Shown here: one piece after another, positions 1-64,000 of the stretch | How positions within the stretch are numbered: the stretch's first letter is position 1 | Layout: each line of letters starts with the position of its first letter | Source: Akkermansia sp. N21116 | Lineage (GTDB): Bacteria; Verrucomicrobiota; Verrucomicrobiia; Verrucomicrobiales; Akkermansiaceae | Length of the DNA: 64,000 nt | NCBI RefSeq assembly: GCF_029854705.2 | Contig: NZ_CP139035.1 | Coordinates: forward strand, 62,001 to 126,000 | Direction of reading: 5' to 3' | Translations under genes and position numbers: made by a program | The notes under the pieces: generated by a model | Seen by the model: only the letters and a program-made list of their open reading frames with translations | Told to the model about the DNA's origin: nothing | The model's database searches: none

Positions 1-4
1 GCCC

Positions 5-44
5 CTGCCCTGCAGCCTCCTTCCAGGCGGCAGGGCAGTTCTTT
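5..44 (+). terminator. Intrinsic terminator of an upstream gene
   Basis: A 9-bp perfect stem (CTGCCCTGC at 5-13, GCAGGGCAG at 30-38) is followed by TTCTTT at 39-44. It probably ends a plus-strand transcript whose gene lies before the window. No gene is visible in bases 1-163 apart from this hairpin and the next one. Confidence 0.6.
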
Positions 45-96
45 ATCAATCGAAATGTTCACAGGTTGCTATCGCCTGCACTCTAGTTTCACAGTC

Positions 97-134
97 AAAA
101 AGACGGCCCGCCCAGAGGAAAGCTGGACGGGCCG
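97..134 (-). terminator. Intrinsic terminator of the secreted enzyme at 164-3070
   Basis: A GC-rich stem (104-115 with 123-134, one mismatch) is followed on the minus strand by a run of Ts (97-101). It lies 30 bases downstream of the minus-strand stop codon at 164. Confidence 0.75.
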
Positions 135-163
135 GAGAATGGCGTAACCAATCGGAGAAGAAA

Positions 164-3070
164 TTACTTCTTCATCACGGATTCCATGCCGGGCTGCATA
201 TCGCACGTGACTGGAGCATCAGTACCGGGGAAAGCGACTTCCAGCTTGATCGGCAGGGTCGTGTTGACATGTACTTCAGAGACGTATTTTTCCGAGGGAA
301 TCACACGGTAGGTATCTCCCTTGCGTTCCACCTTGCCGTTCCAGATTTCCGGTATGCCGTCCTTGCCGACATACAACCATGTTGTCGTCAGCACATGTTC
401 GCCGAGGCACTTGAAGATTTCGTGCACATCGTTGTCGCAGGAGCCGCCCTGTGCATTCGGACCAGTCCCGTATCCGAAAACCGCCGTAGCATACGGCGCC
501 TTCCACCATGACGATATCATCGGGATAGGCTGTTCTCCCAAGGTTTGAGGCACAAATTTGCCTTTGCCGGGATGATCGGGATCTGGAGTAAACACCGATG
601 TAGCAATCCGCGGATCGACCATGAATGCCCAGTGCAGTTCTCCGGAAACAGGGTCCAGCAAATTGGCACAGGATCCCATGCCGTTCATGGCCTGGCGGAG
701 GTAATCCAGCTTGCCCGTCAAACGATACAGGTCAAAAAGCCCGTAGAGACGCCAGGCACTCCAGCCATGCGGGGAACCCATCAGGTTCGGACACCAGAGC
801 ACATCGTACTGGGATTCCCAGAACCGAAGCGAGGCATTATTCATACGGCTATCCGGCTGGACGATCTGTGACAGGCAACGGTGCTTGGCCACAAGCTCCT
901 CGGCTGCTTTGATATATCCTGCCTTCTTTTCCGGACGGGCGAAAGAACGAGCCCATTGGGCAAGCTGGGTGTAGGAACAGGAAATCATGCCGTCCTCAAA
1001 CGTCATTTCGCCTTCCGTCTCAATGTTGTCGAGGTTGCGTGCCAGGTCGTCCATGGCTTTCTCCACGGAAGCGTACTGGCGATCGTACCGTTCCTTCCAA
1101 ACCGGATCGGATGCGGACAGTCTGCGTTCGACATCCATGACTTCCATGATGGACTTGCCGATGTAAATCACGCTTGTATAATGAGTTCTACCGCTGCGAT
1201 AGGCACCATCCTCCTTCTGCGTTTTCATCACGAAATCACACAACATGGCAGCACGTTCCAGATCCTTGATGTCTCCCGTCAGGAGGTAGCGTTGTGCATA
1301 AAGGGAAGCCGCGCAGGCGTGATTCTGGATGCGGTGTGGCAGGGCAGGAGCAGTCGGTTGCATCGTTTCGAGATTGTACATCGTGGGGAACAATTCGTTG
1401 AAATCCTTGTCCAATTGTTCATCCAGCTCCTTGTCCGGCTCAAACTGGCTCCACCGGAATGAAGGGAAGAATCCATACCATCCCTCGACATGGGTTCCCG
1501 CTTTCTGTTTCGCTTTCACCGCCCACTTGCGGGCTCCGTCCATGTACCAGGACCATGGATGCCTGACAGTCAGAACCATTTCCGATTCCTTGCCGGAACC
1601 GTTCTTGATACGAAGGCGGTAAAATCCAGGCGTCTCCGGCAATGTCACCACAGCTTTTCCGTCCTGCATGCGAATGGGCGTGGCGGACTGACCGCACAAG
1701 GCCCATTCCACGGAAGCCCCCGGGCCAGCCAAGGCAATTTCCACTTCTTCACCGGGTTCACCTGTATACTTGTCAGTCGTGCCGAAAGGTGCTCCCGTGT
1801 ATCTGGCCGCAACAGACGGAACATCGGCCAGCGACGGAACATCGGCCAGATAAACCGTCCATGTACGTTCTTCTCCGGGTTTCAGAAGGGAAGATTGCTG
1901 CGGATATCTGGACGGCAGAGGTTGATCCGCGAGGAGATCCAAAACAATGCCATTGATCCGGTGTCCTCCGTTATTGTAATGCAGATGCCAGGATGAGACG
2001 GGGTCTGGAGAAAAGATGCCGACAATGCTCCCTTGAGGAGACATCGCATACCCCCAGAAATGAGTCGGTTCACAACGGAGGAACGAGGGAAAATGCCGGG
2101 TGTCCCACTGAGGATAACTGATCATGCAGGTATCAATCCCCAAATTCAGTTGGAGAGTATCGGCAGATAATTCCTCATCTCCTGTATTCTTGACCCGTAT
2201 CTTGACAGCCAGAGCGTCATCCTCCACGGCATATGTCAGTCCGGCTTGCAAATTGCCGTCACTGCCCTCGAAGGAAAAAGCGCCGGGGGATTCGGACAGC
2301 AACTTCATCACGGGCCGGGTCTCTCCGCCGCTCTTCCTCACCAACTTCAGACTGGGTCCGCCAAGATCCCCCCGGAACAATTCCACTTTGCCCCCATTCA
2401 GCGTCAGTTCGCGCAACAACCCGCTCTGCTTGTCAAACGAAGCGCCTACCCGTCCATCCTTCAACACCACACAAGGAGGGGGCTGGACATTCCCCTCCGT
2501 ACAATTGATCCGGGAAAAATACCCTTTCATGGCATACGTCCGCACGCCGACAAAGGCAATTTGCGGCAATTTGACAGCCGACACAGAATCCCAACCGACC
2601 GGTTCCGGAGCTCCCTTGTCCCAAGCCTTAAAACGCTGTTCCCCGTCACTGACCTGGAGTTTCAGAAGAATCGTCCCTCCTTTTTTGAAAGATCGTTCCA
2701 CCATTGATTCCCCATAAAATCCGGATTTCATCCTTCCGTTTTCATTAAAAATGACCATGCCATAAGCCACATCGCGATCATTGGGCCCAATCAGGGCAAT
2801 CGCTCCGGATGACCATTGTTCCGGATTTTCCGGCACCTTCAACTCGGCCGTTACTTCCAAATTGGCTTCCTGAGCCGGGACATGCGCCAATTTCGGCATT
2901 CCCGCCTTGAGCAAACCGTCTACAACCAACGCAGCTCCATCCTGGGATTTTACCCCCAGACTACGATTGTTTTTTCCATCCGGCAAGGGCATCCATTCTC
3001 TCGGTTCGGCCGCCTGCGAGGACCATAACATAGGCATCAACGAAAGATAAGCAAGAGAAGATAGCTTCAT
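164..3070 (-). CDS. Secreted (alpha/alpha)6-type enzyme, putative glycoside hydrolase or lyase
   Basis: This is a large exported protein of 968 residues that I do not recognise as a named family. The start at 3070 gives a typical signal peptide (MKLSSLAYLSLM... ending near SSQAA); the reading frame extends 28 codons upstream, but those residues are not signal-like. Residues about 25-210 look like a beta-rich carbohydrate-binding or jelly-roll module, the middle is beta-sandwich-like, and residues about 500-900 are helix-rich with Trp- and Tyr-rich patches (for example HVEGWYGFFPSFRW), as in (alpha/alpha)6 toroid glycosidases and polysaccharide lyases. A short internal tandem duplication gives LADVPSLADVPS. 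It is divergent from a secreted phosphoesterase, with about 90 bases between the starts. The enzymatic class is inferred from composition and repeats only. Confidence 0.55.
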   Translation of the reverse strand: MKLSSLAYLSLMPMLWSSQAAEPREWMPLPDGKNNRSLGVKSQDGAALVVDGLLKAGMPKLAHVPAQEANLEVTAELKVPENPEQWSSGAIALIGPNDRDVAYGMVIFNENGRMKSGFYGESMVERSFKKGGTILLKLQVSDGEQRFKAWDKGAPEPVGWDSVSAVKLPQIAFVGVRTYAMKGYFSRINCTEGNVQPPPCVVLKDGRVGASFDKQSGLLRELTLNGGKVELFRGDLGGPSLKLVRKSGGETRPVMKLLSESPGAFSFEGSDGNLQAGLTYAVEDDALAVKIRVKNTGDEELSADTLQLNLGIDTCMISYPQWDTRHFPSFLRCEPTHFWGYAMSPQGSIVGIFSPDPVSSWHLHYNNGGHRINGIVLDLLADQPLPSRYPQQSSLLKPGEERTWTVYLADVPSLADVPSVAARYTGAPFGTTDKYTGEPGEEVEIALAGPGASVEWALCGQSATPIRMQDGKAVVTLPETPGFYRLRIKNGSGKESEMVLTVRHPWSWYMDGARKWAVKAKQKAGTHVEGWYGFFPSFRWSQFEPDKELDEQLDKDFNELFPTMYNLETMQPTAPALPHRIQNHACAASLYAQRYLLTGDIKDLERAAMLCDFVMKTQKEDGAYRSGRTHYTSVIYIGKSIMEVMDVERRLSASDPVWKERYDRQYASVEKAMDDLARNLDNIETEGEMTFEDGMISCSYTQLAQWARSFARPEKKAGYIKAAEELVAKHRCLSQIVQPDSRMNNASLRFWESQYDVLWCPNLMGSPHGWSAWRLYGLFDLYRLTGKLDYLRQAMNGMGSCANLLDPVSGELHWAFMVDPRIATSVFTPDPDHPGKGKFVPQTLGEQPIPMISSWWKAPYATAVFGYGTGPNAQGGSCDNDVHEIFKCLGEHVLTTTWLYVGKDGIPEIWNGKVERKGDTYRVIPSEKYVSEVHVNTTLPIKLEVAFPGTDAPVTCDMQPGMESVMKK

Positions 3071-3160
3071 ATCCCGGTATATACGCGATGAAGAAGCGAA
3101 ATCTTCCAGTATTCTTCCATTCCTGAAAGAATATCTCTCTGAAAATCGTACCACATCAAG

Positions 3161-4357
3161 ATGAAAAACGCTCTTTTCCCGATCTTCTGCCTGTCTGCTG
3201 CAACAGCTCTCGTCTGCTCTGCCGAAAACTACTCATTCGATCACGGCCCCTACCTGCAGGAATTGACAGACGACGGTGTCACCATCGTTTTCACCACATC
3301 CGGCAAAGGTTATTCCTGGGTAGAAATCCGGGAAAAAAGCGCCGGAGAACAAGCTCCCGGAGAATCATACTGGACATCCAAAGACGGATTGAAAGAAGCC
3401 GACAACACGCTTCATGCCATCCGCATTCCCGACCTCAAGCCCAACACGGCCTACCAGTACAAACTCCATTCCAAGGAAATTACTAAATTCGCCCCCTACC
3501 GGGTAACGTTTGGAGAAGAAATCGCCTCGCCCTGGTACGATTTCAAAACATTCGATCCGCAAGCCACCACCTGTTCCGTAATCGCCATGAGCGATGTCCA
3601 CGACCACACGGACCAGTTGAAGGATCTACTCAAGTTCGGAGACTACAATACCTGCGACGCCATCTTCTATGTGGGGGACATGTTGAGCAACAGTTTCGAA
3701 AAAAACTGGGCCTTCAAAAGCTACATTGATGCCAGTACCGAGATGTTCGCTAAAAACAAGCCTTTCATCTTCGTCCGCGGCAACCATGAAACGCGCGGCC
3801 CCGTCGCCCGCATGATCCCTGCCTACACACCCCGCACCAATGGGGAAATTTACGGAACGCAACGCATAGGCAACACATTCTTCGTCTTCCTCGATACCGG
3901 GGAAGACAAACCGAACGACCACCGGGAATACTTCGGCCTCGTCGATTTCGATACCTACCGTACCCGACAAGCCAAATGGCTCTCCAAAGTCGTTGAAACA
4001 CCCGAATACAAACAGGCAGCCTGCCGCATCGTCTTCAGCCATTTCCCGATCTCGGAAATCGAACAATACAACAGCAAACTTCCCGACGGACAAAGCCACG
4101 GCATGAAAGATGCCAGCGACAAAATGCTCAAAATCCTCAACAACGCAAACGTCGATCTCATGGTCGCAGGGCACACGCACCGATTCGCCTATCATGAACC
4201 GGTTCCCGGCAAGCGCAATTTTCCTATCCTCGTCGGCAGCAATAAAAGCGCCGTCCGTCTTGACATCGAAAACGGCACCATCAAGGCTCAAGCCTACGAT
4301 ATAGAGAACAAGCCCCTGCTGGAAACCACGCTCGGACGCCGGGAAGGATCAAAATAG
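3161..4357 (+). CDS. Secreted metallophosphoesterase, purple-acid-phosphatase-like
   Basis: The 398-residue protein begins with a signal peptide (cleavage near VCSA-EN). An N-terminal fibronectin-III-like domain (about 25-130) is followed by a calcineurin-like phosphoesterase domain. The metal-binding motifs are all present: SDVHDH (D145, H147), GDM, GNHE (207-210), a lone His in SHFP, and GHTH (337-340). Proteins of this build hydrolyse phosphate esters outside the cytoplasm. The stop codon overlaps the 3' end of the convergent poxB gene by 9 bases. It may release phosphate from host or dietary phosphoesters, which fits the nearby phosphonate genes, but the substrate cannot be read from sequence. 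Confidence 0.85.
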   Translation: MKNALFPIFCLSAATALVCSAENYSFDHGPYLQELTDDGVTIVFTTSGKGYSWVEIREKSAGEQAPGESYWTSKDGLKEADNTLHAIRIPDLKPNTAYQYKLHSKEITKFAPYRVTFGEEIASPWYDFKTFDPQATTCSVIAMSDVHDHTDQLKDLLKFGDYNTCDAIFYVGDMLSNSFEKNWAFKSYIDASTEMFAKNKPFIFVRGNHETRGPVARMIPAYTPRTNGEIYGTQRIGNTFFVFLDTGEDKPNDHREYFGLVDFDTYRTRQAKWLSKVVETPEYKQAACRIVFSHFPISEIEQYNSKLPDGQSHGMKDASDKMLKILNNANVDLMVAGHTHRFAYHEPVPGKRNFPILVGSNKSAVRLDIENGTIKAQAYDIENKPLLETTLGRREGSK

Positions 4358-6073
4358 TTTGCGGTTTCCCGCCAGAGTGTCCCACACCTGCCCGACTTCC
4401 CCGTTCAATGTCTGTTTGACCATAGACAGGGAAAACGAAGCAGCCTGCCCGATACTGATGTAAGGAGGCAGTGAAATGGCATTCCTGTCCACGACGGCAT
4501 CCAGCAAAGCCGGGCCGGGATAGTCGAGGAATTCTTTGACAAGGCGTTCGATATCGCACGGCTTTTCGAGGCGGAATCCACGGATGCCGACAGCTCTCGC
4601 CAAATCCGCAAACGATGGGTTATGCAAATCAATCTGACTCGGGACAAGCCCGGCAGCCTCCATCTCCAACTGGATGAAATCAAGACAGTCGTTATTATAG
4701 ACGACAAGCTTGATGGGAAGTTTGTACTGGGCCACAGTAATGAGATCTCCTGCCAGCATGGAGAATCCACCGTCGCCACACAAGGCAATCACCTGTCTTC
4801 CCGGGAAGGCAGCCTGAGCCCCGATTGCCATCGGCATGGCATCCGCCATGGACCCGTGGGAGAAGGAACCGATCAAATTCCTGCCTTTCGTCGCACAAAT
4901 ATAGCGGGCCGCCCATATGCAGGGAGTTCCCGTATCAATTGTGAACACGGCATCATTGTCCGCCAGAGCATTGAGGGCTGTCGTCAGGTGTTCCGGACGA
5001 ATGGGGGGCTTTTCCGAATCCGGCTCAATGTAGGCATTCATTTTCTTGATCTGGTGTCCATGTCTCTTGAGGGACTCTGTCAGATGAATGCCATTATCCT
5101 TGGTATGAACCAATGGAGCAAGGGCATCCGCCGTCGATCCCGCATCGCCGCAAATTCCCAGATCCAGTCGACAGCGACGGCCAAGGTACTCTCCGCGGAT
5201 GTCGATTTGCACGACCTTGACATTGGTAGGAATAAAATTCTGATAGGGGAAATCCGTTCCCCACATCACCAGTAAATCGCACCGCTTCATCGCCTCGTAG
5301 GCATCACCCCATCCAAGAAGCCCCGTCATTCCCACGCCATTGGGGTTGTCGTATTCGAAGATTTCCTTGCCACGCCACGTATAGGCGACGGGAGCTTTTA
5401 ATTTTTGAGCCAGGACCGCAATCTTGTGTTCCGAGCCGGCACAGCCAATCCCGCAAAAGAACGTAATTTTTTCACTCGCATTCACTAATTCCGCCAAAGC
5501 CTTGATTTCAGAATCGGCAGGCACGAGCCGCGGATTGGAAAACGCGGGGGGATGCACCAGTTCCCGGCCCTCCGCCTTGGAGGCGGCAACATCTCCCGGC
5601 AGAACAATCACGCCAACATCCTGACGCGCATAGGCATGCTGGATCGCTGAAAGCAACACGCGGGGAACCTGCTCCGGTTCCGATGCCAGTTCGGAATAAA
5701 CACTGCACTCGCGGAACAATTCTTCCGGATGAGTTGCCTGAAAATAATCCACTCCAACCTGGCTTTGCGGAATGTGGGAGGCGATAGCCAAAACCCGGGC
5801 ATGGCTTCTGTGAGCATCAAAAAGACCGTTGATCAAGTGCAAGTTGCCGGGGCCGCTACTGCCACAGCATACGGCCAGACTGCCGGTCAGTTGCGCCTCC
5901 GCACTAGCGGCAAACGCTGCGACTTCTTCATGACGGACATGGATCCATTCAATCGTCTTTTTCCGGCGGAGGGCATCCGTAATGGGATTCAAACTGTCCC
6001 CGACTATACCGTAGATCCTTTTGATCCCGGACTGCTCCAATATGTCAACAACCTGATCTGCTACCGAATACAT
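4349..6073 (-). CDS. poxB: Pyruvate dehydrogenase (quinone) / pyruvate oxidase
   Basis: The 574-residue protein has the three-domain build of thiamine-diphosphate enzymes: an N-terminal Pyr domain with the catalytic Glu in HVRHEEVAAFAA, a central FAD/nucleotide-like domain, and a C-terminal PP domain with the ThDP motif GDGG...NND at about 430-460. The length matches E. coli PoxB (572 residues). The enzyme decarboxylates pyruvate to acetate and CO2 and passes electrons to the quinone pool at the membrane. No acetolactate synthase small subunit is nearby, which argues against AHAS. It is convergent with and overlaps the phosphoesterase gene, and is divergent from the porin gene with a 151-base spacer. 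I see no clear Shine-Dalgarno sequence. Confidence 0.88.
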   Translation of the reverse strand: MYSVADQVVDILEQSGIKRIYGIVGDSLNPITDALRRKKTIEWIHVRHEEVAAFAASAEAQLTGSLAVCCGSSGPGNLHLINGLFDAHRSHARVLAIASHIPQSQVGVDYFQATHPEELFRECSVYSELASEPEQVPRVLLSAIQHAYARQDVGVIVLPGDVAASKAEGRELVHPPAFSNPRLVPADSEIKALAELVNASEKITFFCGIGCAGSEHKIAVLAQKLKAPVAYTWRGKEIFEYDNPNGVGMTGLLGWGDAYEAMKRCDLLVMWGTDFPYQNFIPTNVKVVQIDIRGEYLGRRCRLDLGICGDAGSTADALAPLVHTKDNGIHLTESLKRHGHQIKKMNAYIEPDSEKPPIRPEHLTTALNALADNDAVFTIDTGTPCIWAARYICATKGRNLIGSFSHGSMADAMPMAIGAQAAFPGRQVIALCGDGGFSMLAGDLITVAQYKLPIKLVVYNNDCLDFIQLEMEAAGLVPSQIDLHNPSFADLARAVGIRGFRLEKPCDIERLVKEFLDYPGPALLDAVVDRNAISLPPYISIGQAASFSLSMVKQTLNGEVGQVWDTLAGNRKLF

Positions 6074-6224
6074 ACCGATTAGACCAATCAGAGACGGAAG
6101 CGATCAACACTTCTCCAAGAAATCTATACAAATGACGCAACAAAACGGTCACTTATGTGTCCATTTCCTAACCATAAATCCGTTCTCGTCCTGAAAAAAA
6201 TGGTTACTCTGCGAATCGTAGCTT

Positions 6225-7532
6225 ATGAAAAACAACAACACTCCCCTCATTCTGACATCGTTGCTCGCAGGAGCTTCCATGATCCAACTTGCCGGAGCCG
6301 CCACACCGACGACAGTTGCCGCAACGCAACCGGAGGTTACTCCTTCCATCACCAAAAACATCTACTTCTGGGATCAGGCTTTCGGGCTCGCACCCCAAAA
6401 GAAAGTACATCTCTATAAAAACAGTAACAACCCCTATATTCAGGAAGTCAACGTCAGCCTCCGCATGCAATACCAGGCCGGATGGGTGGACGGACAAGTC
6501 GGCAACTATGACGGCAGCCGCAACTGGACGGACGGATACCGCCGTTTCCGTGCGGGCTGGAACGCCAAAGTATTGAATGACTTCAAACTCCAAAACGTCT
6601 GGAACATCGGAGGCGTAAACAGCACCGGTTCCTGGAACAAATCCCAGGGATCCTGGGATGATCACAGCCAAACGTCAGCCAGCCTCTACGAAGCATTCAT
6701 CCAATACAATTACAAGGACAAGGGCTACACTTTCGCCTTCGGTAAAACCAACCCGGAAATCTACGCCGAAAACCGCGTTTCATCCAGTTCCCTCAAAGTG
6801 CCGGAATTCTCCATCGTCGAATCGACTGTCCTCTTTGACTCCGTCTGGGGGTTCTGGGCTGCCAACGACACCAAAAAGGACAAACTCGGCTACTACATCG
6901 GCATCTGGTCGGGAACAAGCGACTCCAATAAACAAATCTGGGGTACATGGGAAAATTGCTTCACCACGGTGGAACTCTCCTATGGTCTTGACAAGATCCT
7001 TCTGGACAAGGGGCGTTTCTACATTGACTGGGTTCACAGCTTTGCCGATGCGGACAAGCCTCTGGCCGGTAGAAGCAGTACTTTCGTCGGTTCCCAGAAC
7101 GAAGACGTTTTGTCCGCCTACTACATCGGCAAGCAAGGTAAATTCGGCATTACCGTTGAAGGGCTTTGGGCACTCAAGAGCAACAACAAGGACGCCGACG
7201 ATATGTTCGGTCTTGTCGTGCTGCCCACCTACTCCATCACAGATCACGTCGAGGCCGTGGCCCGTTTCCAGTTTGCCTCTGGCGACAATGCCGTCAACGT
7301 CGGCAAAAACCGCTATGTCAAGGCTCTCCAAAGACAATCTCCGGGCTACGCCGATTCCTACTATGCCATCGGTGGCGGGTTCAACTTCTACGTCTATAGC
7401 GCAGAACCTTCCCGTCTGAAAATCATGACAATGATGGAATACTGCAACTCCACCGTCAGTCAGGAAAACAAAGCCAAAAACGCCGGATTCACCGGTTGGC
7501 AGTTTATCTGTGGTGCCTATCTCAACTTCTAA
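6225..7532 (+). CDS. OprP/OprO-like outer-membrane porin
   Basis: The 435-residue protein has a signal peptide (cleavage near LAGAATP) and alternating-hydrophobicity strands rich in Tyr, Trp and Asn. It ends in an aromatic residue (GAYLNF), the usual C-terminal signal of outer-membrane barrels. Stretches such as YEAFIQYNY and FAFGKTNPEIYAENR resemble the phosphate-selective porin O/P family. It stands directly upstream of the AEP catabolic and transport genes on the same strand, so I infer a role in phosphonate or phosphate entry. A strong hairpin at 7587-7642 separates it from phnX, so it is probably expressed at a higher level than the genes that follow. The start has no Shine-Dalgarno sequence. 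Confidence 0.75.
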   Translation: MKNNNTPLILTSLLAGASMIQLAGAATPTTVAATQPEVTPSITKNIYFWDQAFGLAPQKKVHLYKNSNNPYIQEVNVSLRMQYQAGWVDGQVGNYDGSRNWTDGYRRFRAGWNAKVLNDFKLQNVWNIGGVNSTGSWNKSQGSWDDHSQTSASLYEAFIQYNYKDKGYTFAFGKTNPEIYAENRVSSSSLKVPEFSIVESTVLFDSVWGFWAANDTKKDKLGYYIGIWSGTSDSNKQIWGTWENCFTTVELSYGLDKILLDKGRFYIDWVHSFADADKPLAGRSSTFVGSQNEDVLSAYYIGKQGKFGITVEGLWALKSNNKDADDMFGLVVLPTYSITDHVEAVARFQFASGDNAVNVGKNRYVKALQRQSPGYADSYYAIGGGFNFYVYSAEPSRLKIMTMMEYCNSTVSQENKAKNAGFTGWQFICGAYLNF

Positions 7533-7586
7533 AGAAATCATCATCCCCAAGAATTTGTTACGATAAAGACACAGTAAATTTCTTAG

Positions 7587-7642
7587 CGGACCAGTGTGTT
7601 TCGGATAGGTTCGATCCGTTCGGCACACTGGTCCGTTCTTTT
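7587..7642 (+). terminator. Terminator or attenuating hairpin between porin and phnX
   Basis: A perfect 12-bp stem (7587-7598 with 7624-7635) encloses a smaller stem (CGGAT with ATCCG) and is followed by TTCTTTT. It lies 54 bases after the porin stop and 37 before the phnX start. It would end most porin transcripts and let a fraction read into the catabolic genes. Confidence 0.8.
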
Positions 7643-7678
7643 ATCAAAATATCCAACATTGGATCTTCATACAACGCC

Positions 7679-8467
7679 ATGAGCAAAATCAACTGCATCA
7701 TTATGGACTGGGCGGGTACCGCCATCGATTTCGGCTGCTTCGCCCCCCTCCATGTCTTCCTCCGCGTCTTTGCCGAGAAAAACATTAAAATCACCTACCG
7801 CCAGGCACGGGAACCGATGGGGTTGCTGAAAATCGATCACATCCGCGCTATCCTCTCAATGCCTCCAATCCGCGAACAATTCCGGGCAGTTCATGGCAGG
7901 GATTGGACGGAAGAGGATGTCCTCGGAATGTACGAAAGTTTCGAACGACATCTCTTCGCCTCGCTCAAGGATTTCACGACTCCCATCCCCGGCGTTATCG
8001 AAACACTCGAAGCACTCAAAGCACAAGGCATCAAAATCGGTTCCACCACAGGCTACACGGCAGCCATGATGGATATCGTTCGTCCTGAAGCCGCAGCCAA
8101 AGGCTACGTGGTCGACAACCTTGTCACTCCTACCAATCTGCCCTCCGGCCGCCCAGCGCCTTACATGATCTACCAAAACATGATCGACCTGGCCATCCCC
8201 TCCGTCGACCAAGTCGTCAAAGTCGGGGACACCATTGCAGATATCCGGGAAGGGATTAATGCCAAAGTCCACACTGTCGGCATCATCACCGGAAGCAACG
8301 AACTCGGTCTTTCGGAAGAAGAATACGGCAACCTTCCCGCCGGAAAAATCAACGCGATGAAATCGGAAGTCCGCCAACGCATGCTTACCGCAGGAGCCCA
8401 CTACGTTATCGATTCCATCACCGATCTTCCCGCCTGCATCGACACCATCAACAAATTCAACGGATAA
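7679..8467 (+). CDS. phnX: Phosphonoacetaldehyde hydrolase (phosphonatase)
   Basis: This HAD-family enzyme of 262 residues cleaves the C-P bond of phosphonoacetaldehyde to acetaldehyde and phosphate. The nucleophile motif is [12 protein letters not shown] (DWAGT, the phosphonatase form of DxDGT), with a cap domain carrying the Schiff-base lysine region and the acidic motif [11 protein letters not shown] near the C-terminus. I chose the start at 7679, because the reading frame extending back to 7496 runs through the porin end and the terminator hairpin. It is followed after 28 bases by phnW. The length agrees with the Salmonella enzyme (270 residues). Confidence 0.93.
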
Positions 8468-8495
8468 TATAACAACCTCAAGCTTTTTACTTCAT

Positions 8496-9593
8496 ATGAG
8501 AAATTACCTCCTCCTCACACCCGGCCCCCTGAGCACATCCCCCTCCGTCCGCGAAGCCATGCTTCAGGACTGGTGTACCTGGGACAAAGACTACAACGAA
8601 GGCATTGTCTCCGTCATCCGCCAGGAGTTGCTTCGCATCACCGGACTGGACAATTCCTATACCTCAGTCCTCCTGCAGGGCAGCGGCACCTACAGCGTAG
8701 AAGCCGTCCTCGGCAGTGCAGTCAAGCCGGAAGACAAGCTTCTCATTGTCTCCAACGGAGCCTACGGGAAACGCATGGGGGACATCGCCCGCTACCACGG
8801 CCTGAACTACGCCATCATATCTCTGAAGGAAACCCTGCAGGTCACCGCCGATGTCGTCCTCAAAGCCCTTGTCGAGCACCCGGACACAACCCATCTCGCC
8901 ATGGTACACTGCGAAACGACAACAGGTATCATCAACCCCATCGAAGAAGTCGCCAAAGCTATAGAAGGACATGAACTCACTTTCATCGTTGATGCCATGA
9001 GCAGTTTCGGAGGTATCCCCATCGATATCGATGGGTTAAACATCGACTTCCTCATCAGCAGCGCCAACAAGTGCATCCAGGGTGTTCCCGGCTTTGGGTT
9101 CATCATTGCCAAACGAACCAAAATAGAATCCTGCAAGGGTACTTCCCGCAGCCTCTCCCTGGACATCTACGACCAGTGGAACGAAATGGAAAAAGGCCAT
9201 GGCAAATGGCGTTTCACTTCCCCAACACATGTTGTCCGCGCTTTCTTCCAGGCACTCAAAGAACTCAATGACGAAGGAGGGATTGCCGCGCGTCACCAGC
9301 GTTACCGGGAAAACCACAGTATTCTCGTCGAAGGTATGGAACGCCTCGGATTCAAAGCTCTTCTCCCCGCCGACGTACAATCTCCCATTATCACTTCTTT
9401 CCTGTATCCGGAAAAAGACTTCGATTTCCCCGCCTTTTACGAAGCACTCAAACAACGCGGGTTCGTCATCTATCCCGGTAAAATTTCCGAGGCTCCGACC
9501 TTCCGCATCGGCAATATAGGCGATGTCTTCCCGGAAGATTTCGAACGCCTCGTCGACCAAGTAGCCGCCATCCGAGGAAACAAAACCCGGTAA
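8496..9593 (+). CDS. phnW: 2-aminoethylphosphonate-pyruvate transaminase
   Basis: A class-V PLP aminotransferase of 365 residues that converts 2-aminoethylphosphonate and pyruvate to phosphonoacetaldehyde and alanine. The opening [18 protein letters not shown] and the PLP-lysine region [15 protein letters not shown] are characteristic of PhnW, as is the [12 protein letters not shown] segment that holds the PLP-pyridine Asp. It supplies the substrate of PhnX, encoded just upstream. The start is preceded by a pyrimidine-rich stretch and has no Shine-Dalgarno sequence. Confidence 0.94.
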
Positions 9594-9620
9594 CTTCCCA
9601 TCCTTTACCAAAACACAATT

Positions 9621-10376
9621 ATGCTGGAACTTCACAATATCAAAAAAATCTATAACGACACCCCCGTCCTCAACGGCATCAGCCTCACGATAGGGAAAGG
9701 AGAAATCGTCTCCATCCTCGGACCATCCGGCAGCGGCAAAACCACTCTGCTTAACGTCATCCTGGGATTAACGGACATGGACGGCGGCTCCATCATTTAC
9801 GATGGGGAAGATCTCAGCCGCACCCCCATGCAACAGCGCGGATTCAATATTGTCTTTCAGGACTACGCTCTGTTTCCCAATCTGAACGCCTACCAGAACA
9901 TCACCTACGGCCTGAAAAACAAACCCAACATCTGTTCGCGGAAAGAAGTGGAAGAACTCATTGAACTTTTAGGACTCTCCGAACATCTCGACAAAAGGAT
10001 CGAACAGCTCTCCGGAGGACAAAAACAGCGTGTCGCTCTCGCACGTACTCTTGTCATGAAACCTCGTATCCTTCTCCTCGACGAACCCCTCAGCGCCCTT
10101 GATGGCGTCATTAAGGAATCCATCAAAACGCGTATCAAAACCATCGCACGGGAATATAATCTCACCACCGTCATTGTCACCCACGATCCGGAAGAAGCCC
10201 TGACTCTTTCCGACCGAGTCCTGATCCTCAACGAAGGCAGGATTTCCCAATACTCCACCCCGGTCGAAATCGTCTCCCAACCATGCAATAACTTTGTCAA
10301 GACATTCATCCTGAATCAGCTCGAGATCAAACGCAACAACATCATGTCCCTCTTCGGGGGTTGTTATGCATCATAA
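9621..10376 (+). CDS. ABC importer ATPase, putative AEP uptake (PhnT-like)
   Basis: The 251-residue ATP-binding subunit has Walker A GPSGSGKTT (about 34-42), a Q-loop (FQDYALFPN), the signature LSGGQKQR, Walker B ILLLDEPLSALD and an H-loop (VTHDPEEAL). It belongs to the Fe3+/spermidine/AEP branch of importers. The short C-terminus lacks a full TOBE regulatory domain. The 3' end overlaps the permease gene by 11 bases. Its place between phnW and the permease and binding-protein genes is the reason for assigning AEP as substrate. Confidence 0.85.
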   Translation: MLELHNIKKIYNDTPVLNGISLTIGKGEIVSILGPSGSGKTTLLNVILGLTDMDGGSIIYDGEDLSRTPMQQRGFNIVFQDYALFPNLNAYQNITYGLKNKPNICSRKEVEELIELLGLSEHLDKRIEQLSGGQKQRVALARTLVMKPRILLLDEPLSALDGVIKESIKTRIKTIAREYNLTTVIVTHDPEEALTLSDRVLILNEGRISQYSTPVEIVSQPCNNFVKTFILNQLEIKRNNIMSLFGGCYAS

Positions 10377-11991
10377 GGAAAAATCGGAAATCAAAATCGT
10401 CTTCTGGGCAGTCATCGCCGTTTTTGCCGTATTCCTCGCCCTGCCTATGGGTTACCTGGTGAGGCAATCCCTGTCCGCCAACGGAAGTTTCGGGCTGGAA
10501 AATTACGCTGAAACATTGGCCAACGGACGATTCCTCCACTCATTCGGCAACAGTTTCCTGATCTCGGGGGCTTCCGCTCTGATCACAACGATCCTGGCTT
10601 TTTTCCTGGCTTATACGGTCAACAACACCGCCCTCCCCGGGAGGATCAGGAAGATCATCGGAGGATTAACCATTTCCCCGATGTTCCTGCCGACTATCAC
10701 CTACGGTTTCGTCATCATTTATTCATTCGGCAAAGAAGGTTTGCTCACCACCATTCTGGGGTTCCAGCCCTTTGACATCTACGGGTTCAACGGGATGCTT
10801 CTCGGGTATGTCATTTATACGCTGCCCATCGCCTTCCTGCTCATCAACAACACGTTTAAATACATTGATAAAAACTTCGCGATCGTTTCGCGCATCATGG
10901 GAGACACTCCGATCCAGACTTTCTTCTGTACGGCAGTTCGTCCTCTGGTCGGAACCCTTGGAGCCGCTTTCATCCAGGCGTTCACCCTCAGTTTCACGGA
11001 CTTCGGCATCCCCGCCTCCATCGGCGGCCAATTCGATGTTGTCGCCATCCATCTGTACAATGAAATGCTGGGAGCCATCCCGAACTTCGCCGGAGGCTCC
11101 ACGATCGCCGTCATCATGCTCCTGCCGTCCATCATCAGTATCATCCTGATCGGATATCTGGAACGCTACAACTTCCGTTACAACAAAATCTCCCGGCAGG
11201 AAATCAAGTCCAGCCCCGTCCGGGACACCATTTGTGCCTCCGGTTCATTGATCCTCCTCGGAGGGATCATCGCCATCTTTGCAGTTATGTTCGTCGTACC
11301 TTTCGTCCGTAGCTGGCCCTACGAGCCCTCATTGACGTTCGATAACATTATTCGTCTTCTGAAGTCACCCAATCTGACGGGAATTTACAAAAACTCCCTG
11401 CTCGTCGCTTTCTTTACCTCCGCCGCAGGTACCGTTCTCGCCTACGGAGCCTCTCTGGTCACGGCCCGGTCGGAACTCCACGGCGCAGCGCGAAGCATCA
11501 TCAATGGCATTGCCCTTGTCACCAACACCATTCCAGGCATGGTTCTCGGCATTGCCTACCTCTTTGCCTTCTCCGGCACCAGTCTGCAAAACACCTTCCT
11601 TATCCTCATCGTCTGCAACGTCATCCACTTCTTCACGACTCCCTACCTTATGGGTAAAAGTTCACTGGAAAAAATGAACAAAGGTTGGGAAGCGACAGCC
11701 TCCCTCATGGGTGACAGCTGGATCAAGACGATGTTCCGAGTCGTCATTCCCAACTCTATGGGCACAATTCTTGAAATCTTCTCCTATTATTTCATCAACA
11801 GCATGATCACCATCAGCGCCATCATCTTCCTCGTCGGCGCCAGAACTGCCGTGCTCACCACGAAAATCAAGGAACTTCAGCACTTCGCGAAGTTCGACGA
11901 AATCTTTGTCATGTCGATTCTCATCCTCCTCACCAATATCGTGATCAGGGTGGTCATCTCACGGATATCCCAGAACCGTCATGCACAATAA
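10366..11991 (+). CDS. Fused double permease of the AEP ABC importer (PhnU-PhnV-like)
   Basis: The 541-residue membrane protein carries two complete ABC permease domains, about 1-270 and 290-541, each with roughly six membrane segments. Each has an EAA-type cytoplasmic loop (RIMGDTPIQTFF and SLMGDSWIKTMF). In Salmonella the AEP importer has two separate permeases, PhnU and PhnV; here they are joined, as in FbpB-type iron permeases. The frame is open throughout, so the fusion is real in this sequence. It overlaps the ATPase gene by 11 bases, which suggests translational coupling. Confidence 0.85.
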   Translation: MHHKEKSEIKIVFWAVIAVFAVFLALPMGYLVRQSLSANGSFGLENYAETLANGRFLHSFGNSFLISGASALITTILAFFLAYTVNNTALPGRIRKIIGGLTISPMFLPTITYGFVIIYSFGKEGLLTTILGFQPFDIYGFNGMLLGYVIYTLPIAFLLINNTFKYIDKNFAIVSRIMGDTPIQTFFCTAVRPLVGTLGAAFIQAFTLSFTDFGIPASIGGQFDVVAIHLYNEMLGAIPNFAGGSTIAVIMLLPSIISIILIGYLERYNFRYNKISRQEIKSSPVRDTICASGSLILLGGIIAIFAVMFVVPFVRSWPYEPSLTFDNIIRLLKSPNLTGIYKNSLLVAFFTSAAGTVLAYGASLVTARSELHGAARSIINGIALVTNTIPGMVLGIAYLFAFSGTSLQNTFLILIVCNVIHFFTTPYLMGKSSLEKMNKGWEATASLMGDSWIKTMFRVVIPNSMGTILEIFSYYFINSMITISAIIFLVGARTAVLTTKIKELQHFAKFDEIFVMSILILLTNIVIRVVISRISQNRHAQ

Positions 11992-12006
11992 CCACACCCA
12001 TACCAT

Positions 12007-12978
12007 ATGAAACAACTACGTTCCATCCTCGCCGCCTGTATCCTCGGAAGTGCCACCATGGCTTTCATGACCTCCTGCCAGGGAGAAAAACAGGTCATCA
12101 TTTACTCCAATGCCGACGATGAAGCTATCGCCGCCATGGGACAGGCCCTGGACAAGGCCGGGTACAAAGACAAATACATGTTCACCACATTCAGTACGTC
12201 GGAACTGGGTGGCAAAGTAATCGCCGAAGGTAAAAACATTGAGGCGGATATGCTGACGCTCTCCTCCTATTACCTGGACAGCGCCCAAAGCGCCAACAAG
12301 ATGTTCCTTCCCCTGACTTTTGCCATGGAGCCCCTTAAGCCCGTCAATCCCTGCTTCGGTCCCATCACCGGACAGGAAGGCGCTATCTTCATTAATACCA
12401 AAGTCATCGAGGATCGTGGAATCGCCGTTCCCAAGTCCTTAAAGGATCTGGCCAAACCCGAGTATAAAGGACTCATCTCCATCCCCAACATCAAGAGTTC
12501 GTCAACTGCCTGGCTCATGGTCCAGGCCCTTGTCAACGCTTATGGAGAAGAAGAAACACGGCAAATCCTCAAGGCCATGATTGACAATGCCGGTCCCCAT
12601 TTGGAAAATTCCGGATCAGCACCCCTCAAAAAACTGCGGGCCGGGGAAGTCGCCATCGCTTTCGGTCTGCGCCAGCAAGCCGTAGCCGACAAAAAGAAGG
12701 GGCTTCCCATCGATTATGTCGATCCTACAGAAGGGACCTTCTCCCTGATGGAGGCTGTTGCCATCCCGGACAAGGGTGACAACACCAATCCCGAGACCAT
12801 GAAAATGGCTGAAATCATGATCCGCGAAGGCCGCAAGGAGTTGATCAAAACCTATCCCGTCCCCCTCTTCCACGGGGAACAGGCCGTCTCAGACGCCAAA
12901 TCGCCCCACCAGAAAACATTCCCCCAGCCTCTGACAGTAGAATTGCTGAAAAAACATCAATCATTAATGGATAATTAA
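12007..12978 (+). CDS. AEP-binding lipoprotein of the ABC importer (PhnS-like)
   Basis: This 323-residue substrate-binding protein has a lipoprotein signal (MAFMTSC, lipid attachment at the Cys in TSCQG). The mature part (VIIYSNADDEAIAAMGQALDKAG...) is like the Fe3+/AEP class of periplasmic binding proteins, with the hinge-region motif PNIKSSSTAWLMVQAL. It captures the substrate and delivers it to the fused permease. It is the last gene of the AEP operon and is followed by a strong terminator. Iron is the main alternative ligand by family, but the phnXW context favours AEP. Confidence 0.82.
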   Translation: MKQLRSILAACILGSATMAFMTSCQGEKQVIIYSNADDEAIAAMGQALDKAGYKDKYMFTTFSTSELGGKVIAEGKNIEADMLTLSSYYLDSAQSANKMFLPLTFAMEPLKPVNPCFGPITGQEGAIFINTKVIEDRGIAVPKSLKDLAKPEYKGLISIPNIKSSSTAWLMVQALVNAYGEEETRQILKAMIDNAGPHLENSGSAPLKKLRAGEVAIAFGLRQQAVADKKKGLPIDYVDPTEGTFSLMEAVAIPDKGDNTNPETMKMAEIMIREGRKELIKTYPVPLFHGEQAVSDAKSPHQKTFPQPLTVELLKKHQSLMDN

Positions 12979-13003
12979 AAAATAAATCCAATTTAATGAT
13001 TTC

Positions 13004-13037
13004 AAGGCTTCTCTCTTCAGGGAGAGAAGCTTTTTAT
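13004..13037 (+). terminator. Terminator of the AEP operon
   Basis: The stem GCTTCTCTC (13007-13015) pairs with GAGAGAAGC (13022-13030) and is followed by TTTTTATAT. It lies 28 bases after the stop of the binding-protein gene. Confidence 0.85.
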
Positions 13038-13105
13038 ATATTAACATCGTCTTCGGACAAACGACATTTTCAATACTTCCCCATTTTGTTCCTAAAATAA
13101 GGCAG

Positions 13106-13135
13106 AAAAATCCCTCTCCCGACCATGGGAGAGGG
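13106..13135 (-). terminator. Orphan minus-strand intrinsic terminator
   Basis: CCCTCTCCC (13112-13120) pairs with GGGAGAGGG (13127-13135). Read on the minus strand, the stem is followed by A and five Ts (13111-13106). No minus-strand protein gene ends here, so it points to a short minus-strand transcript that starts in the gap. Confidence 0.6.
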
Positions 13136-13297
13136 GCACGAACGAGATACAGTTGTTCGTTTTCTCTCCTGGAGATCTTCCCGCTAGTCACCGGATAACC
13201 CGGTAGAACTTCTGGAAAAATCTTCTTATGTGGCTCAACCACAAAAAGAAAATACAATTTACAACGATAGGAATACTTCCCTCCTCGCTGTTGTGAG
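13106..13297 (-). ncRNA. Candidate small RNA ending at the orphan terminator
   Basis: Upstream of the orphan terminator on the minus strand are two further hairpins: ACCGG with CCGGT (13190-13204, 5-base loop) and ACGAAC with GTTCGT (13138-13160). Together they resemble a compact structured transcript of roughly 190 nt. The 5' end given here is a guess from the position of the inverted repeat at 13302-13322. No RNA family is recognised. Confidence 0.25.
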
Positions 13298-13301
13298 GAC
13301 A

Positions 13302-13470
13302 CTAACGGTTTTGCAAACCGCTTGTTTTTTTATTACTCTTCTGATCGTCAGTAAATTATAATCATATATAATGTATATTTATTTTTCTTGAATTAAATTC
13401 ATTTCGGTATCAACCCCATTGAATGTCAATGGGTGTAAAAAAAATTGACAGCGGTTTGCAAATTCGTTAG
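13302..13470. repeat. Inverted repeat pair around a 127-base AT-rich segment, possible invertible promoter
   Basis: Two 21-bp arms at 13302-13322 and 13450-13470 are inverted copies with 19 of 21 bases matching, including an exact 13-base core AGCGGTTTGCAAA. The segment between them (13323-13449) is AT-rich and holds a perfect 8-bp hairpin (13415-13433). The right arm overlaps a promoter-like sequence reading into the autotransporter gene. The arrangement fits either a phase-variable invertible promoter or a pair of operators for divergent promoters. No recombinase gene is in the window. The rest of the 12979-13505 gap holds only the terminators and hairpins listed separately. Confidence 0.6.
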
Positions 13471-13473
13471 AAA
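13445..13473 (+). promoter_or_regulatory. Putative promoter of the autotransporter gene
   Basis: TTGACA (13445-13450), a 17-base spacer and TAGAAA (13468-13473) resemble a sigma-70 promoter. The spacer is almost exactly the right inverted-repeat arm. The start codon follows about 33 bases downstream. Confidence 0.4.
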
Positions 13474-13505
13474 AACAATGGATCTTCAATATACCATCCC
13501 TTCAA

Positions 13506-16500
13506 ATGAAAATCAGATATTTATTTCCATTTTCTCTAATTTTTAGCGTTTCTACAATACCGGCAAATGCTGATTTAGTAGTCACCACTGTCGATGAACT
13601 TAATGATTGTCGCGATCAGTATTTTCAAAACGGCGCCTTCGTTCTGGATTCAGTCGGGAACGTTTCCTTCACGCCTCTTTCGGAATCTCCGGAATCGACC
13701 TCGTTTCCTTATCTATTGACTTCCAGTGCCAGTAACAAAACAGTAGATACCCGTTTTTCCATAACAAATACGGGGGATATCTCTTTCCAAGGCAACGGTA
13801 CCTATGGGGGGATAAACTCTTCGGGGAATATGGGAGGCTACCTTTCCAATTCCGTCGTATTTTCAAATACGGGGTCTATCTCCTTTTCCGATTTCTCAGG
13901 CTATACGGGAGGAGCCATTAACTGTCCCTACGGCGGACTGATCTTTTCCGATATCAACGGAAATATCACCTTCGAAAACAACAAGTCATCATCGGAAGGA
14001 GGAGCCATACAACTGAGGGGAAATCAGGCGGACATGCCTGGTAACCTGACTGTTCATAATCTCCAGGGGGATTTTATAGCAAAAGGGAATTCCTCCACAT
14101 ACGGCGGCGTTTTGTTCAGCATTTCCGGACATCTGGATTTTTCAAAGACGGGAGACCTGATCTTCGAAAACAACATGGCACAAGGAAATTCCTATTCCAA
14201 TGGTGGAGCTCTTTACAGTGGAGGAGTAGCGAACCACATGTCCTTTGTCGATACGGGGAACATGGTCTTCCGGGGAAATGAAGCACCTTATTGCGGCGGT
14301 GCCATTTATATAGACTTTACGCTTCTGGACGAGAACATCGCTCCAATCCTGTTTCAAAATACGGGAGATATTCTTTTCGAGAATAATCAAGCCACTTACG
14401 GGGGAGCTATCAGTGCCCTCAACTACCGGCCCACCAGCAAGTACGACATTGTCTTTGAAAACACGGGAAAGATATCCTTTATCGGAAACAGCGCCGTTGT
14501 CGGCGGCGGCATCTATGCCGGATCATTAGGCAGCGGACTGGATGTCGGAGTCAGGATTACCGGAGCGGAGAGCGTACTTTTCGATAGTAATTATGCCACT
14601 AAAGATGGTGGAGGAGGAAGTGCCATTTATTCTACCAACCTGTACATTGCCAATTGCGGAGACGTTTCGTTCACCAATAACAGAGGTGTTTACGACGGAA
14701 ACGCCGTTGTCTACCTGAGCATGATGGGGAAAGGCAACAATGTCCTTTCCGCAGACAGGGGGGATATTCTTTTCCGCAACAATCTTCCCGGGGTGAATGA
14801 ATATGTCAATTTAGCCATAAACGCCTGGGGGATGGATGAAACGGATTTGAACGTACGCGCAGCGGAAGGAAGAAAAGTTTCCTTCTACGACCCAATCATC
14901 ATCGAACCCGATGCCGAGCCCGAGGACGCAAAGCCGATCACTTGGGATCTGAACAAGGGTGATGGCTATACGGGTACGGTTGTTTTTTCCGGAGAGGATT
15001 TGGAAGACCCAGATATGGCTGTTTCAACGATAAAAGGCGGCGATCTTGTCGTACACCAGGGATCACTCGTACTCCAGAAAGGAGCATCCCTGCTCGTTGA
15101 AGGCGAAGGACACGGGTTTTCCCAATACGCAGGGATCCTGGATATCAGCAATGCCAAGATCACAGCTCCTTTTATCCGAATCGGCGGTACGCCTGAAGGG
15201 GATATCGTTACCATCAGGCCCGGTGAACATGCGATATTGGAAGGGGATGAAATTACGATGAATGGCAATATCATCGTCGATTTCGCCTACCATATGACCG
15301 AAACGGGATTTTCCTCCCCCGGCCCGGTTGAAATTATTGCCGGGCAATTCCTCCTCGGAGGATCCCTCGGCATTCACGATACGGAAACCGACACGAATTA
15401 CTACTATGCGGACAACCGGTGGGCTGCTCCCCATAGCTTTACATTGCTGCATGATACACAACAAATCCATGACGGGGATTTTGATTCCGTTGCGTCTTTA
15501 GCGACGGGAAGCGACCGCATCGACTCTCCCTACACCTACAATGGAACATGGAGCCGTGAATGGATTGATTCGGATGGAGACGGCACATTGGATCAATTGA
15601 ATGTCGTATGGACTCCCGATACCGTAGAACCTCCCGTCGATCCGGTAGATCCTGACGATCCTAATCCGCCCACACCTCCGGCTCCGATCATCCGGGACAT
15701 CCTGCCCGAACTGGCGGGAGGTCTCGCCATGAACACCATGTGGTCATCCGCTTCCAATGCCCTCTCCACATCCAATGCCGCACTCGGCAACCTCGGTGTC
15801 ACCCGGTTCAAAATGGAACCGAAAAACAACTACTGGATCAAGGGACTCGGAGACTTCACCAGCCACGGTTCCGTGGGAACCCGTGACGGATACGACTACA
15901 ATGGAGGAGGGTACGCCGTCGGCGCCGATCGCAAGATCACGACCAACGCAATTCTCGGCCTTTCCTTCGGCAATCTCTACGGCAAGAACTACAGCCGCTC
16001 CTTCGTCGGAGATGTCGACCAGACATCCGAAGTCGCTCTTCTTTACGGTGGCTGGAGAAAAGAGATCAATCCCAAGAACGCGCTGACTGTAACAGGATCG
16101 GCCGGTTACGGATGGACGAAGAACAAAATGGATTCATTCCATACGGGAAACTGGTCACACGGCGAGTGGGATAACCGCACTCTCTTCGGCACTCTCAAGG
16201 GACAGTGGGACCACGCTCTGAAAAACAACTGGAGCGTAAGCGCATTCCTTGGGCTTGAGTACACGGATGTCACTCAGGACTCGTTCACGGAAAAAGGCTG
16301 GGATGCCCGCCGCTTCGATGAAGGACACATGAGGAATCTTTCCCTTCCGGTCGGAATGGGAGTCTCCAAACAAAGCTCGTTAAACGGAATGGGCTGGGTC
16401 AATTCCCTGTCCGTCAGCTATGTGCCGGACGTCTATCGCGAAAATCCGAGCGCCGGAGCCGAACGCCTGATGAACGGATACCGTTGGACGGCAAAAGGAA

Positions 16501-16649
16501 TTGCGCCGGACCGCAATGCCGTACGAATCAATTACGACAGCACTCTCGCAATCTCTCCGCAATGGACGGCATATGCCGGGTATGAGTTCGAAGGCCGGAA
16601 CAGGTCGGTGTATCACCGCGTCAACCTGGGCGTAAGCTTCTCGTACTAA
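13506..16649 (+). CDS. Autotransporter with Pmp-like GGA-I/FxxN repeats
   Basis: This 1047-residue surface protein has a signal peptide (cleavage near IPANA), a passenger of about 25-700, a Pro/Asp-rich linker (PPVDPVDPDDPNPP, near 705-725) and a C-terminal autotransporter barrel (about 770-1047) ending in VNLGVSFSY. The passenger repeats pair FxxN with GGA-I: FENNKSSSEGGAIQ, FRGNEAPYCGGAIY, FENNQATYGGAIS, FIGNSAVVGGGIY. This pattern is known from chlamydial polymorphic membrane proteins, which are adhesins and form beta-helices. A role in adhesion or immune interaction is inferred. The start is confirmed by the signal peptide; it has no Shine-Dalgarno sequence. The upstream inverted repeat suggests on/off expression. 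Confidence 0.88.
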   Translation: MKIRYLFPFSLIFSVSTIPANADLVVTTVDELNDCRDQYFQNGAFVLDSVGNVSFTPLSESPESTSFPYLLTSSASNKTVDTRFSITNTGDISFQGNGTYGGINSSGNMGGYLSNSVVFSNTGSISFSDFSGYTGGAINCPYGGLIFSDINGNITFENNKSSSEGGAIQLRGNQADMPGNLTVHNLQGDFIAKGNSSTYGGVLFSISGHLDFSKTGDLIFENNMAQGNSYSNGGALYSGGVANHMSFVDTGNMVFRGNEAPYCGGAIYIDFTLLDENIAPILFQNTGDILFENNQATYGGAISALNYRPTSKYDIVFENTGKISFIGNSAVVGGGIYAGSLGSGLDVGVRITGAESVLFDSNYATKDGGGGSAIYSTNLYIANCGDVSFTNNRGVYDGNAVVYLSMMGKGNNVLSADRGDILFRNNLPGVNEYVNLAINAWGMDETDLNVRAAEGRKVSFYDPIIIEPDAEPEDAKPITWDLNKGDGYTGTVVFSGEDLEDPDMAVSTIKGGDLVVHQGSLVLQKGASLLVEGEGHGFSQYAGILDISNAKITAPFIRIGGTPEGDIVTIRPGEHAILEGDEITMNGNIIVDFAYHMTETGFSSPGPVEIIAGQFLLGGSLGIHDTETDTNYYYADNRWAAPHSFTLLHDTQQIHDGDFDSVASLATGSDRIDSPYTYNGTWSREWIDSDGDGTLDQLNVVWTPDTVEPPVDPVDPDDPNPPTPPAPIIRDILPELAGGLAMNTMWSSASNALSTSNAALGNLGVTRFKMEPKNNYWIKGLGDFTSHGSVGTRDGYDYNGGGYAVGADRKITTNAILGLSFGNLYGKNYSRSFVGDVDQTSEVALLYGGWRKEINPKNALTVTGSAGYGWTKNKMDSFHTGNWSHGEWDNRTLFGTLKGQWDHALKNNWSVSAFLGLEYTDVTQDSFTEKGWDARRFDEGHMRNLSLPVGMGVSKQSSLNGMGWVNSLSVSYVPDVYRENPSAGAERLMNGYRWTAKGIAPDRNAVRINYDSTLAISPQWTAYAGYEFEGRNRSVYHRVNLGVSFSY

Positions 16650-16663
16650 AGCAAGACCTCTTT

Positions 16664-16704
16664 GGATCTGCGGCAGATGTCCGATAAAGACCTGCCGCAG
16701 ATCC
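16664..16704. terminator. Long hairpin between convergent genes, without a T-run
   Basis: A perfect 13-bp stem (16664-16676 with 16692-16704) and a 15-base loop lie 14 bases after the autotransporter stop and 29 bases before the stop of the convergent small membrane gene. Neither strand has a T-run after the stem, so it may be a factor-assisted terminator or an mRNA-end protector serving both genes. Confidence 0.5.
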
Positions 16705-16733
16705 GGAACAACAAAGCCACCAACATAGGGAAC

Positions 16734-17087
16734 TCACTTTCTCCCTGATTTTTTCCTGTCTCTTTTCTTCTTGCGCTTCACGTTTCTTAAATCGCGATAC
16801 TGCTCCAGCAATTCCTTCCTCCTGCCTTTCGGATAACGATACGCTACAATCGATTTGGGAAAAAACTGCCAGCAAAAGATACCGGCAAGCATCAACACCA
16901 GGAATAAAAAAGCAAATGGAGCCGGCAAATGGTCAAAAGCGGAACTGGTTGCTTGATCCCATACTTCTCCCGTTTTTTGACGTCCTCCCAGCAAGGCTGC
17001 CAGCATAGAGATCAAGCCCAGAAAAGCAAACAAGGCCAGAAGGACAAGGAAGATCTCCCAGGGACTTCTTTCAATCTCGCCAGTCAT
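16734..17087 (-). CDS. Small membrane protein of unknown function
   Basis: The 117-residue protein has two predicted membrane segments (about 13-33 and 55-75) and a very basic C-terminal tail (repeated KKKRDRKK). The start at 17087 forms an ATGA overlap with the nadE stop, which favours it over the TTG two codons upstream. Translational coupling to nadE is likely. No known family is recognised. Confidence 0.6.
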   Translation of the reverse strand: MTGEIERSPWEIFLVLLALFAFLGLISMLAALLGGRQKTGEVWDQATSSAFDHLPAPFAFLFLVLMLAGIFCWQFFPKSIVAYRYPKGRRKELLEQYRDLRNVKRKKKRDRKKSGRK

Positions 17088-19015
17088 CGGCAATAATGAT
17101 CCAATTCATCCATCCATACTTTAACGACGGCATCGGAAGGCATGCGCCAGTCGCCCCGAGGGGATAACGCGATCGTCCCCACTTTAGGACCGTCCGGAAT
17201 ACAGTTCCTCTTGAACTGCTGGGAGAAAAACCGCCACAAAAATGTCCTGAGGCATTTTGCAATGAACGCACAGTCGAATTCCTGGCGGAATGCATGTTCC
17301 GCCAGAAAAAGGATTTTAGAGGGAGACGCCCCGTACTTGATAAAATGGTACAGGAAGAAGTCATGCAGGTCATAGGGGCCCAGCACATCCTCCGTTTTCT
17401 GATCAATTGATCCATCCTCGGAGGCAGGCAGCAGTTCCGGACTTACCGGGGTTGCATTGATGTCCAGAAGCACAGCTTCCAACTCTCCTCCCGCTTCCGA
17501 AGCAAGGCTCTGGATCAACCGGCGGATTAGGGTTTTGGGGATGGAGCAATTGACCGCGTACATGGACATGTGGTCGCCATTGTACGTTGACCATCCCAAG
17601 GCGATTTCCGACAAGTCGCCGGTACCGATGACCAGGCCGCCCATCTTGTTGGCCAGGTCCATTAAAATCTGAGTACGTTCCCGCGCCTGGACATTCTCGT
17701 AAGTCGTCGACAATTCCTGAGGATCGTGTCCTATGTCGTCAAAATGTACGAGACAGGCCTGTTTGATGTCGATCTCGCGCAATTCCACCCCCAGAAGGCG
17801 GCACATCGCCAAGGCATTGTTGTACGTTCTGCCCGTCGTGCCGAATCCGGGCATCGTGACGGCCACGATATCGGAAGCCGGCCTGCGAAGCAGGGTACAA
17901 CAGCGGGACGAAATCAAAAGGGCCAGGGTAGAATCCAAGCCTCCGGAAATCCCGATGACGAGCTTCTTCGCACCGGTATGTTCCACCCGTTTGGCAAGGC
18001 CGGCCACCTGGATGGCAATAATTTCACGGCAACGTTCGTCGGCATGAGCCTCTCCGGGCAGGAAAGGACGGGGAGGATTGAAAGCGTATTCCAAATCCGG
18101 AGAAGCCGGCGTTTCATCCAACCGGATCACCCTTCCGGTCGTCTCGATCCCGTCACGGCAATCATTGAACGAACTCTCGGAAAGACGGGCCGCAGCCAAA
18201 CGCTCGAAATCGATATCAGCCGTAATCAAGGTAGCCTCGCGGCAAAAACGCTCGTTTTCTGCAACCAGCCTTCCGTTGTCGGCAATCAGGGAATGACCGC
18301 TGAAGACGACATCCGTCGTCGATTCATGGACACCGCAGGATGCAAAAACATAGGCAGCCAGGCAACGGCCGCTCTGTTGCCGGACGAGATCCCGGCGGTA
18401 TTCCGCCTTACCCGTCAATTCCGTACTGGCAGACAGATTGAAAATAGCCCGCGCTCCTTCCAAAGCCAGGCGCGAACTGGGTGGAATCACGCTCCAAAGA
18501 TCCTCGCATAGTTCAACCCCGAAAATCAGCGGCGAATCTCCTGCGCGGAATACGGTATCCCGGGCCACAGGCACCTCCTCTCCGTCCAGCGTCACATGGG
18601 AGGCATTCAGGGCACGCCCCGACCGAAACTGGCGCTGCTCGTAAAATTCCCGGACATGGGGCAAAATTGTTTTGGGAACCACGGCCCGCATCGTTCCGTT
18701 CTGGGCTACGACCGCCACATTGAACAGGGCTTCCCCCTGCAAAACTGGAAGTCCGAACACGGCAATCGTCCCCTTCCCTGCCGTTGCACGAGCCATTTTA
18801 CGTGCGCCTCGTGCAGCATGGGACAACAATGTACCCTGGAAAAAAAGATCCCGACACGAATACCCCGTCACCCCCAATTCGGGGAAAACCACAACGGAGC
18901 AACCTTGACCGACAGCCTCTTTGTAGCTGGCAATCATTTGATCCACATTGTAATCCACATCGGCAACCCGCACTTGCGGTACAGCGGCGACAACTCGGTA
19001 ATATCCGTACATCAT
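17084..19015 (-). CDS. nadE: Glutamine-dependent NAD+ synthetase
   Basis: The 643-residue enzyme converts nicotinate adenine dinucleotide to NAD+ with glutamine as nitrogen donor. The N-terminal nitrilase-like glutaminase has the triad E46, K115 and C170 (GVELCEDLW). The C-terminal synthetase domain has the PP-loop SGGLDSTLAL and the conserved YNGDHMSMYAVNCSIPKTLIRRLI segment. The two-domain length is typical for this type. A 108-base spacer separates it from cbiB, so it may have its own promoter. A small membrane protein is coupled downstream. Confidence 0.95.
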   Translation of the reverse strand: MMYGYYRVVAAVPQVRVADVDYNVDQMIASYKEAVGQGCSVVVFPELGVTGYSCRDLFFQGTLLSHAARGARKMARATAGKGTIAVFGLPVLQGEALFNVAVVAQNGTMRAVVPKTILPHVREFYEQRQFRSGRALNASHVTLDGEEVPVARDTVFRAGDSPLIFGVELCEDLWSVIPPSSRLALEGARAIFNLSASTELTGKAEYRRDLVRQQSGRCLAAYVFASCGVHESTTDVVFSGHSLIADNGRLVAENERFCREATLITADIDFERLAAARLSESSFNDCRDGIETTGRVIRLDETPASPDLEYAFNPPRPFLPGEAHADERCREIIAIQVAGLAKRVEHTGAKKLVIGISGGLDSTLALLISSRCCTLLRRPASDIVAVTMPGFGTTGRTYNNALAMCRLLGVELREIDIKQACLVHFDDIGHDPQELSTTYENVQARERTQILMDLANKMGGLVIGTGDLSEIALGWSTYNGDHMSMYAVNCSIPKTLIRRLIQSLASEAGGELEAVLLDINATPVSPELLPASEDGSIDQKTEDVLGPYDLHDFFLYHFIKYGASPSKILFLAEHAFRQEFDCAFIAKCLRTFLWRFFSQQFKRNCIPDGPKVGTIALSPRGDWRMPSDAVVKVWMDELDHYCR

Positions 19016-19123
19016 GGGCTAGAGGGGGGGAGAACGAACCTCTTCTAACTTACATGAAGGGGGCAAAGCGATGAAAAAACTCCACAGCAGGCTAATTCGG
19101 GAAATTATTATCCCCTATCTTCC

Positions 19124-20107
19124 TTACCACTGAAGAACCAGCACGGATACGGCAATAGCCAGGACCGTCGCCGCCGCCATCAGCAGAACAGCATGCCGGG
19201 CATCCTCTACTGTGGCTTCCATCCTGCCTTCCCCAATGTAGGGATAGGGAGCCGGCATCCCCTTGTAGGAAACGGGACCACTCAAGCGAAGTCCCAGGGC
19301 TCCGGCAAATGCCGCCTCGCTCCAGGCTGAATTCGGACTCGCATGTTCATGTCTATATTTCCAGCCGATGGAAAGAGCACCATGAAGAGAACAACCGGGA
19401 ACAACTGCGGCTGCCACGGCTATCAACGGTAGTGACAACCGAGCTGGAATCCAGTTGAGCACATCATCCGTTCTTGCCGCCCAGGTGCCGAAACGGCGGT
19501 ACTCGTCATTCCTCTTGCCCCACATGGCATCCATGATATTGGAAACACGGTGAAAGACGGCGCAGAGGGCACCAGCTTCAATTCCTCCGAACGTACATCC
19601 AAGAGCCACCCAAAAGATAGTAGAAAAAACGCCATCCGTCCAATTCTCCGCCACACTTTCAATAGCAGCCCTCAGGACTCCGTGCATATCCAACTTCTCC
19701 GTGTCCCTTCCGACGATCATCGATACCGCCCTCCGCGCTCTCTCCAAATCGCCGGAAGAAGCCTCCCGAATCACACGCCAGGCATGCTCGGCCAGGCTCC
19801 GGGGAGCCAGGCAGGCATACACCGCCATTGCTCCCGGCACAAGAACTCCCCATTCGGACGGAAACAAGCGGCGACATGCGGACAAAAGGCAAAAACACAA
19901 GAACAACCAAGGAAGAACGGAACAAAACCAGGCCATCCCCCCGGATAAAAACGTCTTGCCGAACATACGTTTCCAGAAACATTCCACCTTTCGGCACCAC
20001 CATCCCGCCAGACATACGGGATGCCAGTCCACACGGGGATCCCCCAAAGCCAAATCCAGCGCGAAAGCCAGGGGAATGAGCCACACGGTGTCGTTAACCA
20101 TCGTCAT
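19124..20107 (-). CDS. cbiB: Adenosylcobinamide-phosphate synthase
   Basis: The 327-residue membrane protein attaches aminopropanol phosphate to adenosylcobyric acid in cobalamin assembly. The N-terminal motif LALGDPRVDWHPVCLAGWW and the segment IVGRDTEKLDMHGVLRAAIESVAENWTDG are diagnostic for CbiB. Four to five membrane segments are visible. Its start overlaps the stop of the cobD-cobQ gene by 4 bases (ATGA), so the two are translationally coupled, which suits consecutive steps: CobQ makes cobyric acid, CobD makes the aminopropanol phosphate, and CbiB joins them. Confidence 0.94.
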   Translation of the reverse strand: MTMVNDTVWLIPLAFALDLALGDPRVDWHPVCLAGWWCRKVECFWKRMFGKTFLSGGMAWFCSVLPWLFLCFCLLSACRRLFPSEWGVLVPGAMAVYACLAPRSLAEHAWRVIREASSGDLERARRAVSMIVGRDTEKLDMHGVLRAAIESVAENWTDGVFSTIFWVALGCTFGGIEAGALCAVFHRVSNIMDAMWGKRNDEYRRFGTWAARTDDVLNWIPARLSLPLIAVAAAVVPGCSLHGALSIGWKYRHEHASPNSAWSEAAFAGALGLRLSGPVSYKGMPAPYPYIGEGRMEATVEDARHAVLLMAAATVLAIAVSVLVLQW

Positions 20108-22716
20108 GCCAGTCCCATGCTCCGGTAGATCGCTTTCAAATCAACACTTTCGCGGACGATATCCGCCAAACGATCCAGAGCACCGTCCAAATCGCACCGA
20201 ACGAGAATCCTTCCCGCAGGTTTCAAACCGGCGTCCGTTCGGACGCGGTCAATCATTGCCCGGCGGAATTCATCATCCTCGAACACCCCATGCAAATACG
20301 TCGCCCAAACCCGCCCAGTTCCATAACCGCAGGCAGAACCGTCAGGACGGAAAAACAACGGCTCGCACCCGCTCCCGGCACGCGAACGCCCATGGTGGAT
20401 TTCATACCCGGAAGTCGTCCGTCCCAAAGGTGTCGTGACTCCGTGCAAGGCAGTCAGTATTTTGTCACGTTCGAATGTCGTCTCCAAATCCAGGAGCCCC
20501 AAACCGGAAAACGAACGCCGGGAAGATTCGATCCCGGAAGGATCCTCAATCGTCCTGCCCAGCATCTGCAAACCACCGCAGATACCCAGCACCCACTTGC
20601 CGGAAGCAGCGTGCCTGCGGATCAACTCCGCCAGTCCGGCTGCCTCAAGCGTTTCAAAGTCATGCGCTACATTCTTGGATCCAGGTAAGATCACCCAGTC
20701 CGGCGAACCAAATTCATCCGCCGTACGCACTTGGCGCAACCGGATATCCGGTTCTTCGGCAAGCGGAGCAAAATCCGTATAGTTCGATACATGGCGAAGC
20801 ATGACGACAGCAACGTCCAAGACCCCGCCGACCGGGACATCTCCTCCAACACTCTGGAAGGAAAAAGTCGCCCTGTCCTCTTCGGGAATGTTCAGGGAAC
20901 GGATCATCGGGACGATGCCGACGACGGGCACTCCCGTCCGGGCCTGAATGTAGTCGTGGGCAGGCCCCAGCAGCGAAGCATCGCCTCGGAACTTATTGAC
21001 GAGAAATCCGCCCAGCAACTCCCGTTCCTCCCGGTCAAACGTCATCCACGTTCCCAGAAACGAGGCATACACCCCGCCGCGGTCAATATCCCCTGTCAAC
21101 AACACGGAAGCTCCGGCGTACCTGGCCATGGACATATTGACAATATCCACGGACTTGAGATTCACCTCACCGGGGCTCCCCGCCCCTTCCAGCACCATCA
21201 CATCGCATTCTCGGGACAGGGAATCGTATGCCTCGCAAACGGTCGGCCACAAGGAACTTTTGTGCCGATAATACTCACGGGCATCCATATTGCCGACAGG
21301 ATGCCCCATCAACACAATCTGGGAACCCATGTCGGAGTGAGGCTTGAGCAGCACGGGATTCATCCTCGCATCGGGATCCTTCCGGCATGCCCGGGCCTGT
21401 ACCATCTGAGCCCGCCCCATCTCTTCGCCCAACGCAGTTACTCCGGAATTCAGAGCCATATTCTGCGCCTTGAAAGGCGCCACCGCATACCCGTCCTGAA
21501 CGAGAATACGACCGAACGCGGACGTCAGCACGCTCTTCCCGGCGTCGGAACAAGTCCCCTGCAGCATCAGGGCCGGTACTCTCTTTTTGATCACGGGTAC
21601 CGGGAATTCCACTCGGGACGGCTCTCCCGGATCATTCCCGCACACATACCCGGAGAGAGCCCGGACCAGACGTTTATGATCCTCCGGAAACCTCACCGCC
21701 GCACGAAACCACACACCGCCGGACAAACCTTCGTAATTGGAACAATCGCGCAAAGCAATACCGTGTTCCACCAGGCACTTGCGGGCGAGATCCCCCCCGT
21801 AAGGCCAGCGGAACAGCACATAATTGGCTGAAGAGGGAATGCGCACCACTCCTGGCAAGGCATCCAGACGCCGCTCCAAATCGTCACGCCGCTCCGCATT
21901 CATACACCGTTCCTTATCGGCAAAAGTTCCTCCCTCCCGGAAAACGGCCTTCATCGCTTCTGCCGCACATGTTGAAACATTCCATGCAGGCAAGGCCGCA
22001 CGCAACCTCTCCGCCACGGCAGGACACGCAACAGCATACCCGGTACGAAGCCCCGCCATCCCGTAAAATTTCGTCAACGAACGCAAGACCATCAGATTGG
22101 GCAACGCCGCAGCCATGTTCACCAGCGATGCTTCCTCTCCGACATAGTCGATAAACGCTTCATCCAGTATCCACAGGACATCCTGCCTCCGAGTCACCGC
22201 TTCCAGCAACTCGTCTCTGTCCAAGAGCACCCCGGACGGATTCCCCGGATTCGCCAAAAAGACCATGCCTCCCGTCCGTGCCGAAGAGGCCAATTCTTTC
22301 GGATCCGCACGAAACCCGGATTTTTCCCCAAACACGAGGGAACGCACCGGAATGCCGGCCTTCAAGCAAGCAAGCCTGTATTCGGAGAATGCCGGTTCGG
22401 CAATCAACCCTTCCGCCGGGGTAAACGCCCCCGGCAGAGCATGGATCAGCTCATTGCTGCCATTCCCCGGCACAAAACACGCAGCATCCAGACCATGGCG
22501 TTCCGCAGCGCAAGCCGCCGCGTCCTCCGCGTGCGGAGGCGGATAAGGAGCCAGCTTCTCCAAGCTTCCCCAAAGAGCGGCACGTATGAAATCCGGCAAA
22601 CCGGAGGGATTGACATTGACACTGAAATCCACAAGGTCCTCTGGCGCATGCCCCGACACCTCCGCCAGCTTCAATAAATCCCCGCCATGGGAAAAATCCC
22701 CGTTCGACATCGTCAT
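20104..22716 (-). CDS. Fusion of threonine-phosphate decarboxylase (CobD) and cobyric acid synthase (CobQ)
   Basis: One 870-residue frame joins two cobalamin enzymes. Residues 1-360 are a class-I/II PLP enzyme of the CobD type (PLP lysine K216 in SLTKFYGMAGLRTG; LDEAFIDY upstream), which decarboxylates L-threonine-O-3-phosphate to aminopropanol phosphate. Residues from about 378 are cobyric acid synthase, with the dethiobiotin-synthetase-like ATP site GTCSDAGKS (387-395) and a class-I glutaminase domain with the Cys of LGICGGLQMLG and the His of YLHGVF. A HisC-type aminotransferase is the alternative for the first half, but fusion to CobQ and coupling to cbiB argue for CobD. Translation starts 7 bases after AAGGG, which overlaps the gph stop. 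Confidence 0.92.
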   Translation of the reverse strand: MTMSNGDFSHGGDLLKLAEVSGHAPEDLVDFSVNVNPSGLPDFIRAALWGSLEKLAPYPPPHAEDAAACAAERHGLDAACFVPGNGSNELIHALPGAFTPAEGLIAEPAFSEYRLACLKAGIPVRSLVFGEKSGFRADPKELASSARTGGMVFLANPGNPSGVLLDRDELLEAVTRRQDVLWILDEAFIDYVGEEASLVNMAAALPNLMVLRSLTKFYGMAGLRTGYAVACPAVAERLRAALPAWNVSTCAAEAMKAVFREGGTFADKERCMNAERRDDLERRLDALPGVVRIPSSANYVLFRWPYGGDLARKCLVEHGIALRDCSNYEGLSGGVWFRAAVRFPEDHKRLVRALSGYVCGNDPGEPSRVEFPVPVIKKRVPALMLQGTCSDAGKSVLTSAFGRILVQDGYAVAPFKAQNMALNSGVTALGEEMGRAQMVQARACRKDPDARMNPVLLKPHSDMGSQIVLMGHPVGNMDAREYYRHKSSLWPTVCEAYDSLSRECDVMVLEGAGSPGEVNLKSVDIVNMSMARYAGASVLLTGDIDRGGVYASFLGTWMTFDREERELLGGFLVNKFRGDASLLGPAHDYIQARTGVPVVGIVPMIRSLNIPEEDRATFSFQSVGGDVPVGGVLDVAVVMLRHVSNYTDFAPLAEEPDIRLRQVRTADEFGSPDWVILPGSKNVAHDFETLEAAGLAELIRRHAASGKWVLGICGGLQMLGRTIEDPSGIESSRRSFSGLGLLDLETTFERDKILTALHGVTTPLGRTTSGYEIHHGRSRAGSGCEPLFFRPDGSACGYGTGRVWATYLHGVFEDDEFRRAMIDRVRTDAGLKPAGRILVRCDLDGALDRLADIVRESVDLKAIYRSMGLA

Positions 22717-22723
22717 GGACTTA

Positions 22724-22728
22724 CCCTT
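22724..22728 (-). promoter_or_regulatory. Shine-Dalgarno site of the cobD-cobQ fusion
   Basis: AAGGG lies 7 bases before the ATG at 22716 and touches the stop codon of the upstream phosphatase gene. It supports the first of two in-frame ATGs as the start. Confidence 0.5.
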
Positions 22729-23402
22729 CAGACCCGGCTACCCACCAGAATAGATCGCAACTCCGCCACGGACTCGCAAACGGGGACCCGGAACGATTCC
22801 AAGGCGTCACGCGTACTATAGCCCCAGTCGACCAGAACAAGTCCAGTCCCGGCATTGACCGCCGTATTGCCGTCATGAGCGGAATCCCCCACCATGCAGA
22901 CATCCGCAGGCGTTAGACCCCAGCTTTCGATAATATGAAATAGCGAAGAGGGATCGGGTTTACGGGGGAACTCCGATGAAAATCCGAGAATCGGGTCCAG
23001 AGGAATCCCCGGAAGTTTGTCAAGGACGAGAGGGCGCGTCACATCATGAGGCTTGTTGGACAACACCGCCAGGCGGGCACCTCCGTCCGACAACTCCCGC
23101 AACATGGGGATGATTCCCTCAAAGGGAGTCGTGCCACCCTGCCAGGTATGGGGATATTCGCGACCAAACTCTGCATACAGACACATCACATCATCGTCGC
23201 TAACCTCTCCCTTCGATTTCCGGAAAGCCTTCAACGCAGAACGGCACAATTCCCGGGCGCCCTTGCCCACCATCGTCGCCACGGTTTCCGCCGGATAAGG
23301 CGGATACCCCTGCGCCTTCAAGGCACGATTCAATCCTTCGGTAAGACCGGGCAGGGAATCGACCAGAGTACCGTCCAGATCGAACACAAATCCCTTGTAC
23401 AT
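22728..23402 (-). CDS. HAD-family phosphatase, phosphoglycolate-phosphatase-like
   Basis: The 224-residue protein begins MYKGFVFDLDGTLVDSLPGL, with the nucleophile Asp in DLDGTLVDS; motif II is VLSNKP and the acidic motif III-IV is VGDSAHDGNTA. It groups with Gph phosphoglycolate phosphatases. The reading frame extends 33 codons upstream, but AAGGAAGG lies 10 bases before the ATG at 23402, so I chose that start. It sits 11 bases upstream of the cobD-cobQ gene and 16 downstream of lpxA. A dedicated phosphatase for the cobalamin pathway (alpha-ribazole phosphate) is possible but not shown by sequence. Confidence 0.82.
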   Translation of the reverse strand: MYKGFVFDLDGTLVDSLPGLTEGLNRALKAQGYPPYPAETVATMVGKGARELCRSALKAFRKSKGEVSDDDVMCLYAEFGREYPHTWQGGTTPFEGIIPMLRELSDGGARLAVLSNKPHDVTRPLVLDKLPGIPLDPILGFSSEFPRKPDPSSLFHIIESWGLTPADVCMVGDSAHDGNTAVNAGTGLVLVDWGYSTRDALESFRVPVCESVAELRSILVGSRV

Positions 23403-23412
23403 ATTCGTCAAT

Positions 23413-23420
23413 CCTTCCTT
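23413..23420 (-). promoter_or_regulatory. Shine-Dalgarno site deciding the phosphatase start
   Basis: AAGGAAGG lies 10 bases before the ATG at 23402. It is one of the few strong Shine-Dalgarno sites in the window and rules against the longer frame. Confidence 0.55.
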
Positions 23421-24201
23421 AATGACCAAAACCGCGTTCCGAAGTCTGCAGGAACTTGACGAGATTGACAACATAGGGATTCGTCCCGAAACGCTCATCA
23501 TTCAGCAACTCCTCCACCGCATCAGAAAATACCGTACCCTTATGCAGGAAAAACTTTTTATATGCCTGTTTGAGTGCCCGGATATCTTCTTCGCTAAACC
23601 CGCGACGCTGGAGGCCTATCGTATTGACGGAACGCACAACACAAGGGTGGCCTTCGGAAATCATGTACGGAGGAATATCTTTGACAACCCGGTTCCCTCC
23701 ACCGATCAGGCTATGCTCACCGATGCGGACGAATTGATGAACGACCGTCCCTCCGGAAACAATCGCATAATCGCCAATCACCACATGGCCTGCTATGGCG
23801 GCGTAACCGGACAAAATCACATGATCACCCATGCGGCAATCATGCCCCATGTGAGCAGCAACCAGCATGTTGTTGTAATTGCCGACGACCGTCTTCTCTC
23901 CGGGATCCGTCGCGCGGTTCACCGAACTATATTCGCGGAACACATTGTGATGTCCCACTTCCAAATAGGTCGGCTCACCCTTGTACTTCAAATCCTGGCT
24001 CCTACCACCAATATAACAGTGGGGATAAAACTCATTGCATTCGCCAAACGTGGACGGGCCGTCGATAGTTACGTTGCTGTGAAGCACGCAACCTTTGCCC
24101 AACTTCACCTTGTCGCCGATCACACAGAACGGGCCGACATAAACGTCGTCAGCCAATTCCGCACCCGGATGAACAACTGCACTGGGATGGATTTCTGCCA
24201 T
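23419..24201 (-). CDS. lpxA: UDP-N-acetylglucosamine O-acyltransferase
   Basis: The 260-residue protein performs the first step of lipid A synthesis, transferring a 3-hydroxyacyl group from ACP to UDP-GlcNAc. It is a left-handed beta-helix built of hexapeptide repeats (IHPSAVVHPGAELADDVYVGPF and onward), with the catalytic-His region LVAAHMGHDC and a helical C-terminus. I chose ATG 24201 because MAEIHPSAVV is the family's usual opening. A GGAGG at 24225-24229 lies only 2 bases before an in-frame TTG at 24222 and 23 before this ATG, so the start is not fully settled. The other lpx genes are not in the window. Confidence 0.93.
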   Translation of the reverse strand: MAEIHPSAVVHPGAELADDVYVGPFCVIGDKVKLGKGCVLHSNVTIDGPSTFGECNEFYPHCYIGGRSQDLKYKGEPTYLEVGHHNVFREYSSVNRATDPGEKTVVGNYNNMLVAAHMGHDCRMGDHVILSGYAAIAGHVVIGDYAIVSGGTVVHQFVRIGEHSLIGGGNRVVKDIPPYMISEGHPCVVRSVNTIGLQRRGFSEEDIRALKQAYKKFFLHKGTVFSDAVEELLNDERFGTNPYVVNLVKFLQTSERGFGH

Positions 24202-24253
24202 GGCAGCGGGATTCTGCCGCAATTCCTCCGGAAAGGCAAAACCAAAAACAGGT

Positions 24254-25123
24254 TTAACGCCCTTCCTGCATCATTCTAAAGGTCTCCTCCATCGCAGCCG
24301 TGATCGAATCGGTCCAGGGAACCAGCAATTGACCGGATCCCTCAATCAGGAGCAAAGCCAGAGCCAGCACCGCAACGATGCGGAACGGCGACACGCGACG
24401 ACGGATCTCCACCAGAGTCGTCAGACGCTGGTCCCAGGGGGAAAGCATGTTCTTTCTCGTCCACCACCAGGACAATGCCAGCAGAACGGGAGAAAAGACC
24501 GTCGTCACCAACCCCATGCCGAAAAATATTACATAAAACGACCGGGTCAACATGCGCATCAAACGGAGTTTCCCCCCATCCATCATCACCACGCGCAAAC
24601 CGAGCAGAGCCTTGCCCGGAGTCGTCCCCCACAAAGACAAAGACACCGCCTCCAGCAACACCACCGGCAACCAAATAAGAGCATTGAAAAAAGAAAGATG
24701 AAACTCGCTGAACGACAAGCGTAAGAAAACAATGTAGAGCAACAGGTAAATCAACAAATCAATGATCCGTGCCATAAAACGAAGCTCGGGAGAAGCGAGC
24801 TCCACCCGGCGCTGGACATCGACCTTCCCGAATTCGTCCATACGCTCCAAAGGGATTGCTCCCTCTACGTCAGCATCGGAAGTTTGAACATCGGAGACAT
24901 GTCCGAATTCTCCATCCGGTTCAGCCTCCTCCAATTCCCGTGAGAACCGGGTCAGGAAAAAATCCTTCAACTCCGGCAAATCCTTCAGAGGCATCCAAGA
25001 CTTGCATCCACGATGCCACCCCATCGTATCGGCATCCAGTTCGCCACGTTCCACCATGGACATAATCTCCACAGCAGGAACGGGATCCTGTTTCTGTTGC
25101 CCGATTGCGTAATAAATATCCAT
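24254..25123 (-). CDS. GYF_2 and RDD domain membrane protein
   Basis: The 289-residue protein begins with a GYF_2-type domain (IYYAIGQQKQDPVPAVEIMSMVERGELDADTMGWHRGCKSW cannot be shown whole, but its Tyr, Gly and Trp positions fit). Residues about 110-280 form an RDD domain with several membrane segments (FMARIIDLLIYLLLY, GTTPGKALLGLRVV). RDD proteins are poorly characterised; some act in ion or solute transport. The gene lies 34 bases after the lolC/E-like gene and 52 before lpxA, in an envelope-biogenesis cluster. Confidence 0.8.
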   Translation of the reverse strand: MDIYYAIGQQKQDPVPAVEIMSMVERGELDADTMGWHRGCKSWMPLKDLPELKDFFLTRFSRELEEAEPDGEFGHVSDVQTSDADVEGAIPLERMDEFGKVDVQRRVELASPELRFMARIIDLLIYLLLYIVFLRLSFSEFHLSFFNALIWLPVVLLEAVSLSLWGTTPGKALLGLRVVMMDGGKLRLMRMLTRSFYVIFFGMGLVTTVFSPVLLALSWWWTRKNMLSPWDQRLTTLVEIRRRVSPFRIVAVLALALLLIEGSGQLLVPWTDSITAAMEETFRMMQEGR

Positions 25124-25157
25124 AATCGCGTTCTAAAATCGTTTTTCTCAATCCCGG

Positions 25158-26792
25158 TTACATGCTTCGGAGAGCTTTCGCAGGATCCTGGTAGGCAGTC
25201 AGCACGGCAGGTACCACCGATGCCACGACAACCATCACAAATGCCTTCACCGACTGATTCAGCAATTCCGCAGGATTGATCTCCGCCGGAATCTCCACCC
25301 CGTGGAAATCCATCGGAAACGGATCAATACCGATCGTCTTTAGGAATATGTGGATCTGCACCCGGTAATGCAACACCAGCAACGCCAAAGCCACCCCCAA
25401 CGCCGCCCCGGCAATACCGATAATCACCCCTTGCCACAGGAACACCCGCACGACCTGCCAGGGAGTAGCCCCCAAAGCCTTCATCAGGGCCAGTTCCTTC
25501 TTCCTCTGGATCGATACGGTAAACATCACCGCCATAATGCAAAAGGCAGCAATCATCCCGATAAAGGAGAGAACAAACCCCATCATCATGCGTTCCTGCT
25601 GAATCAACTTGAACCAGGAACTGTACTTGTCCATCCACGATTCAATGCCCCAACCGGAACTACCTTCATACGTTACAGGCAGGGCATGCTCCACATCGGC
25701 AGTCACCTGGGCAAGATCGTAGGGATTCTTCGTCCTGATCGCAATCGCCTGCACGTAATCATCCTCAAATCCCTGAAGCTCCTGACCAATCTCAAGCGGT
25801 ATAAAAAGATCCGGACAAGTCACATGCTGGGACGCCTGATAGATTCCGATCACCGTCAGATCCTTCGGCAAAATAAGACTCTTGATCATGCGGACGCTGT
25901 TAATATCCTCCTTGTCCTTGTTCACCGACTTCAATGCCGAAACCATCGCCTTCAACTGACCGGAGACATTGGCAGGAAAAGTCAGTTCGCCCGCGACATC
26001 ATCTCCGAAAGCGTCTTCCGGCAACACATCCAACACCTTTCCGATAGCCTCAGCCTCCACCTGTAGCCGGGGAGATCCATCCAGTTTCTGCAATAAAGAC
26101 ACCGCTTCCCTGACATCCGATCCGTTCCAGACAACGCCATCTTTTCCGTTGGGGCGCTTCTTGTCGGCAAGAGAGAGCAACCGGTCGAGTTCCGTTTCAA
26201 ACCTCGTCGCAAGCAATGGGCGATCCATCTGTGAAAACGCACGCACTGCATCTCCATAATTACGCGTGGTAAACACGCGCAGCTTGTCATTAACCGATAA
26301 GCCCAGCATCCGGGCCACCGTTGAAGAAACCACCGCATTCTCGCCCAACCCGAGATCAAACGACCCCGAGCTTAACAACGGAGCAAGCTCCGCCATCTGC
26401 TCCTTGTTTTCCGTATCCAGAGCCCGGAACGAACATGGTCTTTGGGCACCGTTCACATCCACCAGGGCATAATCCTCCACCAGGGCATAAGTCGATTCTA
26501 CCCCCGGCACCTTATTGATCGTCTCTTCCAGAGTCCGCCAGTCGCCAATCGCCCCTCGAAGACCTGGGACCGCATAATAATTCATCTGCAAATGGGGGGA
26601 ATAGGCAAGCAACCTCTCCTGAAGCTCCTTCTGCAAGCCTCCCATCACCGACAACACAATAATAAGAACCATCACCCCCAGCGACACACCCAGCAAACAA
26701 ATCAGCGTAATCACTGAAAAATACGTGCGCAACGGATTCAAATAACGCAGGGCCAATGACAGGCTCATGTGGCGACTCAGAAAATTCTTCAT
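25158..26792 (-). CDS. LolC/LolE-type lipoprotein-releasing permease
   Basis: The 544-residue protein has one N-terminal membrane segment (TYFSVITLICLLGVSLGVMVLI begins near residue 20), a large periplasmic MacB-like domain (about 50-400) and three C-terminal membrane segments of the FtsX type (GFVLSFIGMIAAFCIMAVMF, VFLWQGVIIGIAGAALGVAL, VKAFVMVVVASVVPAVLTAY). It ends YQDPAKALRSM, close to the usual YPAxRAARLDPVxALR ending. LolC/E proteins detach lipoproteins from the inner membrane. The start at 26792 was chosen over a longer frame that reads through an inverted repeat. The periplasmic domain is longer than in E. coli LolC (about 400 residues). No LolD ATPase is adjacent. Confidence 0.85.
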   Translation of the reverse strand: MKNFLSRHMSLSLALRYLNPLRTYFSVITLICLLGVSLGVMVLIIVLSVMGGLQKELQERLLAYSPHLQMNYYAVPGLRGAIGDWRTLEETINKVPGVESTYALVEDYALVDVNGAQRPCSFRALDTENKEQMAELAPLLSSGSFDLGLGENAVVSSTVARMLGLSVNDKLRVFTTRNYGDAVRAFSQMDRPLLATRFETELDRLLSLADKKRPNGKDGVVWNGSDVREAVSLLQKLDGSPRLQVEAEAIGKVLDVLPEDAFGDDVAGELTFPANVSGQLKAMVSALKSVNKDKEDINSVRMIKSLILPKDLTVIGIYQASQHVTCPDLFIPLEIGQELQGFEDDYVQAIAIRTKNPYDLAQVTADVEHALPVTYEGSSGWGIESWMDKYSSWFKLIQQERMMMGFVLSFIGMIAAFCIMAVMFTVSIQRKKELALMKALGATPWQVVRVFLWQGVIIGIAGAALGVALALLVLHYRVQIHIFLKTIGIDPFPMDFHGVEIPAEINPAELLNQSVKAFVMVVVASVVPAVLTAYQDPAKALRSM

Positions 26793-26873
26793 AAATACCG
26801 CCGGGAGAATGAAGGAAGCCCTCCCCGATTCCAAGGACAAAATGAGTCTGAGCGTAATCCCGGTCAGGATTTC

Positions 26874-27010
26874 TAAACCGCTGCGGTGAAATTGGAACTG
26901 GATGATGTCGGCTCTATCGCCTGGTAGGATGCCTGTTTCTAAACCAAAATGCATCATGATATGAAGGAGGCAGTCGATATGATATGTTCCAATTTCACCG
27001 CAGCAGTTTA
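26874..27010. repeat. 137-base element with 24-bp inverted arms
   Basis: Arms at 26875-26898 and 26986-27009 are inverted copies with 23 of 24 bases matching (core GCTGCGGTGAAATTGGAAC), separated by 87 bases. The arms end in TA on both sides, but this is also part of the symmetry. A 10-base direct repeat TTTCTAAACC occurs at the left edge and again inside. Possible readings are a small non-autonomous mobile element, an invertible segment, or a long hairpin in the leader of the lol-type gene. The 334-base gap 26793-27126 holds this element and the terminator listed next, and nothing else I can see. Confidence 0.6.
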
Positions 27011-27043
27011 AAGACAGACCGTAGAAAACACCTGGATTCTACT

Positions 27044-27083
27044 AAAGAAAAATTAGAGCCACACTGCATTAGCAGAGTGGCTC
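27044..27083 (-). terminator. Terminator of the sugar porter gene
   Basis: GAGCCACACTG (27056-27066) pairs with CAGAGTGGCTC (27073-27083) with one mismatch, and the minus strand continues with TAATTTTTCTTT. It lies 43 bases after the stop codon at 27127. Confidence 0.75.
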
Positions 27084-27126
27084 CAAGGTGAAAAGAGTTA
27101 ATAATAAATATGAAGAGAGGAAGAAA

Positions 27127-28947
27127 TCAGGCCTTTAATTCGTCTTCTTTCAGTTCCTTCTCATTTGTCGGCATTTTACCGGTCGTAAAGTAGGTCTCGA
27201 TTTCTTCAAGAGAACGCCCCTTTGTTTCGGGAAGGAAGAAGTTCACCGTAATAAAATAAATCACCGTAAAGCCCGCCAGCATGAAGAACACGCTGGAGTA
27301 ACCGATAGCTGCCACCCACGGCAGGAAGAACATAGCAATCGTCGTCGAAACCCCCTGGTTAATCAAAAGGGCGATGGACATGCCGTTGGAACGAATGCGC
27401 GTCGGCATCAGTTCGGAAAGAGCCAACCAGACACACACACCAGGTCCTACTCCGTAGAAGGAAATGAAGATAACGAAGCCAACCACGATCATCCAAGCAA
27501 CCGTTTGAGAAGGACGGTCGCCAAGATCGGCGCTCAGGATCTTGATCCCGGCAATATTTCCATTCTTATCAGGAGAAGCCATAGGAATCGTCGCCATGGC
27601 AGGAGATTCCTCGCCGCCCTTCATCACTTTAGCAAAGTTGAAAACAAGGCTATTCTGTGCACCTCCCTGTTCATAGTTGACAACAAGCTGTTTGTTACTG
27701 TTGTCTTCGGAAGGATCTAGCCCCAGCTTGGTCAACACAGCGGGCGTATTCAGGTCGACATTGAGATGCTTATCCACGATCATCGTGCTGACTTGTTCCT
27801 TGACGGAAACACGGCTCTGTTCGATAGAAAGGAACAAGAAGCCGATAAGGCACAGCCCCACGATGATTCCGGACGTACCAATGCGCAGAAGGAATTTACG
27901 TCCCATCTTGTCAACAAGAGCAACAGCAACAATAGTCATGACCATATTAGCTACCTTCAAGGCAATATCGCCAGCGTTAGCAGACGTACCTTCAAGTCCA
28001 CCCTGATGGAAGATACTCACCGAATAGTTGAGCATGGAATTAATGCCGGTCGCCTGGGTACAGGCAAGAATGACAACAGCAAGAATGAAAGGATAAACGT
28101 ACTTTTTCTGAAACAACGTTTCCTTTTTCCCGGAACCGGCCTGAGCTTGCGCCTTGGCTTCGGCTGCAGTAGCTTCGATTTCCTCCATCGTCTGAACAGC
28201 CACTTTTTCGGAATTTCCGCGACGCAGAGCAGCCAGGGCTTCTTCCTTGCGATTACGCTTGAAAAGCCAGCGAGGTGATTCTGTTACAAACAGAGCGCCA
28301 ATGCTCAACAAGACTCCGGGAATAATGGATACCCAGAAAATACCGCGCCAAGCCGTATCCTGGTGGAGATTCCAGTTTTCCACAGCCCAAGAGAACCCGT
28401 AGGCAATAAGAGCGGCCAGCACAAGCCCAATCGTCAGCATTAACTGGAACATACCGGTTCCCTTTCCTCGCGAATCGGCACTCAGACATTCGGCCAAGTA
28501 CAAAGGTACGATCACACCAATCAAGCCGGCGGAAAAGCCCTGGATGATACGGCCGATGCACAGCTGAAGAAAACCGGAACTCACTTCGTACCCCCACAGG
28601 GTCCAGACTTCGCCGGAGAAGTAGGTACAGGCAATGATCGGAATGCTCACCACAAACAACAAGGAGCTGATGATAAGCATTTTCTTGCGTCCGAACATAT
28701 CGGCAAGAGCACCTGCAAACAAGGATGAAATCACGCTTCCCCCAAGCACAGCGGCTACAACCAACCCTAGGTTGGCATCTTTCAGATAGTTGCCGGCAGT
28801 TGCCTTAAGAAAGGGGAGAGCCCCTGCGATAATCCCCACGTCCAATCCGTAGATCAAACCGCCCAAACCGGCGATAATCAACAGGTAGCGTGAGTACCTC
28901 TTAACGGAAGCGGAGACTTCCGATGAAGCAGTAGTTGAGTCACTCAT
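27127..28947 (-). CDS. MFS sugar porter with an extra periplasmic loop domain
   Basis: The 606-residue protein has the 12-segment plan of sugar porters, with DMFGRKK after segment 2, PRWLFKRNR after segment 6, DKMGRKFLLR after segment 8 and the C-terminal PETKGRSLEEIE. Family members are usually 450-500 residues. The excess is a hydrophilic insert of about 105 residues (about 376-481), between segments 9 and 10, which should face the periplasm. The residues are regular and in frame, so it is not an artefact of a frameshift. Sugar specificity cannot be read. It has a terminator downstream and follows the unknown membrane gene on the same strand. Confidence 0.88.
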   Translation of the reverse strand: MSDSTTASSEVSASVKRYSRYLLIIAGLGGLIYGLDVGIIAGALPFLKATAGNYLKDANLGLVVAAVLGGSVISSLFAGALADMFGRKKMLIISSLLFVVSIPIIACTYFSGEVWTLWGYEVSSGFLQLCIGRIIQGFSAGLIGVIVPLYLAECLSADSRGKGTGMFQLMLTIGLVLAALIAYGFSWAVENWNLHQDTAWRGIFWVSIIPGVLLSIGALFVTESPRWLFKRNRKEEALAALRRGNSEKVAVQTMEEIEATAAEAKAQAQAGSGKKETLFQKKYVYPFILAVVILACTQATGINSMLNYSVSIFHQGGLEGTSANAGDIALKVANMVMTIVAVALVDKMGRKFLLRIGTSGIIVGLCLIGFLFLSIEQSRVSVKEQVSTMIVDKHLNVDLNTPAVLTKLGLDPSEDNSNKQLVVNYEQGGAQNSLVFNFAKVMKGGEESPAMATIPMASPDKNGNIAGIKILSADLGDRPSQTVAWMIVVGFVIFISFYGVGPGVCVWLALSELMPTRIRSNGMSIALLINQGVSTTIAMFFLPWVAAIGYSSVFFMLAGFTVIYFITVNFFLPETKGRSLEEIETYFTTGKMPTNEKELKEDELKA

Positions 28948-29072
28948 GGTTTTTTTATTCTATGCAAATACAGTAGTTCCGCAACCAAAAAGAAAACAAG
29001 ACCCTTCTGGAAAATGAATTTCCCGAAAGCATCTTAATTCCCTCCTCCCGATGTATCCGGTTCTGAAACTTC

Positions 29073-30542
29073 TCAGGGATGGAGCCGCCTTTCGATTTCC
29101 TCCTGCGCCAGATGGGCAAACGTACTCAGACGCGAGTCCTCGTTCCTGCCATACTCTCTTAATAACGGCAGAGACAAGTTTCCCCCGACTTTACCGAGAA
29201 TACGCACGCCGGATTCACGAACCGCCGACGGGGTATCGTCTTTCTCGATCACCCCGAGAATCCCACGCTCGAGATTGTTTCCAGCAAGCATGCAACGTGT
29301 TTCCCACTGTTCGGGATTCATGCGCCACAATGCCAGTAAAAAATCAACGGATTTACCGTCCCGGCGAGCCAGCAAATAATCAACCGCAGGTACGGGTACG
29401 GACAAATTCGCCCGCATAAGGCTATCGACGGTATAGGCGAGCAGGAGACGCGTATTTTCATCGTCAGGCGGAGCCCAGACACCCAGCGCCGAGGCCAAAG
29501 CCGCCACGTATTCCGCATCGTTCCCCCAAGGTTCCCTCAAGCGCTCCGACAGCACGGCACAGACTCCGATGGACGGTTTGGCCGGAGGAGCAAGAGCCAG
29601 CCTCCGGGCTGCTGCTGCCACCCTTCTCGCATCAAGATTGCGCAACTCGCGCAAATTAGCCTCCAAATAAAACGGATCATCCGGGTTGTTCAATACCTTG
29701 GCAGGGGCCGACTCTTCAAAAAGATTGCGATCCAGCTCGACATCCATGAAATGCAAAGAGGAATCGCTTAATTCCAGCGTTCCGATCCGAGAGACGATTC
29801 TGGCCAGTTCATCAAATGAAAGCGGACTCTTATCTACAATAAACAATCCTCCCCCCTGCCTGCCATGGTATTCAGGAGTTTCACGCGTTTGCGACATTCG
29901 TTTCAAAAAAGCTCCTATTACTTCTGCTTTCCGTTCATCCCCGCCGCGCATCCAAATCCCGGCAACACCCCCGTTATCCTTGCGATCCGCCAATTTCCGG
30001 AACAGAGGATCCAGATCTCCGTCCCGGTACATTTCATCGTCCGGTTTTCCCTGGAGTCCCTCCGACGAAGAAACAAGAGCGGGTTTTACGGCGACAGAGG
30101 AAGAAGAGACTGCTGCATCCTGCCCGTCAACACTTCCCTTCTCCAGCCGCCCCGACAGCCCCTCTCTTGGCACGCGTGCATATAGCGCAAGCATCAGCGC
30201 CACGGCAACTCCGACCACACGCATGCCCCACGCCGGTGAACTGAGAAAAACCATCATCCCCCCCAAACAACCGAACAGGACACCGAATGCCTGGCGCTGG
30301 AAATCCCCCCGGATCACATCCAAATGCAAAATAACCAGACATACAAAAACAAGAAGAAGGCCGACCGCAAAAAACACATACCGGAACCGGCGCCTTCCCA
30401 TACGCCCCAGCTTACGGGAAGTTCCCCGCTGTTCCCGGTCGAATAATCGCTTTTGCATGCAAATTACGAGTATCACGTTTATCACTCCGATGGCAAGACC
30501 TCTCTCGTCCCTACGGTCAGGCAAATCACCCATGCCTTCCAC
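29073..30542 (-). CDS. Membrane protein with a cytoplasmic or periplasmic helical domain, unknown function
   Basis: I do not recognise this protein. It has 489 residues if translation begins at the GTG at 30542, which has GAGGAA 8 bases upstream. Internal ATGs at 30458 and 30401 are alternatives. A short hydrophobic stretch near residues 16-28 precedes a basic segment; membrane helices follow at about 54-74, 85-100 and 105-122. Residues from about 165 on are hydrophilic and helix-rich; the last 150 residues resemble HEAT-like repeats (VIEKDDTPSAVRESGVRILG). It is divergent from glnS with 82 bases between the starts. Confidence 0.6.
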   Translation of the reverse strand: MEGMGDLPDRRDERGLAIGVINVILVICMQKRLFDREQRGTSRKLGRMGRRRFRYVFFAVGLLLVFVCLVILHLDVIRGDFQRQAFGVLFGCLGGMMVFLSSPAWGMRVVGVAVALMLALYARVPREGLSGRLEKGSVDGQDAAVSSSSVAVKPALVSSSEGLQGKPDDEMYRDGDLDPLFRKLADRKDNGGVAGIWMRGGDERKAEVIGAFLKRMSQTRETPEYHGRQGGGLFIVDKSPLSFDELARIVSRIGTLELSDSSLHFMDVELDRNLFEESAPAKVLNNPDDPFYLEANLRELRNLDARRVAAAARRLALAPPAKPSIGVCAVLSERLREPWGNDAEYVAALASALGVWAPPDDENTRLLLAYTVDSLMRANLSVPVPAVDYLLARRDGKSVDFLLALWRMNPEQWETRCMLAGNNLERGILGVIEKDDTPSAVRESGVRILGKVGGNLSLPLLREYGRNEDSRLSTFAHLAQEEIERRLHP

Positions 30543-30550
30543 CGGTAAAA

Positions 30551-30556
30551 TTCCTC
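30551..30556 (-). promoter_or_regulatory. Shine-Dalgarno site of the unknown membrane protein
   Basis: GAGGAA lies 8 bases before a GTG at 30542, favouring this start over downstream ATGs that have no such site. Confidence 0.4.
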
Positions 30557-30624
30557 ATTTTTCCTTATGTCATTCCGAGGGAACGCACTTGCAGAAAAGC
30601 AACCGTGCATGTAGCATATTCGCC

Positions 30625-32310
30625 ATGTCTTCACCGCTACCTGAACGACGCGATTTTATCAGGGACATGATCGCCTCCGATCTTGCCGAGGGCAAGCACA
30701 CGGCGCCCATCACCCGTTTCCCCCCGGAACCCAATGGATACCTTCACATTGGACACGCCAAATCCATCTGCCTGAACTTTGGACTCGGTCAGGAATACGC
30801 TCCCATCGGCGGGCGATGCCACCTGCGCTTCGACGATACCAATCCGAGCAAGGAAGACCAAGAATACGTCGACAGCATCAAGGAAGACATCCACTGGCTC
30901 GGTTTCGACTGGGGCAGCCATCTTTATTTCGCCAGCAACATGTTCGACTTCTTCCACTCCTGTGCCGTCGCCCTCATTGAAAAAGGGCTCGCCTATGTGG
31001 ACGAACAAAGCGTCGAGGATATCCGCGCCCAACGCGGCAACGTCACCACACCCGGACAGGAATCTCCGTTCCGCAACCGTTCCGTCAAAGAAAATATGGA
31101 ACGTTTCACCGCCATGAAAAATGGTGAGATTCCCGAAGGAAAAGCCGTCCTCCGTGCCAAAATCGACATGTCGTCCTCCAACATGAACATGAGGGATCCC
31201 GTCCTCTACCGCATCATGTTCGCAGAGCACCACAACACCGGCAACACTTGGTGCATCTATCCGATGTACGACTTCGCCCACCCGCTGGAAGACGCCTACG
31301 AACACATCACCCACTCCCTTTGCACCCTGGAATTCGAAAACCACCGCCCCCTTTACGACTGGGTCATCGACAACTGTCCCGTCCCCAGCCGCCCCCGCCA
31401 AACGGAATTCGCCCGGCTCAATCTGACCTACACGGTCATGAGCAAGCGCAAACTCCTCCAGCTCGTGCAGGAAAAACTCGTCCATTCCTGGGACGATCCC
31501 CGCATGCCCACTGTCTCCGGCATGCGCCGCCGCGGCTACACGCCTGCGGCCATCCGCAACTTCTGCCAGACAATCGGTATCACCAAATTCAACGGGTTCA
31601 CCGATGTAGCCCTGCTTGAATACAGTGTCCGCGAAGATCTCAACGCCAACGCTCCGCGCCGCATGGCCGTCCTCAACCCAGTCAAGGTCATCGTCGATAC
31701 ATTGCCTGAGGACTACCTCGAATACGTCGAAGTCCAAAACAACCCGGAACGCCCGGAAGACGGTTCCCGCATGGTTCCCATGACCCGTGAAGTCTGGATC
31801 GAACGCGATGATTTCATGATGGATCCGCCCAAAAAGTATTTCCGCCTCGCCCCCGGCAGAACAGTTCGCCTCCGCGGCGGTTACTGCGTCACTTGCAAGG
31901 ATGTCGTCACCGATGCCGCCGGAACAATCACGGAAATTATCTGTGAACACATCCCCGGCACAATCGGGGCCAACCCTCCGGAAGGCATCCAGTGCCGCGC
32001 CGCCATTCACTGGGTCAGCGTCCCGCACGCCGTCAACGGCGAAGTTCGCATTTACGACCGCCTCTTCACGTCCGAAAATCCGGATGGCGAAGAAGCAGGC
32101 TTCCTCTCTGTCCTCAACCCGAATTCCCTCCAGGTGATCAAGCACGCCAAACTTGAACCTTCGCTGGCGGAGGTCGAACCCGAGTTCCGTTGCCAGTTCG
32201 AACGCATCGGCTACTTTGTCTCCGACCGCCGGGACCACGTCGCCGGACAGAAACCCGTCTTCAACAGAACGGTCGCCCTGAAGGATTCCTGGGCCAAAAA
32301 GAATAAATAA
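30625..32310 (+). CDS. glnS: Glutaminyl-tRNA synthetase
   Basis: The 561-residue class-I synthetase charges tRNA-Gln. The HIGH motif is PPEPNGYLHIGHAK (H41-H44), and the KMSKS motif is VMSKRKL (272-275). The C-terminal half is the two-barrel anticodon-binding region of GlnRS, not the helical domain of bacterial GluRS. The length matches E. coli GlnS (554). The frame is open far upstream over the opposite-strand gene, but ATG 30625 starts the conserved part. It heads a plus-strand run through rlmN. A GlnRS of this type came to bacteria from eukaryotes and many lineages use GatCAB instead; GatCAB is not in the window. Confidence 0.95.
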   Translation: MSSPLPERRDFIRDMIASDLAEGKHTAPITRFPPEPNGYLHIGHAKSICLNFGLGQEYAPIGGRCHLRFDDTNPSKEDQEYVDSIKEDIHWLGFDWGSHLYFASNMFDFFHSCAVALIEKGLAYVDEQSVEDIRAQRGNVTTPGQESPFRNRSVKENMERFTAMKNGEIPEGKAVLRAKIDMSSSNMNMRDPVLYRIMFAEHHNTGNTWCIYPMYDFAHPLEDAYEHITHSLCTLEFENHRPLYDWVIDNCPVPSRPRQTEFARLNLTYTVMSKRKLLQLVQEKLVHSWDDPRMPTVSGMRRRGYTPAAIRNFCQTIGITKFNGFTDVALLEYSVREDLNANAPRRMAVLNPVKVIVDTLPEDYLEYVEVQNNPERPEDGSRMVPMTREVWIERDDFMMDPPKKYFRLAPGRTVRLRGGYCVTCKDVVTDAAGTITEIICEHIPGTIGANPPEGIQCRAAIHWVSVPHAVNGEVRIYDRLFTSENPDGEEAGFLSVLNPNSLQVIKHAKLEPSLAEVEPEFRCQFERIGYFVSDRRDHVAGQKPVFNRTVALKDSWAKKNK

Positions 32311-32320
32311 TCACAACTCC

Positions 32321-33532
32321 ATGAGCGACGACTGCCTCATTTTCAGCCCTATAGAAACCATTGTGGAAGAAATCCGCAACGGCCGCATGGTCATTGTCAC
32401 CGACGACCCCGGCCGCGAAAACGAGGGAGACCTCATTTGCGCTGCGGAATGGACGACTCCGGACATGATCAACTTCATGGTGACCCATGCCCGAGGATTG
32501 GTCTGCGCTCCGCTTTCCGGGGAACGGACGGATGCCCTGGGACTTCCCCTGATGACTTCCGTCAACAGAGAAAACATGTCCACGGCATTCACCGTGTCCG
32601 TGGATGCGAGTGCCGCCCATGGAACAACCACCGGCATCAGCGCTTTGGAACGAGCCGCTACCATCCGTCTGCTGGCCGATCCGAAAGCAACCAACGACGA
32701 CTTTGTTCAGCCGGGACACATTTTCCCGTTGCGCGCCGTCGAAGGCGGCGTCCTGCGCCGGGCCGGTCACACGGAAACAACGGTCGACCTCATGAAGCTG
32801 GCGGGTCTCCAACCCGCCGGAGTCTGCTGCGAAATCATGAACGAGGACGGCACCATGGCCCGCATGGCCGACCTCGCCCAGTTCCAGAAAGAGCACGGCC
32901 TCAAAGCCTGTTCCACTGCACAGCTAATTGAATACCGCCGCAAAACGGAACAACTCATTGCCCGTACGGAAACCATCAGCCTCCCCACGGATTACGGCGA
33001 TTTCACCTGCCACCTTTACGAATCCAGCCTGGACGGAGCCCACCATCTCGCCCTCGTTCACGGAGATATCGACCCGGACAAGTCCATACTCGTCCGCGTT
33101 CACAGCGAATGCTTGACAGGGGATGTTTTCGGCTCCCGCCGCTGCGACTGCGGCAGCCAGCTCCACGTCGCCATGCGCCGCGTGTCGGAAGAAGGAGGAA
33201 TCATCCTCTACCTGCGCCAGGAAGGACGCGGCATCGGCCTCCCCGCCAAACTCCATGCCTACAAACTCCAGGAGCAGGGCCTCGATACCGTCGAGGCCAA
33301 CGTCAAACTCGGTTTTGCCCCCGACCTGCGCGACTACGGCATCGGAGCCCAAATACTCCGGGATCTCGGCGCACGCCATCTGCGCCTGATGACTAATAAC
33401 CCCAAGAAAATCAGAGGACTCGAAGGATTCGGACTCGACATCGTCGAACAAATACCGATCCGCATCGAGCCCAACGATATCAACCGCCACTATCTGGAAA
33501 CCAAGCGGGACAAGATGGGTCACCTCATCTGA
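32321..33532 (+). CDS. ribBA: Bifunctional DHBP synthase / GTP cyclohydrolase II
   Basis: The 403-residue protein makes both precursors of the riboflavin ring. Residues 1 to about 205 are DHBP synthase (DDPGRENEGDLICAA; RAGHTETTVDLMKLAG), which converts ribulose 5-phosphate to dihydroxybutanone phosphate. Residues from about 212 are GTP cyclohydrolase II, with the zinc-binding cysteines of SECLTGDVFGSRRCDCGSQ and the RQEGRGIGL motif. It starts 10 bases after glnS and is followed by ribH. I see no FMN riboswitch upstream. Confidence 0.96.
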   Translation: MSDDCLIFSPIETIVEEIRNGRMVIVTDDPGRENEGDLICAAEWTTPDMINFMVTHARGLVCAPLSGERTDALGLPLMTSVNRENMSTAFTVSVDASAAHGTTTGISALERAATIRLLADPKATNDDFVQPGHIFPLRAVEGGVLRRAGHTETTVDLMKLAGLQPAGVCCEIMNEDGTMARMADLAQFQKEHGLKACSTAQLIEYRRKTEQLIARTETISLPTDYGDFTCHLYESSLDGAHHLALVHGDIDPDKSILVRVHSECLTGDVFGSRRCDCGSQLHVAMRRVSEEGGIILYLRQEGRGIGLPAKLHAYKLQEQGLDTVEANVKLGFAPDLRDYGIGAQILRDLGARHLRLMTNNPKKIRGLEGFGLDIVEQIPIRIEPNDINRHYLETKRDKMGHLI

Positions 33533-33563
33533 ACCTCGCCACCGCCCACACTATTTTCCCGCC

Positions 33564-34055
33564 ATGTCCCACGCTATCCCCGAACGCCCGGCTCCATCCC
33601 CTACCGCAGCCAACATCACCATCGTCGCTTCACGCTACAACGAGCGCTATACCAATGCTCTTGTCGATCACTGCAGCCAAGAACTCGGTTTGATCCTGCC
33701 CAATGTGCAAGTCGATGTCATCCGCGTTCCCGGAGCTTTTGAAATCCCCGTCACAGTCAAGGCGGTTGCCACGCAAACCACTCCTAGGCCGACGGTTATT
33801 ATTGCCCTGGGGGTCATCATCCAGGGCAGTACGGAGCATGCATCCCTCGTCGGCACCTCCGTCACCAACGCTCTGCTCGGCATTGCCGTGGAAACGCAAA
33901 TTCCCGTTATCCATGAAGTACTCCTGCTCAATGATGAGCAACAGGCCTACGACCGCTGCATTGCCCCTGGGCTCAATCGCGGGCAGGAATCCGCCCGCGC
34001 CGCCGCCTCCATGGTCGACCTGTTTGCTTCACGGTTCACCGCCAGCCAGCATTAA
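33564..34055 (+). CDS. ribH: 6,7-dimethyl-8-ribityllumazine synthase
   Basis: The 163-residue protein condenses dihydroxybutanone phosphate with the ribitylaminouracil to form lumazine, the step before riboflavin. The substrate-binding motif PGAFEIPVTVKAVA and the catalytic-His segment GVIIQGSTEHASLV are present, as is the C-terminal PVIHEVLLLND...QAYDR segment. It lies 31 bases after ribBA and 28 before nusB, the common ribBA-ribH-nusB order. Riboflavin synthase and RibD are not in the window. Confidence 0.95.
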   Translation: MSHAIPERPAPSPTAANITIVASRYNERYTNALVDHCSQELGLILPNVQVDVIRVPGAFEIPVTVKAVATQTTPRPTVIIALGVIIQGSTEHASLVGTSVTNALLGIAVETQIPVIHEVLLLNDEQQAYDRCIAPGLNRGQESARAAASMVDLFASRFTASQH

Positions 34056-34083
34056 TTAATCTCTCTCACCCACTTCTACCTCT

Positions 34084-34977
34084 ATGCTCTCCCGCCATCA
34101 AGTCAGGCAAGCTGTTGTCCAGTTCCTGTACGGACTTACTCTGGACTCCCTGCAATCCATCACAGACGCCGATATCGAAGCCATCTGGGACATCATCCTC
34201 GAACCCGATCGGGCTGCCCTCGATAAAGCCCGGGTCAAGGCCATCACCCATCTCACACGCGATCTGCCGGACAAAATCCGCCTGTTCCAAACCCGCGCCG
34301 ACAATACGTTGAAAGCCATCGAAGGCAATCCCGCCCTGTCCGACTTCCGCGACATGTTAACAGATCTTATCAAACGGGAACAGAGCCTGGATGCTTCCGT
34401 CCGTTCTCTCCGCTCCGCGAAAAAGACCGATCCCGCCGCCGAAACACGGGCCATGGAGGCTGCCTATAATTCCCTGCAAATCATCAATTCCACCCTGTTG
34501 CAAATTCGACCGTCTCTCATAGCCAAACTGGAGGACTACCCCCAGTTCCGTTTCGTCATGGATCCGCTGAAGAGTTCCATATCCAAGCTTCAGGACATCA
34601 GTTCCAGAATCAGTGGTCTCGAAAACCCGGAAGGCCACAAAAACGCTACCGAATTCGCCCCCGTTATTGAAACATCCCAGGAAATGTGCCAATTGCGCAC
34701 GGACGCGGGAGAATTGCTCCGTAAAGTCCTCGCCAATATCGAAGATCTCGACCAGCTTATTTCCGACAAACTGGAGAACTTCTCCCCGGAACGAATCAGT
34801 CCGGTCGACCGTTCTATCCTTCGCCTGGCCGCCTACGAGTTGAAATACCGTAAAGACCTCGCCACCCCGATTGTCGTCAAGGAAGCGATCCGCCTCGCGG
34901 AAGACTACTCCACATCGGAAGCTCCGCGCTTTGTCAACGGCATCTTGACCGGTATCGCCACTTCCTGCAGGAACTGA
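34084..34977 (+). CDS. nusB: NusB-family protein with a large internal insertion
   Basis: The ends match NusB: the N-terminal helix MLSRHQVRQAVVQFLYGL and the C-terminal region ERISPVDRSILRLAAYELKY...VVKEAIRLAEDYS...FVNGIL. NusB, with NusE, binds boxA RNA in antitermination of rRNA operons. The usual length is 130-160 residues, but this one has 297. The extra material lies between the two conserved parts (about 65-215) and is helical, charged and rich in heptad-like leucines. It follows ribH as nusB commonly does. The insertion is in frame and of normal codon use, so it appears to be part of the protein. Confidence 0.85.
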   Translation: MLSRHQVRQAVVQFLYGLTLDSLQSITDADIEAIWDIILEPDRAALDKARVKAITHLTRDLPDKIRLFQTRADNTLKAIEGNPALSDFRDMLTDLIKREQSLDASVRSLRSAKKTDPAAETRAMEAAYNSLQIINSTLLQIRPSLIAKLEDYPQFRFVMDPLKSSISKLQDISSRISGLENPEGHKNATEFAPVIETSQEMCQLRTDAGELLRKVLANIEDLDQLISDKLENFSPERISPVDRSILRLAAYELKYRKDLATPIVVKEAIRLAEDYSTSEAPRFVNGILTGIATSCRN

Positions 34978-35022
34978 TCGTTCCCATCACTGTTCTATCA
35001 TCACACACACCGCTCTCCCCTC

Positions 35023-35871
35023 ATGGCAGGCTTCTTCTCCAAACTACTCAACAAATTCTCCCGTAGCCCGAAAATCGACTGGGATGAACTGGAAGCCGAA
35101 CTTGTCACCTCTGACATCGGTATCAAGCGAGCCATGGCTCTCGTCGATGAAATGCGGGAACGCCGGGATATTGATGCGGACAGTATTGTCAACGAAACCC
35201 GGGAGACTATCCGGCAGGCCTTCCCGTCGCAACCGGCTCCCCTGCCCTCCGCTCCGGACGGCAAACCAACCGTCATCCTCGTCGTCGGCGTCAACGGTAC
35301 GGGCAAAACCACTTCCGCCGCTAAACTGGCCTATCTCCTGACCGGTCAGGGCAAGCGAGTCCTGCTCGCTGCCGCCGACACATTCCGGGCTGCCGCCGTC
35401 GAACAGCTGGAAAACTGGGCTACCCGCCTCTCCCTGCCACTTTACAAGGGACGCCCGAACCAAGATCCGGCATCCGTCTGCTATGAAGCCCATGAAAAGG
35501 CTCTCCGGGAAGGTTTCCAGTATCTCATCTGCGACACGGCAGGACGCCTCCACACGCGTCACAACCTGATGGAGGAACTCACTAAAATCCGCCGCACAAT
35601 CGCCAAACAGGATGAAACGGCCCCGCACGCCACCCTTCTCGTCGTCGATGCCACAACCGGAGCCAACGCCCTCTCCCAGGCAAAGGAATTCCACAAGGCA
35701 ACTCCGCTCGACGCCGTCATCGTCACGAAGATGGACGGTTCCGGCAAAGGAGGAGTCGCTCTTGCCATTCTGGATGAAATGAAGATTGCCCCCGCCTACC
35801 TCGGTACCGGGGAAGGAGCAGGAGACTTCGAAGCATTCGACAGAGACCGCTTCGTAGATCAGCTCCTCTAA
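35023..35871 (+). CDS. ftsY: Signal recognition particle receptor FtsY
   Basis: The 282-residue SRP receptor GTPase docks ribosome-SRP complexes at the membrane. The N domain covers about 1-75 and the G domain the rest, with the P-loop GVNGTGKTT (near 90-98), AADTFRAAAVEQLE, the CDTAGRLHT (G3) motif, TKMDGSGKGG (G4) and the C-terminal FEAFDRDRFVDQLL. It lacks the acidic A domain of the 497-residue E. coli protein; a short amphipathic N-terminus (MAGFFSKLLNKF) probably makes the membrane contact instead, as in other short FtsY proteins. Confidence 0.94.
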   Translation: MAGFFSKLLNKFSRSPKIDWDELEAELVTSDIGIKRAMALVDEMRERRDIDADSIVNETRETIRQAFPSQPAPLPSAPDGKPTVILVVGVNGTGKTTSAAKLAYLLTGQGKRVLLAAADTFRAAAVEQLENWATRLSLPLYKGRPNQDPASVCYEAHEKALREGFQYLICDTAGRLHTRHNLMEELTKIRRTIAKQDETAPHATLLVVDATTGANALSQAKEFHKATPLDAVIVTKMDGSGKGGVALAILDEMKIAPAYLGTGEGAGDFEAFDRDRFVDQLL

Positions 35872-35896
35872 TCAGAGTAACAATTCCACGACGACC

Positions 35897-36844
35897 ATGC
35901 GATCCTTCAAACTGCGGCCTCAATTAGCCGAACGCATTTGGGGCGGCCAGGACCTGCCCATGCTCCGCCTCGGCATCCCCGGCAAACCCGGCGTCCAATA
36001 CGGAGAATCCTGGGAAATATGCGACCGTCCCGAACTGGATAGCATCGTCAGTGACGGAGACCATGCCGGGCAATCCCTCCATAGCCTCTGGAGCACCTAC
36101 CGTGAAGAAATTTTCGGTCAAGGCTATGAGTCCCTGGACCGTTTTCCTCTGCTCTGCAAGATACTGGATGTCCACGACAACCTTTCCCTCCAAATCCACC
36201 CCCCTGCACAGACGGCAGCCCGCTGGAACGGAGAAGTTAAAAACGAAATCTGGTACATTGCTTCGCACTCCCCCGGAGCCACCATCTATATGGGTCTGAA
36301 ACGGGATTTTACCGAATCCGAAATCAAGGGAGCCATCCGAACCAACCGTCTGGCGGACATGATGGGAGCCTACTCTCTGAACGATGGAGACAGCGTCTTC
36401 ATCCCCTCCGGCCTTGTCCACGGCATCGGAGCCGGCCACGTCATTTACGAAATCCAGCAGAACAGCGACACCACTTATCGCCTTTACGATTGGGGCCGGG
36501 TGGATGCCTCCGGCCATGCCCGTGAACTTCACTTGGAGCAATCCCTGGATGCCATCCGTGAAGCGGGTAATCCCGTCTGTTCTCCCCGCCCGGCAGCTCC
36601 CGGCGTGCTGGTCGACGAATCCTGTTTCCGCATCGTCGAAGAACATCTGACGAACGGAACCGTCCCATTAAACATTCCGGCCTCTCAATTCGCCGTCCTC
36701 GTCGTCATCTCTGGAGAATTGGATTACGGCAACGATCTCCCCGCCCGTCCCGGAGACTTCCTGATTTTTCCCGCTCATGGAGAAGCTCCTGTCGCCATAG
36801 GACCGGCACGCCTCCTCATTGCTACTGTCCCGCCCCAGTCATGA
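35897..36844 (+). CDS. manA: Mannose-6-phosphate isomerase, class I
   Basis: The 315-residue zinc enzyme interconverts mannose 6-phosphate and fructose 6-phosphate. The zinc and active-site motifs LSLQIHPP (Gln and His), KNEIWYI (Glu) and IPSGLVHGIGAG (His) are present, and the opening FKLRPQLAERIWGG is typical of the short bacterial class-I type. It starts 25 bases after ftsY and overlaps rlmN by 4 bases (ATGA). Its function links to mannose use or to GDP-mannose for glycans. Confidence 0.92.
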   Translation: MRSFKLRPQLAERIWGGQDLPMLRLGIPGKPGVQYGESWEICDRPELDSIVSDGDHAGQSLHSLWSTYREEIFGQGYESLDRFPLLCKILDVHDNLSLQIHPPAQTAARWNGEVKNEIWYIASHSPGATIYMGLKRDFTESEIKGAIRTNRLADMMGAYSLNDGDSVFIPSGLVHGIGAGHVIYEIQQNSDTTYRLYDWGRVDASGHARELHLEQSLDAIREAGNPVCSPRPAAPGVLVDESCFRIVEEHLTNGTVPLNIPASQFAVLVVISGELDYGNDLPARPGDFLIFPAHGEAPVAIGPARLLIATVPPQS

Positions 36845-37920
36845 CCCAGCCAGCACCCATCACCGGACAGACTGAAACGTCCCTCACGCAATTCCTCGCC
36901 GCTCACGGATTGCCGGCCTTCCGCGCCAAACAAATTCTCGGCTGGATATGGGACAAGAGAGTCGAATCATTCGAGAGGATGACCAACCTCCCCGCTACCT
37001 TGAAAAACCTTCTGGGAGCCAACTTCTCATGGCCGGCCATGGAAACCGTCCAGATTCAAGGAAAACCCGGAAAAACCCGGAAATTTCTCTCACGGCTGGA
37101 CGACGGACAATGCGTTGAATCCGTCATTATCCCCGCTGCTACCGGAGGCGACGGAGGGCAATCGGAACGCCTCACCCTCTGCGTTTCATCGCAGGTCGGC
37201 TGTGCTTTCGGGTGCAAATTCTGCGCATCCGGGCTGCTGGGCTTCTCCCGCAACCTGAACGCCGGGGAAATCGTCGGACAAATCCTTGCGGCAGAACGCA
37301 TCACCGGGGAACGCATCGACAACCTCGTTTTCATGGGCATGGGAGAACCTCTCGCCAATTTCGACAATCTCGTCACGGCTCTGGACATTATCACCGCTCC
37401 TTGGGGGCTCAATATCGGAGGTCGCCACATCACCGTTTCCACCTCCGGCTATGCCCCCAACATCGTACGCCTCGCCTCCTATCCCAGGCAGATACGCCTG
37501 GCCATATCCCTCCACGGAGCCACGGACGATGTCCGTAACCAGATCATGCCGGTTAACAAGAAGTGGCCCTTGAGAGAACTCGTACCCGCTCTGGCTGCCT
37601 GGGCCAGTGCCCGGAAGCAGATGATTACGATGGAATACATCCTGATCCAAGGCGTCAACGACAGTCTGGAAGCAGCCGGACATCTCGCCTCGCTCGCCCA
37701 GCGCCTTAACGCCAAAGTAAACCTCATCCCCTACAATACCGTCGAAGGCCTTGACTGGCAACGTCCTCCGCTATCCCATTGCGAACGCTTCCGCGACCGT
37801 CTGAAACAAGCAGGTATTCCTGTCACCCTCCGTTATGAAAAAGGACATGACATCGATGCCGCCTGCGGTCAGCTCCGCCTCAAAAAACTGAAAGAAGACG
37901 GGCAAGACATCCTAGTCTGA
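36841..37920 (+). CDS. rlmN: 23S rRNA (adenine2503-C2)/tRNA methyltransferase, radical SAM
   Basis: The 359-residue radical-SAM enzyme methylates C2 of A2503 in 23S rRNA. The [4Fe-4S] ligands are C121, C125 and C128 (GCAFGCKFCASG). The C-terminal catalytic Cys is C342 in DIDAACGQL. The other methyl-carrying Cys region and the MGMGEPL motif are also present. It is the last gene of the run from glnS and ends at a hairpin shared with the convergent GH116-like gene. Start and manA stop overlap by 4 bases. Confidence 0.95.
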   Translation: MTQPAPITGQTETSLTQFLAAHGLPAFRAKQILGWIWDKRVESFERMTNLPATLKNLLGANFSWPAMETVQIQGKPGKTRKFLSRLDDGQCVESVIIPAATGGDGGQSERLTLCVSSQVGCAFGCKFCASGLLGFSRNLNAGEIVGQILAAERITGERIDNLVFMGMGEPLANFDNLVTALDIITAPWGLNIGGRHITVSTSGYAPNIVRLASYPRQIRLAISLHGATDDVRNQIMPVNKKWPLRELVPALAAWASARKQMITMEYILIQGVNDSLEAAGHLASLAQRLNAKVNLIPYNTVEGLDWQRPPLSHCERFRDRLKQAGIPVTLRYEKGHDIDAACGQLRLKKLKEDGQDILV

Positions 37921-37974
37921 TCTTTGCAAGAGAGCCTTGCGCAAGAAGTTATCCCTGTAACCGGTTCCCGGCGG

Positions 37975-38002
37975 AAAACCGGGGCAGGTCATGCCCCGGT
38001 TT
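37975..38002. terminator. Bidirectional terminator between rlmN and the GH116-like gene
   Basis: A strong stem (AAACCGGGGCA at 37976-37986 with TGCCCCGGTTT at 37992-38002) has short T or A runs on its outer sides, so it can work from both directions. The minus-strand stop codon (37989-37991) lies in the loop. Confidence 0.7.
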
Positions 38003-41000
38003 GCACTGTCAGAGTTTGTTCGGCCTTCAACGTCAGGGGAGTTCCCCAGACAAGCACGCCTTTCTCAACTTTGAAATCAGGTGCCGGCTTCCCATCCACG
38101 GTCACCCGGACCTTCTTCAAGGGGAAGGCAAGCTTTAATTCCCTGAGAGTTAATTGACCATACTTCAAAGTAACCCCGGCCATCCAGGCGTTCCCCTGCT
38201 TCTCTTGTGAGTAGGTTCCCCATCCTTCCGCCGTCGTGAAAGCGGCCTTGAAATTCTCAGGGGACATTCTGGGATTAAACCCGAGTTTTCCCTCCGGCCC
38301 ATTGTAATCATATCCGCAAGCGCTCAGGAACGTTCCGTAACTGGCCATGGCACGGGCATAATGGTCGGAACACTCAATCTCGTTGTAAGGATTGCGCTTC
38401 TCCGCAGAATAACGGTCATGGATGGCCCGCGTTACAGCCAATGCCTCCTTCACCATGCCCGCGCGCATCATGTGAGAGGCAAGTTGATGCTCGAATCCGG
38501 ACATGCACTCGTTGAGATAGCCGTGAGTCCAGCTGCTGCCCTTATACGGATCGGATTCATTCAAGGCATTCGTACACATCAGAGTCCCCCCCTCCCCTTC
38601 AACGTAATAGGGACGTCCCAAAGGCCGGACATGTTTGAGATACTCCGTCAGATCGGGTGAAAAATTATTGTCCCAGATGGATCGGAGAGCCTTTTTCTGC
38701 CTGTCGGGGGAAATGAGTTCGCCCAATCCGCACTGATAAGCCATGCTTTGTCCGAACAACTGGTCGATGAAACTCCCATTATATGTGCCAAACACGTTCG
38801 GATGAGCTTCATCCTTCTTCTGGATGAACCATTTCCCATTGAAGAGACGCGCCTCTACAGCTTTGCGGCCTTTCTCCCGGCGATCCCGGCACAGCTTGGC
38901 AAACTCTCCGTCTCCCACGGCAAGAGCCATTTCCTCGCCAGCCTTGAACGCCCCAAGAGCTTCAATACTCGTCCAGGCGATTTCGCCATACCAAGCGGCA
39001 TCCAACGTATTTTCCTGAGCCCCGTCAAGAATCCCGTCCCCATCGCGGTCATGATCCAAGACATACTGGACAGCCTTTTTCGCACGAGGCCAAACCTTGT
39101 TGAGGAAGGAATCGTCAGCGCTCATCGTGTGTTCCCTCCAAATCCCCATAATCCGTCCGCATTGTCCGTCAATGGCAGGTTGCCGGTTATGCTCGGCCCG
39201 CATGCCGATCCCCCCCGTCTCGGGATGGAATCCTATACCCAGATCCACCCGGTCGCGCGTCACGCGTTCGATGTCCGGGAACAGACGGGCGGGAGCCTGG
39301 GCGTACTGCCAGACGTGAGTACATGTACCTTCACAAGCGCCTACTCCCTCCCAGGCATAAAACCGTCCATTCGTCAAGCGGTGACTGGTCGTAGTCGCCA
39401 ACGTCGACGTATTGGCAAAAGTCCTGTCAAGGAACCAGAACGGCAGAGAGGAATCATACCACGTATCCCTCCAAAGCTTCGTCCCGCCAACCAGGCTCTT
39501 CCAATGATCAGCCACATAGGATGCCACATCGTTCGCATTGGAGAAACGCGCGGCATAGTGCCGCCGTCCCTTCTTGCCATCGGTATCGGGACGTCCCGTA
39601 TCACCCATCGTATTCAGATAGATATTGGGGAAATACCAGGCCAGGATAAAGTCAACCTGCACGGATTCCCCGGCAGGAATGGAAAAATCCCGGGTCAATC
39701 CCCCCAACGGCTTATCCTTGTCGAAACGGACATTCCCCACGGATGGCTGCGAACCATCCATCCCGAACAGAGCTTGCTCCGTATTTCTCGCAGGAAGACT
39801 GGTCATAGCACGAGTACCTTTCCCGGGACTCGCCAAAGCAAAACAGAACGAACCGAAATCCGCTTCTTCTTTCAAGGGACGGGCAGGAGGAGCCGGAGAA
39901 TCGGAAAAAACGATATGATCCACAATGATATTGCCCCAGCTTCCCTGTGCCCCATCATAAATTCGCAAACGGGCTTTCTTCCCGATGTAATCCTTCACGG
40001 GAAAAGCATCGGGGCGCAAACGGTTGGAATTATGCCCCGTTGCAGAGCATACGGCTTTGCCGTCAACCAGCAATTCGATTCCCGTCCCTCCTTCTTTCTC
40101 TCGGCCGGGTTTCCGGCCTCCAGCAATTGAAAATCTGATAAATTCCCGGTCAATCGTGAATTCCGGGCTCAGCAGGCTACCCGTATGGGAGTCTCCCGCC
40201 ATAACGTCTCCTCCCGTTCGGACATTGTGAGAAACGGCAGCCCTCGAACCGTGCATCCCGATGTCTCCCATATACGGGGGGATACGGGCATTATCCAGTG
40301 GAGTTTTGTCAAAAGCCGTACCTTCGACCTTCCAGCCGGCATAATCCTCCCGCTCGAAATCTTCAAAGCTCACATCTTCCCTGCCGGGAACCGCTACCCA
40401 TTCCCCCTCTTCCGCCGTCATCAGCACGTGAGGCATCCCCCCATTCGGATCCGCCTTGTTCACCCGCATGCCAAGACCGGTGCCGCTATTGCAGCAGACA
40501 GCGTTTTTAAGCCATCCGCCAATCGTCCCGTTCACAGTGCTATCCGTACAATTCCAAATCGTAAAACTCATCACGGTACATGGAAGGGAAGAATCGTCCG
40601 TATTCAAGGGGATGAAAGGAGAAAAGGCTTCCAAACGGACGGACACGGGGAAATTCTGATCCGAATAATCAACCGTACCAATGGGATATGTCCCCGTGAA
40701 AACCACTCTGTTCCATCCGTTCCTGTCCATAGTCCGGACATGGTCGCCCACCTTGATGGCAAATCCCTGCTCCATTTGTTCCTGACCGGAGAATTCATCG
40801 TCTCCGGACTTGGCGATCTTTTGCGATTCCTCCGGAAACCCTTTCCTGAACGGAGAAGGCTGGGCCGAATCAGGATGCACATAGCTGGCTCCATCGCGGG
40901 ACCGTATCCTGGCGCCGTTCCAGACCAATGACCGAGGCATGACTCCCTGCCGGTTGTCATTGAATACATCCCAAAGCCACAGCTTGCCATCTCCACCCAA

Positions 41001-41246
41001 ATAGACAGTCCCGCAAAACAGGCCTCCCACCGGCATGCCGACATGGGAAAGCCCCGGACCGGAACTCACGGTTGTCAACTGTCCGCGATCCGTCAGGGAA
41101 GCCACCCATTCCGGAGAAAGCTTCTTGTCAACCGGAACAACGGCTTCATTCGGATAAACGCCGGCAGCCTGGACGACAACCGTCCCCCATACGGCAATGG
41201 CATGAACAAACAGTTTTTTTCTGGTTAAAATGGCCGGGACAATCAT
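37989..41246 (-). CDS. Secreted GH116-like glycosidase (GBA2-type)
   Basis: The 1085-residue exported protein has a signal peptide (cleavage near VQAAG). The N-terminal half fits the GBA2 N-terminal beta-sandwich (GLSHVGMPVGGLFCGTVYLGGDGKLW). The C-terminal (alpha/alpha)6 domain has the segment GVGACEGTCTHVWQYAQA, which matches the HVWNY-type signature near the catalytic Glu in GH116. A lectin-like insert occurs at about 300-460. Family members cleave beta-glucosides and beta-xylosides, including glucosylceramide. It is the last gene of a minus-strand group, 25 bases after the RbsD/FucU-like gene. The substrate is inferred by family only. Confidence 0.78.
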   Translation of the reverse strand: MIVPAILTRKKLFVHAIAVWGTVVVQAAGVYPNEAVVPVDKKLSPEWVASLTDRGQLTTVSSGPGLSHVGMPVGGLFCGTVYLGGDGKLWLWDVFNDNRQGVMPRSLVWNGARIRSRDGASYVHPDSAQPSPFRKGFPEESQKIAKSGDDEFSGQEQMEQGFAIKVGDHVRTMDRNGWNRVVFTGTYPIGTVDYSDQNFPVSVRLEAFSPFIPLNTDDSSLPCTVMSFTIWNCTDSTVNGTIGGWLKNAVCCNSGTGLGMRVNKADPNGGMPHVLMTAEEGEWVAVPGREDVSFEDFEREDYAGWKVEGTAFDKTPLDNARIPPYMGDIGMHGSRAAVSHNVRTGGDVMAGDSHTGSLLSPEFTIDREFIRFSIAGGRKPGREKEGGTGIELLVDGKAVCSATGHNSNRLRPDAFPVKDYIGKKARLRIYDGAQGSWGNIIVDHIVFSDSPAPPARPLKEEADFGSFCFALASPGKGTRAMTSLPARNTEQALFGMDGSQPSVGNVRFDKDKPLGGLTRDFSIPAGESVQVDFILAWYFPNIYLNTMGDTGRPDTDGKKGRRHYAARFSNANDVASYVADHWKSLVGGTKLWRDTWYDSSLPFWFLDRTFANTSTLATTTSHRLTNGRFYAWEGVGACEGTCTHVWQYAQAPARLFPDIERVTRDRVDLGIGFHPETGGIGMRAEHNRQPAIDGQCGRIMGIWREHTMSADDSFLNKVWPRAKKAVQYVLDHDRDGDGILDGAQENTLDAAWYGEIAWTSIEALGAFKAGEEMALAVGDGEFAKLCRDRREKGRKAVEARLFNGKWFIQKKDEAHPNVFGTYNGSFIDQLFGQSMAYQCGLGELISPDRQKKALRSIWDNNFSPDLTEYLKHVRPLGRPYYVEGEGGTLMCTNALNESDPYKGSSWTHGYLNECMSGFEHQLASHMMRAGMVKEALAVTRAIHDRYSAEKRNPYNEIECSDHYARAMASYGTFLSACGYDYNGPEGKLGFNPRMSPENFKAAFTTAEGWGTYSQEKQGNAWMAGVTLKYGQLTLRELKLAFPLKKVRVTVDGKPAPDFKVEKGVLVWGTPLTLKAEQTLTVQTGA

Positions 41247-41271
41247 AGTTCACGTGATAATTACAATATGA

Positions 41272-41826
41272 TTACGGAGTGGAATGCTCTTTTATTTCAT
41301 CACGCAGGCGTTTTTCTCCCTTTTCCGTCCAATAGGCGCAATCCAGTTTGAAAAACACAGAGGTATAAGGCAGTAACCCTTGGGTCTTGATAATGACGAC
41401 ATTGAAGACGGACGCCGCCTCATCCAATTGGGCAATGATGTCTTCATGCGGCAGGGAAACCGGACGGACGCCGGAAAGCATTTTTCGCAATCCTTCACGA
41501 TAGGCATTAATTCCGGGAGCATCTTCTTCACGGACAAAATCGAGCTCGGTATCCGTATACACAAGGGGGCGGACGTGTTTCTGCACGGCCAGCATGTCCA
41601 GAACCGCTTTGACAACGGCAGGCTGTTCCCCGTCGACCACGATCGTCTTAATGCCGGGATTGCTCTGGAGAGGATAAGCGGCATCCGTCACCACAACCCA
41701 GTTGCGATGCCCCAGCAAAGGCATCATATTCTTCACTTGGGACAATCCGTCTTCCCGCCCTTCGGACGCTAAACAGGAACAGGCGAGAAGCAGAAAGGCC
41801 AGCAAGGAGACAATATTACGTTTCAT
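41272..41826 (-). CDS. Secreted RbsD/FucU-like protein, putative sugar mutarotase
   Basis: The 184-residue protein has a signal peptide (LLAFLLLACSCLAS; a lipoprotein form with LLAC is possible). The mature part resembles the RbsD/FucU fold: LLGHRNWVVVTDAAYPLQSNPGI matches the LGHGDEIVIADAxFP motif with the catalytic His and Asp, and YTSVFFKLD matches the C-terminal YANxxLKxG motif. RbsD and FucU are normally cytoplasmic and convert sugar anomers, so export is unusual. It sits between aspA and the GH116-like gene with 23- and 25-base gaps, so it is probably co-transcribed. Function is inferred from motifs. Confidence 0.6.
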   Translation of the reverse strand: MKRNIVSLLAFLLLACSCLASEGREDGLSQVKNMMPLLGHRNWVVVTDAAYPLQSNPGIKTIVVDGEQPAVVKAVLDMLAVQKHVRPLVYTDTELDFVREEDAPGINAYREGLRKMLSGVRPVSLPHEDIIAQLDEAASVFNVVIIKTQGLLPYTSVFFKLDCAYWTEKGEKRLRDEIKEHSTP

Positions 41827-41849
41827 CGGATCACTCCATTCGGTTGCAA

Positions 41850-43685
41850 TCAGGAAAACATGTTGCGCGGATCCAGGTAGCGATCCACCTCTTCTTCCGT
41901 CAAAATACCTTTCTCCAGCACGATTTCACGAACACTCTTGGTAGAATGCAGGGCTTCCTTCGCCAGCTCCGTCGCCTGGGCATAACCAATGACGGGTAAA
42001 AGAGCCGTCACAATGCCAATACTGCGGTCCACATAGCTGCGGCACACATCGCGGTTAGCGGTAATTCCATCCACCGTCCGTTCCTTGAGAACAATGCAAG
42101 CCTGCCTCAAGTGATTGATGCTCTTGAAGAGAGACCAGACAATAACCGGCTCCATTACATTGAGTTGCAACTGTCCGGCCTCAGCGGCGATCGTAATGGT
42201 TACATCATTACCGATCACCTCGAAAGCCACTTGGTTGACGACCTCCGGCACGACGGGATTCACCTTCCCGGGCATAATGCTGCTGCCCGGCTGAAGAGGA
42301 GGCAGATTGATTTCCCCGAGTCCGGCACGTGGGCCGGAAGAAAGCAGGCGCAAATCGTTGCAAATCTTGCTAAGCTTGGTGGATGTCCTCTTCAAAACCC
42401 CGGATAGTTGGACAAGAGCCCCCGTATCCTGCGTCGCTTCAAACAGATTGCTGGCCGTCACAATCTCCAGCCCGGAAACCTCCTGCAACCGTTCCCGGAC
42501 GCGTTCGCGGTAACCGGGCACTGTACTGATACCGGAACCGATAGCCGTCGCCCCCATGTTCACTTCCTTGAGCAAATTCTCCGCTTCCTCCAACCGCTGG
42601 ATGTCTTCGCGCAGCGTACAGGCAAACGCCGAAAACTCTTGTCCCAGCGTCATCGGAACGGCATCCTGCAACTGGGTCCTCCCCATTTTGATCACATCGG
42701 CAAACTCCGCCCCCTTCGCCTCAAAAGAGCCCGCCAGTTTGTCTACAGCCAGCAGAAGGCGTTTCAGGGCAAACCGCAGCCCCAGCCGGAATGCCGTCGG
42801 GTACACGTCATTCGTACTCTGGCTCAGGTTAACATGATTGTTGGGGTGGATGAAAGCATAGTCGCCGCGCTCCCGTCCGCAAAGTTCCAACGCCCTGTTA
42901 GCGATCACTTCATTGGCATTCATGTTGCATGACGTGCCGGCGCCCCCCTGCATCATATCTACCACGAAATGATCATAGAACCTGCCGTCCAGCAATTCAT
43001 CGCAAGCCTGGACAATGGCTCGGCTGCGTTCCTTGTCCAGCAGGCCGAGATCGGCATTCGTCAGGGCGCACGCCTTCTTCACCAAAGCCAGCCCGCGAAT
43101 CAGGTTCGGATAGGAACTCAGAGGAATATCCGTAATCGGGAAATTTTCCACGCCGCGCATCGTCTGGATGCCGTACAAAGCGGAAGCAGGCACTTTGCGC
43201 TCACCGAGGAGATCCTTCTCCACCCGGAAAACATCCCCCGGTTTATTCCCGGCAGGAGCACCAAGAACCGGACGCAGCGATACGCTTCCGGCTATTGTCG
43301 TCCGCAGACGCTCCAACAGTTCGGGATGAGCCCTGCCCAACCGGTCAAGGTCGTCATGGTTCCACTCAAGGCACACGGAGCGCTCCATCACTTCTCCCGT
43401 TAACGAATGGGGGCTGCCCTTGTCATAGAGCATTCTCTCCCCGAGCAGGGAACCGGGTCCGACATCCAGCAGGGGATTCAGCTCATCCCCGATACCACGG
43501 GCCAAACGGACGCTCCCCGTTAACAGGACGTACAGGCGCGAAGGCGGCATCTTTTCATAAAACAAAAAGTCGCCCGGGACATAAACACTCTCCCGTCCAT
43601 ATTCCAACAGGACATCCAAATCGTCCGATGTAAAATCCTTTAACAGCGATGAACGCAACGAATGCGGAAACAGCTCTTCCTTCAT
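41850..43685 (-). CDS. aspA: Aspartate ammonia-lyase with N-terminal cyclic-nucleotide-binding-like domain
   Basis: The 611-residue protein joins a cNMP-binding-like domain (about 5-130) to a full aspartase/fumarase-family lyase (from about 147). The lyase part has the GGAGTSCNMNANEVIANRA and HPNNHVNLSQSTNDVYPTA regions and the flexible catalytic loop GSSIMPGKVNPVVPE, typical of AspA. It deaminates aspartate to fumarate. In the cNMP domain the phosphate-binding cassette reads LLGERMLYDKGSPHS, where the usual Arg that grips the cyclic phosphate is missing, so ligand binding is in doubt. The start at 43685 has AGGAA 7 bases upstream; a longer frame begins 12 codons earlier. Confidence 0.9.
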   Translation of the reverse strand: MKEELFPHSLRSSLLKDFTSDDLDVLLEYGRESVYVPGDFLFYEKMPPSRLYVLLTGSVRLARGIGDELNPLLDVGPGSLLGERMLYDKGSPHSLTGEVMERSVCLEWNHDDLDRLGRAHPELLERLRTTIAGSVSLRPVLGAPAGNKPGDVFRVEKDLLGERKVPASALYGIQTMRGVENFPITDIPLSSYPNLIRGLALVKKACALTNADLGLLDKERSRAIVQACDELLDGRFYDHFVVDMMQGGAGTSCNMNANEVIANRALELCGRERGDYAFIHPNNHVNLSQSTNDVYPTAFRLGLRFALKRLLLAVDKLAGSFEAKGAEFADVIKMGRTQLQDAVPMTLGQEFSAFACTLREDIQRLEEAENLLKEVNMGATAIGSGISTVPGYRERVRERLQEVSGLEIVTASNLFEATQDTGALVQLSGVLKRTSTKLSKICNDLRLLSSGPRAGLGEINLPPLQPGSSIMPGKVNPVVPEVVNQVAFEVIGNDVTITIAAEAGQLQLNVMEPVIVWSLFKSINHLRQACIVLKERTVDGITANRDVCRSYVDRSIGIVTALLPVIGYAQATELAKEALHSTKSVREIVLEKGILTEEEVDRYLDPRNMFS

Positions 43686-43692
43686 TCTTGAG

Positions 43693-43697
43693 TTCCT
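43693..43697 (-). promoter_or_regulatory. Shine-Dalgarno site of the aspartase gene
   Basis: AGGAA lies 7 bases before the ATG at 43685 and supports that start over the upstream one. Confidence 0.45.
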
Positions 43698-43753
43698 ACC
43701 ACTTTCCGAAGGAAATCTCAACGAGAAACAACAAATTTCCGGGACTGCGTCAA

Positions 43754-44542
43754 CTAGGACTGTGTCAGCTCTTTTTCCGGGGCAGGAGGAGGAGTCTGGA
43801 GAGGAGCAGGGATTTTCATCACAAGCTGGTTGTTTTCAAAGACAATCGGAGCCGGCATTTTATTCAACTCCGTCCATTCCCATGTCTTCTCCAGCACTTT
43901 CCAGAACGGGAAATAAGGAGATTTACGTTCCTGCCACAGCCTGGCCGGGGTCGGAACAAAAGGATAAATCTGGATAGGCACTGTCTTCTGCCCTTCCTTC
44001 AAGGCTTCCGCCACCATCGTATACACTTCCTCAATACCTTCATCCGTGATGGCGATACATCCCGCCGATACGTCGCTGCCGTGTACCATGATGTAGGAAC
44101 CGGTGCGTCCCAGAGAACGGTCATACTCGTTCGGATAGCCGATATTGAAGGAAAGATGGTACTTGCTATTCGGATTGAGGGCAGCGGGAACAACCTCGTA
44201 AAAACCTTCCGGCACCTGGTTGTCCCCCTCCTTTTCCTTCGGTCCCAGATTGCCGGACATGGCAGCCACCGGATAACGCTTCACCAGAACAAACGAGCCG
44301 GAGCCCTTCGGCTGTACCCACAGTTCCAGAATCTTATCCTCCTTGATTGCTCGGAGAAAAACCGGACTGCCCACATGCATATTACCCGGTGCCAGATATT
44401 CGGACATCTTCGGCGACGTCCGGGCTTTGGCCTGTACGTCACGGGCCTTCGCAGAGTCATTGCATGCTTGGAAACACATCGTCGTCACAAGAACACCTAC
44501 CCATATCATCCAGCTTAATCCTCCTCGTTTGGAAGCGCTCAT
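43754..44542 (-). CDS. L,D-transpeptidase (YkuD) lipoprotein
   Basis: The 262-residue protein has a membrane signal with a lipobox-like end (TTMCFQAC, lipidation at the second Cys). The YkuD domain has the catalytic motif HGSDVSAGCIAITD, with His and the nucleophile Cys, and the upstream IMVHGS strand. Such enzymes make 3-3 peptide crosslinks or attach proteins to murein. A Pro-rich tail (PAPLQTPPPAPEKE) ends the protein. It heads the minus-strand group with aspA, 68 bases upstream, and is divergent from ilvA. Its length and build also fit ErfK-type enzymes. Confidence 0.85.
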   Translation of the reverse strand: MSASKRGGLSWMIWVGVLVTTMCFQACNDSAKARDVQAKARTSPKMSEYLAPGNMHVGSPVFLRAIKEDKILELWVQPKGSGSFVLVKRYPVAAMSGNLGPKEKEGDNQVPEGFYEVVPAALNPNSKYHLSFNIGYPNEYDRSLGRTGSYIMVHGSDVSAGCIAITDEGIEEVYTMVAEALKEGQKTVPIQIYPFVPTPARLWQERKSPYFPFWKVLEKTWEWTELNKMPAPIVFENNQLVMKIPAPLQTPPPAPEKELTQS

Positions 44543-44584
44543 GGCGACAGGAGAACCAAAATAGAGGTATGATTCAATCCTTTT

Positions 44585-44628
44585 CGGAGACTGTAGCGAA
44601 AATTAATGGTTCACGTCTCCGTTTCTTT
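44585..44628 (+). terminator. Weak hairpin in the ilvA leader
   Basis: CGGAGAC (44585-44591) pairs with GTCTCCG (44615-44621) across a 23-base loop, followed by TTTCTTT. It lies 38 bases before the ilvA ATG. I found no leader peptide rich in Ile, Val or Leu, so an attenuator is only a possibility. Confidence 0.25.
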
Positions 44629-44665
44629 GATGTAGACTCTTGCAGAACATTTCCAACCATCCGCC

Positions 44666-46231
44666 ATGAGCGAACTCAACGATCGCCTTTTCGAAGAAAT
44701 CCTCCAGGCCCGCCAACGCGTGTACGCCGTCGGTAAGCCCACCCCCCTCCAGAAACTGAATCTGAGAGGAATCGACGCCCCCGTCTATGTCAAGCGCGAG
44801 GATCTCGGCCCCATTAAGGCCTACAAATGGAGAGGCGCCTACAATTGCATGGCATCCCTGCCTGCGGACAAACTCGCCAAGGGTGTCGTCGCCGCCTCTG
44901 CCGGAAATCATGCCCAGGGTGTAGCGCTTGCGGCACGCGTACTCAACTGCAAGGCGCGCATCTACATGCCCCGCTCTACCCCGGAAGTTAAACAGGTGGA
45001 AGTCAAACGCCACGGCGGCGACCATGTCGAAATCGTCCTGCACGGCGACAGCTACGATGAAACCGCCAGTGCCGCCCACCAGTACGCCGAAAAACACGGT
45101 TGTTCATTCATCCACCCCTACGACGACATTAAAACCATGGGGGGCCAGGGAACGCTGGCCGACGAAGTCGTCATGAGCGGCCACGGTCCATTTGACCGCG
45201 CCTACGTCCAAATCGGAGGCGGCGGTCTTGCCGCAGCCGTAGCCTGCGGGCTGAAAAAATTCTGGCCGGACATCAAAATCATTGCCGTAGAAGGTATCGA
45301 CCAGGCATCCATGAAAGCTTCCGTCGAACAAGGAGGACGTACGACTCTGTCCTACGTGGATGTCTTCTGCGACGGCACTGCCGTCCGCATCCCCGGTGAA
45401 GAAACTTTTGAAATCTGCAAAGAGCTCGTCGACGAATACGTCACCGTCACCAACAACGAAGTCTGCCACTCCATCCGTGCCATGTGGGAGGCCAACCGCG
45501 TCGTCCCCGAACCCTCCGGAGCCATGGGACTGGCCGGATTCCTCAAGCAATGGGACGAAGGCCTGGTTCGACCCGATGAAAAAAGCCTCGTCATCATTTC
45601 CGGCGCCAATATGGATTTCACCCACCTGGCACAAATCGCCCGCCAGGCCGGCATCGGCAACTACGAAACCCACTACCTGCGCATCCCCATGGCCGCCAAG
45701 AAGGGCCAGTTGCTCAAATACCTCCGCAACATGCCGGAATCGACCACCCTCGTCGACATGCAATACGGCAAAACCGCCGGGGATATCCAATACCCCGTTT
45801 TCGGAGTGTCCGTCTCCGACGAAGACCTGGACCTCATCCGTAAACGGCTTCAGGACAAGGATATCGGGTTCGAGGACATCAGTGCCGACGACGACGTCAA
45901 TTTCCGCATTATCCACTATCAGACGGAACTCTTCGACAACCCGCTCTTTGTCAAAATCGAATTCCCCGAACGTTGCGGAGCCTTACTGGATTTCATGGAG
46001 CGCATTGTCGATATAGCCTCAGTTTGCTATTTCAACTACGCCTACTCCGGCGAACGCGTCGGACGTGCCCTCGTCGGTCTGGAATTCGATTCACCCGACA
46101 TGCGGGAAGCATGTATGGACCGCATCGGGAAAATGCCCCGCAATGTCATTCGTGCCGTCCACAATGTCTCCGAGACAGCCAAGGAACGCATCATGGGCAA
46201 CGAGAATCCCATCCACTTCAAAGGGCACTAA
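44666..46231 (+). CDS. ilvA: Threonine dehydratase, biosynthetic
   Basis: The 521-residue PLP enzyme deaminates threonine to 2-oxobutanoate, the first step to isoleucine. The PLP lysine is K54 in IKAYKWRGAYN (usually SFKxRGA), with the SAGNHAQG phosphate region and the GGGGLAAAVA glycine loop. The C-terminal 190 residues hold two ACT-like regulatory domains (from about 335 and 430), as in the isoleucine-sensitive biosynthetic form and unlike the short catabolic TdcB. It is followed by maf after 11 bases. Confidence 0.94.
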   Translation: MSELNDRLFEEILQARQRVYAVGKPTPLQKLNLRGIDAPVYVKREDLGPIKAYKWRGAYNCMASLPADKLAKGVVAASAGNHAQGVALAARVLNCKARIYMPRSTPEVKQVEVKRHGGDHVEIVLHGDSYDETASAAHQYAEKHGCSFIHPYDDIKTMGGQGTLADEVVMSGHGPFDRAYVQIGGGGLAAAVACGLKKFWPDIKIIAVEGIDQASMKASVEQGGRTTLSYVDVFCDGTAVRIPGEETFEICKELVDEYVTVTNNEVCHSIRAMWEANRVVPEPSGAMGLAGFLKQWDEGLVRPDEKSLVIISGANMDFTHLAQIARQAGIGNYETHYLRIPMAAKKGQLLKYLRNMPESTTLVDMQYGKTAGDIQYPVFGVSVSDEDLDLIRKRLQDKDIGFEDISADDDVNFRIIHYQTELFDNPLFVKIEFPERCGALLDFMERIVDIASVCYFNYAYSGERVGRALVGLEFDSPDMREACMDRIGKMPRNVIRAVHNVSETAKERIMGNENPIHFKGH

Positions 46232-46242
46232 TCAGTAGCGGC

Positions 46243-46818
46243 ATGTCTCCTCTCCCACGCCTCATCCTCGCCTCGCAATCCCCGAGGCGTAAAGACCTTT
46301 TGGCGTCCACCGGACTCGATTTCGAGATCATCGTCCGACCGTCCGACGAAATCCAGGATTCTTCCATGGAACCGGAACGTCTCTGCCTGTACAACGCCGG
46401 CCTGAAAGCCGATGCCGTCGCCCGCGAATTCCCCGATGCTACCGTCATCGGGGCCGATACCCTCGTCTTCCTCGGCAACGAACCTCTCGGCAAACCCTGC
46501 GACAGGAATGATGCCGTCCGCATGCTTACAATGCTGTCCGGAAAATTTCACTGTGTCTGCACCGGTGTCTGCTTGCGTTCTCCATTGGGTCACATTGACT
46601 TGCCGGTCATCACAAAAGTGAAATTCCGGAAGCTCTCTCCATCAACTATCGACCGCTATCTGGAACTCGTACATGTCCTTGACAAAGCAGGGGCTTATGC
46701 CTTTCAAGAGCATGGAGACATGATCGCCGAGTCCATCGAAGGAGATGCCAATAATGTCATCGGCCTCCCCATTGATGCCCTGATGCGCCAACTGGCAGCC
46801 TGGGGATATTCCCGCTAG
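46243..46818 (+). CDS. maf: Maf-family nucleotide pyrophosphatase
   Basis: The 191-residue protein hydrolyses non-canonical or methylated nucleoside triphosphates. It begins with the signature LILASQSPRRKDLL (the SxSPRR motif) and carries GADTLVFL and the C-terminal KAGAYAFQEHG and IEGDANNVIGLP segments typical of Maf. The start at 46243 lies 11 bases after the ilvA stop; the frame runs upstream over the ilvA end, but the Maf opening fixes the start. Confidence 0.93.
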   Translation: MSPLPRLILASQSPRRKDLLASTGLDFEIIVRPSDEIQDSSMEPERLCLYNAGLKADAVAREFPDATVIGADTLVFLGNEPLGKPCDRNDAVRMLTMLSGKFHCVCTGVCLRSPLGHIDLPVITKVKFRKLSPSTIDRYLELVHVLDKAGAYAFQEHGDMIAESIEGDANNVIGLPIDALMRQLAAWGYSR

Positions 46819-46910
46819 GAAGAATCTCTTGCATTCACGATTTGTTACAGAGGGGCTTGCCAAGCGGCCAGTTTTCTGCCATACACCTGCAGATTTAAAC
46901 TTGTTCTTCA

Positions 46911-49900
46911 ATGCCCAAAGACACCTCGATCCGCAAAATTCTCGTGATCGGCTCAGGTCCGATCGTCATTGGCCAAGGTTGCGAATTCGATTATTCGGGA
47001 ACGCAAGCCTGTAAAGCCCTCAAAGAAGAGGGGTACGAGGTAGTCCTCATCAACTCCAATCCCGCCACCATCATGACGGATCCGGAGTTTGCCCCCAGAA
47101 CGTACATCGAACCCATCACCCCCGAGTTTGTGGAAAAGGTGATCCTCCGGGAAAAACCGGATGCCCTGCTTCCTACCCTCGGCGGACAAACCGCCCTCAA
47201 CTGCGCCATGGAACTCCACAGGAGCGGAGTCCTGGAACGCGAGGGCGTCCGCATGATCGGAGCCAACGCCGACGCTATCGACAAGGGCGAAGACCGCCTG
47301 AGATTCAAGGAAGCCATGATCAAAATAGGTCTGGACGTTCCCAAGTCCGGAGTCGCTCACAACATGGTGGAATCTCGCGACATCGCCGTTGAGATCGGTA
47401 CCTTCCCGCTCATCATCCGCCCCGCCTTCACCCTTGGCGGCACAGGCGGCGGCATCGCTTACAACAAAACGGAATTCGAAGAAATCGCGGCACGGGGCCT
47501 TGATCTCTCACCGACAACGGAAATCCTGATTGAGGAATCCCTGCTCGGATGGAAGGAATTCGAAATGGAAGTCATGCGCGACCGTGCCGACAACTGCGTC
47601 GTTATCTGCTCTATTGAAAACCTCGACCCCATGGGCGTCCATACCGGCGACTCCATCACCGTCGCTCCCATCCAGACACTCACGGACCGCGAGTACCAAG
47701 TCATGCGCGACGCCTCTTTCGCCGTCATCCGCGAAATCGGTGTCGAAACGGGAGGATCCAACATCCAATTCGCCACCGATCCCAAAACGGGCCGCATGAT
47801 CGTCATCGAAATGAACCCGCGCGTGTCCCGCTCATCGGCTCTTGCCTCGAAAGCCACCGGCTTCCCGATTGCCAAATTCGCCGCCAAACTCGCCGTCGGC
47901 TATACCCTCGACGAATTGCGCAACGACATCACCCGGGAAACCCCTGCCTCATTTGAACCCTCCATCGACTATGTCGTGACCAAAGTCCCGCGCTTTACCT
48001 TCGAGAAATTCAAGGATGCCGACCCGACTCTGACCACCTCCATGAAGTCCGTCGGCGAAGCCATGGCCATTGGCCGCACCTTCAAGGAATCCCTCCAGAA
48101 GGCGCTCCGTTCGCTGGAAACCGGACGCTGGGGATTCGGTTTCGACAGCAAAATGCCGAAAAATCCCTCCACCGACGAAATATCCCGCAAGCTGGCAGTT
48201 CCGAACGCCGAACGCATCTTCTGGCTCCAGACGGCTTTTGCCCACGGATTCACCGCCGAAGAAATCCACGACATCACCCAAATCGATCCCTGGTTCCTCG
48301 CCCAGCTCGAAGATTTGGCCATCTCCGGCGAACGCCTCTCCGACATCCCCCTCGAAAAAGCGAAGAAACTCGGATTCTCCGACCGCCAGATCGCCCTGGC
48401 CCGCGGAGAATCGGAAGACAGCGTCCGCGACGAACGCAAGAAGCGCGGCATTGTCCCGACTTACCGCCTCGTCGACACCTGCGCTGCCGAATTCGAAGCC
48501 TACACTCCGTACTACTATTCTTGCTATGGAGATGAAAACGAAGCCCGCCCGTCCGACAAGAAGAAAATCATGATCCTCGGCGGCGGTCCCAACCGTATCG
48601 GCCAGGGTATTGAGTTCGACTACTGCTGCGTCCATGCCTCCTTCGCCCTGAAGGAACTCGGCTACGAGACCATCATGGTCAACTCCAATCCCGAAACCGT
48701 CTCCACCGACTACGATACGTCCGACAAGCTCTACTTCGAGCCCCTGACTCTGGAAGACGTCCTCAACATCTGCGACCAGGAAAAACCCGATGGCGTCATC
48801 GTCCAATTCGGCGGACAGACCCCCCTGAACCTCGCCGCTGAACTGGAACGCCACGGCGTGCCTATTATCGGAACCAGCCCGAAGTCCATCGAGCTGGCAG
48901 AAGACCGCAAATACTTCTCAGCTCTGCTGGACAAGCTCGGTCTCAAGCAGGCTGATGCCGGGACGGCCACCTCTCCCGAGGAGGCCCTGGACGTTGCCAA
49001 CCGCATCGGTTATCCCGTCCTAGTCCGCCCCTCTTTCGTCCTTGGCGGACGAGCCATGATGATCGTCTATGACGACGAAGAATTGACCCGTTACATGCGG
49101 GAAGCCGTCGACGCCTCTCCGGAACGCCCCATCCTTGTGGACCGCTTCCTCGAAAATGCCGTGGAAATCGACGTCGACGTTATCTCCGACGGCCAAATCT
49201 CCGTCGTCGGGGCTATCATGCAACACGTCGAACCTGCCGGAATCCACTCGGGAGACTCCGCCTGCATGATCCCAGCAGCCGGTATCTCCATGCGCATGCA
49301 CAAGGAAATCATGCGCGCCGCGAAGGAACTTGCACGTGAACTGGAAGTGAAGGGCCTGATGAACATCCAGTTTGCCGTCAAGGAAGAACAGCTTTACATC
49401 ATCGAAGTCAATCCCCGTGCTTCCCGCACGGTTCCTTTCGCCTCCAAAACGATTGGAAAACCCCTCGCCAAACTGGCAGCCAAGGTCATGGCCGGCAAGA
49501 CTCTCGCCGAACTCGGGTTCACGAAGGAAATCATCCCGGACTATTACTCCATCAAGGAAGCCGTCTTCCCGTGGAACCGCTTCCCCGGCATCGACGTCGT
49601 CCTCGGCCCGGAAATGCACTCCACCGGCGAAGTCATGGGCATCGACCCGGATCCCGACATTGCTTTCGCCAAGTCGCAGATCAGCGCCTTCAATCCCCTT
49701 CCGGAAAAAGGCATGGTATTCATTTCCGTCAGTGACCGGGATAAAGAAAGCGTCGTCCCCCTGGCCCGGACGCTTGTGAAGCTCGGCTTCGAGCTCTGCG
49801 CCACGCGCGGCACAATGATCCACCTCCTCCAGCACGACATCGAGTGCGAACGCGCCTACAAAGTCAACGAAGGCAAACGCCCGAATATTGTAGACAAGAT

Positions 49901-50111
49901 CAAGAATGGCGAAATCGCCTTCATCATCAACACGCCCGGCAATCATGACGCCCGTAAGGACGACGTCCTCATCCGCGCTTCGGCCGTCTCCACCAAGACG
50001 TCCTACTGCACGAATATGGCATCAGCCAAGGCATGCGTCGGAGCCATGGACGGCATCCGCAACAAAAGCGCGGACGTACAAACCCTCCAAGAATACCACG
50101 GGCTGGCCTGA
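46911..50111 (+). CDS. carB: Carbamoyl-phosphate synthase, large subunit
   Basis: The 1066-residue enzyme makes carbamoyl phosphate for pyrimidine and arginine synthesis. It has the two ATP-grasp halves (about 1-400 and 550-940), each opening with a [12 protein letters not shown] or [17 protein letters not shown] motif, an oligomerisation region between them, and a C-terminal MGS-like allosteric domain (from about 935). The length equals that of well-known CarB proteins (1073). carA is not next to it. The stop is followed by a terminator. Confidence 0.97.
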
Positions 50112-50137
50112 ACCAGTTCCAACATATCCCCTCAAGC

Positions 50138-50177
50138 AGACAGCCCGCTTCCGATCATTCGGGGCGGGCTGTTTCGT
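50138..50177 (+). terminator. Terminator of carB
   Basis: ACAGCCCGC (50140-50148) pairs with GCGGGCTGT (50164-50172), followed by a T-rich stretch. It starts 26 bases after the carB stop. The remainder of the gap to 50274 shows no gene. Confidence 0.75.
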
Positions 50178-50274
50178 TACATGCCTCCATCAAGGGGAAA
50201 TGTTTGGAGTAAAGCACCACAGCAATCCCAAGCCGGCAACGGGTACCACATTTTCGGGGATCCTGGAAAGGGAA

Positions 50275-50502
50275 TTATTCCTCGTCCCAGAACAACTCGT
50301 CCAGCGTCTTGCCCAAGACATGACAGATAGAAAGGCAAAGATTCAGCGTCGGATTGTATTTGTCCAGCTCAATCAACCCAATCGTCTGCCGAACGACGCC
50401 GACTGCCGCGGCCAGTTCTTCCTGAGACATCCCCCGGGCGACTCTGGCCAGCTTCAGTCGCAGACCCCGCGATGGATGGACGGATTTATTTTCCTTCGTC
50501 AT
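50275..50502 (-). CDS. XRE-family small DNA-binding regulator
   Basis: The 75-residue protein is a single HTH_3/Cro domain: LRLKLARVARGMSQEELAAAVGVVRQTIGLIELDKYNPTL... with the recognition helix near VVRQTIGLIE, followed by CHVLGKTLDELFW. Such short proteins form dimers and repress their own operons. It overlaps the end of the upstream membrane gene by 17 bases. A palindromic site at 51219-51236 in front of the pair is its likely operator. Confidence 0.9.
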   Translation of the reverse strand: MTKENKSVHPSRGLRLKLARVARGMSQEELAAAVGVVRQTIGLIELDKYNPTLNLCLSICHVLGKTLDELFWDEE

Positions 50503-51187
50503 CTTTGTTCTCCAATGCCTGTTCGGCTCTTTTCTCCGCCTGAAGAATAGAGAATTTCATCCCATAATACCAACCTATGCCACACACCACTCCCAAAGCC
50601 ATCCTGCAATACGCATTCCAGCCCCACTCGAAAGGTACACCCAGGCAATACGGCATTCCCCATAGCATGAAGCAGGTCATTACGACCGAAAAAACAACCG
50701 CTCTCTTCTTTAATTCCCTAAACCTGTCTTTCCCTGAACGGGCAACAAGCTTCCGATCGGGAGACATCAACAGTAATCCCTTCTTGACCAGAAGAAGGGT
50801 CAAGATCGAACATGGTATGAACCAGACGAGCAGATTGACCAGCTGGACCGCTGTATCATGGAGGAATAAATAGTAAAGATTCCCTAATACATAGACCCAG
50901 AAACAAAACATAAACGCCCTGCTGAGATACGTCTGCCGCAACTGTACCATACACTCGTCGGACTTTTCCGTAAAAACAGCTCTGTTCCTCACATAGTGCA
51001 CCAAAAGGTACACAACCGACAACAGGGATACCAATTCCAAATAGTAAATGTTTACCTCACGGGAAATGAACAGGAATTTGACGACTCCGCCGAGAATGAT
51101 CATCGCGAGCATCAAAGGATACCACCTTGCCAACAGCTGATGAGACAATTTGACAAGACGTTCGTCTGTAGCCGTTACTTTTTTCAT
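50486..51187 (-). CDS. Membrane protein paired with the XRE regulator
   Basis: The 233-residue protein has about six membrane segments and a cytoplasmic start (TATDERLVKLSHQLL). Pairs of a membrane protein like this and a short XRE regulator occur in many bacteria, where the membrane partner is often of the DUF6773-like kind; assignment to that family is tentative. The start at 51187 is the second ATG of the frame and lies just downstream of the palindromic site. The partner regulator is encoded 17 bases inside its end. Confidence 0.65.
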   Translation of the reverse strand: MKKVTATDERLVKLSHQLLARWYPLMLAMIILGGVVKFLFISREVNIYYLELVSLLSVVYLLVHYVRNRAVFTEKSDECMVQLRQTYLSRAFMFCFWVYVLGNLYYLFLHDTAVQLVNLLVWFIPCSILTLLLVKKGLLLMSPDRKLVARSGKDRFRELKKRAVVFSVVMTCFMLWGMPYCLGVPFEWGWNAYCRMALGVVCGIGWYYGMKFSILQAEKRAEQALENKDDEGK

Positions 51188-51214
51188 ACTCTGACAATGT
51201 AATATAAATATTCC

Positions 51215-51236
51215 ATTTTGCAATATATATTTTGCA
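51215..51236. promoter_or_regulatory. Palindromic operator candidate upstream of the XRE operon
   Basis: ATTTTGCA occurs twice (51215-51222 and 51229-51236), 14 bases apart, and TGCAATATATATTTTGCA (51219-51236) is a near-perfect palindrome. It lies about 30-50 bases before the minus-strand start at 51187 and 115 before the M16 start, within the divergent region. Confidence 0.45.
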
Positions 51237-51350
51237 TTTTAGTCCATTCCTTCCAAAAATTGACACATTCGATGTCCTACTTTTCTCCCGATTGCAGTCT
51301 GCCTCCTTGACTTGCCAAGCCGGGAGTCGTTAGGTTACGGACAATAACTC

Positions 51351-54300
51351 ATGAGATACCTTCCTGTAACTCCAATCCTTGTGGCGGCCGTATCCCTCGT
51401 TAGCACGGGAGCACTCCACGCCGATGAACAACATGCAGATGCTTCCGCCACGGAAGCAACGGCACTCAAGCAGGCAAACGAAACCAATACCCTCCAACAG
51501 GATCCCAGAATCGTCTCCGGCGTCCTGCCGAACGGATTGGAATATTTCATCCGACCCAATCTGGAGCCCAAGGGTCGCATGAGTCTCAAGCTCCGCGTCA
51601 ACACGGGATCCCTGAATGAAGTCGAAGAAAACCGGGGGATCTCCCACTTCCTGGAACACATGGTGTTCAACGGAAGCAACCACTTCAAACGCGGGGAAAT
51701 CATGGAAGTCATGCAGCGCCACGGACTCGGTCTGGGAGGCGATGCCAATGCCTACACATCCTTCGACGAAACAGTTTACATGCTGGAATTGCCCAGCCTC
51801 AAGCCCGACACGGTCGATCTCGCCTTCACCATTCTGCGCGACTTCGCCGACGGAGCCCATCTGGACGAAAGCGCCATCAACTCCGAGCGCGGCATCATTA
51901 CCAGCGAATACCGCGTCCGCGACTCCGCCCAGCAGCGCATGATGCAGGAAGCCCTCGGATTCCTCCTCGACGGTACCATTGTTGCAGAACGCATGCCGAT
52001 CGGCACGCTGGATTTCATCAACAAGGGACCTCGCTCTCTCTTCCTTGACTACTACAAGACCCACTACACTCCGGATAACATGCAGCTTGTCATCGTCGGA
52101 GACATCACTCCCGAACAAGGCAAGGAGTGGGTGGAAAAATACTTCTCTTCCATGACAAAAACTCCGGAAGGTCCCGCCAAGGGAGACTGGGGACGCATCA
52201 AACCCTACAAGGGTGTCGCCGCTAAATGGATTTCCAACAAGGACGCTTCCGGTACGGAAGTCTCCCTCGTAAACGCCAAGGCACATGCAACGGAAGCGGA
52301 TACGGTCGAAAAACGTATCAAGGATCTCACGGATAACGCCGCCATGGCCATGCTTAACCGCCGCCTTGCCGAACTGACGAAGAAAGAAGACTGCCCCTTC
52401 ATCAAAGCCGGCATGGGCAAGGACACCATGTTCCAGCTTGCGGATCTCTCCACATTGACAGCCAACACAACGCCCGACAAATGGGGACAAACCCTTTCCG
52501 TCCTCGAACAGGAACTCCGCCGCGCCCAGCAGTACGGCTTCTCTAAGAATGAAGTTGAAGATATCATCAAGGATATGGTCAACGACGCCCAAGTCGCCGT
52601 TCAATCCTGGGAAACAAACAAATCGGCAGACCTGAGTGGCAGCATTGCTCAAAGCATCGCCCAGCAGGAAGTTTTCACCGATCCCCGCGAAGACATGCGA
52701 GTCCTCCAAAAGGCCATTGCAGACAAGGCTATCACACCGGAAAACTGCCAGAAAGCCCTCCAAAAGATCCTCGACTTGAAAAACATCAAGATCACGGTCT
52801 CCGGCAAGGAAGCCAACCCGAATGGAGACAAGGACATCGTCAAGGCCTTTGAAGCCTCCTCGTCCGTCCCGGTAGAAGCCCGGGCGGAAGAAGCCCGTAC
52901 CCCCTTTGCCTACGACCATATCGGAGAACCCGGTAAAGTCGTATCCAGCAAGGAAGACCCCAGGACGGGAGCCCGCCAGATCGTTCTTTCCAACGGCATC
53001 CGGGTCAACCTCAAACCCACGGAATTCGACAAGGACATTATCCGCGTCCAGGCTGAAATCGACGGCGGTTCCGTCACCATGCCCAAGGGAAGCGAAGCTC
53101 TCTCCATCCTTGCCCCCGTCATCGTCAATAACGGAGGTCTGGAAGCTCACTCCATTGATGACCTGGCACGACTCATGGCCGGCCATGCCGTGAAATCCGG
53201 TTTCTCCATCAGCGATGAACGATTCAACGTCAGCGGAGAAACAACTCCCAAGGATCTTGAGCTGGAACTAAAGCTCATTGCCGCTCAACTCATGCACTCC
53301 GGGTACCGTCCGGAAGCCGAAATCACCTTCCGCCGATCTATCCCCCTGCTCTATGACATGCTGGGCAAAAAGCCCGAAGGCCTCCTCCAGAAAGAAGGCA
53401 TGGAATTCCTCTATAACAATAACGGCAAATTCCATTTCCCGGAACGCCGGGAATTGGAAAAACTGACAACCGCAGACGTCAAAAACTGGATTGATCCCGC
53501 CCTGAAAAACAACTATATGGAGGTATCGCTCGTCGGAGATTTCAAGCCAGATGACGTCATCCCCATTCTGGAACGCACCATCGGAGCTCTTCCAAAAAGG
53601 CAGGATGCCCCCGCAGCTCTGAACCAGGATTCCCTCAAAGTCTCCTTTGCAGATTCCGGCAGTGCCAAGGACATCTCCTATCCAAGTTCAATTGACCGGA
53701 CTCTCGTCTGCACCGTCTGGCCGACGAGCGACGGCAAGGATGCCCAGAAAGCACGTGAATTGAAGTTGATGAAGGACATCCTGCGGGAACGCCTCTTCAA
53801 AGGTATTCGTGAAAAAATGGGAGAAGCCTATTCACCCTTCGTCCTTGATGAAGCCAGTCTCACCTATCCGGACAACGGGTACATGATGTCCGTCGCCCCC
53901 GGCGTCCTTGCCAATAAGGATAAAGTGGCCAAGGCCGTCATGGAAATTACCGGAGATCTCGCCAAGGGAACTATCACTGAAGACGAATTCAGCCGAGCCT
54001 TGAAGCCTCTAATCAACCGAGTGGAACGTGCCTTGCGCGACAATGGGTTCTGGCTGTCTGCCATTTCCAAGTCCCAGTCCAAACCGGAAAGCGTCGACCG
54101 CGCCGTAGACGCCCTCAAGGGGTACAAGGCCATCACGGTGGATGATATGAACAAACTCGCCAAGGAAATCTTCAAACCCGGCCGCGAAATCTCCATCAAC
54201 ATCATCCCTGACATTCAGGAACCTGCCAAAACCGGAGACGGCGAGAAAAAAAAAAGTGATCAAGCCGTAGCTCCGTCCGCAGCCATTTCTGTCCTGGCTC

Positions 54301-55772
54301 GCCCGGCAAAACAAGTGGTAAAAAAAACAGGAAATAATTCCCCGTACATCGTCCTCGTCTCCGAAGAGACGAAGGCGATGCCAGAATGGATGGCTGTCGC
54401 CGAAGCCCTGAAGGCCAAACACAATGCCAAAATCCTCACCTATAAAGGAACGCCTGACTCAGCCCTGCCAGCCTTGAAGAAAGAAGAGGTCCGTTACATG
54501 GCTCTCGTCGCCCCTCCCGAACAAATCGACCGCAACCTCGTCAACAAACTTCACCGCCTTACCCGCAAAATTGACGACGATCCCTACGGCGACTGCATTT
54601 GGGGCATCATTACCGGCTTTACCCCGGACGATGCCATGCGTATCGCCAAAGCAAGCGAACCTCTGACGATCACTCGTGCCCAAGGTACGACCAATGTCGA
54701 TGCTTCCCGCTTCACCGACAGCATGTGCATCACCGACTGGGGTCCCTACGAATTCGTAGAACAGCACGGACACCAGGAAGCAAAAGTACAACCCTTTCCG
54801 GAAAGCGACAAGGGAGTCGTTCCCAAGTTCGCCGAATTCTGGGAAAAGTCCCATCCGGAACTCGTCGTCACCTCCTCCCACGCCACCCAGTACAATCTGG
54901 AAATGCCCTTCGGAAAGGGATTGATCGTTTCCTACGACAATAAATTCCACCTGATGGGCATCAACCAGAAGAAAGAATATGCCTCTTTCCTCAAAGGAGT
55001 CCTTTTCGACGGCAAGGAAGAAGAGCTCGCCTCTTACATCCAGCAGCAAAAACCGCCCGTTCTCGCCCATGATGCCACACCCAAGGTATGGATTGCAGCC
55101 GGCAACTGCCTCTTCGGCGATACTAAAAAGACTCGCAACTCAATGGCCGTCACGGCTCTGAGCGGGTACGGCTGCAACCAGCTCGTCGGCTACACAGTTC
55201 CTTCCTGGTACGGCAAAGGCGGCTGGGGCACCCTGTCCCTGATTTTCAACAACCATGATAAAAGCTCCTTCTCCGAAGCGTGGTACCTGAACAACCAGTT
55301 CATCCTGGATGAAACCCTGCGTAAATATCCGGCCTTAATCAATGTCGATTTCAACGCATCCTCCATCAACGCCATTAAAGAGGAAGACCCCGGCTTCATG
55401 GAAGCCATGACCAAAGCCAACTGCGGCCTCGGACAAGAACAAATGGGACTCGTTCATGATCGTGACGTCGTGGCCTTCTACGGAGATCCCGTCTGGGTGG
55501 CGCGGCTGGACGAATCTCACACCAAATCCCCCTGGTCCGTTACCTGGAATGACGCGGAAGATCCGGCTAAAGGACTGACCGTCACCGCCAATGCGGATTA
55601 CAACGGCCGCTTCGCCGTTTGGTTTCCCAAACGCCTCCAGGTTAAAAAAGCGGACATCACCATCGACGGGAAAAAGCAGCCTCTGACAGAAGTGGGCACT
55701 CTCACCAACGATTTTATTCTCATCCCCGATCTGAAGCTGGGCCGCAAGCAACAGGCAGAAATCACCTTCTGA
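51351..55772 (+). CDS. Giant secreted M16 peptidase with a clan-CD (C25-like) C-terminal domain
   Basis: The 1473-residue exported protein has a signal peptide (ALHA-DEQ). Residues about 45-950 contain two M16 (insulinase/pitrilysin) halves; the first has the zinc motif HFLEH (H99, E102, H103) and the downstream ESER-type Glu region (SERGIITSEY). Residues from about 1000 to the end are not M16. They show a caspase/gingipain-like pattern: VVTSSHATQYN (H1177) and IAAGNCLFGD (C1253), with GYTVPSWYGKGGWG and FYGDPVWVAR following. This suggests a second, cysteine-type catalytic centre. The start has no Shine-Dalgarno sequence. Confidence 0.82.
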   Translation: MRYLPVTPILVAAVSLVSTGALHADEQHADASATEATALKQANETNTLQQDPRIVSGVLPNGLEYFIRPNLEPKGRMSLKLRVNTGSLNEVEENRGISHFLEHMVFNGSNHFKRGEIMEVMQRHGLGLGGDANAYTSFDETVYMLELPSLKPDTVDLAFTILRDFADGAHLDESAINSERGIITSEYRVRDSAQQRMMQEALGFLLDGTIVAERMPIGTLDFINKGPRSLFLDYYKTHYTPDNMQLVIVGDITPEQGKEWVEKYFSSMTKTPEGPAKGDWGRIKPYKGVAAKWISNKDASGTEVSLVNAKAHATEADTVEKRIKDLTDNAAMAMLNRRLAELTKKEDCPFIKAGMGKDTMFQLADLSTLTANTTPDKWGQTLSVLEQELRRAQQYGFSKNEVEDIIKDMVNDAQVAVQSWETNKSADLSGSIAQSIAQQEVFTDPREDMRVLQKAIADKAITPENCQKALQKILDLKNIKITVSGKEANPNGDKDIVKAFEASSSVPVEARAEEARTPFAYDHIGEPGKVVSSKEDPRTGARQIVLSNGIRVNLKPTEFDKDIIRVQAEIDGGSVTMPKGSEALSILAPVIVNNGGLEAHSIDDLARLMAGHAVKSGFSISDERFNVSGETTPKDLELELKLIAAQLMHSGYRPEAEITFRRSIPLLYDMLGKKPEGLLQKEGMEFLYNNNGKFHFPERRELEKLTTADVKNWIDPALKNNYMEVSLVGDFKPDDVIPILERTIGALPKRQDAPAALNQDSLKVSFADSGSAKDISYPSSIDRTLVCTVWPTSDGKDAQKARELKLMKDILRERLFKGIREKMGEAYSPFVLDEASLTYPDNGYMMSVAPGVLANKDKVAKAVMEITGDLAKGTITEDEFSRALKPLINRVERALRDNGFWLSAISKSQSKPESVDRAVDALKGYKAITVDDMNKLAKEIFKPGREISINIIPDIQEPAKTGDGEKKKSDQAVAPSAAISVLARPAKQVVKKTGNNSPYIVLVSEETKAMPEWMAVAEALKAKHNAKILTYKGTPDSALPALKKEEVRYMALVAPPEQIDRNLVNKLHRLTRKIDDDPYGDCIWGIITGFTPDDAMRIAKASEPLTITRAQGTTNVDASRFTDSMCITDWGPYEFVEQHGHQEAKVQPFPESDKGVVPKFAEFWEKSHPELVVTSSHATQYNLEMPFGKGLIVSYDNKFHLMGINQKKEYASFLKGVLFDGKEEELASYIQQQKPPVLAHDATPKVWIAAGNCLFGDTKKTRNSMAVTALSGYGCNQLVGYTVPSWYGKGGWGTLSLIFNNHDKSSFSEAWYLNNQFILDETLRKYPALINVDFNASSINAIKEEDPGFMEAMTKANCGLGQEQMGLVHDRDVVAFYGDPVWVARLDESHTKSPWSVTWNDAEDPAKGLTVTANADYNGRFAVWFPKRLQVKKADITIDGKKQPLTEVGTLTNDFILIPDLKLGRKQQAEITF

Positions 55773-55798
55773 TTCAATCTCGGAATACTTCTCACCCC

Positions 55799-55829
55799 AC
55801 GGCGAATTCCTGCATGGAATTCGCCGTTT
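55799..55829 (+). terminator. Terminator of the M16 peptidase gene
   Basis: A 12-bp perfect stem (55799-55810 with 55816-55827) and a 5-base loop lie 26 bases after the stop codon and are followed by TTTCCCATTTT. Confidence 0.7.
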
Positions 55830-55889
55830 CCCATTTTCTCCCGTATCGCCTTGACTTCCTCGCCTATCAAAGAAATACCGGATTTATTC

Positions 55890-57929
55890 ATGAAAAAGCT
55901 ATCGTTCATCCTCATTGCCATCCTCCTGGCTACTCTGGGCACTTGGTATTTCTGGCCGGAATACGGCGATAGCTACTCCGAACAACAGCGACAGCTCTGG
56001 AACCAGCGGCGGGGCCTCATGCATCCTCTTTGCATCGAATCATATGATAACGAAGGTATTATCAAACCTGATACTTCAGGTCTCAAACTATTTTCAGGAT
56101 TAAAGATCCGCCGTTACGAACAAGCGCAGCATGTTGTCAAGCAGAGCATAAAAATAGACAAGGCTCTTCAACAACAACAGTTCCAATTGAGAAATCAATT
56201 GGCGCCCTCATGCAGTTTTGTCGTCAACAAACAGGGAAATGAACAGGAACTTCCTCAGGAAGGACTCTCTTCCGTTCAACTGAAAGAGCAGATCAAACAG
56301 GGTGATACAACTGCCCCACTCACCTATTTATTGAGAATATCAGCTCAAAACGAGTACAGAAATCCAGCCCTCAATTCCTGGATGGGTTTTCAAAACGCCC
56401 GGCAACACCTGATGCAAGCCGCTCAATATGGCTCCCGAACAGCCCCCTTTCTTCTTCGTTATCTGGAAACCATGAGGGACACTGCCGCCACATATGACCG
56501 AAAGGCCTATTATGCAACAAGTACCCCCTTTCAGACGCCCAAGGTTCCCATTTTCCACGGATTGGAATCCATGCCAGGATACCAGGAATTCCATCAGGAA
56601 TTGTTACAGGGAAATTACGAAGATTTCGCTGTCCTGGAATGTATTATCCCTGAACAGGATAAAGATGTACTCAAAAGAGATATCTACAATCATCTTCTTT
56701 CTCTCTCAAAAAAGGGAGATCTACAAGCACAACGACATCTGGTACGAATGATCCTTGAGATGTTTGAGCAGGTTCCATTCAGAAAGGACAACGCTATCAG
56801 GGAAGTCCATACGGCCGCGGCAAACGCTATCGGTAGAATTCCTGGTTTCAGGAATATCAGTTATTCTCTGGCAACCGGTCTTGTAAGATTGGGAATATAC
56901 ACACCGGAAGACAGTACAGAGTGGGCATATTACAGTGAAGCCTCCCAATATGCCTACCGGACAGCCCGTCAAGGAGACTTAACCTGTATGTACCTTTGGC
57001 TCCGTTTCGGCATCGAAACCAAAGATTACTTCTCACAAGAAGAATGGGAAAATATATTTGCCTTCACACACCGTCTTTTGGAAACCGGGTACACCCCATT
57101 TATCGATTACGTATCGACCCACGAAGCATGGCCCTCCCTGTATCAATTGATCATTCGATCTTACTATCCTCCAGCATCGTGGGAACAAATCGTTCAACAA
57201 TGCATGAGTGAGCAACAAAAATCTGTCATTGAGCACCCTGAAGATCAGTTCACCTATAATCTTGGTTACTCTGATCTTGGTTACGCTGTTTCGGAATTCG
57301 AAAAAACTTTCCGTTCTGCCGATCCATCAACTCTTCACGAACTGGAAGAGTGGTGCGATACCTGTTACCGTGACGGCCACCTGCCAGCACTTTATGCTTT
57401 TGCCCGCATTTATTCCCAGGGGATCGGAGTGCCGAAAAATCCGGGCAAGGCCTACCTCCTCCTGAAACGAGCACTTTCAGAAGCCATTTACTATCCGAAC
57501 TGGACAGTTTACTGCGACGACAATAAAGATCTTCTCTTCAGGTTTGGTCTGGTTGTCAATGGCGCGACACAGTTCGAAAACAGCGTCAAACTCCAACTCA
57601 TCAGCCTCGTTCTCGACCACTCGGAATTCCCGGGGCGCGACGAACAGGAAGCCTTTCAACTGGCAAATTCCATGTACCACAAATTCTCCGGATCCCCGGA
57701 CGATGGCCCCTATCTCTACGTTCTGGGCAGAATCTACGAACAAGGGACAGGAACCCCGGTAGACCTTCGTAAAGCTCTGAATTACTACAAACTATCAGTT
57801 CTTTCCAAATACCCGAATACCGGATGTGAGAAACGATATCAGAAACTCGTGGACGAAATAGGGGAAGAACAAGAAGAAGACAAGGCGTCTCTGCAGAAAT
57901 CTGCCGTCCCCAGCCCTTCAGGGGATTGA
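55890..57929 (+). CDS. Sel1-repeat (tetratricopeptide-like) secreted or membrane-anchored protein
   Basis: The 679-residue protein starts with an N-terminal membrane anchor or signal (KKLSFILIAILLATLGTWYFW). The start at 55890 was chosen over one 13 codons upstream because of this. The body is helical. Clear Sel1-like repeats are YAFARIYSQGIGVPKNPGKAYLLLKRA (positions near 505-535) and YVLGRIYEQGTGTPVDLRKALNYY (near 620-650), each with the (G/A)-(L/R)-x-Y-x-x-G-x-G-(V/T)-P consensus. Function is not known; Sel1 proteins often organise protein complexes. It lies between the peptidase and fabF. Base use is more AT-rich than in neighbours. Confidence 0.7.
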   Translation: MKKLSFILIAILLATLGTWYFWPEYGDSYSEQQRQLWNQRRGLMHPLCIESYDNEGIIKPDTSGLKLFSGLKIRRYEQAQHVVKQSIKIDKALQQQQFQLRNQLAPSCSFVVNKQGNEQELPQEGLSSVQLKEQIKQGDTTAPLTYLLRISAQNEYRNPALNSWMGFQNARQHLMQAAQYGSRTAPFLLRYLETMRDTAATYDRKAYYATSTPFQTPKVPIFHGLESMPGYQEFHQELLQGNYEDFAVLECIIPEQDKDVLKRDIYNHLLSLSKKGDLQAQRHLVRMILEMFEQVPFRKDNAIREVHTAAANAIGRIPGFRNISYSLATGLVRLGIYTPEDSTEWAYYSEASQYAYRTARQGDLTCMYLWLRFGIETKDYFSQEEWENIFAFTHRLLETGYTPFIDYVSTHEAWPSLYQLIIRSYYPPASWEQIVQQCMSEQQKSVIEHPEDQFTYNLGYSDLGYAVSEFEKTFRSADPSTLHELEEWCDTCYRDGHLPALYAFARIYSQGIGVPKNPGKAYLLLKRALSEAIYYPNWTVYCDDNKDLLFRFGLVVNGATQFENSVKLQLISLVLDHSEFPGRDEQEAFQLANSMYHKFSGSPDDGPYLYVLGRIYEQGTGTPVDLRKALNYYKLSVLSKYPNTGCEKRYQKLVDEIGEEQEEDKASLQKSAVPSPSGD

Positions 57930-57992
57930 CTTGACTTTTCAACTTCAAACGATACCGTTTGATGCAAGCACTCAAGCAACAAACACATCACT

Positions 57993-59240
57993 ATGACCGA
58001 TCGCAGAATCGTAATTACAGGCATTGGTGTCATCAGCCCTCTGGGCAATGATCTCAAGACGACCTGGGAGGGCCTCAAGGCCGGCCGTAGCGGCATTGAC
58101 CTGATCAAGTCAATGGACACCACTGACTACCAGGCAAAAATCGCCGGTGAAGTGAAGGATTTCGATCCTGCTCCCTTCTTCAAAAATCCGAAGGAATCAC
58201 GCCGCGTTGACCGTTTCACACACTTTGCCGTCGCCGCAGCTAAAATGGCCATTGAAGACTCCGGTCTTGATGTGGAAAACGAAGACAAGACCCGTATCGG
58301 CGTCATGATCGGCAGCGGCATCGGCGGCCTCGGCACGCTGGAAGCCCAGCACAAGACTCTTCTCGAACGTGGCCCGAATCGCGTTTCCCCGTTCATGATC
58401 CCCTACATGATCAGCAACATTTCTTCCGGCATTGTTGCTATGGAACACGGCTTTGCCGGCCCCAACATGTGCATCGTAACGGCTTGTGCTACCTCTAACC
58501 ACAATATTGGAGAAGCATGGCGCATCATGAAGTTCGGGGATGCCGACGTCATGGTTACCGGCGGTTCGGAAGCTACCATTCTTCCCACCGGCCTCGCCGG
58601 ATTCTCCAACATGAAGGCTCTCAGCACGCGCAATGACGATCCGGCTACCGCCTCCCGTCCGTTCGACGTAGACCGCGACGGCTTCGTCATGGGCGAAGGC
58701 GCCGGTGTCGTGATTCTCGAAACGCTGGAACACGCTACAAAACGCGGAGCTCATATCTATGGAGAGCTCGTCGGCTACGGCATCAGTGCCGATGCCTACC
58801 ACCTGACAGCCCCCCTGCCCGAAGGCGAAGGTGCCGCACGCTGCATGCAGATGGCTCTCGAACACGCCGGAATGAAGCCGGAAGACATTGATTATGTCAA
58901 CGCCCACGGCACTTCGACTCCCGTCGGAGACGTTTGCGAAACGAAGGCGCTCAAAGCCGTCTTCGGCGACCATGCCAAAAACGGCCTCCTTGTCAGCTCC
59001 ACGAAGTCCATGACAGGCCACCTCCTCGGAGCTGCCGGTGGAGTGGAATTGGCAGCTTGCCTCATGGCCATGCAAGACGATATCGTTCCTCCGACGATCA
59101 ACATCATCAATCAGGATCCGGATTGCGACCTCGACTATGTCGCCAACAAGGCTCGCCATGTCAGAATCAATGCCGCCCTGAGTAACTCATTCGGCTTCGG
59201 CGGGCACAATTCCACCGTCGTTGTAAAGCGCTTCGAATAA
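57993..59240 (+). CDS. fabF: 3-oxoacyl-ACP synthase II
   Basis: The 415-residue condensing enzyme extends fatty acyl chains. The catalytic triad is C165 (TACATSNHNIGEA), H305 (NAHGTSTP) and H343 (GHLLGAAGG). The substitution of NHNI for the more common AHAI after the Cys is a small difference. The length is typical (E. coli 413). The first gene after it is a small membrane protein. There is no acpP next to it in this window, and the start has no Shine-Dalgarno sequence. Confidence 0.95.
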   Translation: MTDRRIVITGIGVISPLGNDLKTTWEGLKAGRSGIDLIKSMDTTDYQAKIAGEVKDFDPAPFFKNPKESRRVDRFTHFAVAAAKMAIEDSGLDVENEDKTRIGVMIGSGIGGLGTLEAQHKTLLERGPNRVSPFMIPYMISNISSGIVAMEHGFAGPNMCIVTACATSNHNIGEAWRIMKFGDADVMVTGGSEATILPTGLAGFSNMKALSTRNDDPATASRPFDVDRDGFVMGEGAGVVILETLEHATKRGAHIYGELVGYGISADAYHLTAPLPEGEGAARCMQMALEHAGMKPEDIDYVNAHGTSTPVGDVCETKALKAVFGDHAKNGLLVSSTKSMTGHLLGAAGGVELAACLMAMQDDIVPPTINIINQDPDCDLDYVANKARHVRINAALSNSFGFGGHNSTVVVKRFE

Positions 59241-59264
59241 AGCCCCCCGCGAAACTATCTTTTC

Positions 59265-59308
59265 AATGGGGCATTCCGTACTACCTAGACGGGGTGCCCC
59301 ATTGCTTT
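59265..59308 (+). terminator. Weak hairpin after fabF
   Basis: AATGGGGCA (59265-59273) pairs with TGCCCCATT (59295-59303) and is followed by GCTTTC. It lies between fabF and the next gene; the T-run is poor. Confidence 0.4.
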
Positions 59309-59329
59309 CACCCCTTCCTCTTACTAACC

Positions 59330-59809
59330 ATGGACTCCACTGCTTCATCCCAGCATCCCTCCTACCGGGATAAAACCATCCTGCACGAATATATCTTATG
59401 GGTGGCCGTCTGGAGCATTCTCGGCACGGCCGCCATGGTCATTGCCTATTCAATCGGCTGGCTGGCCAATTGGAGTGCCCATATCCGGGGAGTCCTATCC
59501 GCACCGCCCTTCCTGTTAAGCGATTCGGCGGCAACGGTTCCTCCTCTTTCAATCTTCCTCATCAGCCTGTCCGTTACTCTGTTTTTCACCCATTCCCTTT
59601 TAGGGATCCGCGGGTTGGGCATGCGCCTGTTGATACTGGCGGCAGCCACCGTTCTGGTTTCCCTGTGTACTCCGGTCTGTGCGTTGTGGAATGTATTCCT
59701 GAGTCCGGGCGGCATTCTGCTATCCCTGGTCGTCTCCGGGCTGGGAGCATCCGTGACAGCTGCTATCCTGCAACGCCATCAAGATGCTCGGAGCATAGTA
59801 TCCCGATAA
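59330..59809 (+). CDS. Small membrane protein of unknown function
   Basis: The 159-residue protein has four predicted membrane segments (near 25-50, 65-90, 95-115 and 125-150). The start at 59330 (MDSTASSQHPSY) is preferred over 59294, because the upstream codons overlap the hairpin. It is 24 bases upstream of recR. No family is recognised. Confidence 0.6.
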   Translation: MDSTASSQHPSYRDKTILHEYILWVAVWSILGTAAMVIAYSIGWLANWSAHIRGVLSAPPFLLSDSAATVPPLSIFLISLSVTLFFTHSLLGIRGLGMRLLILAAATVLVSLCTPVCALWNVFLSPGGILLSLVVSGLGASVTAAILQRHQDARSIVSR

Positions 59810-59833
59810 CGACGATCCCCCGATCTTTTCTCC

Positions 59834-60442
59834 ATGAATGCTCTGGATTACCCGCCGGCCGTCCTGGAACTTGTCCTGCATCTCAAATCCCTGCCCAGCA
59901 TAGGAACCAGGGGGGCGGAACGCATGGCCCTCTGGATGCTTCAGAACCACAGGGAAGAAGCTGCCTCGCTGGCTAAAAGCATTCTTGAAACCATGGATGC
60001 CGTCCAACACTGTCCCGAATGCGGATTCTTTACCCAAGGCGAGGGACTCTGCCCTGCCTGCGAGGATCCGATGCGGGATCATAAACTTTTTTGCGTCGTC
60101 GAACAGGCAACGGACATCCTGCCAATCGAACGCAGCAGCGCTTTTCAGGGAGTTTACCACTGTCTGGGAGGCAAACTTTCCCCTCTGGACGATGTCGGCC
60201 CGGAAGATTTAAATATCGAATCCCTGATCTCCCGGGTTGAACGGGAAGGAGACTGCGAGATTATCCTCGCAACCGGTTCCGATGTCGAAGGAGAAGCTAC
60301 GGCAACTTACCTCACCGGTATCCTGAAAGCCAAAGGTTGCCGTGTCTCGCGCCTGGCCCAGGGATTGCCCGCAGGCTCCGGTCTCGTCCATGCGGATGCC
60401 CTGACGCTGATGAAAGCCCTTCAAGGGCGGACGGAGTGCTGA
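59834..60442 (+). CDS. recR: Recombination mediator RecR
   Basis: The 202-residue protein helps load RecA at gaps with RecF and RecO. It has the helix-hairpin-helix region (SLPSIGTRGAERMALWML), the zinc finger CPECGFF...CPAC, and a Toprim domain (KLFCVVEQATDIL; LATGSDVEGEATATYL). Length and order are standard. It converges with the IF-1-like gene, with 15 bases between the stops. Confidence 0.95.
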   Translation: MNALDYPPAVLELVLHLKSLPSIGTRGAERMALWMLQNHREEAASLAKSILETMDAVQHCPECGFFTQGEGLCPACEDPMRDHKLFCVVEQATDILPIERSSAFQGVYHCLGGKLSPLDDVGPEDLNIESLISRVEREGDCEIILATGSDVEGEATATYLTGILKAKGCRVSRLAQGLPAGSGLVHADALTLMKALQGRTEC

Positions 60443-60457
60443 GCCGTCGTTTGTCCC

Positions 60458-60706
60458 TCAAACGGAGAGATTGTCTCCGTCGCACAGCGAATCAATCCTG
60501 GCTCGATTGAAATCCGACGGACACACCGTCACCTGAACACGGTCGCCGGGTTTCAAGACATCGCGCAAAGGTGCATTCTTCAATTCGACAAATGCAATTG
60601 TCTGCTTCCCATTGGGAAATGTAGCTCGAAAAGCTGTCTCGGCAAAACGATCGACAATAACGCAGAATGTCTTGATAAAATTGGACGGATAAGCGGACTG
60701 TTTCAT
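60458..60706 (-). CDS. IF-1-like S1/OB-fold small protein
   Basis: The 82-residue protein lines up with translation initiation factor IF-1: AFRATFPNGKQTIAFVELKNAPLRDVLKPGDRVQVTVCPSDFNRARI follows the IF-1 plan FRVELENGHVVxAHxSGK...xGDxVxVExxPYDLxxGRI with gaps. The strands, the NG turn, the GDxVxV strand and the P-x-D-x-x-x-x-RI end are conserved, while the basic loop is altered. This may be a paralogue of IF-1 or another OB-fold RNA-binding protein. It is 38 bases downstream of the AsmA-like gene and converges with recR. Confidence 0.6.
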   Translation of the reverse strand: MKQSAYPSNFIKTFCVIVDRFAETAFRATFPNGKQTIAFVELKNAPLRDVLKPGDRVQVTVCPSDFNRARIDSLCDGDNLSV

Positions 60707-60744
60707 AAGAGATTGGAAATCCGGATCAAGCGCGAAAAGGGAGA

Positions 60745-62364
60745 TTACAGGCCAAACAACTGCCCGGCAGCATTACCGGCCTCGCGAAGCAACTCCGCCT
60801 GAATGGAACGTTTCTTCCTTTGGGAAGACTCCTTCCCTTCATCTTCCTTGCCGGCATCCTTTTGGTCATCTTTTTCCGGTTTGTCTGGATGAAGTACTTT
60901 TTCCGCACTTCCAAGCAGGAGATTGGCAACGGTCTTCACTCCGCCGCTACCCAATATCCGATCCTTGGCAGCAGCAATGAGACGGGCGCTCAAATCCTCC
61001 CGGGGACTATCCAGAGTACCGCTGAGGTTCATATTGGCCCAGAGATATCCGAGTTTTCCTCCGTTATTATCCGGAGTAAACACTTTTTCCTCAGCTCCGG
61101 GGATCATGGCAAGCAATCCCGGCAGAATCCCGATCTTCAATTGCCCGGACAATTGCTTGTCCGCACCAATTTCAACCCAGCCTTCCACTTGCCCCAACCC
61201 ATCGCTGACCAATACCATATCCGTAAACCGCCAAGCATTCCGGGCATATTTAAAATTCGTCGAAACCTTGTCAAAATTAATTCGTTTGAATTTGGTGGAA
61301 AACGTAAACGCGTTCAACGTATCCAATACGGGCAAAGCCGTCAGCACAGCTTTATCCACATTCATTTCTCCTGAAACTTCCAACAGTCCGGTACGGTCAC
61401 CCTGCACACGGGCCGTTGCCTGGATGGTTCCCTCCAGTTTCTTGACCCAGTCTTCATCCAGCAGCAATCCGCAATCAATGTCGCGGGCTACGGCACTGGC
61501 CCACCAGCGGGAATCGAACTTCTCCCACTCTCCCTCGGCATTGATCATCCCCCGCTTATCCAGCAAAATGCGGCAGTCCGCCACCGAAATCCGGTCCGGC
61601 CTGTACCGTGCAATTGCCTTTTCCAACGTTCCTTTCCTTAGAAAAGAAAATGGGAGTTCGATCCTGGCCCGTTCCAGAGAAACCCTGTATTCGTCATTCC
61701 CAAGTTCCGGGGATATCTGGACAACGGCATGGCTCAAGGCATAGGTACGCTCCCCATCCACGTAGGTAAAATTCAAATCACGAATCGAAGCATCCTCCAC
61801 GGAGTACTTCAACGGCAAGAGGTACTCCTTCAACCAGTTCCCCTTCTTTTTTTCCGGTTTGCCATCGCCGGAAGAAACGGGTTCCTCCGGCAGAGTTTCA
61901 TCAGAAACAACGGCAACGGGGATAGGTTCGGAAACGGCAGGAGGTGCCGAGGTTCCCTTTTCCCGGGTAGCCAAAGCTATGGAAATGGAATCGGCCGTAA
62001 TCTGCTTGATTCTGAAATGGCGGTCTAATAACGAAGCCCGGTCCACGACGGCATCCAGGCGGGATACCTCCAGTTTTTCCATGGTGCCAGCACCTTGTAC
62101 AATGAATGAATCCGTTCCGACACTGGCCCCGCCCCAATTGAGAGGAGTGATCTCTACACTTTCAGCCTTGAGAGCTTTGGCTGCCTGTTGTTCCATTTTG
62201 TGACGAAAGTCGTCGCTGCCCAGATAGGAACCGATCCAGAAATAGGCCCCTACGAGGAAAAGAATCAATATACCTCCAAAAGAGATACATGAAACGAGAA
62301 AGATTCTCTTCCACGACCTTCCACGCGATGAATATCGCCTGCTTCTACGACCCGGCCTGCTCAT
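60745..62364 (-). CDS. AsmA/TamB-like membrane protein
   Basis: The 539-residue protein has an N-terminal cytoplasmic basic stretch (RRSRRYSSRGRSWKR), one membrane segment (about 22-42) and a long periplasmic part of beta-rich repeats, as in AsmA-like proteins that take part in outer-membrane biogenesis and lipid transport. A charged Lys/Glu/Asp-rich region lies near the C-terminus (about 500-520), followed by a predicted helix. The start at 62364 has AAGGA 7 bases upstream; the other ATG 2 codons before it is too close to that site. It is divergent from the ABCG-type gene. Confidence 0.75.
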   Translation of the reverse strand: MSRPGRRSRRYSSRGRSWKRIFLVSCISFGGILILFLVGAYFWIGSYLGSDDFRHKMEQQAAKALKAESVEITPLNWGGASVGTDSFIVQGAGTMEKLEVSRLDAVVDRASLLDRHFRIKQITADSISIALATREKGTSAPPAVSEPIPVAVVSDETLPEEPVSSGDGKPEKKKGNWLKEYLLPLKYSVEDASIRDLNFTYVDGERTYALSHAVVQISPELGNDEYRVSLERARIELPFSFLRKGTLEKAIARYRPDRISVADCRILLDKRGMINAEGEWEKFDSRWWASAVARDIDCGLLLDEDWVKKLEGTIQATARVQGDRTGLLEVSGEMNVDKAVLTALPVLDTLNAFTFSTKFKRINFDKVSTNFKYARNAWRFTDMVLVSDGLGQVEGWVEIGADKQLSGQLKIGILPGLLAMIPGAEEKVFTPDNNGGKLGYLWANMNLSGTLDSPREDLSARLIAAAKDRILGSGGVKTVANLLLGSAEKVLHPDKPEKDDQKDAGKEDEGKESSQRKKRSIQAELLREAGNAAGQLFGL

Positions 62365-62371
62365 GCCCATA

Positions 62372-62376
62372 TCCTT
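62372..62376 (-). promoter_or_regulatory. Shine-Dalgarno site of the AsmA-like gene
   Basis: AAGGA lies 7 bases before the ATG at 62364 and 1 base before an in-frame ATG at 62370, which favours the former. Confidence 0.45.
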
Positions 62377-62524
62377 ACAATACAAATCCTCCCGGCTCAA
62401 GAGTGTTTATGGAAAGTTTAAAGAAATACATGTCGTCAATCTGATTCACGCAATTAGTCTCGACTTCCCCTCATTTCAGGCGTTACATTCTGCAAGCATA
62501 TTGCCACCTTTTCCTTCATCGATT

Positions 62525-64000
62525 ATGCTCAAAGCACAAGATATTTCATTTGAGGTTGATTCCCACGGAGAACCTCTGGTTCTTCTGAATAAAATCAATT
62601 TTGAAATTCCAGCCGGGCATTTTATGGCAATCGTCGGTACGTCGGGTTGTGGTAAAACGACCCTCTTAAAAACAATCGCCGGCATGAATTTGGAAACGGA
62701 CGGGTCGTTTTTCTGGAAAGGCCGCGACTTATCCGAAGAAGACTTCGATCCATCGGAAATCGGTTACGTTCCTCAATTCAGCATTGCCTACGACCAGCTC
62801 ACCGTCGATGAAAACATCGAAAGCGCCGCACGCCTCCGCGTTAAGTTTCCCCATCTTGAAGACATGGACGAACGGATCGACACCGTTCTGGAGGAAACCG
62901 GTCTCTCTTCCATCGCAGACCGGCGCGTTAAAATCCTCTCCGGCGGACAGAAGCGGCGCCTTGCCCTGGCCATGGAGCTCGTCTCCCAACCCCAGCTCCT
63001 GCTTTGCGACGAAGTCACCTCCGGTCTGGACCCTCAGTCGGAACAGGAAATCGTCGCCCTCCTGCGCGACATTGCCCACAAACAAGGCAGAATCGTCATC
63101 TCCGTCACGCACAGCCTCGCCAACCTTAACGATTACGACTCCGTCCTCGTCCTCCACCAGGGCAATGTCGCCTACCACGGATCGCCTCGCGGACTCGCCC
63201 ACTACTTCGGCGTCACAAACCCGGTGGCCGTCTACCGGAAACTAGCCGTCCAATCCGGTGAAAAATGGGGCAAATCCTGGAACAAGCACAAAGATTCCTA
63301 TTACGAGAAAACGGAAAAGGAACGCATCAAAAAAGTCGCTGTCGGAGAAATTCTCATCCAGGATAACAATAGCGGGATCATCGAAGAAAACAAGACACCC
63401 ACTACCCCCATCCGCGATCCAAACGATCCCGATACCGACACAAGCGAATTGTCCGATAATGAGGATGAAAATGAAGTGGATTCCCCGGGTCTCATCAGCC
63501 AGTTTCTCACCCTGCTGGGCAGACGCTGGAAAATCTTCTTCCGCGACAGAACGCAGCTGACCCTCCAGCTCGCCATGATCATCCTCTTCCCTCTCATGGT
63601 CGCTCTCTTCTCCTCCAAGGGACAGGACCCCATCAATAAATACAGCGCCCAGAGGGATCAGAACATCATCACTGAAATCCAGCAAAAAGTCGCCATCGAA
63701 CAGAATCAGGTCAAAGTCGGTTCCGCCGTTTCCGGGATCATCATGTTCGAAGTCATCCTCCTCGGTCTCATGGGATCCAACAATGCCGCCCGGGAAATCG
63801 CCGGAGAACGCCCCATCATGGAGAAAGAGAAATACGCCGGAATGAAGCCCGGGGCCTATCTCCTCAGCAAACTTGCCTTCCTCGTCTGCCTCATAGCCGT
63901 CCAGTCCCTGTGGATGTTCGGATTTGTCGAATATTTCTGGGCATTCCGCGGAGACACGCTGACACACATGGTTTTCCTCCTGTTAGCCAACGCGGCCATG
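62525..64000 (+). CDS. ABCG-type (White/PDR-like) ABC transporter, partial
   Basis: The frame is open from ATG 62525 to the last base of the window (492 codons), so the 3' end is missing. Residues 1-220 are an ATPase domain with Walker A GTSGCGKTT, signature LSGGQKRR and Walker B LLLCDEVTSGLDP. A linker of about 100 residues with an acidic stretch (near 305-330) follows, then membrane segments with an ABC-2-type permease (ALFSSKGQDP, GIIMFEVILLGLMGSNNAAREIAGER). ATPase-before-membrane order in one chain is the ABCG half-transporter plan, here for export of lipids or other hydrophobic substrates. The substrate is unknown. Confidence 0.85.
   Translation, partial: MLKAQDISFEVDSHGEPLVLLNKINFEIPAGHFMAIVGTSGCGKTTLLKTIAGMNLETDGSFFWKGRDLSEEDFDPSEIGYVPQFSIAYDQLTVDENIESAARLRVKFPHLEDMDERIDTVLEETGLSSIADRRVKILSGGQKRRLALAMELVSQPQLLLCDEVTSGLDPQSEQEIVALLRDIAHKQGRIVISVTHSLANLNDYDSVLVLHQGNVAYHGSPRGLAHYFGVTNPVAVYRKLAVQSGEKWGKSWNKHKDSYYEKTEKERIKKVAVGEILIQDNNSGIIEENKTPTTPIRDPNDPDTDTSELSDNEDENEVDSPGLISQFLTLLGRRWKIFFRDRTQLTLQLAMIILFPLMVALFSSKGQDPINKYSAQRDQNIITEIQQKVAIEQNQVKVGSAVSGIIMFEVILLGLMGSNNAAREIAGERPIMEKEKYAGMKPGAYLLSKLAFLVCLIAVQSLWMFGFVEYFWAFRGDTLTHMVFLLLANAAM

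Follow-up and report, generated by a model that had tools for sequence, protein, structure and literature searches.

A pair of short inverted arms lies in front of a predicted surface-adhesin gene of Akkermansia sp. N21116, raising the question of whether the adhesin is switched by inversion of the DNA between them and, if so, which promoter parts move. The locus is in a 64,000-nucleotide stretch of the genome (the window), to which positions refer unless a genome or locus is named. An earlier sequence-only reading had proposed a phase-variable promoter with the layout of known invertons or, alternatively, two operator sites serving divergent promoters. The features of the locus, from left to right, are:

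13004-13033, plus strand: hairpin resembling a terminator, which follows the upstream solute-binding-protein gene (12007-12978) and separates that gene from the switch
13112-13135, minus strand: intrinsic terminator that would meet a leftward transcript
13299-13304, minus strand: TAGTGT, which could serve as a -10 for leftward transcription once the segment is flipped
13302-13322, no strand: left inverted arm, with the symmetric core CGGTTTTGCAAACCG at 13306-13320
13322-13327, minus strand: AAACAA at the opposite inner edge, matching TTGACA at 1 of 6 positions, which would replace the -35 after inversion
13323-13449, no strand: segment of 127 nt predicted, from its family, to invert
13445-13450, plus strand: -35 hexamer TTGACA at the right inner edge of the segment, a family-wide position, preceded by an A8 tract (13437-13444)
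13450-13470, no strand: right inverted arm, with the core CGGTTTGCAAATTCG at 13452-13466 and one outer-half mismatch to the family pattern
13468-13473, plus strand: -10-like hexamer TAGAAA in the gene-side flank, where a TA is found family-wide
13506-16649, plus strand: Pmp-type autotransporter of 1047 aa, the predicted target of the switch

The 21-nt arms are complementary at 19 of 21 positions and enclose 127 nt, as had been read. The exact 13-nt core reported for them, AGCGGTTTGCAAA, is present in both, and the genome-wide search for the arm sequence that the sequence-only reading proposed yields no further exact copies in the 3.50-Mb single contig. Trimmed to their symmetric part, the cores are CGGTTT-TGC-AAACCG on the left and CGGTTT-GCA-AATTCG on the right. 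Exact 13-mer inverted pairs separated by 50-400 nt occur at only two places in the 64-kb window, and dinucleotide shuffles of the window give 0.25 such pairs on average and at most 4 overlapping k-mers; it is the match of the arms to a genus-wide family that places the repeat well beyond chance. A second inverted repeat, at 26874-26898 and 26986-27010, has 25-nt arms (96% complementary) with 87 nt between them. Of these arms, one falls within the 5' coding portion of a minus-strand gene for a MacB/FtsX-type permease (25158-26957) and the other upstream of that gene; this repeat could be a switch of another kind, altering the start of the permease gene.

The promoter parts also bear out the earlier description. 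The right arm begins with the last A of TTGACA, so that the 17-nt spacer (13451-13467) between TTGACA and TAGAAA is drawn from the arm itself; TAGAAA ends in A where a -10 has T. To the ATG at 13506 we count 32 bases where about 33 had been given, and the gene starts 39 nt past the right core. The open reading frame, previously called adhesin-like, contains Pmp repeats and an autotransporter beta-domain (PF02415, PF03797, TIGR01376), and the minus-strand terminator expected to the left of the segment is found at 13135-13112.

The arms resemble a repeat already known from the genus. In an Akkermansia muciniphila paper, the Akkermansia inverton motif is quoted from Jiang et al. 2019 as CGGATT..AATCCG, and a capsule switch of that species, cps1, is shown to invert in mice and people as well as in culture (PMC13343947). 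The Akkermansia inverton group 138 includes one near autotransporter genes, with an orientation that drifts across mouse generations (PMC11892184). We used the pattern CGGWTTNNNAAWCCG, whose A/T degeneracy widens the published motif in line with pairs such as L062, L076, L084 and L085. The two arm cores differ from it by 0 and 1 mismatch, so the inverted pair fits the motif. With at most one mismatch, the pattern has 102 sites in the strain's own genome versus 21 for the reversed control. Exact sites number 57 in genome G004, 65 in G016 and 54 in G050, from three related species, and 26 in the relative G013, with 0 for the reversed pattern; there are only 2-4 in each of G001, G002, G023 and G053.

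Other properties of the locus are also those of the family. The central triplets, TGC and GCA, are complementary; the two sites are 146 nt apart, within the range of 133-395 nt (mainly 133-170) of pairs in the same genome; and the repeat stands directly before a surface-structure gene, here of the Pmp/autotransporter type. Likeness to the published invertons thus extends to motif, segment size, genus and gene context, including the published case near autotransporter genes. The differences are the adhesin gene, a species not described there, and variant cores (CGGTTT; AATTCG) that are rarer than CGGATT/AATCCG. These comparisons support the locus as a new member of the known CGGATT..AATCCG family. 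Other Pmp-like genes of the same genome also have such switches upstream. No such repeat was found upstream of the related Pmp genes in L051 and L052, so the switch is not ancestral to this adhesin group. A composite 25-mer (TTGAC-core-TA) occurs in 23 of 76 Akkermansia genomes, with 0 for its reversed control, and the family seems, from these sequences, to be restricted to part of the genus. The composite is common in about 17 of the 76 and absent or single elsewhere.

Several observations indicate that the family recombines. When neighbouring exact sites lie 60-600 bp apart, their central triplets are reverse-complementary in 53 of 56 cases, while the triplet varies freely among loci. At two orthologous loci of the close species G050 and G004 the flanks are collinear and the segment aligns only when flipped: L126/L156 match at 269/330 positions flipped versus 186/363 as is, and L160/L211 at 166/185 versus 105/212. 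Most other orthologous pairs of these genomes align unflipped. The strain's own genome has three paralogous switches with similar segments, and that of L075 has the opposite orientation to its gene from those of L071 and L072. Of the 50 sites listed for the draft genome G050, 11 are less than 400 bp from a contig start (binomial p ~4e-9); this is expected if the assembler met both orientations, though contig breaks could also come from segment sequence common to several loci. These results bear on the operator alternative, in which the arms would bind a regulator of divergent promoters and no DNA would invert. The left core is itself palindromic, like many operators. However, there is no divergent gene on the left, only the terminator and the 3' part of a gene on the plus strand, and complementary triplets specific to each pair are needed by recombination, not by operator binding. 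The inverted orthologous segments and a -35 always at one end only (see below) are likewise left unexplained by operators. We reject this alternative as very improbable.

For the locus under study, no orthologue that would allow orientation to be compared was found among 38 relatives or 75 other genomes of the genus, and a protein scan of genome contigs for an orthologue gave no match. We considered whether the locus is a decayed family member, locked by its variant core and outer mismatches so that the adhesin is constitutively ON. The two arm mismatches and the variant core are compatible with such a copy, as is the lack of an orthologue in the other state. Family pairs were collected as 117 distinct pairs from five genomes, a set that leans to good matches since its sites were chosen by pattern; arms are imperfect in 60 of the 117, an AATTCG-type outer half occurs in 17 and a CGGTTT core in 6. 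At the locus the inner halves and the central triplet are identical between the arms, and in the 117 pairs, too, the outer, flank-side half of the core holds most arm-to-arm mismatches (56 versus 17 in the inner half). A locked copy is accordingly an unlikely reading; we predict from the family that this locus inverts, and adhesin expression would change with it. For the outer-half bias itself, recombination alone offers no obvious explanation.

If the segment inverts, the next question is what it carries. Across the family, exact TTGAC starts 7 nt ahead of the core in 68 segment ends, 8 nt ahead in 10, and at any other offset in no more than 2. A -35 matching TTGACA at 5 or more of 6 positions is present at exactly one inner edge in 77 of the 117 pairs and at both in 0; the remaining 40 have no good -35 at the expected place. 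The locus matches at 6 of 6 positions on the right and 1 of 6 on the left, with TAGAAA at 17 nt. On the other side of the core, at the position set by a 17-nt spacer, TA is found in 45 of 67 gene-side flanks versus 15 of 67 opposite flanks, the gene side being assigned by a simple open-frame rule (p = 3e-7; p = 2e-7 without the close relative G050). This gene-side TA holds both when the -35 faces the gene (30 cases) and when it faces away (21). The A+T content upstream of the -35 position is 0.70 versus 0.64 at the other end (p = 0.005). Downstream start codons are close to the core, half of them no more than 45 nt away. Compensation for a shifted -35 (at -8, with the -10 at offset 1) was not seen in seven cases and so adds nothing in favour of this geometry. 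From these counts the recombination core appears to serve as the 17-bp promoter spacer, so that flipping moves only the -35. We lean towards extending this to the whole Akkermansia family, with the segment supplying the -35, the resident flank the -10 and the core the spacer.

The competing layout is an inverton with its whole promoter inside the segment (TCGTCA-16-TATAAT at 13345-13372 would be one example) and with an edge TTGAC that belongs to the recombinase site or matches by chance. This candidate is listed in the promoter scan, and published accounts (PMC11892184) speak of promoters embedded in invertons, whereas here only the -35 would be inside. Yet the region has two promoter-like matches against 1.8 expected, and an element required by the recombinase should be at both arms; a good TTGACA never is. 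The TA signal keeping to the gene side for both directions of the -35, and the closeness of the start codons to the core, also argue against a wholly internal promoter, which we consider quite unlikely. The split layout may be undescribed: the literature searched, which did not extend to the Jiang 2019 motif paper itself, contains no description of a split promoter in an inverton. The inverton layout originally read from this locus is thus supported by membership of a published family, by both family orientations in relatives and by a family-wide geometry of -35, arm and -10. In pairs of the strain's own genome, the segment end without the -35 often has TTATAATA or TTATTAT about 25-30 nt from the core (L071, L072, L074-L076, L084, L085, L087, L088, L103), possibly an accessory protein site or a second promoter element; in the window, TTATAAT lies about 40 nt from its core.

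Which enzyme would act on the cores was addressed by domain searches. The window (C1:62001-126000) has no match to tyrosine or serine recombinase domains, the nearest tyrosine matches lying at 33095 and 164187, which agrees with the earlier statement that the window lacks a recombinase and that one would have to act in trans. The search of the whole genome for both enzyme types, also suggested by that reading, finds, besides XerC- and XerD-like genes, about nine further genes or gene fragments for tyrosine recombinases, but no PF00239 match, the signature of serine recombinases for which 10 of 14 control genomes were positive in the same search. An invertible promoter of the serine-recombinase (Mpi/Hin) type was rejected because the genome has no such enzyme. 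A third Xer-like gene is unlikely to be the sole enzyme, as it is present in G004, G016 and G050 and was not found in G000 or G013, both of which have the family. The three species of G000, G004 and G016 share a 335-aa tyrosine recombinase at 97-98% identity (L018 1231-2238, L256 549-1556, L266 589-1596) despite XerC and XerD being only about 56-66% identical between G000 and G004/G016, so it was probably transferred recently. Two close species have a switch some 200 bp past the 3' end of the XerC-like gene (L170, G004:C1:2811627-2811972; L207, G050:C102).

Our preferred reading, which we hold to be highly likely, is that the locus is an Akkermansia CGGATT..AATCCG inverton switching the Pmp-type autotransporter on and off via a split promoter. 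A recombinase supplied in trans would recombine the two 15-bp cores and invert the segment. The segment would carry only the -35 at its right edge, while TAGAAA would stay beside the gene with the core between them as the 17-bp spacer. In the sequenced orientation, TTGACA-G-CGGTTTGCAAATTCG-T-TAGAAA faces the adhesin, presumably the ON state. After inversion AAACAA would meet the -10 of the gene, giving the OFF state, and the -35 would face left, with TAGTGT as a possible -10 and the minus-strand terminator at 13135-13112 ahead of it.

Such a switch shares features with better-known systems. The capsule promoters of Bacteroides fragilis are inverted by the serine recombinase Mpi, the whole promoter flipping; they resemble the Akkermansia family in having many small invertible segments per genome under one global system, but the repeat is different and the Akkermansia genome studied here has no serine recombinase. 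Like the present locus, fimS of Escherichia coli is a short invertible segment that switches a surface adhesin. Unlike it, fimS is a single dedicated locus with the genes for the tyrosine recombinases FimB and FimE adjacent and the whole promoter inside. Insertion sequences with an outward -35 form hybrid promoters when this mobile element lands at the right spacing from a resident -10. Those are one-way insertions, whereas here the change would be a reversible site-specific inversion in which the recombination site is the spacer.

With this locus, a genus of interest as a beneficial gut microbe gains a predicted phase-variable adhesin. Elsewhere in the family, a switch directly before a phosphoethanolamine-transferase-like gene (L085, G000:C1:2678817-2678974) suggests that an envelope modification is phase-variable. 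With the rule TTGACNN-CGGWTTNNNAAWCCG-NTA, it would be possible to read directly from an assembly whether many surface genes are ON or OFF. If the split layout is true, recombination and transcription would share one site, and transcript starts and switch-locking changes would become predictable; it would also be a layout undescribed for natural invertible switches, present in more than 12 Akkermansia species and at many loci per genome.
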